Shown here piece after piece: positions 1 to 35,007 of a DNA stretch of 35,007 nucleotides. Origin of the DNA: Alphaproteobacteria bacterium (lineage in GTDB: Bacteria; Pseudomonadota; Alphaproteobacteria; Rs-D84); assembly GCA_017520675.1 (NCBI GenBank), contig JAFXFG010000013.1, positions 1 to 35,007 of the forward strand, read 5' to 3'. Position numbers and translations under genes: made by a program. Position 1 is the stretch's first letter. Every line of letters starts with the position of its first letter. The notes under the pieces were generated by a model, which saw nothing but the letters and a program-made list of their open reading frames with translations, was not told where the DNA came from and searched no databases.

Positions 1-164
1 GAACTAAACGCAAAATAATTTACCAATTCCCAAGGTTTATATTTTGCCGTATGTATTGAATATCCTGCATTATGTTGCGTTAGTCGTTTTTTTAAATCAT
101 CAGTTTGCCCGATGTATTTTTGTTCTGGATGGGAAATGCTTTTTATAAGATAGACATAAAACAT
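1..164 (-). CDS. GIY-YIG nuclease superfamily protein, 5' part (3' end outside window)
   Basis: Reading the minus strand from an ATG at 164 gives 54 codons with no stop before the window edge, so only the N-terminal part is visible. It starts M-F-Y-V-Y-L-I-K-S and continues with K-Y-I-G-Q-T and L-K-K-R-L-T-Q-H-N. This is the pattern of the small (about 80-100 residue) UPF0213/YhbQ-type GIY-YIG proteins: the 'VYL' strand stands for GIY, then 'YIG', then the Arg-containing helix and the H-N motif. Such proteins are single-domain putative endonucleases of uncertain biological role. An AGGA ribosome-binding site lies about 9 bases upstream of the ATG, at the edge of a hairpin that begins at 179. 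The catalytic glutamate region is expected beyond the window edge and cannot be checked. The family call is fairly secure; the function is not known. Confidence 0.75.
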   Translation of the reverse strand, partial: MFYVYLIKSISHPEQKYIGQTDDLKKRLTQHNAGYSIHTAKYKPWELVNYFAFS

Positions 165-178
165 TTGATTTTTATTCC

Positions 179-388
179 TGTCCGCCTACGCCAAGGCTAC
201 GGTGGACACTACTTCGCGATAACTGCTTCGTCCGTGTGGCCCGCCACACGAAGCGTCGCAGACGCGAAGTGTGGTTGGGGCGCACTCAATTCCCTCGGCT
301 ATCGCCTGCGGGGCATTCCTGACGGTTTGACTACGCAATACTTGTCAAACCTACTCATTGTCGAACCGGCAACTGACGTTGCAGATTA
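179..388. repeat. Cluster of short inverted repeats between GIY-YIG gene and tRNA-Gln
   Basis: This gene-free stretch holds at least four potential hairpins: tgtccgcc (179-186) with ggtggaca (201-208); acttcgcg (211-218) with cgcgaagt (263-270), enclosing gtgtgg/ccacac (234-239/244-249); ggtttgac (324-331) with gtcaaacc (344-351), perfect; and gcaac/gttgc around 369-382. Base composition is clearly richer in GC than the neighbouring genes. No convincing protein is encoded. The first hairpin looks like the palindromic intergenic elements scattered in many bacterial genomes, often near GIY-YIG genes; that link is an impression, not a proven match. Confidence 0.6.
272..285 (-). repeat. 14-bp direct copy of the tRNA-Gln 3' end
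   Basis: The 14 bases at 272-285 are identical to 442-455, which are the acceptor-stem 3' strand, discriminator base and CCA of tRNA-Gln, in the same orientation. Upstream of this block the two sequences diverge, so only the tRNA tail is duplicated. This is what an attachment-site remnant of a tRNA-targeting integrase would look like, or a leftover of a decayed tRNA copy. No integrase is visible in the 156 bases between them. Confidence 0.55.
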
Positions 389-413
389 CGAACCTTGGCC
401 CCGTCCAATATTA

Positions 414-435
414 AAACGCCCCAAAAGGGGCGTTT
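414..435 (-). terminator. Intrinsic terminator of tRNA-Gln
   Basis: A perfect 9-bp stem (aaacgcccc, 414-422; ggggcgttt, 427-435) with a 4-base loop lies directly downstream of the minus-strand tRNA. On the minus strand the right side of the stem runs into TTTTAATATT, giving the U-run. The stem also carries T residues in the plus direction. Confidence 0.8.
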
Positions 436-441
436 GAATAT

Positions 442-515
442 TGGTTGGGGCGCACGGATTCGAACCATGATAAAGAGAACCAAAATCTCTTGTCCTACCA
501 TTAGACGACACCCCA
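442..515 (-). tRNA. tRNA-Gln (anticodon UUG)
   Basis: The minus strand folds as a 74-nt tRNA including an encoded CCA. The acceptor stem is TGGGGTG/CGCCCCA (one G-U pair) and the discriminator base is A. The D-arm contains GTCTAATGGTAGGAC. The anticodon stem AGAGA/TCTCT closes the loop TTTTGGT, so positions 34-36 are TTG. The T-arm CATGG/CCGTG carries the loop TTCGAAT. Anticodon and the TGGGG start both fit glutamine. A terminator follows at 414-435 and a promoter precedes it at 528-555. Confidence 0.95.
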
Positions 516-527
516 ATAACTTAGTCG

Positions 528-555
528 ATTATAATTATTTTTATAACCTTTGCAA
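528..555 (-). promoter_or_regulatory. Promoter of tRNA-Gln
   Basis: On the minus strand a -35 box TTGCAA (550-555) and a -10 box TATAAT (528-533) are separated by 16 bp, with the -10 box 12 bases upstream of the tRNA. It matches the TTGCA-type promoters seen at other genes in this window. Confidence 0.75.
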
Positions 556-596
556 GTCTTTTTAATCTTTTATTTTCTTTTTTAGGAAAAAAGTGC

Positions 597-630
597 TTGC
601 ATTAAATTCATTAAAATATATAATCATTAA
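597..630 (+). promoter_or_regulatory. Promoter of the efflux operon with CATTAA repeats
   Basis: The -35 box TTGCAT (597-602) and -10 box TATAAT (619-624) are 16 bp apart. Three copies of CATTAA lie at 600-605, 609-614 and 625-630, overlapping the -35 box, the spacer and the position just after the -10 box. They could be contacts for the MarR-type regulator encoded next, as these regulators commonly repress their own operons. No long perfect palindrome is present, so the operator role is inference. Confidence 0.6.
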
Positions 631-676
631 GTTTTTTAACAATTCTTTATACCAATGCATTATATAGGAGTTTTTT

Positions 677-1126
677 ATGGCACGCAAGGAATTTGTTCGT
701 TTGTTGGAATCTAATATCTGGACTTTTGACAGATTGGCCGACAAAATCCGCATGGAACGCAGCGAAATCACAGGTTATCCGCGACAATTAACCTATATCT
801 TGGTGCGCCTGCATCAGGGTGGCGCAGCACGATTGAAGGATATCGCAAGACGCGAACATGTGTCCGCACCAAATTTATGTGCTGCCTTTCGAAAACTGGA
901 ACAAGATGGTTATGTAGTCAGAACAATTGATGAAAACGACCGCAGAAACACTTGGTATTGCGTGTCGCCATCAGGGACAGAATTAGCGCTGCATGCGATG
1001 AACTTGTTCAGAATGGGGGTTGAAAAAATGTTCGCTGGGATTTCACAGGACGATGAAAAACGACTGACAGATGCATTGCGTACTATGAAAGAAGTTCTTA
1101 ATAATATGGAGTTGGATAATGAATAA
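677..1126 (+). CDS. MarR-family transcriptional regulator
   Basis: A 149-residue protein of the size usual for MarR regulators. It has an N-terminal dimerisation helix and a winged helix-turn-helix at about residues 35-95. The recognition-helix part reads ARREHVSAPNLCAAFRKLEQ, followed by the wing D-G-Y-V-V-R-T-I-D-E-N-D-R-R-N-T, where the D..DRR pattern is typical of the family. A C-terminal helix completes the dimer interface. AGGAG lies 6 bases before the ATG. The downstream tolC-like gene begins inside its last codons (8-bp overlap), so the regulator leads an efflux operon and very probably controls it. MarR proteins generally repress until a small ligand binds; the ligand here is unknown. 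Confidence 0.88.
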   Translation: MARKEFVRLLESNIWTFDRLADKIRMERSEITGYPRQLTYILVRLHQGGAARLKDIARREHVSAPNLCAAFRKLEQDGYVVRTIDENDRRNTWYCVSPSGTELALHAMNLFRMGVEKMFAGISQDDEKRLTDALRTMKEVLNNMELDNE

Positions 1127-2450
1127 AAAATATGTTGTGTCTTTGTTTGGCGCACTGTGTATTGGATTGTTCTGCGCGCCTGTTGATGCACTGGACTTGT
1201 CCTTGAAAGATGCAGTTGAAAAAATTTCTGCGGAATCAAATGATTTGAAAAAAGCAGATGCTAACCTTAAAAAGGCTGAGGCCTCGTTAGATTCTGCAAA
1301 CGCAAACCGTTGGTTTAAATTAGACGGAACAGTTTCTTATATGAGTATGGTTAATGTCGAAAAGCCTTTTAGAAACAACTCTATGAATTTACCACCAGAA
1401 TTAGGGGGTATCTTGGCAGATGCGTTTGATATGAATGTTGCTGACATCGAAATCCCAGATAATATCTTTCAAGCAGGCCTTTCGTTGACACAGCCCATCT
1501 ATACTTTTGGAAAAATTGGTAATGCAGTTAAGTCTGTTAAATCTGCAATAAAAATGTCTGAGTCAGCCAAGGAATTAACCAGACGCGAAGTCGTTTATGC
1601 GGCAGCAAACTTGTACTGGACAGCAAAAATGACAGACGAAATTGTAAAATTATCTGAGCGCGATTTGAAAAATGCACGAAATGCAAAAAAAAGCCTGACA
1701 GCAGCAGGACGCGCACATCGCAGTAATTTGCTAAAAATCGAATCTGATATTGCAACCAAGGAAATCAATGTTTCTGATGCTAAGTTCAATCGCGATACTG
1801 CGCACAGAATGCTGAAAATTATGGCGGGCATTGATATTAACGAAGAACTTAACCTGACCGATAATTTTCCAAATGAATTCGGGGCGATTGATGCAAAAAA
1901 ATTGCAAAGCACACCAGAATGGGATATCTTGGACCAGCAGGTAAAAATGTATGAAGATTTGGCACGTTCTAAGCAGGCAAACGCATATCCTACACTGGCT
2001 GCGACCGCGTCTTATAGTTATATGTCAATGGCAGGTGATGTAGGCCATATGTTCGATAAAAAGGGTAGTCAATCTGCATACTGGGGCGTTGCGTTACAAG
2101 TTCCAATCTTTAACGGCGGATTAAACAAGGCAAACGCAACTGTCGAGGCAATGAATGCAATTGCCGCACGCGAAGATTTAGACAAAGCAAAAAAATTAAC
2201 CACTGAAAAATACGAAAACGCAATTACACAATATAATCGTCTGCGTGGAAATTTATCAACCCTGTCCAAGGCACGCGATTTGGCAGCACAAACATATACT
2301 CTGTCGCAAAATCGATTTGCATCCGGACAAACATCCGCTGTTGAATTGGCAGATGTTTCCGCAGGACTATATCAACTGGATTTAGCCTTGTTGAATACTA
2401 AATACAATATTCTAATGTCGGCAGAATCTATTAAAAAGTTAGGTGAATAA
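1119..2450 (+). CDS. TolC-family outer-membrane efflux channel
   Basis: A 443-residue protein with a signal peptide (M-N-K-K-Y-V-V-S-L-F-G-A-L-C-I-G-L-F-C-A, likely cleaved after about V-D-A at residue 25). Two outer-membrane-efflux-protein halves follow, each with long Ala/Lys/Glu/Asn-rich helices (about residues 35-65, 150-240, 340-440). Both halves contain the short beta strands of the barrel, for example the F-Q-A-G-L-S-L-T-Q-P-I-Y-T-F-G-K type motif near 120-135 and Y-W-G-V-A-L-Q-V-P-I-F-N-G-G near 320. The 'LTQPIY..G' and 'VPIFNGG' signatures are characteristic of TolC-like channels, which form trimers across the outer membrane and periplasm. ATG overlaps the marR stop region with GGAG upstream. 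The stop codon is followed at once by the adaptor gene. Confidence 0.92.
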   Translation: MNKKYVVSLFGALCIGLFCAPVDALDLSLKDAVEKISAESNDLKKADANLKKAEASLDSANANRWFKLDGTVSYMSMVNVEKPFRNNSMNLPPELGGILADAFDMNVADIEIPDNIFQAGLSLTQPIYTFGKIGNAVKSVKSAIKMSESAKELTRREVVYAAANLYWTAKMTDEIVKLSERDLKNARNAKKSLTAAGRAHRSNLLKIESDIATKEINVSDAKFNRDTAHRMLKIMAGIDINEELNLTDNFPNEFGAIDAKKLQSTPEWDILDQQVKMYEDLARSKQANAYPTLAATASYSYMSMAGDVGHMFDKKGSQSAYWGVALQVPIFNGGLNKANATVEAMNAIAAREDLDKAKKLTTEKYENAITQYNRLRGNLSTLSKARDLAAQTYTLSQNRFASGQTSAVELADVSAGLYQLDLALLNTKYNILMSAESIKKLGE

Positions 2451-2451
2451 G

Positions 2452-3051
2452 ATGGAAAAAATTGAGAAAATAATTCATTCAAAGAAATTTAAACATGGGT
2501 TTTTCGTTGCCTTTATTGTCGCAATGAGCGCATGGGCCACTTTTAGATTCGCAACAATCGCATCTGAAAATGCACGCGATGTGTATAATATTGCACGCGT
2601 TTATCAGACAGATGGCGCAACAGTTGAAACACTAATTGCAGAAATAAAATCAGGTACTTTGTATGAACCACTGTCTGTAAAAGATAATCGTGCATATGTT
2701 TCTGCATCACGTGCACAGGCACTGGAAGCAGGACAACGCGTTGGTAGTGGCACAATAAAATCTGTTTCACGCAGGCTGGATTTGAACACAGGTATGTATG
2801 TCGTTAGAACAACAGATGTTAATGACGGCTTGCAATTCGCAGAATTTACATCAGATGGTATCTTTGTACCGTTGTATGCAATCAAAAACAACCAGGTCTT
2901 TGTTGCAGAAAACGGTGTCGCAGTACCACGTAATGTCGTTGTTAAATATCAAGACTCTGAAAACGCGATGATTTCAGAAGGATTGAACCAAGGCGATGTT
3001 GTTATACTGTCAACAATAAATGCAGGCGAAAAAGTTAAATTAAAAAATTAA
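2452..3051 (+). CDS. Truncated-architecture RND membrane-fusion (periplasmic adaptor) protein
   Basis: A 199-residue protein, about half the length of ordinary RND adaptors (about 350-400). It has a membrane anchor at residues 15-37. The remainder matches only the C-terminal part of the family: a beta-barrel segment with the pattern V-G-S-G-T-I-K-S-V-S-R-R-L-D-L-N-T-G, then a membrane-proximal segment with V-P-L-Y-A-I, V-A-V-P-R-N-V-V-V and a G-L-N-Q-G-D-V-V-I closing strand. The alpha-hairpin that contacts TolC and the lipoyl half-motifs that flank it are not recognisable. The ATG at 2452 is preferred over an in-frame GTG at 2443 because AGGTGA (2441-2446) sits 5 bases before the ATG. It is coupled tightly to the tolC-like gene and precedes the pump. 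The family assignment rests on context and the C-terminal pattern. Confidence 0.75.
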   Translation: MEKIEKIIHSKKFKHGFFVAFIVAMSAWATFRFATIASENARDVYNIARVYQTDGATVETLIAEIKSGTLYEPLSVKDNRAYVSASRAQALEAGQRVGSGTIKSVSRRLDLNTGMYVVRTTDVNDGLQFAEFTSDGIFVPLYAIKNNQVFVAENGVAVPRNVVVKYQDSENAMISEGLNQGDVVILSTINAGEKVKLKN

Positions 3052-3069
3052 TCACACAAGGGGTATATC

Positions 3070-6000
3070 ATGTTAAAGTTTTTTGTACGCAGACCTATTA
3101 CTACACTGATGTTCGTTCTGGTTTGGGTTGTTTTGGGACTGGTTTCGTTCCCAAAAATGAATATCGAACGCGCACCATCCGTTGACTTTCCAATGGTTAC
3201 AGCAACTTTTGTGTATCCAGGCGCATCACCAGAAGAACTGGAATCACAGGTTATAAAACGCGCAGAAGACGCAATATCAGAGGTTTCTGAGTTAAAGTCA
3301 ATCACATCGTATGTTTTTGAAAACAGCGGTATGGTAATGGCTGAATTTAATTTAGGCGCAAATGTTAATGATAAATCAACAGAAATAAAAAATAAGTTGG
3401 ATTCTTTGCGTATGGAATTTCCAACCGATATGGAACAACCAATGGTTGAAAAATTAAACCCATTGGAAGAATCTGTGGTGGATATAGTTTTAACAGGCGC
3501 AGATGCACGCGATTTAGAAGAATATGTGGATGATGTGCTATCTACCAAAATCACCGCTGTAAAGGGTGTCGCAAGCGTGTCTGTGTTCGGTGGACGCGAA
3601 CGCGCGGTCCGTATCGCAATGAATCCAGATACAATGGCAGCAAATGGTATTACTGTTATGGATGTCGTATCCGCGTTGGGGGCACATAACTTGAATGTTC
3701 CTGGGGGAAAAATCGAAACAAGTCGCAATTCTTCAAATGTTAGATTTATCGGTGAATTCGCTTCTGTGGCAGATATAGAAAATCTGCACCTAACAACCGC
3801 AGAAGGTAATAATTTTGTCTTGTCTGATATTGCAACAATTACAGATGCGGCACGCGATGTCGAAAATGGCGCACGATACAATGGAAAGCCTGTTGTTATC
3901 GCATCTGTTGTAAAGTCATCGGATGGTAATGCAATAAAAATTTCACAGGCGCTGCATGAAAAACTGCCAGAATTCCAAGCAGATTTAACACGCAGATTCC
4001 CAGATGCACAAATGACAATTACTTCTGATTCTTCGATATCCATTTCAGATGAAACAGACAGCACAATTAATGGTATTATTTTGGGTGTTATATTGACTGT
4101 CTTGGTGTTATTGGTATTTACACGAAATTGGCGTTCAACGGTTATTGCAGGTGTCGTGATTCCTGCATCCTTGGTTGCTGGGTTCTTCTTTATGGACGGG
4201 TCTGGTTTTACGATTAATGCAATGACACTGTTGGCATATTCGTCTGCGTTGGGAACACTGGTGTCAAACGCGATTATTTTGATAGAAGCAGCATTACTGG
4301 AAATGCGTGCAGGAAAAAATCCAGAAGATGCCGCAATTGATGGAACAAAGAAAGTGGCTGTATCAGTGTTGGCAGGTGTCGGAACAAATGTCGTAGTGTT
4401 CTTGCCTTTGGCATTTATGGGCGGTATTGTCGGACAATTTATGGTGCAATTTGGATTGACTGTTGTGTACCTGACTTTGTTGTCTTTGATGTTCTCGTTC
4501 ACACTAACACCAATGATGATTGCAAAATTCTTGCGCTTGACCGGTAAAAAACAACAAGTAAAAAAGGTCGAACAGAAAAACGATAAAAGCAGTTGGTTGC
4601 GCCGCTGGTACGAATTTCAAATCGCACACCCTTGGCGCGTAATTGGACTGGTGGTGATGATATTTATCGGTTCGGTTATGTTAATGCGATTTGTAGGAAA
4701 TGAATTTTCGCCTTCGACAGATGCTAATGAAATATCAATCACAGCACGCGCACCAATGGGGGCAACATTCGATAAGTCTGAAAACATCGCAATCGAAATT
4801 GAAAAGCGTCTGGCTCAATTCCCTGAGATAAAAGCAACAACAGTTAAAATCGGCGACCAAGGACTGCAAAATATTGATGTAACAGTTGAATTGGTGGATG
4901 TTTCTGAACGCAGTATTTCTGATAAAAAATTGGCACAAAAAATATTGCCAACTTTGGCAGACATCGCAGATGTTGAAATACAAATCAAGGCAGGTGAAGC
5001 CTTGTCATCAGGCGCAACATCTGATCTGGTATTAAATGTGTTCGGTGAAAATGATGTTTTGCGCGAAGAATATGCAAATAAATTAATCGATGCAATTAAC
5101 CAAATACCAGAAGTACAATCCGCAGTGCGCGCACAACAAGTGCCACCAATGGAAACTCAATTTATCCCAGACCAAGAAAAAATGAATTTCTGGGGTGTAC
5201 AAAATTCATATGCAGGAACAACTTTGCGTACGGCACTGTTCGGTAATGACACTTATAAATACAAAGAAAATGGCGAAGAATATCCAATTATCTTGGAATT
5301 CGCAAAGCCGTTTAAAAACGCAACTTTGTTTGATAATGTTTATGTCAACTCTCAAAAGGGTATGGTACCAATGTCTGCGTTGGGCGAAGTCAAAATGGAA
5401 CGCGCAACATCTGATATTAGACGCAAGGACAAAAATAGATTAACAGAAATTGATATCAATATCGGTAAATCTACAATGGGACCTGTACAGACAAAAGTCC
5501 AATCCGTAATCAATGAAATGGAATGGGAAGCAGGATATTATGCAACATTTGGTGGTATGTCCGAAGTACAGGGTGAAAGTACACAAGAAATTGGTACAGC
5601 ATTCTTGTTGGCAACAATCTTGACCTATATGTTGTTGGCAGCCATATTGAATTCTTTGGCACACCCATTAACAATTGCAACATCAATCTTGACAAGTTTT
5701 GCGGGTGTATTTGTGCTGATGTTCTTGTCCGGCGCAACAATGAATGTTGGGGCAATGTTGGCCTTTGTTATGTTGGTCGGTTTGGTTGTGAATAATAATA
5801 TCTTGGTGTTAGAACCTGCAATCAATCGTATCAATAATGGTGAAGATGCACACAGTGCATTGTGGCATGAATTAAAAGAAAAAAAGAATATGGTTTTGAT
5901 GACTTCTATTGCGGTTATCGCAGGTATGGTGCCACAGTTGTGGTCTGCTGACGGTATGAAGGTCGCAATGGGTGCAGTTATGATTGGTGGTATGTTGGCC

Positions 6001-6087
6001 AGTTTAGTCTGGACATTCACTTTGACCCCTGCACTGTTCTTTTTAATTGAACGCGCACGCAAGTGGAAACCAGGTTCAAAAAAATAA
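3070..6087 (+). CDS. RND-family (AcrB/HAE1-like) inner-membrane transporter with atypical relay residues
   Basis: A 1005-residue protein with the classical two-fold RND layout: TM1 at about 11-28, a large periplasmic loop to about 330, TM2-6 (about 333-490), TM7 (about 522-540), a second periplasmic loop and TM8-12 (about 842-995). The family pattern is clear, including F-F-V-R-R-P-I-T-T at the start, the 'YPGASPEELE' porter motif and F-S-P-S-T-D after TM7. The essential proton-relay positions are unusual: the TM4 pair usually Asp-Asp is Ser399-Asn400, the TM10 Lys is Asn908, and the Arg of the later R-L-R-P motif aligns with Asn940. Transport substrate is unknown. The last gene of the marR-tolC-adaptor operon, followed by a strong terminator. 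The minus strand also has a 484-codon open frame across this gene, which is composition-driven. Confidence 0.93.
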   Translation: MLKFFVRRPITTLMFVLVWVVLGLVSFPKMNIERAPSVDFPMVTATFVYPGASPEELESQVIKRAEDAISEVSELKSITSYVFENSGMVMAEFNLGANVNDKSTEIKNKLDSLRMEFPTDMEQPMVEKLNPLEESVVDIVLTGADARDLEEYVDDVLSTKITAVKGVASVSVFGGRERAVRIAMNPDTMAANGITVMDVVSALGAHNLNVPGGKIETSRNSSNVRFIGEFASVADIENLHLTTAEGNNFVLSDIATITDAARDVENGARYNGKPVVIASVVKSSDGNAIKISQALHEKLPEFQADLTRRFPDAQMTITSDSSISISDETDSTINGIILGVILTVLVLLVFTRNWRSTVIAGVVIPASLVAGFFFMDGSGFTINAMTLLAYSSALGTLVSNAIILIEAALLEMRAGKNPEDAAIDGTKKVAVSVLAGVGTNVVVFLPLAFMGGIVGQFMVQFGLTVVYLTLLSLMFSFTLTPMMIAKFLRLTGKKQQVKKVEQKNDKSSWLRRWYEFQIAHPWRVIGLVVMIFIGSVMLMRFVGNEFSPSTDANEISITARAPMGATFDKSENIAIEIEKRLAQFPEIKATTVKIGDQGLQNIDVTVELVDVSERSISDKKLAQKILPTLADIADVEIQIKAGEALSSGATSDLVLNVFGENDVLREEYANKLIDAINQIPEVQSAVRAQQVPPMETQFIPDQEKMNFWGVQNSYAGTTLRTALFGNDTYKYKENGEEYPIILEFAKPFKNATLFDNVYVNSQKGMVPMSALGEVKMERATSDIRRKDKNRLTEIDINIGKSTMGPVQTKVQSVINEMEWEAGYYATFGGMSEVQGESTQEIGTAFLLATILTYMLLAAILNSLAHPLTIATSILTSFAGVFVLMFLSGATMNVGAMLAFVMLVGLVVNNNILVLEPAINRINNGEDAHSALWHELKEKKNMVLMTSIAVIAGMVPQLWSADGMKVAMGAVMIGGMLASLVWTFTLTPALFFLIERARKWKPGSKK

Positions 6088-6096
6088 TACAAATAT

Positions 6097-6125
6097 AATC
6101 CCCCATAATTTTGGGGGATTTTTTA
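6097..6125 (+). terminator. Intrinsic terminator of the efflux operon
   Basis: Stem aatccccc (6097-6104) pairs with gggggatt (6113-6120) around an 8-base loop and runs into a T-rich tract to 6125, 9 bases after the transporter stop codon. Confidence 0.92.
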
Positions 6126-6129
6126 TACC

Positions 6130-6157
6130 TTGCAGAAATTCGTACGATAGTTATAAT
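6130..6157 (+). promoter_or_regulatory. Promoter of the HAD phosphatase gene
   Basis: TTGCAG (6130-6135) and TATAAT (6152-6157) are 16 bp apart, just after the efflux terminator, with the gene's ATG 28 bases further on. Confidence 0.7.
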
Positions 6158-6184
6158 TCAAAATAATCATATAAAAGGATTTTT

Positions 6185-6781
6185 ATGTTTAAAAAGGTAA
6201 ATGTTGTTCTGTTTGATTTTGACGGCACACTATCTGGTTTCGATTCCAATGTAAGATTTGCCAGATATTGTATGCGCCACAGTATCAGACCTTGGCTGTT
6301 CCTGCCACTGATTGGTATTTGCGGAATTGTAAGAATATTTAATCCTGATGGTGTTTGGTGGCGTGAAAATATTAGACGCTTTGTTTCGCCAAAACTTATA
6401 AAAAAATTCGCCCCAGGTTTTATCAAAGAACATCGTCGTGAAAGATTTGGTTGGGCACGCGAGCGCGTTCAGGCCGAGCGTGATGCAGGAAATAAAGTTA
6501 TTATGGTATCCGCAAGCCCAGATTATCTGTTGCCGGCATTGGTGCGCGATATGAAGTTTGATGCAGTGTTCTGTTCAAAAACAAATAAAAATAAACCTTG
6601 GAAATATGAATTCTTGTGCTATGGAAAAAATAAAGTTTATGCCATGGATGAATGGGCACGCGAAAATCACTATATACCACGCGTTGTTCGTGCCTATTCA
6701 GACAGTAAATCAGATATACCAATGATGGAAATCGCAGACGAACAAGTATGGATTGATAAAAAAACCGGATTAAGAATATAA
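6185..6781 (+). CDS. HAD-superfamily (subclass IB, SerB-like) phosphatase
   Basis: A 198-residue protein with the ordered HAD motifs. Motif I is F-D-F-D-G-T with nucleophile Asp11 and acid Asp13. A helical cap holds W-W-R-E-N-I-R-R-F at about 58-66. Motif II is V-S-A-S-P-D-Y-L near residue 110, with the family's S-A-S. A Lys region lies near C-Y-G-K-N-K, and motif IV is Y-S-D-S-K-S-D-I-P near 172-180. The S-A-S and D-S..D-x-P-M arrangement is typical of IB-type hydrolases related to phosphoserine phosphatase and of lipid-associated HAD phosphatases; the substrate cannot be read from sequence. AAAAGGA precedes the ATG. A monocistronic or two-gene unit with the small protein after it. Confidence 0.85.
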   Translation: MFKKVNVVLFDFDGTLSGFDSNVRFARYCMRHSIRPWLFLPLIGICGIVRIFNPDGVWWRENIRRFVSPKLIKKFAPGFIKEHRRERFGWARERVQAERDAGNKVIMVSASPDYLLPALVRDMKFDAVFCSKTNKNKPWKYEFLCYGKNKVYAMDEWARENHYIPRVVRAYSDSKSDIPMMEIADEQVWIDKKTGLRI

Positions 6782-6822
6782 ACCCAGTGATTGTCCTGGG
6801 CGCAATATGTTATCATTGTAAT

Positions 6823-7098
6823 ATGATGATACTAGAAACGCTTTTTGATGTACTTAGCGCATCTGTTGGTGCAATTATGGGCGCTGTGTTCGCGTTCTAT
6901 TTAAACCATAAACGCAATAAATCTTTGGCAACAAAATTAATTGTTAATCGACAGACACTGGATAAAATAAAACTGGAAAACCAATCATTGTTAAAGCAAA
7001 TTCAAGACAAGGAAAATCTAATCTTACAGATGCAGATGCAAATCTTGGGCGAAAATCCAGATGCAAAGAAAAAGAAAACTAAAAAGAAAAACGCATAA
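6823..7098 (+). CDS. Small membrane protein with coiled coil and Lys-rich tail
   Basis: No known family recognised. From the ATG at 6823 it is 91 residues: a hydrophobic N-terminal segment (about residues 4-25) ending in Y-L-N-H-K-R-N-K, then an amphipathic heptad-like region (about 35-75, rich in L, I, K, Q, E) and a terminal run K-K-K-K-T-K-K-K-N-A. The likely topology is one N-terminal membrane helix with a basic cytoplasmic coiled coil. An in-frame GTG at 6787 would add 12 residues but has no ribosome-binding site. The ATG has none either and a second ATG follows at once, so the start is uncertain. The short gap after the phosphatase gene suggests possible cotranscription. Confidence 0.6.
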   Translation: MMILETLFDVLSASVGAIMGAVFAFYLNHKRNKSLATKLIVNRQTLDKIKLENQSLLKQIQDKENLILQMQMQILGENPDAKKKKTKKKNA

Positions 7099-7115
7099 TA
7101 TTTATTATGCGTTTT
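7087..7115. terminator. Bidirectional terminator embedded in two convergent gene ends
   Basis: An 11-bp stem (aaaacgcataa, 7087-7097; ttatgcgtttt, 7105-7115) with a 7-base loop includes the last codons of both convergent genes and their stop codons. It has A/T runs on both sides, so it can act in either direction. Confidence 0.8.
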
Positions 7116-8064
7116 CTAGTATTTCTTTTAATTCCAACATATCGTCTGGCAAACGCGATTTAAAACGCATTGTTTCACCAGTTGTTGGATGCCTGAATTC
7201 CAGTAATTCTGCATGCAACATTTGACCATCGTGTGTCCTTAGAAAATCCAGCAGTTCTTCGTTGCGAACAGACCCCAATCTGGTTGTACCACGACCATAC
7301 AACGGGTCGCATAAAACAGGAAATCCATGCGCAGATAAATGAAGCCTGATTTGGTGCGTGCGACCAGTGTATAGTGTGCAACGCATTTGTGATATTTTTT
7401 CACGCGGCCATGCGTTTATTACAGCAACATCTGTGTGTGATGGCTTGCCACCCGTCTTGACCATTGACATCTTTTGCCTGTTGCGTGATGAGCGCGCAAT
7501 ATTGCCAGTTATTTCAGCCTCTTCCCAATTTGGAATTCCCCAGACAAACGCAACATATTTTCGTGTCAAATCGTGATTAGAAAATATTTGCACTAAATTT
7601 CTGAATGCTGTATCAGACTTTGCAAAAACCATAACACCACTGGTATCCTTGTCCAAGCGATGAACAACACCAGGTCTGGTTTCGCCACCCAATGCAGATA
7701 AATGTGTGTGCGCCAATATATTTTGTACCAATGTTCCTGTCTTGTTGCCCGCAGACGGATACATAACAACCCCACGCGGTTTGTTAATAACAATTATATC
7801 ATCGTCTTCGTATAGTATGTCTAAATCAAAATCAGATGAAATATTATCCGTTGCAACGGTTGTTTCTTGGTGCGGAATTTGAATTAAAAATACATCACCG
7901 GCTTTTACCTTTTCAGACATTTTTGGGGTCGTGTTGTCGGGACGAGTTATCAAAAATTTCTGGATTTCACTGCGTGAAAACTCTGGCATTTTTTTTGCCA
8001 GAAATTTATCAACGCGGGTTATTTCATCTGTGTCCAAGACAACCAATTCACGAATGTCTGTCAT
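7105..8064 (-). CDS. RluD/RluA-family 23S rRNA pseudouridine synthase
   Basis: A 319-residue protein from the ATG at 8064. An N-terminal S4 RNA-binding domain (about residues 12-75; V-D-K-F-L-A-K-K, S-R-S-E-I-Q-K-F) is followed by the RluA catalytic domain. The signature H-R-L-D-K-D-T-S-G-V containing the catalytic Asp is clear, with G-R-T-H-Q-I-R-L-H downstream. These enzymes isomerise uridine in rRNA; the S4+RluA layout is that of RluD and RluC, and the exact target cannot be told apart here. The downstream ATG is chosen over an upstream one at 8100 because AGG lies 7 bases before it and it avoids overlapping the preceding gene. Last gene of the minus-strand operon starting with the prepilins. 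Confidence 0.9.
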   Translation of the reverse strand: MTDIRELVVLDTDEITRVDKFLAKKMPEFSRSEIQKFLITRPDNTTPKMSEKVKAGDVFLIQIPHQETTVATDNISSDFDLDILYEDDDIIVINKPRGVVMYPSAGNKTGTLVQNILAHTHLSALGGETRPGVVHRLDKDTSGVMVFAKSDTAFRNLVQIFSNHDLTRKYVAFVWGIPNWEEAEITGNIARSSRNRQKMSMVKTGGKPSHTDVAVINAWPREKISQMRCTLYTGRTHQIRLHLSAHGFPVLCDPLYGRGTTRLGSVRNEELLDFLRTHDGQMLHAELLEFRHPTTGETMRFKSRLPDDMLELKEILENA

Positions 8065-8071
8065 ATCAAAC

Positions 8072-8530
8072 CTATTTATATTCTTTCCAGTCTGGACCAA
8101 CCGTACAATCAGACAGTTTTATCGTCATTTCACGTCCATCAGATTTTACCGGACAGGTCAAGATACCTGTTGTTGTCGCTTCGTCTGCATCACGCAACGC
8201 ATTACGATATGCAAACTTTATTTCTGTTGGTGCAGCAACACAGGCAATACGCAAATGCTGATGGTTCCAGTCTGGCCCAACCCATACACGAACCCCTTCG
8301 CCCAGACCATAGCAAGGAAAACCGTCCAGATAATACAGGACAAGTCCGCGTTTAACTAAATTTCTGTCGGGAATAACCGTTCCCCTGTATTCGTTTAATA
8401 GCAATCCTGTTACGGCCTGCCAATCTGTGCTGGTGGAAAAAATACTTACACGCGGTAATGGTGCTTCGTCTGCAATACCGCTGTGGGGAATCAATATAAG
8501 ATTAATCAATAGCAAGATTAAAAATTTCAT
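8072..8530 (-). CDS. Secreted protein of unknown function
   Basis: Not recognised. 152 residues with a clear N-terminal signal peptide (M-K-F-L-I-L-L-L-I-N-L-I-L-I-P, likely cleaved after about residue 20, I-A|D). The mature part contains four cysteines (in F-P-C-Y-G, I-A-C-V-A, L-T-C-P-V, S-D-C-T-V), which fits two disulfides in the periplasm, and several aromatic W-x-G/W-Y motifs. It lies 1 base after the DUF3426 gene and 7 bases before the pseudouridine synthase, so it is cotranscribed. A link to the pilin genes in the same operon is possible but unproved. Confidence 0.75.
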   Translation of the reverse strand: MKFLILLLINLILIPHSGIADEAPLPRVSIFSTSTDWQAVTGLLLNEYRGTVIPDRNLVKRGLVLYYLDGFPCYGLGEGVRVWVGPDWNHQHLRIACVAAPTEIKFAYRNALRDADEATTTGILTCPVKSDGREMTIKLSDCTVGPDWKEYK

Positions 8531-8531
8531 T

Positions 8532-9056
8532 CTATTTATCCTCTTGTATAACTTCTAAATCAGCAAGTTTTGCAGATATTTTTTTGACACCAATTGGTTG
8601 CCGAGCCAATATATGTCTGAATTTAACAGATTTTCCAGAATCTAATATCGCAGCCGAAGGCATAAATTTCTGTTGCGCCAAGACCTGGCCAGCGCCATCA
8701 CTGGATACAACAATCAAATCTGGTACAGCATATGGATATCCCGATACATTTGTAACTTCGCCATTTATTACAATGTGCGATTTACCATCTTGGTCTGTTA
8801 TCGTTTCTATGTTTTCAACATTAACTATCAATGGACCACGACTTGCGGTTTTTGCCTGATGCTGGGTAATCACAGCAACTGTAAATATTATCGCAGATAA
8901 TAGTGCGCATAATGATGCAAAAAACATTAACCATGTATTCTTGCGCGGAGGTAAGGCCGGCGACCAAGTATTACCACAAAGCGCACATTTAACCTGAGAT
9001 GCAGGCGCTTTGTCCAAATTATATTCTGTTTTACAAAAATCACATTTTACTTTCAT
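8532..9056 (-). CDS. Zinc-ribbon (MJ0042-type) DUF3426 membrane protein
   Basis: 174 residues. The N-terminus is a zinc ribbon with C5-x2-C8 (C-D-F-C) and C24-x2-C27 (C-A-L-C), the MJ0042 pattern. A single membrane helix follows (about residues 42-64). The outer part (about 75-170) has the DUF3426 FxLYD-like fold: I-V-I-N-G-E-V-T-N-V-S, then V-P-D-L-I-V, a Q-K-F stretch and a final strand. In alphaproteobacteria similar proteins often sit near cell-division or envelope genes. Here it stands between the prepilin trio and a secreted protein. Function is not established. Confidence 0.85.
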   Translation of the reverse strand: MKVKCDFCKTEYNLDKAPASQVKCALCGNTWSPALPPRKNTWLMFFASLCALLSAIIFTVAVITQHQAKTASRGPLIVNVENIETITDQDGKSHIVINGEVTNVSGYPYAVPDLIVVSSDGAGQVLAQQKFMPSAAILDSGKSVKFRHILARQPIGVKKISAKLADLEVIQEDK

Positions 9057-9076
9057 ACTTATCCTTATAGCACAAA

Positions 9077-10390
9077 TTATCGCAAAAGCAAATCTTGATA
9101 TTTTTCCTGTACTGCTTTTTGAATCTTGATTATCGCATTCATATAATCCGCAACAGTCGCGTTCTTGTTCGCAGAAATAACCCCAAAAATCTGACCAGAT
9201 GCAGTTGATTTATCGCCTTCGTAGTATGTCGCCAGTTCTGCCATACGATTTAATTCAACAAAATTTGCATCCACAAAGTTTGCCTGCTTGCTGGATACAT
9301 CCCAGAAATATTTAGAATTTATAGAATCTTCTATCCTGTCGTGAACAACCAAACGCGGTGTCATAGACCCTGTAAAACCAACCGTTACAAACAAGGCATT
9401 AATGTGCCCAGATATCATATCAAGATACTGGTTTATTTTTAATATCGCCAAGGAATCTTCGGCATTTATCGACAAACCACCAAGATTTAAATTTGTTACC
9501 CACAAATTATTCGCAGTCAAAGATGAAAACTTGCCAAGATTATCAAGCGATAAAGAACCGCTAATCTCCATATTTTTGCCGTCCGCTGATAATGTTCCAG
9601 ATACAGTCGTTATATTAGAACTATATTCACTGTCTATGGTGGTTCTGTTCTTGAATATCAAATTGTATGTCGCAACATTTTCAGAAATAAGGCTTTCGCT
9701 GAAATCTGCAAGATTCGCGTTTATAAAACTGGCATTTCTTATGTCATGCCCACCAAGATTTAATGGCGACATCATCTGCGCATCTGATAAATTTTCCGAT
9801 GGAACACGCCATAAATACAGCGCATTATCACGATTAACCGCGGTTGTTTCAATCAAACCATTATCCAGATTTATCCCCAAATCAATCATATCCGCGTGCC
9901 AGGCACCAAAAGTACCGTATGCATGTGTGCCATCAACAAACCCCATTGTGCCACCAGACATATTAACAATCTCACGCGTGCGAAGCGGGGATAATTCATC
10001 TGATTTGCGAACAATAACACCCTGTAATGTTGCACTGCCTGTTAGGTCTTGTGATTTTAAAACACGCAGTTGAAACAAATCGTTACCTTCAAGAATAGAA
10101 TCTGGCAGACCATAGGCAGACAAGTCTTTTAATTCTACACGCGTTATGTTTCGACCAACGGTGTTTAATAATTTAGTTCTGTTTTCTATGATATATCTTT
10201 CCAGCGCAACCTGTATTTCTGTCATTTGATTTCTTAATAGTATGTTTTGGGCACGCTGAACAGAATTTTGCTGATACTTGAATATAAAAGGAACAATTAC
10301 AGCACATAACGCAATACTTAATAGCAACTCTACCAGCATACTGCCACGAGAATTATTTTTTAACCAAGTTGCTTTATTTTTTCTGCTCAT
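9077..10390 (-). CDS. Large type IV prepilin-like protein (PilV-like), first copy from the left
   Basis: 437 residues. The leader ends ..N-N-S-R-G16 and is followed by S-M-L-V-E21-L-L-L-S-I-A-L: the prepilin-peptidase site with Glu at +5 and a hydrophobic helix (about 19-40). The rest is long and beta-rich, with the recurring block N-L-G-G-H-D-I-R-N-A-S-F-I (near 215) that also occurs in the two sister genes and in the PilV proteins of IncI-type pili. C-terminal about 60 residues are helical (M-A-E-L-A-T, I-Q-K-A-V-Q-E-K-Y). Ordinary pilins are about 150 residues, so this is probably a minor or tip pilin. It starts 2 bases after the preceding pilin gene stops, and is third in the operon. Confidence 0.85.
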   Translation of the reverse strand: MSRKNKATWLKNNSRGSMLVELLLSIALCAVIVPFIFKYQQNSVQRAQNILLRNQMTEIQVALERYIIENRTKLLNTVGRNITRVELKDLSAYGLPDSILEGNDLFQLRVLKSQDLTGSATLQGVIVRKSDELSPLRTREIVNMSGGTMGFVDGTHAYGTFGAWHADMIDLGINLDNGLIETTAVNRDNALYLWRVPSENLSDAQMMSPLNLGGHDIRNASFINANLADFSESLISENVATYNLIFKNRTTIDSEYSSNITTVSGTLSADGKNMEISGSLSLDNLGKFSSLTANNLWVTNLNLGGLSINAEDSLAILKINQYLDMISGHINALFVTVGFTGSMTPRLVVHDRIEDSINSKYFWDVSSKQANFVDANFVELNRMAELATYYEGDKSTASGQIFGVISANKNATVADYMNAIIKIQKAVQEKYQDLLLR

Positions 10391-10392
10391 AA

Positions 10393-11601
10393 TTATTTCA
10401 TTTCGTTTGTTATTGTTATCGTTTGTTGCCAGCCATCACGCAAAATTTCTGAAAACGCTTTTTGATTCGGCATATCAGGTTTCTGCGCACGCGAAATATT
10501 AAACTTGCTGAATTCTGGCGGACGCGTTGATGGGAATACCCAATTCCCTATCTTTAATGGCGACACCGTTGACATCAGCAATTCACCAGATATAGTCAAA
10601 CCAAAATTATCATAAAACATAATTTCTTCGGTTGATATAAATGATGTTAATACAGTATTTACAGTTATTCCTGTAAAACCACTGATTGTCTTGGTCGTGT
10701 CAGATTTTAATATCAAATCACGCGACACATTGATTTTTTCATATATAGTTGCACGATCTGTTATAATTCTGCCCTGTGTCGTGTATTTGTTGCCGTTCAA
10801 ATTCTGCGCATATATGTTACGAAAGCCAGATACATCACCAGAAACACGAACATTTCCAAGTTCTATGTTCTGCCCATCAACATTTGCACCGCCCGAGAAA
10901 AAAACTTCGTTAGATGACACAATCGGTGTTTCTATAAATGTTGCACTTGCGTTTCTTGTACTGATAGACTTTGCACTTAAATCCGCAACATTGTAAATAT
11001 TGTGTGTTGCCATATCCAAGTCGCGCTTCATAACATTTAAATCGTCTTCACCAGATGTCGCACGATGTAAATATTTGGCAGTGTCTTCACCAACAACATC
11101 ACGCGAGATTCTGTATATCAAATCGCCAACAACAAAATCTGGCGCAGATACCGCCCATGTATCACCATATGCAACACCATCACCACTGACAACCGCAGCA
11201 TCTGTACCAATATGCTGGGCGATTTTGTTGGACTGTAATTGCGTTCCCGGTAAATCAAATGCCAAATACACATCAGTAGTAGTGGCACCAGTTATTGCAT
11301 ATTTGTCTATAAAACCTGCAACCGCATCAGGCGATATTGCAGACAATTCTTCGTCTGATAATTTTATTTGCGCAATATCGGGCCATTTGTCTTGATTAAT
11401 ACGAACGAAATTTAACACATTATCACGAACACTTATAATTTTCTTGGCGGTTGCAATATTTTTTAATGTATTGTTAGTTTGGCTAATTTGGTTATAAACA
11501 AACGGTGATGCCATCGCAATAATAGCCATTGCCAGCACAACTTCTATGATACTGGCACCACGACAATCTTGGTTAAATATTTCGTTTCTATATACAGCCA
11601 T
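10393..11601 (-). CDS. Large type IV prepilin-like protein (PilV-like), middle copy
   Basis: 402 residues. Leader ends ..Q-D-C-R-G15, then A-S-I-I-E20-V-V-L-A-M-A-I-I, with Glu at +5 and a hydrophobic N-helix up to about residue 38. After a helical segment (about 40-75) the body is beta-rich with the PilV-like block R-D-L-D-M-A-T-H-N-I-Y-N-V-A-D-L near 195-210, then many S/T/N/G-rich strands. The ATG lies inside the last codons of the upstream pilin gene (14-bp overlap), suggesting translational coupling. It is distinct in sequence from its neighbours outside the N-helix and the shared block, so the three are old paralogues and not recent copies. Confidence 0.85.
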   Translation of the reverse strand: MAVYRNEIFNQDCRGASIIEVVLAMAIIAMASPFVYNQISQTNNTLKNIATAKKIISVRDNVLNFVRINQDKWPDIAQIKLSDEELSAISPDAVAGFIDKYAITGATTTDVYLAFDLPGTQLQSNKIAQHIGTDAAVVSGDGVAYGDTWAVSAPDFVVGDLIYRISRDVVGEDTAKYLHRATSGEDDLNVMKRDLDMATHNIYNVADLSAKSISTRNASATFIETPIVSSNEVFFSGGANVDGQNIELGNVRVSGDVSGFRNIYAQNLNGNKYTTQGRIITDRATIYEKINVSRDLILKSDTTKTISGFTGITVNTVLTSFISTEEIMFYDNFGLTISGELLMSTVSPLKIGNWVFPSTRPPEFSKFNISRAQKPDMPNQKAFSEILRDGWQQTITITNEMK

Positions 11602-12943
11602 TTTGCCCCGACTTTAAGCATTGTATTGCGTTTATTCTTTTTTCAAGACGCTGCCAATATACATACTGGCATATCAAGTATTGCGATAAAGACTGTTTGT
11701 TATACACACCTTCGTATTTATCAATAATATCCTTGCAATCAACAAAGGTCGTTGTGTTGTCCAGTGGACGCTCTAGAATCTTGAAACCATCATTGTTGAC
11801 ATCTGAAACATACGCGTCTGGCAACATAGTCGTCCCACCAGGACGTATATCCAATATAACCGCACCTGTTTCGCCATCTGATAACGCATTAGAGGTTTGA
11901 TCACGAACCGTTATATTTGATGTATATATCACATTTGTTTCTATGCCCGATTTTGAATTATAGGTCAGAGAATCGTCATCAACATACACCTCTTGACCAC
12001 GCGTTGCATTTAAATACGAGGAAATATCCAGTCGTTCTGTACTAATGTTAATATTCGTCGTCTTGACATTACCATGAACCAACCAATCTGATGGACCAGA
12101 AAAATTTGTATGACCAGCAGTCATAGAAAAATCATAAATAGATACATCTTCGGCAACAATATTGCCCGTATCACCAAACATTGATATAGTCTTGGTATAA
12201 AGACTGTTCGCCAACAATGTTCCACGATTTATACTAAGCGCAGATTCACCATTTGCACTTTGAAAAACAGACTTATTAGTGTTTATACTGCCAATCTTGT
12301 TTCGTATTTTGCGACTTGATTCTGTTCCTGTTATACTTAATGTAGTAAATTTCGCACTATCAAAATGACCACTAATCGAAAAGATATTTCCAACATTGTC
12401 TAACTTAAAGTCCCCCATATCAAGGTCTGTCAAGAAACCACTGTTGTCAATATTAGGCTCGTTCCGGCGAACAACATCAGAATAAACATCACCCAATTCA
12501 ATACCAACATTTATAACATCACCGGCGGTCGAGGCATAATAACCAATACGACGCGACAATTCTGCGCGTTCCAGCGCACTTAGACCACCACCGCTTAGTT
12601 CCAGATACGCAATTATTTGATAGGGGGTCTTTTGTATAACCAATGCAATATCTTGGCCCATCGGGGTACGCGGCACAAATCCAAGTGGTAAACCATATGG
12701 TTCCAGCAAATCTGAAAAATCATTTCCTGATACAATCGTGGTGTTATAGTTTATATTCTTGGCATTTTCGCGAATAAATATCCGCGCCGCCGTTTGCGCA
12801 GTTTCAATCTGTTGGGTCGCAGTGAACATCTTGCTGTCAGTGGTCTTGTCCGCCAGACGCTGGGCAAGAAAGGGAACAAGCACAAATATTAGCCCGACGG
12901 CTAATAAGGCCTGCATTAAAAAATTTCCGCGCTGATTATTCAA
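11588..12943 (-). CDS. Large prepilin-like protein lacking Glu5 (PilV-like), first gene of operon
   Basis: 451 residues from a TTG start at 12943. This start is chosen because AGGAGGG (12954-12960) sits 10 bases upstream and it gives a compact leader M-N-N-Q-R-G6. An ATG at 12985 would add 14 residues and has no ribosome-binding site. Processing would expose N-F-L-M-Q11-A-L-L-A-V-G-L-I, so position +5 is Gln, not Glu. Pseudopilins without Glu5 (GspK/PilX type) sit at pilus tips. The body repeats the family block L-D-M-G-D-F-K-L-D-N-V-G-N-I near 190, is beta-rich, and ends with Cys-containing helices (C-K-D-I-I-D, I-C-Q-Y, Q-C-L, G-C-I) that may be disulfide-linked. Confidence 0.82.
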   Translation of the reverse strand: MNNQRGNFLMQALLAVGLIFVLVPFLAQRLADKTTDSKMFTATQQIETAQTAARIFIRENAKNINYNTTIVSGNDFSDLLEPYGLPLGFVPRTPMGQDIALVIQKTPYQIIAYLELSGGGLSALERAELSRRIGYYASTAGDVINVGIELGDVYSDVVRRNEPNIDNSGFLTDLDMGDFKLDNVGNIFSISGHFDSAKFTTLSITGTESSRKIRNKIGSINTNKSVFQSANGESALSINRGTLLANSLYTKTISMFGDTGNIVAEDVSIYDFSMTAGHTNFSGPSDWLVHGNVKTTNINISTERLDISSYLNATRGQEVYVDDDSLTYNSKSGIETNVIYTSNITVRDQTSNALSDGETGAVILDIRPGGTTMLPDAYVSDVNNDGFKILERPLDNTTTFVDCKDIIDKYEGVYNKQSLSQYLICQYVYWQRLEKRINAIQCLKSGQNGCI

Positions 12944-12975
12944 GTTTTTTGTTCCCTCCTGCCTTGATATTGTAT

Positions 12976-13004
12976 AGCATAGCAACAGAAAAAAATTATT
13001 GCAA
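12976..13004 (-). promoter_or_regulatory. Promoter of the prepilin operon
   Basis: On the minus strand TTGCAA (12999-13004) and TATGCT (12976-12981) are 17 bp apart, with the TTG start of the first pilin gene about 33 bases further. A perfect 14-bp palindrome lies just upstream. Confidence 0.55.
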
Positions 13005-13014
13005 TTGCTTTTAA

Positions 13015-13028
13015 GATGTTATAACATC
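13015..13028. promoter_or_regulatory. 14-bp palindrome between divergent genes, possible operator
   Basis: GATGTTATAACATC is a perfect palindrome located 10 bp upstream of the pilin-operon -35 box, in the intergenic region shared with the divergent DUF4167 gene. Its size and position fit a dimeric regulator site. No other copy was noticed in the window. Confidence 0.4.
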
Positions 13029-13104
13029 ACCTGTGTTAACCATAATGGTGGTGTATTAAAACACTGCTGTTGTATAAGATTGTCCCCTGTTAAAAAGAAA
13101 AGAT

Positions 13105-13431
13105 ATGCAAAATAAAAAAAATCAATCCAATGTCGGACAGATGATTCAGCGCTGTCATAAATGGCGCCAAAAAAGAAAACAATATATCGATTTGGCACGC
13201 CAAACAACTGATGAAATCGAACGCGAACGCCTGTTGCAAACCGCAGAACACTATGGACGCATAGTTAATGCAGAACAGGGAAAAATCGATTCTACACGCG
13301 ATCCAAAAGAAAAAGCCGCAGCCGAAAAAGAAATCGCAAGTATCGAAAACGCAGAAAGTACAAGCGATTCTACAGAATCTAGCGACGAAGAAGATATTAT
13401 TCTGCCAGAATTTATTACTAATTTAAATTAA
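13105..13431 (+). CDS. DUF4167-domain protein
   Basis: 108 residues. The core Q-Y-I-D-L-A-R-Q-T-T-D-E-I-E-R-E-R-L and L-L-Q-T-A-E-H-Y-G-R-I-V-N-A-E-Q (about residues 26-60) matches the alphaproteobacterial DUF4167 pattern 'Y..LA.......R..AE.Y.QHAEHY.RI...Q'. The N-terminus is basic (K-K-N-Q, R-Q-K-R-K-Q), the C-terminus acidic (S-S-D-E-E-D). Family members are usually longer and have a basic disordered RNA-binding-like N-terminus; this one is a minimal version. Function is unknown; small size and charge suggest binding to nucleic acid. Useful here mainly as a taxonomic marker. Confidence 0.8.
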   Translation: MQNKKNQSNVGQMIQRCHKWRQKRKQYIDLARQTTDEIERERLLQTAEHYGRIVNAEQGKIDSTRDPKEKAAAEKEIASIENAESTSDSTESSDEEDIILPEFITNLN

Positions 13432-13435
13432 GTTT

Positions 13436-13464
13436 AACGCGCCAAATTTGGCGCGTTTTATTTG
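13436..13464 (+). terminator. Intrinsic terminator after the DUF4167 gene
   Basis: A 22-base perfect palindrome (13436-13457; half-site AACGCGCCAAA), forming a GC-rich stem, is followed by TTTATTT. It begins 5 bases after the stop codon. Confidence 0.88.
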
Positions 13465-13492
13465 TTGAATTTTGACATTGTTTTGTTATCCT
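13465..13492 (+). promoter_or_regulatory. Promoter of dnaX
   Basis: TTGAAT (13465-13470) and TATCCT (13487-13492) are 16 bp apart, immediately after the preceding terminator and 24 bases before the dnaX ATG. An AAGGAAG ribosome-binding site follows. Confidence 0.5.
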
Positions 13493-13516
13493 TAGTTCCA
13501 AAAGGAAGTTTTAATT

Positions 13517-15082
13517 ATGGATAGTAATTACACTGTTTTAGCAAGAAAATATCGCAGTCAGGATTTTGCATCTCTTATCGGACAAGAAGTTTTAGTAAAA
13601 ACACTGACCACCGCAATCACAACTGGTCGTATCGCACACGCATATATTTTTACTGGTATTCGCGGGACTGGAAAAACAAGTACTGCACGCATATTGGCCA
13701 AAGCACTGAACTGTTTGGCGGTCGATGGCGCAACCGCAAATCCATGCGGTCAATGCGAAAATTGTCGCGCAATCGCCGCAGGTCAACATATCGATGTTAT
13801 GGAAATTGACGCGGCTTCGCATACTGGGGTTGATAATATGCGTGATATTTTAGACGGCGCACAGTATCGCCCAACCAACGGCAGATATCGCGTGTATATA
13901 ATTGACGAAGTTCATATGCTGTCAGCATCCGCGTTTAATGCGCTGTTGAAAACACTGGAAGAACCACCCGCACATGTAATCTTTATTTTGGCAACAACAG
14001 AAATTAGAAAAGTACCCGTAACAATTCTGTCCAGATGTCAAAGATTTGATTTGGTTCGTGTTCCTGTTGAAACACTAAAAAAGCACTTCGCATGGATTGC
14101 ACAACAGGAAAATGTAGAATTGTCAGATGCAGCAAACGAATTGCTAGCATCGGCAGCAGATGGGTCAGTTCGCGATGGACTGTCTTTGCTGGATCAGGCA
14201 ATCGCACAAACAGGTGGCAAAGTTGATGAAAAAGCCGTACTTGATATGCTAAAACGCGCAGACCGCGGGGTTGTTCTGGATATGATGAAGACACTTTTGT
14301 CTGGGGATACCGCCGCCGCATTAAATAAAGTTGATACCATTTATAATAACGGGGCAGATTTATCTATGTTGCTGGTCGATATGATGGAATGGACACACTG
14401 GGCAACACGTATGCACCCTGCCCTGCATGCCGGAGATGTGTCAAACGCACCTTATACCGCAGAACAACGCGATCAAATCAAAGATATTTGCGCACGAACT
14501 TCGTTAAATAGTCTGTCCAGAATATGGCAGGTTATGGTGGCCGCTGTTCCTGAAATGCAGGCAGCAGGAAATCAAAAACAGTGCTTTGATATGCTGATAA
14601 TCAGAATGATGCATATCGCAGATATGCCGTCTGTGCCAGAAATAATAAAACAACAAGAATCCGAAAAACGCGTGCGTGATGTAAAAAATATTTTGGCAGA
14701 CCGTATGGCACAACCTGTTGAAAAACAAAATATCCAAACACCAGAAAAATTAGTAATAAACAATGCAAATGAACTGGGGCAGGCACTGCAATCCGCCAAG
14801 GAAATTTTGCTGTATTCTTATTATAGTTCTAATATAGAAATTGCAGATTTTTCTGATGGAAAAATTAAGTTCTTTGACCGTAAGGGTGATGCGGATTTCA
14901 CACATAAATTGTCAGCATGGCTGTTTGATAAGACCGGGCATCAGTGGGTGCTGGAACGTGCTATGGAATCTGTACATGCACACACTATATCTGAACAAAA
15001 ACAAGAAGAACTGGTCGCAGACCCATTGGTAGCAAGCGCAATGGACTTGTTTGCAGACGCAGAAATCGTGGGGGTAAAATAA
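13517..15082 (+). CDS. dnaX: DNA polymerase III subunit gamma/tau
   Basis: 521 residues. AAA+ clamp-loader ATPase: Walker A G-I-R-G-T-G-K-T-S at 47-55, zinc-binding cysteines C66, C77, C80 and C83, Walker B I-I-D-E-V-H at 128-133, and sensor-1 region A-T-T-E-I-R-K with the arginine-finger L-S-R-C-Q-R-F. Domain III (about 240-365) and a short C-terminal tail follow, clearly shorter than the tau tail of E. coli (643 residues). The protein loads the beta clamp during replication. No slippery A-run with obvious frameshift signal was noticed, so a separate gamma form is not predicted. The prepilin and OmpA-like genes follow directly. Confidence 0.97.
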   Translation: MDSNYTVLARKYRSQDFASLIGQEVLVKTLTTAITTGRIAHAYIFTGIRGTGKTSTARILAKALNCLAVDGATANPCGQCENCRAIAAGQHIDVMEIDAASHTGVDNMRDILDGAQYRPTNGRYRVYIIDEVHMLSASAFNALLKTLEEPPAHVIFILATTEIRKVPVTILSRCQRFDLVRVPVETLKKHFAWIAQQENVELSDAANELLASAADGSVRDGLSLLDQAIAQTGGKVDEKAVLDMLKRADRGVVLDMMKTLLSGDTAAALNKVDTIYNNGADLSMLLVDMMEWTHWATRMHPALHAGDVSNAPYTAEQRDQIKDICARTSLNSLSRIWQVMVAAVPEMQAAGNQKQCFDMLIIRMMHIADMPSVPEIIKQQESEKRVRDVKNILADRMAQPVEKQNIQTPEKLVINNANELGQALQSAKEILLYSYYSSNIEIADFSDGKIKFFDRKGDADFTHKLSAWLFDKTGHQWVLERAMESVHAHTISEQKQEELVADPLVASAMDLFADAEIVGVK

Positions 15083-15087
15083 GAAAA

Positions 15088-15546
15088 ATGAGAGAACAAT
15101 CTGGCAGATCTTTACTAGAAGTTATTGGCGTTCTGGCAATCAGCGGTGTGATGACAGTGTCGGCACTGGGGGTGTTTAATGTTATTAGAAACAATCAAAT
15201 ACGAAGCATCGCGGATGCAGAACTGAAACAAATTGCAGAAAACACCAAGATTTTAATGGAAATGCGCGGATCTTATGATGGGGTTTCGGTTGACTATCTG
15301 ATTAAGGCAGGCGCGTTAAAATCAGACAAAGCACCAATCGGTGGTGCAGAATGGTCCGTTACACCGGCCTTTAATGGCGAAACATTTGCTATTAATCTGA
15401 TTGATTTAAGTTATGGCGAATGTGAATATTTTTCGAACTCTGTGCCAGAATGGGCAACCAAAATTACAGTAAACGGATATGAAATTGGCACAATCGATAA
15501 TTGCTTTAAAACAAAAACAAACAACATATCTTTCATAGTGAAATAA
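15088..15546 (+). CDS. Type IV prepilin-like protein
   Basis: 152 residues, the normal size of a type IV pilin. A short leader M-R-E-Q-S-G6 precedes R-S-L-L-E11-V-I-G-V-L-A-I-S-G: prepilin peptidase site with Glu at +5 and a hydrophobic helix (about 9-30). The amphipathic helix continues to about 60 (I-A-D-A-E-L-K-Q-I-A-E-N). The globular part has a C-terminal cysteine pair (C-E-Y-F near 111 and D-N-C-F near 138), a possible disulfide loop as in pilins. It resembles the PilS-type major pilins of thin pili. Located 5 bases after dnaX and directly abutting the lipoprotein gene. Confidence 0.85.
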   Translation: MREQSGRSLLEVIGVLAISGVMTVSALGVFNVIRNNQIRSIADAELKQIAENTKILMEMRGSYDGVSVDYLIKAGALKSDKAPIGGAEWSVTPAFNGETFAINLIDLSYGECEYFSNSVPEWATKITVNGYEIGTIDNCFKTKTNNISFIVK

Positions 15547-16218
15547 ATGCGTTATATACAATTAGTTGCTTTGATTTTTTTATCTGCATGTATGCCCTAC
15601 CAAAGTCCGGACAGGCAAAGATGGGGCGAATTTTTAAGTGGCGCAAGTTTTACTGATATGAACGAAATTTCACGCACCGCAAAAAGACCTGTTTTTTTGG
15701 GGGCGGGGGGAAAATCGCTGGAATCTGTCGTTGATAAGTCAGATTCTTTGGATTATGGCGACAAAACCGCCAATGATAATGCAATCGCAACTAAATATAT
15801 GATGGATTTAGAGGAAAAATTATATGACACTTTGCGAAAGCCTGGGATATCTGTTCAGCGCGCCGGCAGCGAGGTTGTTGTTGTCTTGGTGCGCGATGCA
15901 ATAATGAAAATGTCCGTTGCAGAAATATCAGAAACAGGCGATGATACCCTAAAAAAAATCACAGATTTATTAAAAGAATACCCTGCAACCTTTATAGAAA
16001 TTGCAGGTTATACAGATTCTATGCGTGATACAAATGCAGCATATGCACTGTCTATGAATATGGCACAGCGCGTTGGGGTTTATTTTGTCGAACATAAAAT
16101 TAATCCAACAAGACTGTTTATCGTCGGTCGTGGCGCAGCACGTCCAATCGCATCACAGGACAATATCGGACGCCTTACAAATCGAAGAATCGAACTGCGA
16201 ATTGCGCCTGTGCGATGA
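15547..16218 (+). CDS. OmpA-domain lipoprotein
   Basis: 223 residues starting immediately after the prepilin stop codon (no gap). A lipoprotein signal ends in the lipobox L-S-A-C with Cys15. After an uncharacterised middle part (about 20-95), the C-terminal OmpA-like peptidoglycan-binding domain (about 100-220) shows I-E-I-A-G-Y-T-D-S, the following S-M-N-M-A-Q-R-V helix, V-G-R-G-A-A-R-P-I, and N-I-G-R-L-T-N-R-R-I-E-L. The Asp and Arg that bind diaminopimelate in OmpA/Pal proteins are present. Probably anchors the outer membrane, or a pilus component, to peptidoglycan; the coupling with a prepilin gene favours a pilus-linked role, which is inference. Confidence 0.88.
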   Translation: MRYIQLVALIFLSACMPYQSPDRQRWGEFLSGASFTDMNEISRTAKRPVFLGAGGKSLESVVDKSDSLDYGDKTANDNAIATKYMMDLEEKLYDTLRKPGISVQRAGSEVVVVLVRDAIMKMSVAEISETGDDTLKKITDLLKEYPATFIEIAGYTDSMRDTNAAYALSMNMAQRVGVYFVEHKINPTRLFIVGRGAARPIASQDNIGRLTNRRIELRIAPVR

Positions 16219-16228
16219 TTTTAATAAC

Positions 16229-16256
16229 TTGCAAAGTGCTAAATATGATTTATAAT
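16229..16256 (+). promoter_or_regulatory. Promoter of pnp
   Basis: TTGCAA (16229-16234) and TATAAT (16251-16256) are 16 bp apart. The predicted transcription start is near 16263, giving a leader of about 100 bases. Confidence 0.75.
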
Positions 16257-16261
16257 TGCAT

Positions 16262-16330
16262 ATGGCGAAGAGAAAATTGTTCCTTTTTATGCTTTGATGA
16301 AGAGTATAAAAATGAATGATTTTTCTTCGC
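16262..16330 (+). promoter_or_regulatory. pnp leader: long hairpin and overlapping 11-codon ORF
   Basis: The leader can form a long stem: 16265-16271 with 16324-16330 (gcgaaga/tcttcgc), a one-base bulge, 16273-16277 with 16319-16323, and an inner stem 16284-16290/16306-16312 (tttttat/ataaaaa). In E. coli, PNPase limits its own synthesis through an RNase III-cleaved hairpin in the leader; this element is in the right place for the same. The ATG at 16262, almost at the predicted transcript start, opens M-A-K-R-K-L-F-L-F-M-L then TGA, overlapping the left arms. Whether that ORF is used is unknown. Confidence 0.5.
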
Positions 16331-16365
16331 AATAAAAAACAAACCTTAATAAAATGGAGTAACAA

Positions 16366-18537
16366 ATGTTATTTGGTTTATTTAATAAAGAAGAAAAAAC
16401 AAAACTAAACAACCCCGTTGCAATCGAAGTGCAATATGGGGATGAAACACTGCGTCTGGAAACAGGACGCATGGCAAAACAGGCATCAGGTTCGGTTTTG
16501 GCGACGATGGGTGGCACAATGGTCTTGGCGACTGTGTGTGCAGAAAAAACCGCAGTTGAAGGTCAGGATTTCTTTCCTTTGACTGTTGATTATCAAGAAA
16601 AGTTTGCATCGGCAGGTCGTATCCCTGGGTCGCGCGACAGACGCGAAGGACGCGCAACAAACGCAGAAACACTTATTGCGCGCTTGATTGACCGACCAAT
16701 TCGTCCATTGTTTCCAGAAACTTTTAAAAACAAAGTTCAGATTATTGCACAGGTATTCTCGTACGATAAAAAGAATCAACCTGATATCTTGGCAATGATT
16801 GCATCAAGTGCAGCATTGGCTTTGTCTGGCGTTCCTTTCCAAGGACCAATCGGTGCGGCACGCGTTGGATATTCCGATGGTAATTATGTCTTGAATCCTT
16901 CAAAAAAACAGGCTGAAAATTCTGAAATGGATTTGGTTGTCGCCGCAACCAAAGACGGTGTTTTAATGGTCGAATCTGAAATTGGCGAATTAGACGAAAA
17001 AACTGTGTTGGGTGCTGTGAAATTCGGTTTTGACGCACAACAAACTGTTATAAACGCCATTAACGAATTGGCACAGGCCGCAGGTAAAGAACGTTGGGAA
17101 ACACCGGTAAAATCACCAGAATATATCGCGATGGAGGCTGACTTTGAACAGTTCGCAGGTCAAATCGAATCTGCGTTGCAAATCAAAGAAAAATTAGTCC
17201 GTTTGGAAACTTTGGCATCTATTCATAGCGCTGCAAAAGAACGCATCGCGGTACTGTTCCCAGAAACAGAACGCGCAACATCCACATTGGAATCTTGGGC
17301 AGATGAAGTTATAGAAAATTTGACCGCACGTATCATGCGTGGCAATATCTTGGCTGGAAAACCACGTATCGATGGACGCGACAATAAAACAGTGCGCCCA
17401 ATTGAAATTGAATTGGGAATTTTGCCACGCGCACATGGTTCTGCGTTGTTCACACGCGGTGAAACACAGGCCTTGGTTTCATTGACATTGGGTGGTGGCA
17501 AAGATGCGTTGCCTTTGGAATCTTTGGATGGGGCCGAAGAACGCGACTTTATATTGAACTATAATTTCCCAGGATATTCAGTCGGCGAATGCAAGGGTCT
17601 GAAATCACCGGGGCGTCGCGAAATTGGACATGGTAATCTGGCATGGCGTGCGTTGCACCCAATGTTGCCAAATCGTGATGAATTTGATTATGTCATCCGT
17701 ATCGTATCTGATATTTTGGAATCAAATGGTTCGTCCAGTATGGCAACAACATGTGGCGCAACACTGGCAATGATGGACGGTGGTGTTCCTTTGAAGCGCC
17801 CTGTGGCCGGTATCGCAATGGGACTGATTAAAGAAGGTGATGATTATGCCATCTTGACAGATATCCTTGGCGATGAAGATCACTTGGGTGATATGGACTT
17901 TAAGGTAACAGGTACTGACCAAGGTATCACTGCATTGCAGATGGATATTAAAATCACATCTATTACTTTTGAAATTATGGAACGCGCTTTGACACAGGCA
18001 AAAGATGGACGCATGCACATCTTGGGCAAGATTGAAAAAGCAATCAAAAAACCACGCGAACATATCTCTGAATTCGCACCACAGTCTTATAAAATCCAAA
18101 TCCATCCTGAAAAAGTTCGTGATGTTATCGGCAAGGGTGGTGTCGTTATTCAGGCACTTACACGCGAAACAAACACAACCATTGATTTGGAAGATGATGG
18201 TACTGTAAAAATCTTGGCCGTTGACAAGGAAGATGCAGAAGAAGCAATCAGACGCATCAAGGCAATTGTCGCAGAACCAGAAGTTGGCCTTATCTATAAA
18301 GGAATAATTACTGGAATCAAAGATTTTGGCGTGTTTGTGAAAATCTTGAATAATTTCGAGGCGATGGTTCATATTTCTGAAATCACAGGTCAACGTTTGG
18401 CAAAAATTGAAGATGCTAAATTGAACGAAGGCGATACAGTTTATGTAAAATACCAGGGTATTGATAAACGCGGTAAAACACGTCTGAGTATGGTTGGTAT
18501 CGACCAAACAACAGGTGAAGAAATTGTAAAGGAATAA
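16366..18537 (+). CDS. pnp: Polyribonucleotide nucleotidyltransferase (PNPase)
   Basis: 723 residues with the full domain order: RNase PH-1 (about 15-150), all-helical linker (about 240-330), RNase PH-2 (about 335-560) with the catalytic G-D-E-D-H-L-G-D-M-D-F-K-V-T-G-T and Q-M-D-I-K, KH domain (about 570-630, V-I-G-K-G-G-V-V-I-Q) and S1 domain (about 640-715, G-I-I-T-G-I-K-D-F-G-V-F-V). Degrades RNA 3' to 5' by phosphorolysis in a trimeric ring and is part of the degradosome. Odd point: the loop usually reading G-[GS]-F-F-[KR]-R reads G-S-R90-D91-R-R, so the aromatic pair of the channel is absent. TGGAG precedes the ATG. Confidence 0.97.
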   Translation: MLFGLFNKEEKTKLNNPVAIEVQYGDETLRLETGRMAKQASGSVLATMGGTMVLATVCAEKTAVEGQDFFPLTVDYQEKFASAGRIPGSRDRREGRATNAETLIARLIDRPIRPLFPETFKNKVQIIAQVFSYDKKNQPDILAMIASSAALALSGVPFQGPIGAARVGYSDGNYVLNPSKKQAENSEMDLVVAATKDGVLMVESEIGELDEKTVLGAVKFGFDAQQTVINAINELAQAAGKERWETPVKSPEYIAMEADFEQFAGQIESALQIKEKLVRLETLASIHSAAKERIAVLFPETERATSTLESWADEVIENLTARIMRGNILAGKPRIDGRDNKTVRPIEIELGILPRAHGSALFTRGETQALVSLTLGGGKDALPLESLDGAEERDFILNYNFPGYSVGECKGLKSPGRREIGHGNLAWRALHPMLPNRDEFDYVIRIVSDILESNGSSSMATTCGATLAMMDGGVPLKRPVAGIAMGLIKEGDDYAILTDILGDEDHLGDMDFKVTGTDQGITALQMDIKITSITFEIMERALTQAKDGRMHILGKIEKAIKKPREHISEFAPQSYKIQIHPEKVRDVIGKGGVVIQALTRETNTTIDLEDDGTVKILAVDKEDAEEAIRRIKAIVAEPEVGLIYKGIITGIKDFGVFVKILNNFEAMVHISEITGQRLAKIEDAKLNEGDTVYVKYQGIDKRGKTRLSMVGIDQTTGEEIVKE

Positions 18538-18569
18538 TCTGTGTTATACCTGAACAATTAAAATCAATC

Positions 18570-18594
18570 GACAGCGCACCCAAGGTGCGCTGTC
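18570..18594. other. 11-bp hairpin between pnp and ybaB
   Basis: Perfect inverted repeat gacagcgcacc/ggtgcgctgtc with a 3-base loop and no following T-run. It may stabilise the pnp mRNA 3' end or serve as a processing site. As a terminator it would be unusual. Confidence 0.5.
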
Positions 18595-18632
18595 ATGGAA
18601 ATAACAAAAACTAATAAAACAGGAGAGATAAT

Positions 18633-18932
18633 ATGGATATGGAAGCATTAATGGCACAGGCCGCAGAACTGCAATCCAAGGTTTCTGCCGCACAGGAACA
18701 ACTGGTAAAAACAACCATCAAGGGTATCGCAGATAACGGTGCATGTATTGTCGATATGACCGGCAAATATGATATGCTGGGGGTAAAAATCCATCCAGAT
18801 CTGCTGACACGCGGTGCAGACGCAGTTTCTGCAGCCGTAATGTCTGCGTATCGCGACGCAAAAAGCAAGGCAGATGCCTTGATAGACAAGGTTATGGGCG
18901 ACGCAACCCAAGGTATGCCAATACCAGCATAA
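18633..18932 (+). CDS. YbaB/EbfC family nucleoid-associated protein
   Basis: 99 residues, the normal size. N-terminal helix M-A-Q-A-A-E-L-Q-S-K-V-S-A-A-Q-E-Q-L, central beta sheet with G-I-A-D-N-G and G-V-K-I-H-P-D-L, and C-terminal helix A-V-M-S-A-Y-R-D-A-K-S-K-A. These proteins form DNA-binding dimers. In most bacteria the gene sits between dnaX and recR; here it is separated from dnaX by a prepilin, a lipoprotein and pnp, and recR is not seen. GGAGAG precedes the ATG. Confidence 0.93.
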   Translation: MDMEALMAQAAELQSKVSAAQEQLVKTTIKGIADNGACIVDMTGKYDMLGVKIHPDLLTRGADAVSAAVMSAYRDAKSKADALIDKVMGDATQGMPIPA

Positions 18933-18958
18933 TCCCCCCCGATTATCGGGGATTTTTT
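18931..18958 (+). terminator. Intrinsic terminator after ybaB
   Basis: A run of C residues pairs with cggggatt around the loop attat (core stem ccccg 18937-18941 / cgggg 18947-18951), followed by six T residues. Confidence 0.85.
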
Positions 18959-18963
18959 GTTTC

Positions 18964-18992
18964 TTGTGTATAGGGTATAAATATGATATAAT
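18964..18992 (+). promoter_or_regulatory. Promoter of the small secreted-protein gene
   Basis: TTGTGT (18964-18969) and TATAAT (18987-18992) are 17 bp apart, 40 bases before the ATG, which is preceded by GGAG. Confidence 0.6.
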
Positions 18993-19032
18993 GCCGTTGA
19001 TTTATAGGGGAAGCGGATTTTGGAGATAGATA

Positions 19033-19437
19033 ATGAAAAAACTACTAACTGCCAGTGTTTTTGGCGCTGTTTTTGGATTGGTTGTACCTGTTTGCGCGGA
19101 GCCTATATCGATAGTGTCGCTTGATTTTTTTGATAATGAGTTATCTTTAAAGGCAGATATTGACGATTTGCAAAATTTGACACTCGATTTAAAAGAAATC
19201 TCTGACAGAATTGGGACCCTGCCTGAGGAGTTCGACACAGTTAGTGATGCGCTTGTTGCCATACAGGTTGATGTTGCGACGGCGAAGGAATTAGCAGAAA
19301 AAGCAATTCCAAAGGTTACAGCACAGGGTAAAAACGGTTTATTTGTTTTAACAGCCGAGGTTATTGATGATGTAGCAACCTATCGTTGGGAAACGATTGA
19401 TAGGGCCACTGGGGAAATCATTACGGACACAGAATAA
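19033..19437 (+). CDS. Small secreted protein, paralogue of the 19902-20558 gene
   Basis: Not a known named family. 134 residues with a signal peptide M-K-K-L-L-T-A-S-V-F-G-A-V-F-G-L-V-V (cleavage near C-A|E-P, residues 22-23). The mature part is helical: L-S-L-K-A-D-I-D-D-L-Q-N, the motif R-I-G-T-L-P-E-E-F-D-T-V-S-D-A-L-V-A-I, and A-K-E-L-A-E-K-A. The C-terminal module G-L-F-V-L-T-A-E-V-I-D-D-V-A-T-Y-R-W matches in pattern the end of the convergent gene (G-Q-Y-V-L-S-A-K..T-I-T-Y-T-W-V). Such coiled-coil plus small C-terminal cap layout suggests an exported structural or adhesive protein. Function unknown. Confidence 0.75.
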   Translation: MKKLLTASVFGAVFGLVVPVCAEPISIVSLDFFDNELSLKADIDDLQNLTLDLKEISDRIGTLPEEFDTVSDALVAIQVDVATAKELAEKAIPKVTAQGKNGLFVLTAEVIDDVATYRWETIDRATGEIITDTE

Positions 19438-19442
19438 TACAC

Positions 19443-19466
19443 CACCGCAATTTGCGGTGTTTTTTT
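19443..19466 (+). terminator. Intrinsic terminator of the small secreted-protein gene
   Basis: Short GC-rich stem caccgca/tgcggtg (within 19443-19459) followed by seven T residues, just after the stop codon. Confidence 0.85.
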
Positions 19467-19599
19467 CGGGTCCCACAAAATTGAAAAATTTTGTGGGTGA
19501 ATGCCCCATGGAACCTAGGTTATGTATTCCTTATTATAGGCACTACCTGGGTCCTGTGGGGCATTCACCCACAAAAATTTGCAATTTTTGCGGGGCCCG
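19467..19599. repeat. 133-bp imperfect inverted-repeat element
   Basis: The left arm (19467-19520) and right arm (19545-19599) are imperfect reverse complements of each other along about 54 bases, with a 24-base spacer (19521-19544). Within each arm there is a smaller hairpin (for example cacaaaatt/aattttgtg). Core parts such as gtgggtgaatgcccca pair exactly. No protein is encoded and no terminal direct repeats were found. The form suits a palindromic repeat unit or MITE-like element. Part of the right arm recurs at 27663-27695. Confidence 0.8.
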
Positions 19600-19671
19600 A
19601 AAAAGCCACAGGATGACAAGAGCTAAAAATTTGTAATTTTTGTAGGGTGTGAAAATTTCACAAAAATATGT

Positions 19672-19746
19672 CCCTGCGGGGCAATGGATACCCGCCTGCG
19701 CGGGTATGACGACGAACGAGGACGGGGTCTGATACGCGGGAATGAC
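19672..19746. repeat. Palindromic repeat modules shared with 27630-27743
   Basis: Bases 19672-19698 are identical to 27630-27656 (27 of 27), and 19731-19746 are identical to 27694-27709 (16 of 16). The part between includes acccgcctgcgcgggt, a hairpin like the 'ggatacccgc..gcgggtatgac' palindromes scattered in several bacterial genomes. The region down to 19827 has no gene. Confidence 0.75.
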
Positions 19747-19827
19747 AACACTTCGTTAAAACTTCGTGTTGCAGGCAAGTTTTGTTAAAAATTCGGGGTG
19801 TGGTTGGTTTTGTTTTTCTTTGTTAAT

Positions 19828-19863
19828 AAAAAACACCGGCGGGGAAGTGTGCCGGTGTTTTTT
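19828..19863. terminator. Bidirectional terminator of the minus-strand secreted-protein gene
   Basis: A 13-bp perfect stem aaaaaacaccggc (19828-19840) / gccggtgtttttt (19851-19863) with flanking A and T runs. It lies 38 bases after the stop codon of the minus-strand gene. Confidence 0.88.
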
Positions 19864-19901
19864 CTGTGTTTTTGTTACAGAAACCACATTTTTTTTAAGG
19901 T

Positions 19902-20558
19902 CTATTGCGCTTGTTCTTCGCTGGTCAGGTCCATCTTAACCCATGTATAGGTAATTGTATCACCAACTTTTTTTGCGCTTAACACATATTGACCATCGGC
20001 AGATGTGCTGGGCAATTCCCGCGCATCTATCTTGGCATCCATCGCCGTCAGCGCCGCCCCAACCGTCGTATATTCTGTTGGCAGGTCACCGATTTTGGCA
20101 GTGTTTGCGTTGGCAAGTTCTTTTGCTTCGGTTGCAAGGCTGGAATTTGTTATTAGGCCTATATACCCATCAGGGCGATCATCGCCATATTGAATATATG
20201 GAAAGCCATAAATAATACCTTCCAATAATCCTCGTGCGCCAGTTTCTGAATTGCCGTATAGTGCAGTAATTAATTCTGCTAAACTTGTTGGGTATCTAAA
20301 TGGTTGGTTAAGATAAGGAAAAAGACGCTCAGATCCTGGAAATATAGGAAAAATCCCACTTGGCAATGTGCCGATTTTATCTGACAAATCGGTCAAGTCG
20401 CTTTGGTTTGCTTTTAAATCAAGGGCGGTGGTGGTGGCGTAACTGGTTAGTGCTTCGTCCAAGAAACTGCGCGATATCAGCGACGCATCCGCCGGCGCGC
20501 CGCCTATAACAATCCCCAATATTGCGCCAAATAACCCTGTTGTTAAAAATTTTCTCAT
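19902..20558 (-). CDS. Secreted protein with repeated IG-LP motifs, paralogue of the 19033 gene
   Basis: Not a known named family. 218 residues with a signal peptide M-R-K-F-L-T-T-G-L-F-G-A-I-L-G-I-V-I (cleavage near A-D-A|S, residue 25). Contains two copies of a K-I-G-x-L-P motif: K-I-G-T-L-P-S-G near 62-69 and K-I-G-D-L-P-T-E-Y-T-T-V-G-A-A-L near 150-165. A middle insert of about 75 residues rich in Pro, Tyr, Phe and Gly sits between them. The C-terminal module G-Q-Y-V-L-S-A-K-K-V-G-D-T-I-T-Y-T-W-V-K resembles the end of the convergent neighbour. The protein is presumably exported; its role is unknown. A GGGCGAAAGAG stretch precedes the ATG. Confidence 0.8.
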   Translation of the reverse strand: MRKFLTTGLFGAILGIVIGGAPADASLISRSFLDEALTSYATTTALDLKANQSDLTDLSDKIGTLPSGIFPIFPGSERLFPYLNQPFRYPTSLAELITALYGNSETGARGLLEGIIYGFPYIQYGDDRPDGYIGLITNSSLATEAKELANANTAKIGDLPTEYTTVGAALTAMDAKIDARELPSTSADGQYVLSAKKVGDTITYTWVKMDLTSEEQAQ

Positions 20559-20892
20559 CTCTTTCGCCCTTTCTTTCCTTGGTTAAAAAAATAGCCGCCA
20601 TGGAATTATGACGGTCGGGCGCTTTCAAAATCATAGCATAAATGACCCTGTTGCTTTTGGACAGTGTCCTGTTATATGACAACAGACACCCAACCAGCGT
20701 GGTCAGGCATTAACAGTGCGATGCACCATAAAGGAATCACGATGCAAACGCACCGTATGCTATGGGGTTTGAAAGCCCCCGAACCCAATTCCCATCGGAT
20801 TCATTTTTCATTATATCAGCAAAATACTTTTGTTGTAAATCAAAAAAACAACTGGAAATTATTTTTCTTATGCGTTATAGTGCACTCACATT
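20559..20892. other. Gene-free stretch with several small inverted repeats
   Basis: About 330 bases between the minus-strand secreted-protein gene and tRNA-Thr. I see no convincing gene. Present are GGACA-G-TGTCC (20659-20669), tgtt/aaca around 20670-20684, two copies of cgatgca (around 20717 and 20741), and a nested hairpin around 20764-20805 with gggg/cccc at its tip. The GC content is higher than in the surrounding genes, and an unrecognised RNA could be here. TATAGT at 20876-20881 is a likely -10 box for tRNA-Thr, with only a weak -35. Confidence 0.4.
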
Positions 20893-20968
20893 GCCGGTGT
20901 AGCTCAGTTGGTAGAGCATCTCATTCGTAATGAGGGGGTCGTAGGTTCAAGTCCTATCACCGGCACCA
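20893..20968 (+). tRNA. tRNA-Thr (anticodon CGU)
   Basis: 76 nt with encoded CCA. The acceptor stem is GCCGGTG/CACCGGC with discriminator A, and the D-arm is GCTCAGTTGGTAGAGC. The anticodon stem TCTCA/TGAGG closes the loop TTCGTAA, so the anticodon is CGT (threonine). The T-arm is TAGG-TTCAAGT-CCTA. A terminator follows directly. Confidence 0.95.
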
Positions 20969-20969
20969 T

Positions 20970-20991
20970 TCCCGATTGACGGGATTTTTTT
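20970..20991 (+). terminator. Intrinsic terminator of tRNA-Thr
   Basis: Stem tcccg (20970-20974) / cggga (20980-20984) followed by seven T residues, 2 bases after the CCA end. Confidence 0.85.
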
Positions 20992-21002
20992 GTATATGGC
21001 AC

Positions 21003-21031
21003 TTGCATTTTTTATAAATACATTGTAAACT
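21003..21031 (+). promoter_or_regulatory. Promoter of the ileS leader
   Basis: TTGCAT (21003-21008) and TAAACT (21026-21031) are 17 bp apart. The expected transcription start is near 21038, two bases before the leader ATG. The -10 box is not a strong match; the spacing and -35 box agree with other promoters in this window. Confidence 0.55.
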
Positions 21032-21039
21032 GTTTGCCG

Positions 21040-21072
21040 ATGAAACAAACAACAATAATTATTATTAAATAA
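21040..21072 (+). CDS. Predicted ileS leader peptide, M-K-Q-T-T-I-I-I-I-K
   Basis: An 11-codon ORF (ATG AAA CAA ACA ACA ATA ATT ATT ATT AAA TAA) encoding a 10-residue peptide with four isoleucines in a row and two threonines before them. It ends 72 bases before ileS. It has no clear ribosome-binding site, and its ATG is at or next to the predicted transcription start, so it would be read as a near-leaderless message. The Ile codon run, the position directly before an antiterminator/terminator pair, and the downstream isoleucyl-tRNA synthetase together point to an attenuation leader, comparable in principle to pheM of the E. coli pheST operon or the ilv leaders. Translation has not been shown. 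Confidence 0.65.
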   Translation: MKQTTIIIIK

Positions 21073-21079
21073 TGGTCGC

Positions 21080-21122
21080 ATGCGCTTTGGCACGTGGCTG
21101 GGGCGCGTTTGCGCCCATTTTT
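21080..21122 (+). promoter_or_regulatory. Attenuator of ileS (antiterminator/terminator pair)
   Basis: Terminator: GGGCGC (21101-21106) pairs with GCGCCC (21111-21116) around GTTT, followed by ATTTTTAAT. Alternative stem: ATGCGC (21080-21085) pairs with GCGCGT (21103-21108; one G-U), which shares bases with the terminator's left arm, so only one can form. A ribosome at the leader's stop codon (21070-21072) would cover the 21080-21085 segment and allow termination. One stalled on the Ile codons (21055-21066) would leave it free to form the antiterminator. The ileS ribosome-binding site GGAG follows at 21135. Confidence 0.6.
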
Positions 21123-21144
21123 AATAAAAAAATCGGAGTAAAAA

Positions 21145-24100
21145 ATGTCTTATCCAAAAACAGATACAAAAACAGACTTTACCGCGTTGGAACAACAAGT
21201 GTTGGCATATTGGCGCGAAAATAATACTTTCCACAAGTCCTTGGAACAGACCAGACGCGGGCGCCCGTTTTCGTTCTATGATGGACCACCTTTTGCAAAT
21301 GGATTGCCACACTGGGGGCATCTGGGGGTTACGGTTGTCAAAGATATGGTGTCGCGATTCCAGACAATGCATGGTCGATATGTCGTGCGTGAACTGGGGT
21401 GGGATTGCCATGGATTACCTGCGGAAAATTCTGTTGAAAAAAAGCAAGGGCGCAGTGCAAAAAACATTGTTGCAGAAGATGGCATAACTGCATTCTGTGA
21501 TATGTGTCGCACCGATGTTATGACCTATGCGAATGAATGGAACAGATTTATTGAACGCATGGGTCGCTGGGTTGATATTGGCGATGGTTATGGATACAAG
21601 ACAATGGATAAAAACTATATGGAATCTATGTTGTGGACATTAAAGTCTTTGTATGAAAAAGGTCTGTTGTATAAAGATTATAGTGTAAATCCGTTTGATT
21701 GGGTTAATGGGACTGTTGTTTCAAACTCCGAAGCGTCCCAGGACTATCGCGAAATCGTCGATGACGCAGTAACAGTTTGGTTCGAACTGGAAAACGGCGA
21801 CAGAGTTATCGCATGGACAACTACGCCATGGACACTGCCTGCAAACAGTGCGCTGGCGGTAAATCCAAATATGACCTATCTGCGTATGCAAGACACAGAT
21901 GGCGCAGTTTATATCATCGCCGAAACGCGCTTGAAGGCATATGAAAAGCAGTTTGCATCCACAACCGAAATCGGTCGTATGTCCGGCGCAGAATTGGCAG
22001 GTATGCATTACAAACCGCTGTTTCCTTATTATGAAAATCCAACCGGATTATTGTATCAGGTAATTCCTGCGGACTATGTTTCTGATTCTGACGGTACTGG
22101 TATTGTTCATATTGCACCTGCGTATGGGGCAGATGACTTTTGGGCGGCTAAAAACATTGACCCAAAATTCCCAGTGCTGTTAAATGTTGATAATTATGGA
22201 AACTTTACAGATGATGTGTTGGATTTTGCAGGACAAAATATATTCGCAGCAACACCTGCAATTCTGGATTGGTTGAAAAATAACGGCAAACTAATCAAAA
22301 AAGAACAGTATAAGCACAGTTATCCGTTCGGCGACCGTAGTAAAGAAAAATTAATCTATCGCGCGACTGATTCTTGGTATATCGATGTGCCAAAAATCAA
22401 AGATAAATTAATCGCAAATAACGACAAGGTTAATTGGACATCCGCAGGCGAAAGATTCCGTTCTTGGATTGAAAACGCACGTCCTTGGTCAATTTCCAGA
22501 AATCGTTTCTGGGGTATGCCGTTGCCAATCTGGGAAAAAGATGGCGAATACAAAGTATTTGGCTCTATCGCAGAATTGGAAGAATTCTTTGGTGTGCCTG
22601 TTGCAGACCTGCATCGCCCAACACTGGATAAACTGACCAAAGACGGTTGGACACGCATTCCTGATGTATTGGATTGCTGGGTAGAATCTGGTTCTATGCC
22701 ATGGGCTTCGTTGCACTATCCATTCGAAAATGTTGAAAAGTTCAAAGAAACATTCCCTGCGGACTATATTATCGAAGGGCAAGACCAAACACGCGGTTGG
22801 TTCTATGCATTGATGGTGCTGGCAACCGCACTGTTTGATAGTCCTGCGTTTATGGCGGTATCTGCAAACGGTATGGTCGTTGATGAAAACAAAAAGAAAT
22901 TCTCGAAATCGTTGCGCAACTTTGTTAACCCAGAAGAACAAATCGAACAATATGGCGCAGATGCAGTTCGTTTGTTTATCTTGGGGTCTAACTTTATGAA
23001 GGCAGAACCAGTGCCGGTTGATAAAGAAGGTAAAGTATTTACAGAATCGACCAAGACAATTCTAACCCCATTGTGGAATGCGTATCACTTCTTTACACTG
23101 TATGCAAACGCAGGTAATGTAACCGCGCAAGAAATAGAAAATCCTGAAAATCCGCTGGATAAATATATCTTGGCAGAATTGTCTGAATTGACATCCGCGA
23201 TTGACGGCGCACTTCGTGAATACAAGCCTGATTGTGCAATCAAGGATTTTGTTCGATTCTTGGATGTGTTGAACAACTGGTACATTCGTCGTGGGCGCAC
23301 AAGATTCTGGGACGAAGAACAGGCCGCGTTTGACACGCTGTATACAGTGCTGACTGTACTGTGCCGCCTGTTGGCGCCATTTGCACCATTTGTTTCTGAA
23401 TATATATATCGCAACTTAACGGGCGCAGAATCTGTGCATTTAACAGAATTTCCAACCGCGACAAGTTTTGATAAACAAATTGTTGACGATATGCGTCGTG
23501 TGCAATCAATCGTTTCTGTTGGAAAACAATTGCGCGAACAATATAAATTGCGCAACCGCTTGCCGTTGAACTCGTTGACAATCGCGGGTGTTTCTATGCC
23601 TGAATACAGCGATATCATCAAAGACGAACTGAATGTAAAATCTGTTAAGTTCGACAATAATATCGCCGCAGTTGCAGACAGTTTTGTGTACTTAATCACA
23701 CCAAAAATCGGTGCGCGACTGGGTGGTGCGTTAAAGGAAATTATTCCTGCGGTAAAACGCGGCGATTATCAGATTGTGGGTGATACACTGCAAGTGGCAG
23801 GTCATACACTGAACGCAGACGAATTTGAAAATCGTTTGACCGTTCGTGATGGCGTGTCTGGGGCGGCATTGCCTGATAATACCGCGGTTGTTGTTCTGGA
23901 TACAGACGTTAGTGCGGACTTGGTCGCAGAAGGCTTGGCTAATGAAGCGTTGCGCTTTATTCAGGATACACGCAAGACCGCCGGCTTGGATGTTTCAGAC
24001 AGAATTGTGTTGACTTATTCTGCGGACCCAGCATTGGCGAATGCCATTGAACAACACAAAAAACGTATAATGCACGATGCGCTTATCCGCGAAATGAATA

Positions 24101-24168
24101 CTGGCGCTGGTGAATACAGCACCGAATTCGAAGGATACGCATTAAGTATTTCTGTTGTAAAGGCATAA
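21145..24168 (+). CDS. ileS: Isoleucyl-tRNA synthetase (eukaryotic-like, type II)
   Basis: 1007 residues. Class Ia catalytic domain with the HIGH-type motif H56-W-G-H59 in G-P-P-F-A-N-G-L-P-H-W-G-H and the KMSKS-type motif K585-F-S-K-S589. The CP1 editing domain lies between (about 190-400, with T-T-P-W-T-L-P-A-N and G-T-G-I-V-H-I-A-P-A-Y-G-A-D-D motifs). The anticodon-binding helical domain (about 640-800) and a C-terminal domain without a zinc finger follow. The aromatic residue in HWGH and the long C-terminus fit the type II (eukaryotic/archaeal-like) enzymes found in some bacteria. Type II enzymes are often mupirocin-tolerant; not testable here. Charges tRNA-Ile. Preceded by the attenuator leader. 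Confidence 0.96.
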   Translation: MSYPKTDTKTDFTALEQQVLAYWRENNTFHKSLEQTRRGRPFSFYDGPPFANGLPHWGHLGVTVVKDMVSRFQTMHGRYVVRELGWDCHGLPAENSVEKKQGRSAKNIVAEDGITAFCDMCRTDVMTYANEWNRFIERMGRWVDIGDGYGYKTMDKNYMESMLWTLKSLYEKGLLYKDYSVNPFDWVNGTVVSNSEASQDYREIVDDAVTVWFELENGDRVIAWTTTPWTLPANSALAVNPNMTYLRMQDTDGAVYIIAETRLKAYEKQFASTTEIGRMSGAELAGMHYKPLFPYYENPTGLLYQVIPADYVSDSDGTGIVHIAPAYGADDFWAAKNIDPKFPVLLNVDNYGNFTDDVLDFAGQNIFAATPAILDWLKNNGKLIKKEQYKHSYPFGDRSKEKLIYRATDSWYIDVPKIKDKLIANNDKVNWTSAGERFRSWIENARPWSISRNRFWGMPLPIWEKDGEYKVFGSIAELEEFFGVPVADLHRPTLDKLTKDGWTRIPDVLDCWVESGSMPWASLHYPFENVEKFKETFPADYIIEGQDQTRGWFYALMVLATALFDSPAFMAVSANGMVVDENKKKFSKSLRNFVNPEEQIEQYGADAVRLFILGSNFMKAEPVPVDKEGKVFTESTKTILTPLWNAYHFFTLYANAGNVTAQEIENPENPLDKYILAELSELTSAIDGALREYKPDCAIKDFVRFLDVLNNWYIRRGRTRFWDEEQAAFDTLYTVLTVLCRLLAPFAPFVSEYIYRNLTGAESVHLTEFPTATSFDKQIVDDMRRVQSIVSVGKQLREQYKLRNRLPLNSLTIAGVSMPEYSDIIKDELNVKSVKFDNNIAAVADSFVYLITPKIGARLGGALKEIIPAVKRGDYQIVGDTLQVAGHTLNADEFENRLTVRDGVSGAALPDNTAVVVLDTDVSADLVAEGLANEALRFIQDTRKTAGLDVSDRIVLTYSADPALANAIEQHKKRIMHDALIREMNTGAGEYSTEFEGYALSISVVKA

Positions 24169-24206
24169 GGTATAGCAAAGATATTTTGTGCAAATATATA
24201 TCGTGA

Positions 24207-24269
24207 TTGCAGTTGGCGTTCCTTGGAAGGGCTTTGTTGTGTGGGCCCAGACAAGGAATGCGACTGCAA
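24207..24269 (+). ncRNA. Long hairpin, candidate structured RNA between ileS and nth
   Basis: Left arm 24207-24225 and right arm 24252-24269 form an 18-bp stem (ttgcagttg..gcgttccttg with caaggaatgcgactgcaa) with one bulged G and two G-U pairs. The loop carries an extra gggc/gccc (24229-24232/24245-24248). The stem is much longer than needed for termination and has no T-run. Further pairing is possible downstream (cagata/tatctg, 24292-24318). It lies in a 207-base gap after ileS and is richer in G+C than the genes around it. No known RNA family was recognised. The strand is assumed from the flanking genes. Confidence 0.45.
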
Positions 24270-24375
24270 GACAGTTGTAGAAGACAAGTCTCAGATATTG
24301 ATTCTGGACTATCTGGTAAAAATAGACAGACAAAATCGGGGCTTATTCTCGAAAAAACAAAAAGAAAGAGGTGAA

Positions 24376-24441
24376 ATGATGTCAATGTTTCCGTATTGCA
24401 AAAAATACTTTTATCCAGAAAAATATGACGCATGCAAATAA
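24376..24441 (+). CDS. 21-residue ORF overlapping nth
   Basis: ATG at 24376 gives M-M-S-M-F-P-Y-C-K-K-Y-F-Y-P-E-K-Y-D-A-C-K. It has the best ribosome-binding site in the region (AGAGGTGAA just before the ATG), while nth has none. It ends by overlapping the first codons of nth (24432-24441), the arrangement expected for translational coupling. The peptide is aromatic- and Lys-rich with Cys8 and Cys20, which could suggest a metal-binding or folded mini-protein. It may be a leader ORF that feeds ribosomes to nth. Not recognised as a known family. Confidence 0.5.
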   Translation: MMSMFPYCKKYFYPEKYDACK

Positions 24442-25097
24442 AAGCAAAAATAATGACACCATCACAATATTTTGACGCTGTAATTCCGACTGTTGATATG
24501 ACGATACGGTCGGAGTTATATCATACAAATGAATTTAACTTTGCAGTGGCTGTGATACTGTCTGCACAGGCAACCGATAAAAAAGTAAACGAAGTAACCC
24601 CAAACCTGTTCGCAGTCGCGCCAACCCCGCAAAAAATGTTAGAACTGGGGATTGACGGACTAAAAGAACATATACGCGTTATATCGTTCTTTAATAACAA
24701 GGCAAAAAATATTATCGCACTGGCGCAACAATTAGATTCAATCGGTATGACAGAAACATTTCCGACCGAATACCATAATCGCGATAAATTGATGAAACTG
24801 CCTGGGATTGGACAAAAGACGGCTAATGTCGTGTGTAATGTTCTGTGGGGCGCGCCAAACATCGGGGTCGATACACATGTATTCCGCAATGCACATAGAT
24901 ATGGCTGGGTCGGGATTGAAGATAACACACCCGAAAAAGTCGAACAGAAATTATTGCAATTAATCCCAAAGAAATACCATTCTGTGGTAAATCATGTTAT
25001 GGTTTTGCATGGTCGATACACCTGCAAGGCACTGCGACCAGATTGTGCAAATTGCCCTGTGCGTAAAATCTGCCCTGTGATTAATGGTGCAAAATAA
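24432..25097 (+). CDS. nth: Endonuclease III (DNA glycosylase/AP lyase)
   Basis: 221 residues, the usual length. Helix-hairpin-helix L-P-G-I-G-Q-K129-T with the catalytic Lys; catalytic Asp147 in G-V-D-T-H; and the 4Fe-4S cluster cysteines C198-x6-C205-x2-C208-x5-C214. Removes oxidised pyrimidines and nicks the abasic site in base-excision repair. The start is uncertain: ATG at 24432 overlaps the 21-codon ORF; an in-frame ATG at 24453 would drop 7 residues. The xthA gene, the partner AP endonuclease of the same pathway, is convergent and follows directly. Confidence 0.95.
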   Translation: MQIKAKIMTPSQYFDAVIPTVDMTIRSELYHTNEFNFAVAVILSAQATDKKVNEVTPNLFAVAPTPQKMLELGIDGLKEHIRVISFFNNKAKNIIALAQQLDSIGMTETFPTEYHNRDKLMKLPGIGQKTANVVCNVLWGAPNIGVDTHVFRNAHRYGWVGIEDNTPEKVEQKLLQLIPKKYHSVVNHVMVLHGRYTCKALRPDCANCPVRKICPVINGAK

Positions 25098-25098
25098 T

Positions 25099-25122
25099 CA
25101 CCGCCCGATTGGGCGGTGTTTT
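25099..25122. terminator. Bidirectional terminator between nth and xthA
   Basis: Perfect 8-bp stem caccgccc/gggcggtg (25099-25106/25111-25118) with loop gatt. T-run follows on the plus side, A-rich tract on the other, at the convergent ends. Confidence 0.9.
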
Positions 25123-25891
25123 ACTTTAATTCCAACATTAATCCACAGTGGTCTGTCGGTTTGTCCGCCAATCTGGGCGACATATCAATTTCACAGTTTT
25201 TAATCATTTCTGTGGCGACTTTATTGCACAAGAAATAATCTAAACGCAATCCTTGCTTGTTCGCAACCGTATCACGACCACGATAACCATACCATGTATA
25301 ACCAACTTCGTCCGGATGCAGGGCGCGCCACGCGTCTGTCCAGCCACTGGCCAACCATTGATTCATTATTTCACGCGCCGCAGGCGCAGCAATCGCAATA
25401 CCAACATAATTTCGTGGTGCCCATATATCGCGGTCTTCAATTGCGACATTAAAGTCGCCACCGATTATTACAGGCTCTGGCGAATTTAGGTATTGTTCAA
25501 TATAGTTTGTAAATTCACGCATCCATTCCAGTTTATACGGAAACTTAGCCGATTCAACAGTGTCGCCATTTGGCATATATGTATTTATCAAACGCACACG
25601 ACCGTCAATAACACACTCAATAAATCGTGCGTTAACATCAGGATATGTCGGCAGTCCCATCACTGTATCTTCGATAGAATACTTGGAAAAAATCGCAACA
25701 CCATTCCAACTTTTTTGACCAAAGACCTTGATATTATATCCAAATTCATCAAACACTGTATGTGGAAAGTTTGCGGTTTCAACTTTTAGTTCTTGAACCA
25801 TAATTACATCGTATTCACCACTGCGCAGTATATCCATAAAACTTTCGATATGCGCCCGTATAGAGTTAATATTTAATGTTAAAATTTTCAT
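25121..25891 (-). CDS. xthA: Exodeoxyribonuclease III-type AP endonuclease
   Basis: 256 residues from the ATG at 25891 (M-K-I-L-T-L-N-I-N-S-I-R), chosen over an upstream start at 25948 because AGGA lies about 8 bases before it and the family begins with this strand. Exonuclease/endonuclease/phosphatase fold: catalytic Glu34 in Q-E-L-K-V, G-G-D-F-N-V-A near 150, L-R-L-D-Y-F near 226, and the final P-T-D-H-C-G-L. Cleaves DNA at abasic sites and trims 3' ends; acts with Nth in base-excision repair. Divergent from the acyl-CoA synthetase gene. Confidence 0.94.
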   Translation of the reverse strand: MKILTLNINSIRAHIESFMDILRSGEYDVIMVQELKVETANFPHTVFDEFGYNIKVFGQKSWNGVAIFSKYSIEDTVMGLPTYPDVNARFIECVIDGRVRLINTYMPNGDTVESAKFPYKLEWMREFTNYIEQYLNSPEPVIIGGDFNVAIEDRDIWAPRNYVGIAIAAPAAREIMNQWLASGWTDAWRALHPDEVGYTWYGYRGRDTVANKQGLRLDYFLCNKVATEMIKNCEIDMSPRLADKPTDHCGLMLELK

Positions 25892-25893
25892 AT

Positions 25894-25921
25894 TTGCAAT
25901 CCTATTTACTTTAGGTATAAT
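25894..25921 (+). promoter_or_regulatory. Promoter of the acyl-CoA synthetase gene
   Basis: TTGCAA (25894-25899) and TATAAT (25916-25921) are 16 bp apart, 41 bases before the ATG. The -35 box overlaps the translation-initiation region of the divergent xthA gene. Confidence 0.75.
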
Positions 25922-25961
25922 ATCAATCGTCCAATATAAAAACAACAAGGAAATTTTTATT

Positions 25962-27542
25962 ATGAATATGTATCAATTACTGGAACGCACTGCGCAAACA
26001 TATCCAGACAACTTGTATCTGGTTCGCGAAGGCGTTGCATACAAAGATTTTATTAATGTTGTCAAGGCACGCGCTGCATCACTGGATGCCGCAGGTGTTA
26101 AAAAAGGTGATGTTGTTGGTATCTTGTCGCACAACATACCAGAATTCCCAATCACATTGTTTGCATTGTGGTATCTGGGGGGGACTGTGTTGTTGCTGGA
26201 TACAAATTTGACACCGTATGAATACGATAATATGACCACAATAACAAATTGCAAAATGGTCTGTGCAGAAAAGTCTTTTGTATACAAGACAAATAAATTT
26301 AAATTCTATGATATCACTAAAAAAGACAAGGGTGTAAATCCAGACTTGAAACCAGCCGCGGTTGAATCAACAGATATCGCAACAATGTCATTTACATCTG
26401 GTTCAACAGGCGTACCAAAGGTTGTGCCTTTGACACACTTTAATATCGTAGAATGCGCAAATTCACTGGAATCAATGGCAGAATGGATTAAGCCTGGGGA
26501 TTATCTGTATGGATTCTTGCCAATGTATCATGTGTTTGGATTTGGGGTTGAAATCTTGGCAACGTTGCATTATGGCGCGGGGGTCTTGTTGCAACCAACA
26601 ATCAATCCAAAAGAAATTATGGCGGATTTCAAAAAATTCAGCCCACAGATTATACCGGCCGTACCCCGCCTGTGGGAGGTTTTCCGTAACAAAATCATCG
26701 ATAATATCAAGGCACAAAAGAAATGGTGGTTGGTATCGTTCGTATTAAAGTATGGAAAAATCTTGCAGAAAATCGGACTTGGGTTCTTGGTACGCAAGGT
26801 ACAAAAACCTATCTTGGATGTATTTGGTGGGCGTGCGCGTTTACTGATTGCGGGTGGCGCAGCAACCAAGCCAGAGGTTGAAACATTCTATGAACGTTTG
26901 GGGCTGACATTTATTCAGGGCTATGGACTGACAGAAACAGTTGGACCAATCTGTATTTCAAAACCAACCAAAAAGCGTTTTCCATTTGCGTTTGGTGGCC
27001 CAACAATTAATAACGAATGTGAAATTCGCGATAAAAACGAAGATGGTGTTGGTGTGCTGTGGTTGCGCGGACATCAGGTGTTCGGTGGATACTTGAATAA
27101 TGATGCTGCAAATGCAGAAATCTTTGACGAACGCGGATTCTTTAATACTGGCGATATGGTAACAATGGATAAAAATGGCGAATTGCACTTTGCAGGCCGT
27201 AAAAAACAAGTAATTGTTTTGGACAGTGGCAAAAATGTTTATCCAGATGAACTAGAAGGTTTGTTTATCACTATCCCAGGGGTAAAAAATGTTGCAGTAT
27301 TTGAACATCGTGTCAAAGACAAAACCGTAACATATGGCGTATTCAGTGTCGAGGACGGCATGACAATGGAAAAACTAAGCGCTGAAATCGCAGCCGCAAA
27401 TAAGAAAGTCGCCAGTTATAAATGGGTGACCCACTTTGCAATGACGACTGAGGATTTGCCTTTGACCAGTACACAAAAGGTCAAGCATCATGTTGTTCGT
27501 CAGAACTTGATTGACGGCAAATATCCAGACCGCCATGAATAA
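25962..27542 (+). CDS. AMP-dependent acyl-CoA synthetase/ligase
   Basis: 526 residues of the ANL adenylating superfamily. The phosphate-binding motif T-S-G-S-T-G-V-P-K is at about 144-152, the Y-G-L-T-E-T motif at about 322-327, the F-N-T-G-D-M signature near 388-393 and the F-A-G-R-K-K-Q hinge near 410-416; the C-terminal domain holds a Lys in the T-S-T-Q-K-V-K-H stretch. Activates a carboxylic acid, most likely a fatty acid, with ATP and CoA. The substrate cannot be read from sequence; long-chain fatty acid is plausible from the overall pattern. Monocistronic with its own promoter and terminator. AAGGA lies about 11 bases before the ATG. Confidence 0.9.
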   Translation: MNMYQLLERTAQTYPDNLYLVREGVAYKDFINVVKARAASLDAAGVKKGDVVGILSHNIPEFPITLFALWYLGGTVLLLDTNLTPYEYDNMTTITNCKMVCAEKSFVYKTNKFKFYDITKKDKGVNPDLKPAAVESTDIATMSFTSGSTGVPKVVPLTHFNIVECANSLESMAEWIKPGDYLYGFLPMYHVFGFGVEILATLHYGAGVLLQPTINPKEIMADFKKFSPQIIPAVPRLWEVFRNKIIDNIKAQKKWWLVSFVLKYGKILQKIGLGFLVRKVQKPILDVFGGRARLLIAGGAATKPEVETFYERLGLTFIQGYGLTETVGPICISKPTKKRFPFAFGGPTINNECEIRDKNEDGVGVLWLRGHQVFGGYLNNDAANAEIFDERGFFNTGDMVTMDKNGELHFAGRKKQVIVLDSGKNVYPDELEGLFITIPGVKNVAVFEHRVKDKTVTYGVFSVEDGMTMEKLSAEIAAANKKVASYKWVTHFAMTTEDLPLTSTQKVKHHVVRQNLIDGKYPDRHE

Positions 27543-27568
27543 AAATTCCCCCATATGGGGGAATTTTT
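27541..27568. terminator. Intrinsic terminator of the acyl-CoA synthetase gene
   Basis: A 12-bp stem aaaaattccccc/gggggaattttt (27541-27552/27557-27568) with loop atat. The stem starts inside the stop codon region and has T/A tracts on both sides, so it may also act on the minus strand. Confidence 0.92.
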
Positions 27569-27627
27569 ATTTGTATATGTTTGATTTTTTCGAGTGATAC
27601 GGTATGGATTTAATAAGAAATGTACTT

Positions 27628-27771
27628 GCCCCTGCGGGGCAATGGATACCCGCCTGGAATTACCCACAAAAATTTCCAATTTTTGCGGGGCCCGATACGC
27701 GGGAATGACGAAGTGGGTGTGTGCGGGGCGCGATACGCGGGTATGACGAAGAGTGTAAGCGCGGGGGGGGC
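27628..27771. repeat. Second cluster of palindromic repeat modules
   Basis: Contains the same modules as 19568-19746 in a new order: 27630-27656 equals 19672-19698; 27663-27695 equals 19568-19600 with one mismatch; 27694-27709 equals 19731-19746. A second gatacgcggg copy lies at 27733-27742, and a run of G residues ends the stretch. No gene. It lies between the acyl-CoA synthetase and the kinase-like gene. Confidence 0.75.
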
Positions 27772-27773
27772 AG

Positions 27774-28868
27774 TTATGTGTTTTGATTGTTGTTAAAAAT
27801 CGCATTAATTATGTTTTTTGATTTTTCTTTTATCTGCACTTTACCCTTTTCAAATTTTGTCATTTTTTTCGGTGCTGGCAAACCATATTCCACACCAAAC
27901 AATGTACATAACTGTTGAATATTTCTTAACCGATGGGGCATATACAGGATACGTTTTAGTTGCTCAGGCTCTTTATTCACACCTGCAATTTCCGCCAATA
28001 TGCCCAATATATGAAACAATGCCACCTTGCGTGGATTTATCTTTATTGTTTTTGCAGAATCTGACTTGATATTATTATAAGAATTTATCACATCTTGCAG
28101 AAATTTATAACTTATGCCAAACGAATTCGCACAATATGGAACAAAATCCATATACACAGAATTTTCCAAGCAAGCACCAAAATCAATCACTGATAATTGT
28201 CCAGATTTTGTATCGTACAGGATGTTTGAATACCTGAAATCATTGAATGCAAATGTTAAAAATTCATCCGATGTATCACGATTATTAAATTCATCCAATA
28301 ATCCACAGAACCATTTATATTCATCGGGGGTCATAACTGATTTATAGGCACTTTTTACATGTTCATTTAATGTAAAATCTTGTCCGCCATCCAATGATAC
28401 AGGTCTTGTAGTTGTGCGGTTTGCATTTTTTTGATGGCTGTGGTTCAGAAACGCTGCAAAATCTTGCGCCAATTTAAGTTGCTTTTCACGCGACAGTCCA
28501 TCGTAAATATAATCCGCAAATGGTTCGCCTGCGCCCTTTTCTTGGATAGTGAAAAAATCCCGATATTCTAGTGTTTTTGGAATTGATATATTGCCTTGAT
28601 AACCAGCCAGATATTTTTCTTGGTTTGCAAATTGTCTTTTTTCCGTCTCTAACCAATGTTCTATATCATCGGGCTTGTTGGGAATACGCAAGACAAACTC
28701 TTTACCTGTTGCGTCTGTAATCAAAAATGCAGATGTTGATGCCCCAGAACGCCCCAACGGAGAACCAATTTTGTATTTCCCACCCAACAAATCTGATAAA
28801 TACTTTTTTTCTGAATCAGACAAAGGTGTTTGCGTTCCGCTTTTTCTGGTATTCAGGTGTATTTCCAT
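27774..28868 (-). CDS. Kinase-fold (aminoglycoside/choline-kinase-like) protein
   Basis: 364 residues with a protein-kinase/APH fold: glycine-rich loop G39-R-S-G-A-S44, then F-V-L-R61-I where the family normally has Lys. The catalytic loop is N209-D210-F-R-Y-S-N215, resembling H-[GN]-D-x4-N but with Asn in the first place, and the metal-binding motif is I-D229-F-G. So Asp, Asn and DFG are kept, while the ATP-orienting Lys aligns with Arg. The C-terminal helical part (about 235-330) resembles APH/choline kinases, and the tail is Lys-rich. Substrate unknown. It lies 24 bases after mnmG (AGGATAAG before the ATG), so is the last gene of the fabD-fabG-mnmG unit. Confidence 0.75.
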   Translation of the reverse strand: MEIHLNTRKSGTQTPLSDSEKKYLSDLLGGKYKIGSPLGRSGASTSAFLITDATGKEFVLRIPNKPDDIEHWLETEKRQFANQEKYLAGYQGNISIPKTLEYRDFFTIQEKGAGEPFADYIYDGLSREKQLKLAQDFAAFLNHSHQKNANRTTTRPVSLDGGQDFTLNEHVKSAYKSVMTPDEYKWFCGLLDEFNNRDTSDEFLTFAFNDFRYSNILYDTKSGQLSVIDFGACLENSVYMDFVPYCANSFGISYKFLQDVINSYNNIKSDSAKTIKINPRKVALFHILGILAEIAGVNKEPEQLKRILYMPHRLRNIQQLCTLFGVEYGLPAPKKMTKFEKGKVQIKEKSKNIINAIFNNNQNT

Positions 28869-28892
28869 TTCTTATCCTTTCAATTAAAAAAA

Positions 28893-30536
28893 CTATCCCT
28901 TTATCTTTCTTAGTACGACCATTATCCCAGCAGGGGTCATACCAGATATACGCGACAGGTCTGCAATATTTTCTGGACGCGTTGCGTTTAATTTTTCAAC
29001 CAATTCATTTGTTAAACCCGCCAAGCCTGTATATTGAAAATCACGCGGAATCTTTAAGGCCGCATCGCGACGATAGGATTCAATCTCGCGCTGATTGCGG
29101 GCAATATAGCCTGCATAAAACGCATCGTTTTGCGAAATTATTTCTGACTTTAATTCCAACAGGCGATTATAAAATTCTGCATCAGTTAAGCCTAAATCAA
29201 CACCAATCGGCCCAAGGCGCGATATCGCATTGTCTGCGCGCAAAGACAGACGATATTCAGAACGTGATGTAAACATACGATATGGTTCATCAACCCCAAG
29301 TGTCGTTATGTCGTCAATCAAAACACCAATCATCGAATTCGTTCTGTCCAACATCAATGGCGCAAGCCCCAGCGCAAATGATGCAGCATTCGCACCAGCA
29401 ACCAGCCCTTGGGCGGCAGCCTCTTCATAGCCAGAGGTGCCGTTAATTTGCCCTGCAAAAAATAAGTGCGGAATATCCCGGGACTGCAATAAATCATTCA
29501 AGGCGCGCGCGTCAATTGCATCATATTCAATCGCATAGCCATAACGGACAATTTCTGCATTTTCCAGACCGGAAATTGTGCGAATCCATTGGTCTTGATA
29601 TTCGGCACCAAAACTGGTCGATATGCCGTTTGGATATATAAGGTCGCTGGTTAGACCCTCAGGCTCTAAAAAAACATGATGTGATGTATGTTCTGGAAAA
29701 CGAATAACTTTGTCTTCCAAACTGGGGCAATAGCGCGGACCTGTGCCGGTTATATCGCCATTGTACATCGGGGCGTGCCGTATATTATCACGAATAATTT
29801 TATGCGTTTGTTCATTTGTATGCGTTATAAAACAAGGACATTCATAAGTATTATTAACATCACCAAATACAAACCAATCGTGTGGGGAGTCTGGATTTTG
29901 TACTTCACATACAGAAAAATCGATTGATGATTTTCTGATACGCGCAGGTGTACCTGTTTTTAAGCGCAAAATCTTGAATCCATGTTCTTGTAAAACAGCA
30001 GATATACCATTGTCCGCAGGCTGATAGCCCCCATCGTCCAGCATACGACCAGATGATATACGCACAGCCCCGCGGGTAACAACCCCATTTAGAAAAGTAC
30101 CCGTCGTCAAAATCAGCGCAGTCGCAGTATATTCACCGTTCACCACCCTGCCCTGAATATCTAATGATTTTACATCTTGGTATTTTATGTCCAGATTTTT
30201 TGTGTCTGACAATATCTTTAAGACAGCCGTATGATATAAATCGCGATCAATCTGGGCACGCAATGCCTGAGTCGCCGCACCATGTGTCGCATTTAATGTG
30301 CGCCAATGAATACCCGCACTGTCCGCAGCGCGCCCCATTACACCACCCAAGGCACTGATTTCTGCAACCATTTGTGATTTGCCAGGGCCACCGATGCTGG
30401 GGTTGCACGACAATGCACCAATGTCGGTCTTTGACTTGGTTATCAACAGGGTTTTTGCGCCACGACGGGCAGATGCAGCCGCCGCTTCGACCCCTGCATG
30501 CCCACCACCAATAACAATTACATCATACTGTTGCAT
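28893..30536 (-). CDS. mnmG: tRNA uridine-5-carboxymethylaminomethyl modification enzyme, short form
   Basis: 547 residues from the ATG at 30536 (M-Q-Q-Y-D-V-I-V-I-G-G-G-H-A-G), against about 620-630 in most bacteria. FAD-binding G-G-G-H-A-G at 10-15, the C-N-P-S-I-G-G-P-G-K signature near 45-54, T-G-T-P-A-R near 190, F-L-E-P-E-G-L-T-S near 280, and a G-Q-I-N-G-T-S-G-Y-E-E-A-A-A-Q-G motif near 355-371. The C-terminus ends normally (S-G-M-T-P-A-G-I-M-V-V-L). The length loss is in the helical region before the Y-A-G-Y-I-A-R-N stretch. With MnmE it modifies wobble U34. An upstream ATG at 30563 would overlap fabG and has no ribosome-binding site. Confidence 0.93.
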   Translation of the reverse strand: MQQYDVIVIGGGHAGVEAAAASARRGAKTLLITKSKTDIGALSCNPSIGGPGKSQMVAEISALGGVMGRAADSAGIHWRTLNATHGAATQALRAQIDRDLYHTAVLKILSDTKNLDIKYQDVKSLDIQGRVVNGEYTATALILTTGTFLNGVVTRGAVRISSGRMLDDGGYQPADNGISAVLQEHGFKILRLKTGTPARIRKSSIDFSVCEVQNPDSPHDWFVFGDVNNTYECPCFITHTNEQTHKIIRDNIRHAPMYNGDITGTGPRYCPSLEDKVIRFPEHTSHHVFLEPEGLTSDLIYPNGISTSFGAEYQDQWIRTISGLENAEIVRYGYAIEYDAIDARALNDLLQSRDIPHLFFAGQINGTSGYEEAAAQGLVAGANAASFALGLAPLMLDRTNSMIGVLIDDITTLGVDEPYRMFTSRSEYRLSLRADNAISRLGPIGVDLGLTDAEFYNRLLELKSEIISQNDAFYAGYIARNQREIESYRRDAALKIPRDFQYTGLAGLTNELVEKLNATRPENIADLSRISGMTPAGIMVVLRKIKG

Positions 30537-30540
30537 TTGA

Positions 30541-31269
30541 TTAAAAGCGTCCCATCGCACCATTTATATGCAGTGTTTGACCATTGATATATGACGCTTC
30601 GTCCGATGCCAAGAACACGCACGCATTTGCAATATCTGATGGTTCACCAAAGCGACCCGCAGGGATTTGCGACAGATATGTTTTCTTTAATTCTTCGGGT
30701 AAGACATCTGTCATTGGGGTCTTGATAAAGCCAGGGGCGATTGTGTTTGCGGTGATTCCACGTGATGCAACCTCGGCCGCGATAGACTTGGTCATTGCAA
30801 TCATCGCACCCTTGGACGCGGCATAGTTTGCCTGACCTGCGCCACCAATAACACCAATAATCGATGATATGTTTATAATACGACCAAAACGATTCTTCAT
30901 CATTGGCATAATCGCAGCACGACAAGTCTTGAAACATGAACGCAAGTTTGTATTCATAACTTCGTCAAACTGTTCATCTGACATACGCATTAATAATGTA
31001 TCACGCGTAATGCCAGCATTGTTCACAAGAATGTCTATGCGCCCTGCCCGCTCTATCGTTTCCATAACCAATTCAACCGCAGCGCCATCAGTTGATAAAT
31101 CACATGGAATCTTGATAAAATCATCATTGAATGCGGAATCTAATTTTGTTTCCTCACGCCCAGATACAACAACAGTTGCACCCGCTGCGTGCATTGCGTT
31201 TGCAATCGCACCACCAATTCCACCCGTTGCACCGGTAATCAATGCAACTTTGCCAGTTAAATCAAACAT
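30541..31269 (-). CDS. fabG: 3-oxoacyl-[acyl-carrier-protein] reductase
   Basis: 242 residues, normal size. Short-chain dehydrogenase fold: G13-A-T-G-G-I-G cofactor loop, N-N-A-G at 83-86, catalytic Ser136, Tyr149 and Lys153 in the S-x12-Y-x3-K arrangement, and P-G-F-I-K-T-P-M-T at about 180-188 after catalysis. The end Y-I-N-G-Q-T-L-H-I-N-G-A-M is typical for FabG. Reduces 3-oxoacyl-ACP with NADPH in fatty-acid elongation. Starts 2 bases after fabD stops; mnmG starts 4 bases after its stop. acpP and fabF, which often follow, are absent here. Confidence 0.95.
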   Translation of the reverse strand: MFDLTGKVALITGATGGIGGAIANAMHAAGATVVVSGREETKLDSAFNDDFIKIPCDLSTDGAAVELVMETIERAGRIDILVNNAGITRDTLLMRMSDEQFDEVMNTNLRSCFKTCRAAIMPMMKNRFGRIINISSIIGVIGGAGQANYAASKGAMIAMTKSIAAEVASRGITANTIAPGFIKTPMTDVLPEELKKTYLSQIPAGRFGEPSDIANACVFLASDEASYINGQTLHINGAMGRF

Positions 31270-31271
31270 AT

Positions 31272-32147
31272 TTATATCTCCAACTTTTTTGCTGTTATTT
31301 TATCGGTTATTCTGGAACACAGACCTGTCAAGACATTGCCTGCGCCAATTTCCGTCATTTCTGTTATACCCATTTCTGCCATATTCAATACACTTTCGCG
31401 CCAGCGAACACCATGTGTCATTTGATATACCAGTGCGTCTTTGATTTCTGAAACATCTGTCAATGGTGTGCAGGTCTTGTTGGAAATTATCGGAACAATT
31501 GGCGACTTCATATCAACACCAGCCAAGGCCACGCGCATTTCGTCCGCCGCAGGCGCCTGAATCCGGCAATGCACAGGCACAGACAACGCCAGTGGCATTG
31601 CGCGCTTTGCACCACGTGATTTAGCCAATTCCATAGTCTGTTCAACAATATCCTTGGCCCCAGATATAACAACCTGTAATGGACAATTGTCGTTCGCAAC
31701 ATCACAATCTGTTTCAGCACAAATTTCACGAACCACATCAATATCCAGCCCCATAATCACAGCAGTCAAACCCTGCCCCACTGGGACCGCGTTTTGCATT
31801 GCATTACCGCGTACACGCAATAGGCGCGCAGTATCGCCAACAGATAATGCGCCCGCCGCACACAGCGCAGTATATTCACCCAATGAATGGCCCGCAACAT
31901 ATTCAGGCAACGCAATACCAGATGCACGCAACATCGCAATTGATGTCGCCATAATTGCAGGCTGAACATTCGCAGTTAATGTTAATTCTTCGACGGGACC
32001 AGAAAAAATTATTTCAGACAGTTTCTGCCCCAAGGCATCATCAACTTCGTCAAATACAGCGCGCGCTGCCGCGTTTGTGTCATATAATTCTTTGCCCATT
32101 CCAACGGACTGAGAACCCTGACCTGGAAAAACAAAAATACCAGACAT
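31272..32147 (-). CDS. fabD: Malonyl-CoA:ACP transacylase
   Basis: 291 residues. F-V-F-P-G-Q-G-S-Q near the N-terminus, nucleophile Ser88 in G-H-S-L-G-E-Y, the Arg in V-R-G-N-A-M-Q (about 117), and the catalytic His in V-P-V-H-C near 197. Transfers malonyl from CoA to acyl carrier protein, the first committed supply step of fatty-acid synthesis. First gene of a fabD-fabG-mnmG-kinase unit; its promoter lies at 32181-32209. Confidence 0.96.
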   Translation of the reverse strand: MSGIFVFPGQGSQSVGMGKELYDTNAAARAVFDEVDDALGQKLSEIIFSGPVEELTLTANVQPAIMATSIAMLRASGIALPEYVAGHSLGEYTALCAAGALSVGDTARLLRVRGNAMQNAVPVGQGLTAVIMGLDIDVVREICAETDCDVANDNCPLQVVISGAKDIVEQTMELAKSRGAKRAMPLALSVPVHCRIQAPAADEMRVALAGVDMKSPIVPIISNKTCTPLTDVSEIKDALVYQMTHGVRWRESVLNMAEMGITEMTEIGAGNVLTGLCSRITDKITAKKLEI

Positions 32148-32180
32148 TTATAACCTTTTTTATTTGTTAAATATGCAAGT

Positions 32181-32209
32181 ATTATAAACAGTATTTTTCC
32201 CAAGCGCAA
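32181..32209 (-). promoter_or_regulatory. Promoter of the fabD operon
   Basis: On the minus strand TTGCGC (32204-32209) and TATAAT (32181-32186) are 17 bp apart, 33 bases before the fabD ATG. AAAAAGG serves as the ribosome-binding site. Confidence 0.7.
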
Positions 32210-32245
32210 ATATATTAATCCTGTGAGAACATTTGTGAAAAATAT

Positions 32246-32267
32246 AAAAACCGCCCATGCGGGCGGT
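32246..32267 (-). terminator. Intrinsic terminator of pal
   Basis: Stem accgccc/gggcggt (32250-32256/32261-32267) with loop atgc. On the minus strand it is followed by a run of T residues (plus-strand A run 32246-32250), 19 bases after the pal stop codon. Confidence 0.88.
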
Positions 32268-32286
32268 CGAATAGCATTTACAACAA

Positions 32287-32706
32287 TTATTTAACTGTTG
32301 TTGTTGCGTTACGGTTCCATTTCCAGACTTTTTCGCCTGTACCCTGAACCAATGGACGTTCTTTACCATAAGAGATGGTAGAGATACGTTTTGCGCAAAT
32401 ACCGTCTTTGACCAATACATCTTTGGCTGCGTTCGCACGACGCGCACCCAATGCCAAGTTGTATTCAGTAGAACCACGTTCGTCGCAATTTCCAGCAATC
32501 TGGACTTTTACATCTTTGTGATTCTTCATATACAAAGACTGACCCAACAAGTTGTTGCGTGCTTCTTCGCTGATTTCAGATGAATTAAAGCCAAAGAATA
32601 CACGTTGGTCGTTCAGGTTAGCAGGTTCAACTATCTTAGAAGAACCACCGCATGCTGCCAGCAGTCCAGCAACACCGGCCAATAAAGCAAAGTTTTTAAT
32701 TTTCAT
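32287..32706 (-). CDS. pal: Peptidoglycan-associated lipoprotein
   Basis: 139 residues. Lipobox L-L-A-A-C19, a short linker, then the OmpA-like domain: V-F-F-G-F-N-S-S-E-I near 36-45, I-A-G-N-C-D-E-R-G-S-T-E-Y-N near 70-83, and L-G-A-R-R-A-N-A-A-K. This exact D-E-R-G-S-x-E-Y-N motif is typical of Pal. Tethers the outer membrane to peptidoglycan and works with TolB; Tol genes are not adjacent. The C-terminus (V-W-K-W-N-R-N-A-T-T-T-V-K) replaces the usual N-R-R-[AV] ending. A single gene with its own terminator. Confidence 0.94.
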   Translation of the reverse strand: MKIKNFALLAGVAGLLAACGGSSKIVEPANLNDQRVFFGFNSSEISEEARNNLLGQSLYMKNHKDVKVQIAGNCDERGSTEYNLALGARRANAAKDVLVKDGICAKRISTISYGKERPLVQGTGEKVWKWNRNATTTVK

Positions 32707-32746
32707 GAAAATACTCCCTTGAGTTTCTGTTGCTCGTGCATTATTG

Positions 32747-32752
32747 TATAAT
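32747..32752 (+). promoter_or_regulatory. -10 box of the UDG-like gene
   Basis: TATAAT with only a weak candidate -35 (TTTCTG, 17 bp upstream). It lies in the short region divergent from pal, 31 bases before the ATG at 32784. Confidence 0.5.
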
Positions 32753-32783
32753 AAAAATATGTGAACTTCAAGGAAAAATACAA

Positions 32784-33560
32784 ATGTCTGAAAATGCGTT
32801 GATTGACTTGCAATTGTCTGGGGTTGTGTGGGAACTGACCGATATTCCTATTACCGTACCACGCAATAATATACAAAACAAGGTGGTGGAAAATAATCCT
32901 GCACCACAAACAAGCGTCGTATCTGAAATAGGACGATGTGTCGCATCAGTCGTACCAGCAGTCGCACCATCAACAACTATTTCATTAGACACAGTGCGCG
33001 CAATGGCCACAAGACCAAATGATATGGCTATGCTTAACAGAATGATTGGCGAATTAGACCACCCGCTGCGCGCGGTCGCAACAAATGTTGTCTTGCCACA
33101 TATCGGAAATGGCAAGTTATTGATATTAACAGATGTCCCAAGTTCCGATGACGATGCAACAGGTAATGTTTTATCAGGCCCAGCAGGTGAATTGATGGAT
33201 AAAATGCTGGCCGCAATTGGTTTAACACGCGATATGGTATCTATTGTGCCTATGCTGTTTTGGCGAACCCCAGGGGGACGAACGCCATCACGCGAAGAAC
33301 TGGACCTGTCGCGACCATTTGTCGATAAAGCAATAGAATTGTTGTCGCCACGCGTTATACTAACACTGGGTACACTGCCAGCAACAGAAATGGCAAGTAT
33401 AAATCTGTCTAAATCACATGGTGTGGCAATTCAGCACAAATCTGGGGCGACTTTGGTGCCGATTTTTCATCCTAATTATCTAATTTTAAAACCGGCCGCA
33501 AAGCGCGAAGTTTGGACAGCGCTACAAAATGTCGAAAATATCTTGAAAAGTGCCGAATAA
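32784..33560 (+). CDS. Uracil-DNA glycosylase-superfamily protein, divergent
   Basis: 258 residues from the ATG at 32784 (AAGGAAAAA before it); an upstream in-frame ATG at 32730 lacks such a site. The C-terminal two thirds have the family 4/5 UDG layout: L-M-D-K-M-L-A-A-I-G-L, V-S-I-V-P-M-L-F-W-R-T-P-G-G-R-T-P, V-I-L-T-L-G-T-L-P, and the late H-P-N-Y-L motif. But the first active-site motif, usually G-E-A-P-G-x2-E-D, reads L-T-D-V-P-S-S-D-D-D, and the four iron-sulfur cysteines of family 4 are absent (only one Cys). It may be a repurposed or inactive glycosylase. The N-terminal 80 residues are unlike the family. Confidence 0.72.
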   Translation: MSENALIDLQLSGVVWELTDIPITVPRNNIQNKVVENNPAPQTSVVSEIGRCVASVVPAVAPSTTISLDTVRAMATRPNDMAMLNRMIGELDHPLRAVATNVVLPHIGNGKLLILTDVPSSDDDATGNVLSGPAGELMDKMLAAIGLTRDMVSIVPMLFWRTPGGRTPSREELDLSRPFVDKAIELLSPRVILTLGTLPATEMASINLSKSHGVAIQHKSGATLVPIFHPNYLILKPAAKREVWTALQNVENILKSAE

Positions 33561-33600
33561 TAGTTAATAATTTATTCATATTGTAATAAAGGAGCATACA

Positions 33601-34155
33601 ATTAAACCTAATAATAATGATAATCGTCGTGATGCAGGTGCACGTATTAACAATCGCATCTTTGCCAAGGCGGTACAAGTAATTAGCGCAGACGGACAAA
33701 ATCTGGGGGTTATGCCAACTTCTCAGGCATTGCAGATGGCAATGGATATGGGATTGGATTTGGTCGAAATGAATTCTAATGGCCAAACTGTAATCGCTAA
33801 GATTATGGATTACGGAAAATTTAAGTACGAACAGAAAAAACGCGCATCAGATGCAAAAAAGAAACAAAAAAGCGTCGAAGTTAAAGAAGTTTGGGTAAAA
33901 CCGTTTATCGAAGAAAACGACCTGAAAATCAAAATGAAAAAATTGTTCGAATTCTTGGCTGATGGCAACAAGGTCAAAGTTGCAGTTATGACCAAGGGGT
34001 CAAAAAAAGTCTTGGCACGCGGTAAAGACGCGGTTCCTGAACTGTTTGCAAGAATTCTGGAAATTATTGGCGACCAAGGGGTCTTGGAATCTAAATCAAA
34101 ACCAGATGAACGCACAAAATCAATTATTGTTGCGCCCGCAAAGGTTGCTAAATAA
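33601..34155 (+). CDS. infC: Translation initiation factor IF-3 with AUU start codon
   Basis: 184 residues if read from the ATT at 33601. The AAGGAG site at 33589-33594 sits 6 bases before it and no ATG, GTG or TTG is available there. The next in-frame ATG (33712) lacks the conserved start of the N-terminal domain. The sequence R-I-N-N-R-I-F, then G-V-M-P-T-S-Q-A-L-Q-M-A (N-domain), M-D-Y-G-K-F-K-Y-E-Q-K-K linker and a C-terminal domain ending with A-K-V-A-K match IF-3. In E. coli infC uses AUU and the factor represses its own synthesis by discriminating against this codon; the same start here is seen directly. Followed by its own terminator. Confidence 0.93.
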   Translation: MKPNNNDNRRDAGARINNRIFAKAVQVISADGQNLGVMPTSQALQMAMDMGLDLVEMNSNGQTVIAKIMDYGKFKYEQKKRASDAKKKQKSVEVKEVWVKPFIEENDLKIKMKKLFEFLADGNKVKVAVMTKGSKKVLARGKDAVPELFARILEIIGDQGVLESKSKPDERTKSIIVAPAKVAK

Positions 34156-34161
34156 GTAAAG

Positions 34162-34183
34162 TCCCCAAAATGGGGATTTTTTT
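34162..34183 (+). terminator. Intrinsic terminator of infC
   Basis: Stem tcccca/tgggga (34162-34167/34171-34176) followed by seven T residues, 6 bases after the stop codon. Confidence 0.88.
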
Positions 34184-34193
34184 ATTATAAAAT

Positions 34194-34222
34194 TTGATTT
34201 GTAAAAAATTATTTATTATAAT
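34194..34222 (+). promoter_or_regulatory. Promoter of metG and its leader
   Basis: TTGATT (34194-34199) and TATAAT (34217-34222) are 17 bp apart. The expected transcript start, about 7 bases after the -10 box, falls on or next to the ATG at 34229. Confidence 0.65.
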
Positions 34223-34228
34223 TAAATT

Positions 34229-34246
34229 ATGCGAATGCAAAACTAA
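34229..34246 (+). CDS. Possible metG leader ORF, M-R-M-Q-N
   Basis: ATG CGA ATG CAA AAC TAA, starting about where the transcript is predicted to start. The second Met codon (position 3) could sense charged tRNA-Met. The ORF is very short, so on its own the evidence is weak; support comes from the downstream terminator in the leader and the parallel ileS arrangement. Confidence 0.35.
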   Translation: MRMQN

Positions 34247-34260
34247 TCTTAAACGCGTTT

Positions 34261-34304
34261 CAACGGGAATCATTTTTGACGCCCCCGTTGGCGTCTGTTT
34301 TTTT
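34261..34304 (+). promoter_or_regulatory. Terminator hairpin and competing stem in metG leader
   Basis: GACGCC (34278-34283) pairs with GGCGTC (34290-34295) around a 6-base loop and is followed by a T-run (34298-34304), a terminator shape 20 bases before metG. CAACGGG (34261-34267) can pair with CCCGTTG (34284-34290), which is the terminator loop plus its first right-arm base; the two pairings are largely exclusive. The element may attenuate metG or block read-through into it. Confidence 0.6.
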
Positions 34305-34323
34305 GTAACAAAGGTAAATTAAA

Positions 34324-35007
34324 ATGGCTAAAAAGTATTTGATAACATCTGCATTACCATATGTAAACAATAACTTGCATATTGGACATTTGGTTGGTTG
34401 TTGGCTGCCCAGTGATGTTTATGCGCGCTTTTGTCGGGCGCGTGGTCGTGATGTTTTGTATATCTGTGGAACTGACGAACATGGCACAACCAGCGAAATT
34501 GCCGCCGCCAAGGAAAATATGACAGTGGAAGAATATGTTGATAAATATCGTGCATTGCATGAACAATCTGTTCGTGATTTTAATTTATCGTTTGATTTAT
34601 ATGGTCGCACACACACAGAAAAACAAGAAAAATTAATTCAAGATTTATTCTTGCGTCTGGAAGAATTGGGTATGATATCAGAACGTGTATCTTTGCAACC
34701 TTATTCGGTCAAAGAAGAAAAATTTTTGGCAGACCGATTTGTTATTGGGACTTGTCCGCGCTGTGGTTATGAACGCGCATATGGCAATGAATGCGATAAA
34801 TGCTTTGCAAATCTGGAACCCGCAGATTTAATTAATCCACGCAGTGCAGTTGACCCAGAATCACCTGTTGAAATGCGCGAAACAAAGCACTTGTATTTCC
34901 GTACCAGCGCAATGCAGGACAAACTGCGCCAATGGATTGATTCGCGTCAGGGTTGGTCAAAAACCGCATTGGCGATTGCAAATAAATGGTTGGCCGAAGG
35001 TCTGCAA
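34324..35007 (+). CDS. metG: Methionyl-tRNA synthetase, 5' part (3' end outside window)
   Basis: 228 codons from ATG at 34324 run to the window edge without a stop. Class Ia catalytic domain: S-A-L-P-Y-V-N-N-N-L-H-I-G-H with the HIGH motif, C-G-T-D-E-H-G-T-T near 49-57 and the zinc knuckle C-P-R-C and C-D-K-C, with the intervening Y-E-R-A-Y-G. Further on D-P-E-S-P-V-E-M-R-E and H-L-Y-F-R match MetRS. Charges tRNA-Met. The KMSKS motif lies beyond the window. Downstream of infC with its own leader and promoter. AAGG lies about 9 bases before the ATG. Confidence 0.95.
   Translation, partial: MAKKYLITSALPYVNNNLHIGHLVGCWLPSDVYARFCRARGRDVLYICGTDEHGTTSEIAAAKENMTVEEYVDKYRALHEQSVRDFNLSFDLYGRTHTEKQEKLIQDLFLRLEELGMISERVSLQPYSVKEEKFLADRFVIGTCPRCGYERAYGNECDKCFANLEPADLINPRSAVDPESPVEMRETKHLYFRTSAMQDKLRQWIDSRQGWSKTALAIANKWLAEGLQ

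Follow-up and report, generated by a model that had tools for sequence, protein, structure and literature searches.

What becomes of an RND permease once the residues that carry protons through AcrB have been replaced? The question is raised by a gene cluster in the window, by which we mean the whole 35,007-nucleotide stretch of DNA analysed, contig 11 of a 46-contig, 1.11-Mb genome that is 95% complete. Its nearest relatives are gut alphaproteobacteria, several of them recorded as Candidatus Enterousia, which has been assigned to the order Rs-D84 (PMC12306168). The cluster comprises four genes:

677..1126, + strand, MarR-family regulator, the first gene of the cluster (Pfam MarR, 7e-13)
1119..2450, + strand, TolC-family outer-membrane channel, 443 aa (Pfam OEP, 8.6e-40)
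2443..3051, + strand, mini periplasmic adaptor, 202 aa, with an N-terminal TM helix, β-barrel and membrane-proximal domain only, lipoyl domain and α-hairpin absent (TIGR01730, AF2, Foldseek)
3070..6087, + strand, RND permease, 1005 aa, with an AcrB/MdtB-like fold and all porter and docking subdomains, lacking the Asp pair of TM4 (ORF; Pfam ACR_tran, E 3e-186)

Elsewhere in the window, a 152-aa protein (15088-15546) gives a weak match to the PilS N-terminal (type IV pilin-like) family and is followed by an OmpA-family protein (15547-16218), and a 218-aa ORF on the - strand (19902-20558) has no Pfam match.

The permease matches Pfam ACR_tran with 621.5 bits (cut-off 28), residues 1-993 covering positions 1-1020 of the 1021 in the profile. 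Its best NCBIfam model is NF033617, with a score of 584 that falls far under the 1250 cut-off, and MdtB is its nearest solved sequence. A predicted structure (AF2, mean pLDDT 69.7) aligned to MdtF, AcrD and AcrB with a VIA-align Z of about 40 over 950-972 residues (4.3-5.1 Å). As in AcrB/MdtB-type HAE-1 permeases, the full-length fold has 12 TMs, PN/PC and DN/DC, and the gene adjoins those of an adaptor and a TolC homologue. With a pLDDT of about 70 the model is too weak for side-chain geometry. Overall it lies slightly nearer to chain-C or O-state chains, as would be expected of a neutral relay, although this likeness is weak, the model being of moderate confidence.

To locate the relay positions, the permease was aligned end to end with E. 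coli AcrB (NC_000913) using MAFFT. Three sites define the result:

4264..4269, + strand, codons of S399 (4264-4266) and N400 (4267-4269), at AcrB D407-D408 in TM4 (MAFFT alignment)
5791..5793, + strand, codon of N908, at AcrB K940 in TM10 (MAFFT alignment)
5881..5883, + strand, codon of K938, at AcrB R971 in TM11 (alignment; K or R in nearly all relatives)

The first-pass annotation had proposed that the whole classical relay set was missing, and for D407, D408 and K940 the alignment agrees, placing S399, N400 and N908 where they had been read. The basic residue at 971, however, is kept as Lys: N940 (5887-5889), which had been taken for the lost R971, pairs with AcrB R973, at a site that varies among relatives (N/S/R/G), and R971 pairs with the conserved K938. 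AcrB T978 is also retained, as T945. Among the hallmarks of a proton pump, the central acid of TM4 and the Lys of TM10 are thus absent, whereas the basic residue at 971 and the Thr at 978 remain. Asn at AcrB position 940 also occurs in other RNDs of the same order that carry Asp at 407 (hereafter D-type), so it is not diagnostic alone; judged by the alignment, the window RND is distinguished from them by its missing Asp pair. A shifted alignment hiding a relay was ruled out, TM4 and TM10 being gap-free against AcrB, CusA, MdtB/C and 20-odd D-type RNDs, and no other Asp or Lys takes the place of D407, D408 or K940.

Single substitutions at these positions are disabling in AcrB, where D407N, D408N, K940A and R971A each abolish proton translocation and efflux (PMC4359379), and the bacterial RND pumps that have been studied require the central acid of TM4 (PMC8277102). 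Because three of the four sites are changed in the window RND, we consider AcrB-type proton/drug antiport by this protein very unlikely.

Could the gene be what remains of a pump that is decaying as the genome shrinks? The genome is indeed reduced and the gene is missing from some relatives, but selection has held the sequence closely. S399, N400 and N908 are identical in 81/81 Enterousia genes, with synonymous codons in use at S399 (TCA 49, TCG 23, TCT 5, TCC 4) and N400 (AAC 41, AAT 40). Between close pairs the dN/dS of the gene is 0.02-0.09 (Nei-Gojobori, own script), and TM4 and TM10 are more constrained than the rest (median 0.03, vs 0.09 outside the TMs). The gene was found in 171 of 201 Rs-D84 genomes (E below 1e-135), with an open frame in nearly all of these roughly 170. 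The permease is therefore under strong purifying selection, with no sign of relaxation, and the initial view that it has not simply decayed holds. Intact frames and dN/dS also rule out a sequencing artefact. Decay is refuted by these data for Enterousia and is hardly credible as an explanation. The gene is nevertheless dispensable, since about 11 Enterousia genomes, some of them 96-99% complete, do without it.

The same substitutions recur across the order. Over 128 aligned rows of the clade to which the window RND belongs, N stands at position 408 in 121 rows, D in 6 and S in 1; position 940 holds N in 122 rows, and position 971 holds K or R in 126. Position 407 is variable, with S, T, F, A, I and other residues. 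These relay-less RNDs form a single clade separate from the D-type RNDs (SH-aLRT 100) and are present in most Rs-D84 genomes. Elsewhere in the class, the best matches share about 27-31% identity with the window RND, and D-D and K are present in every one that was read out. The six rows with Asp at 408 constitute one nested subclade (support 99.2), with T-D at 407-408 and mostly S at 940:

L171, L173, L175, L180, L183, L185, members of the T-D subclade, in genomes G191, G199, G183, G200, G193, G201

Asn occurs in both early branches of the family and in the outlying genomes G040 and G038, so the simplest reading would be that Asp at 408 was regained once in this subclade, the order of the deepest forks not being fixed by the tree. 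Asp at 408 could be a sign of useful coupling in these proteins, or of a site at which either residue is tolerated. The exchange of D for N at 408, accompanied by no other gross change, is also what would be expected if ordinary proton antiport had continued throughout along an unrecognised path in which no central Asp takes part; given that D407N, D408N and K940A each inactivate AcrB (PMC4359379), we regard unchanged function of this kind as quite improbable. One further relay-less RND is nested in the Enterousia family and resides in a genome of another family (L182, G047:C11:26144-29134; T-S at 407-408, T at 940). Its host has an F-ATP synthase and a D-type RND of its own with a full adaptor, and the relay-less copy was probably transferred from the Enterousia family.

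If the central relay is gone, protons could still be carried by other residues. Helix-by-helix scanning of TM1-TM11, with TM12 read from the alignment, found no conserved acidic residue in the TM core across the clade; in TM12 the conserved charge is carried by K964, close to where the helix begins. Two glutamates lie at the membrane boundary:

5587..5589, + strand, codon of E840, periplasmic start of TM8 (Glu in 128/128 clade rows; mostly Ala, Tyr or Ser in ordinary RNDs)
4051..4053, + strand, codon of E328, periplasmic start of TM2 (acidic in 124/128 clade rows; mostly Ser in ordinary RNDs)

The E840 codon is GAA in 81/81 Enterousia-type genes. TM8 couples the motions of the TM and porter domains in AcrB. 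E840 and E328, which are invariant or nearly so in the clade and absent from ordinary RNDs, could act as proton carriers and would be the best candidates if any coupling persists. Their position at the periplasmic ends of the helices, rather than between TM4 and TM10, argues that they are not a direct replacement for the relay. An active pump coupled through these glutamates and K938, or to another ion, would be in keeping with the retention of K938 and with the ion gradient that other proteins of these cells imply (see below), but the two glutamates sit off the TM4-TM10 centre and the core holds no acid; such a pump strikes us as unlikely.

A relay could also be supplied by a second RND subunit, as in a hetero-oligomer resembling MdtBC, and MdtB is indeed the solved sequence closest to the window RND. 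Yet MdtB and MdtC both retain DD/K, and the window's genome contains one ACR_tran match and the complete genome G060 one AcrB homologue. With a single RND in each of these genomes there is no relay-bearing partner, which makes a shared relay most improbable.

The adaptor has been reduced as well. The 202-aa protein matches TIGR01730 (RND_mfp) at positions 199-319 of 322 only, leaving 1-198 unmatched, with a score under the model's own cut-off. Its predicted structure (AF2, pLDDT 91) shows a TM helix followed by a β-barrel and a membrane-proximal domain, with no hairpin. Foldseek returned 34 solved chains at E below 1e-3 (down to 1.5e-5), nearly all of them adaptors (AcrA, MexA, MacA, CusB and BesA). 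The predicted fold suggests that only the domains gripping the RND protein remain of the adaptor. A short adaptor of about 160-216 aa accompanies the relay-less RND in the genera examined, including the T-D subclade, and reaches 263 aa in the far outlier G038. D-type RNDs of Rs-D84 (in G043 and G050, and the resident one of G047), in contrast, are paired with adaptors of 336-389 aa and usual make-up. A close parallel is the RND system BesABC: BesA of Borrelia burgdorferi, itself among the structural matches, is an adaptor without an α-hairpin that keeps its lipoyl domain (PMC3807786), whereas the window's mini adaptor lacks that domain also.

Parts of other exporters are encoded elsewhere in the window's genome. 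A TolC homologue and a full-length, 407-aa RND-type adaptor lie by topA/dnaG (G000:C5:27310-29918; L177:7311-9919), no pump gene being recognised beside them; this orphan pair might work with the relay-less RND or with some other transporter. A second locus (G000:C25:5433-11320; L178) holds an ABC tripartite cluster with an adaptor, two ABC ATPase genes, at least one ABC-2 permease and a TolC homologue, and to judge from its gene content it is probably the cell's energised exporter.

The complete Enterousia chromosome G060 (1,001,484 bp) was surveyed with E. coli genes as queries. It contains no homologue of F-ATPase, complex I, succinate dehydrogenase, cytochrome bd or bo3, transhydrogenase or Rsx/Rnf; a weak match to atpA/atpD proved to be Rho. 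A respiratory chain is reported to be absent from these bacteria (PMC12306168). Searches for F-ATP synthase detected subunit a in 6 of 40 Rs-D84 genomes and subunit beta in 15 of 201, none of them from the Enterousia family. G040 and G038, with relay-less RNDs, likewise lack F-ATP synthase, and relay-less RNDs are confined to genomes without it, the transferred copy of G047 excepted. Tests of 11 genomes detected no V-type ATPase, the only matches being cross-matches to the F-type enzyme of G047, and a full H+-pyrophosphatase was found only in G040.

A strict link between relay state and ATP synthase is nonetheless broken by the T-D subclade (Asp, no ATP synthase found) and by G047. Genome G044 also counts against it, having a D-type RND and no atpD found in an assembly only 72% complete. 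The correlation is phylogenetically clustered and no proof of cause. Moreover, G060 keeps SecD D519, SecF D213 and R247 and the TolR Asp, and the window's own genome keeps the SecD and SecF Asp. These residues suggest that some ion gradient is probably still in use, which weakens the idea that the relay was lost because proton motive force is totally lacking, suggests that such a lack would not be the whole reason, and indicates a loss specific to this RND.

How, then, might the system work? As far as the sequences go, the window RND may well be a structurally complete trimer disconnected from the proton gradient. The wider proposal, which we offer somewhat more tentatively, is of an order-wide variant of the RND tripartite system in which a proton-uncoupled permease and a mini adaptor devoid of hairpin and lipoyl domain would form an envelope conduit of a passive or gated kind, through which lipids or metabolites are possibly exchanged, the cells being unable to make their own lipids; it would have evolved without a respiratory chain and F-ATP synthase, Asp being regained once. 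In such an assembly substrates would pass passively or through a gate, or the RND would serve to dock at the TolC homologue. A precedent for docking exists in relay-dead MtrD, which still binds its adaptor, assembles and occupies the channel (PMC3664412), so an RND without a relay can remain a docking component. The variant would have arisen in the Rs-D84 lineage, in cells without respiratory chains and, here, F-ATP synthase, where protons may be costly to spend on efflux. As to cargo, amphiphile exchange is a guess, suited to cells in which lipids, amino acids and nucleotides are reportedly not synthesised. The reduced adaptor and the sole RND speak for a device that does not depend on protons, rather than for a hetero-oligomer or a relay moved to another site. 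Against a continuous conduit weighs the adaptor itself, which lacks the parts that normally join RND to TolC.

The loss of those parts together with the relay would also fit a protein that transports nothing, its RND fold serving a structural or sensing role in the envelope as in some patched-related animal proteins. Many PTR/patched-related RND-fold proteins of C. elegans lack GxxxD/E in TM4 and/or TM10 (PMC3078328); they differ from the window RND in being eukaryotic and in having neither adaptor nor outer-membrane channel. The clustering of the window gene with a TolC homologue and an adaptor, and its complete porter and docking subdomains, speak against such a role, which we hold to be doubtful. 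For the proton-uncoupled assembly, support for the anatomy is good, and the mechanism is what we infer from it.

We conclude that the window RND is real, conserved and unusual. AcrB and MtrD relay mutants carry the same kind of change, but those laboratory proteins are transport-inactive (PMC4359379, PMC3664412), whereas the change seen here is natural, selected and present at all three positions together. In the open papers we found no report of a natural bacterial RND without the relay. Such genes will be named multidrug efflux pumps, a label to be read with caution, as the sequence evidence speaks against proton-driven efflux. The family amounts to a natural experiment in which the relay has been removed, strong selection has preserved the protein in well over a hundred species, and the adaptor has been trimmed in step. 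It may show which tasks an RND trimer can perform when uncoupled from protons, and how a TolC-type channel can be engaged when no adaptor hairpin is available.
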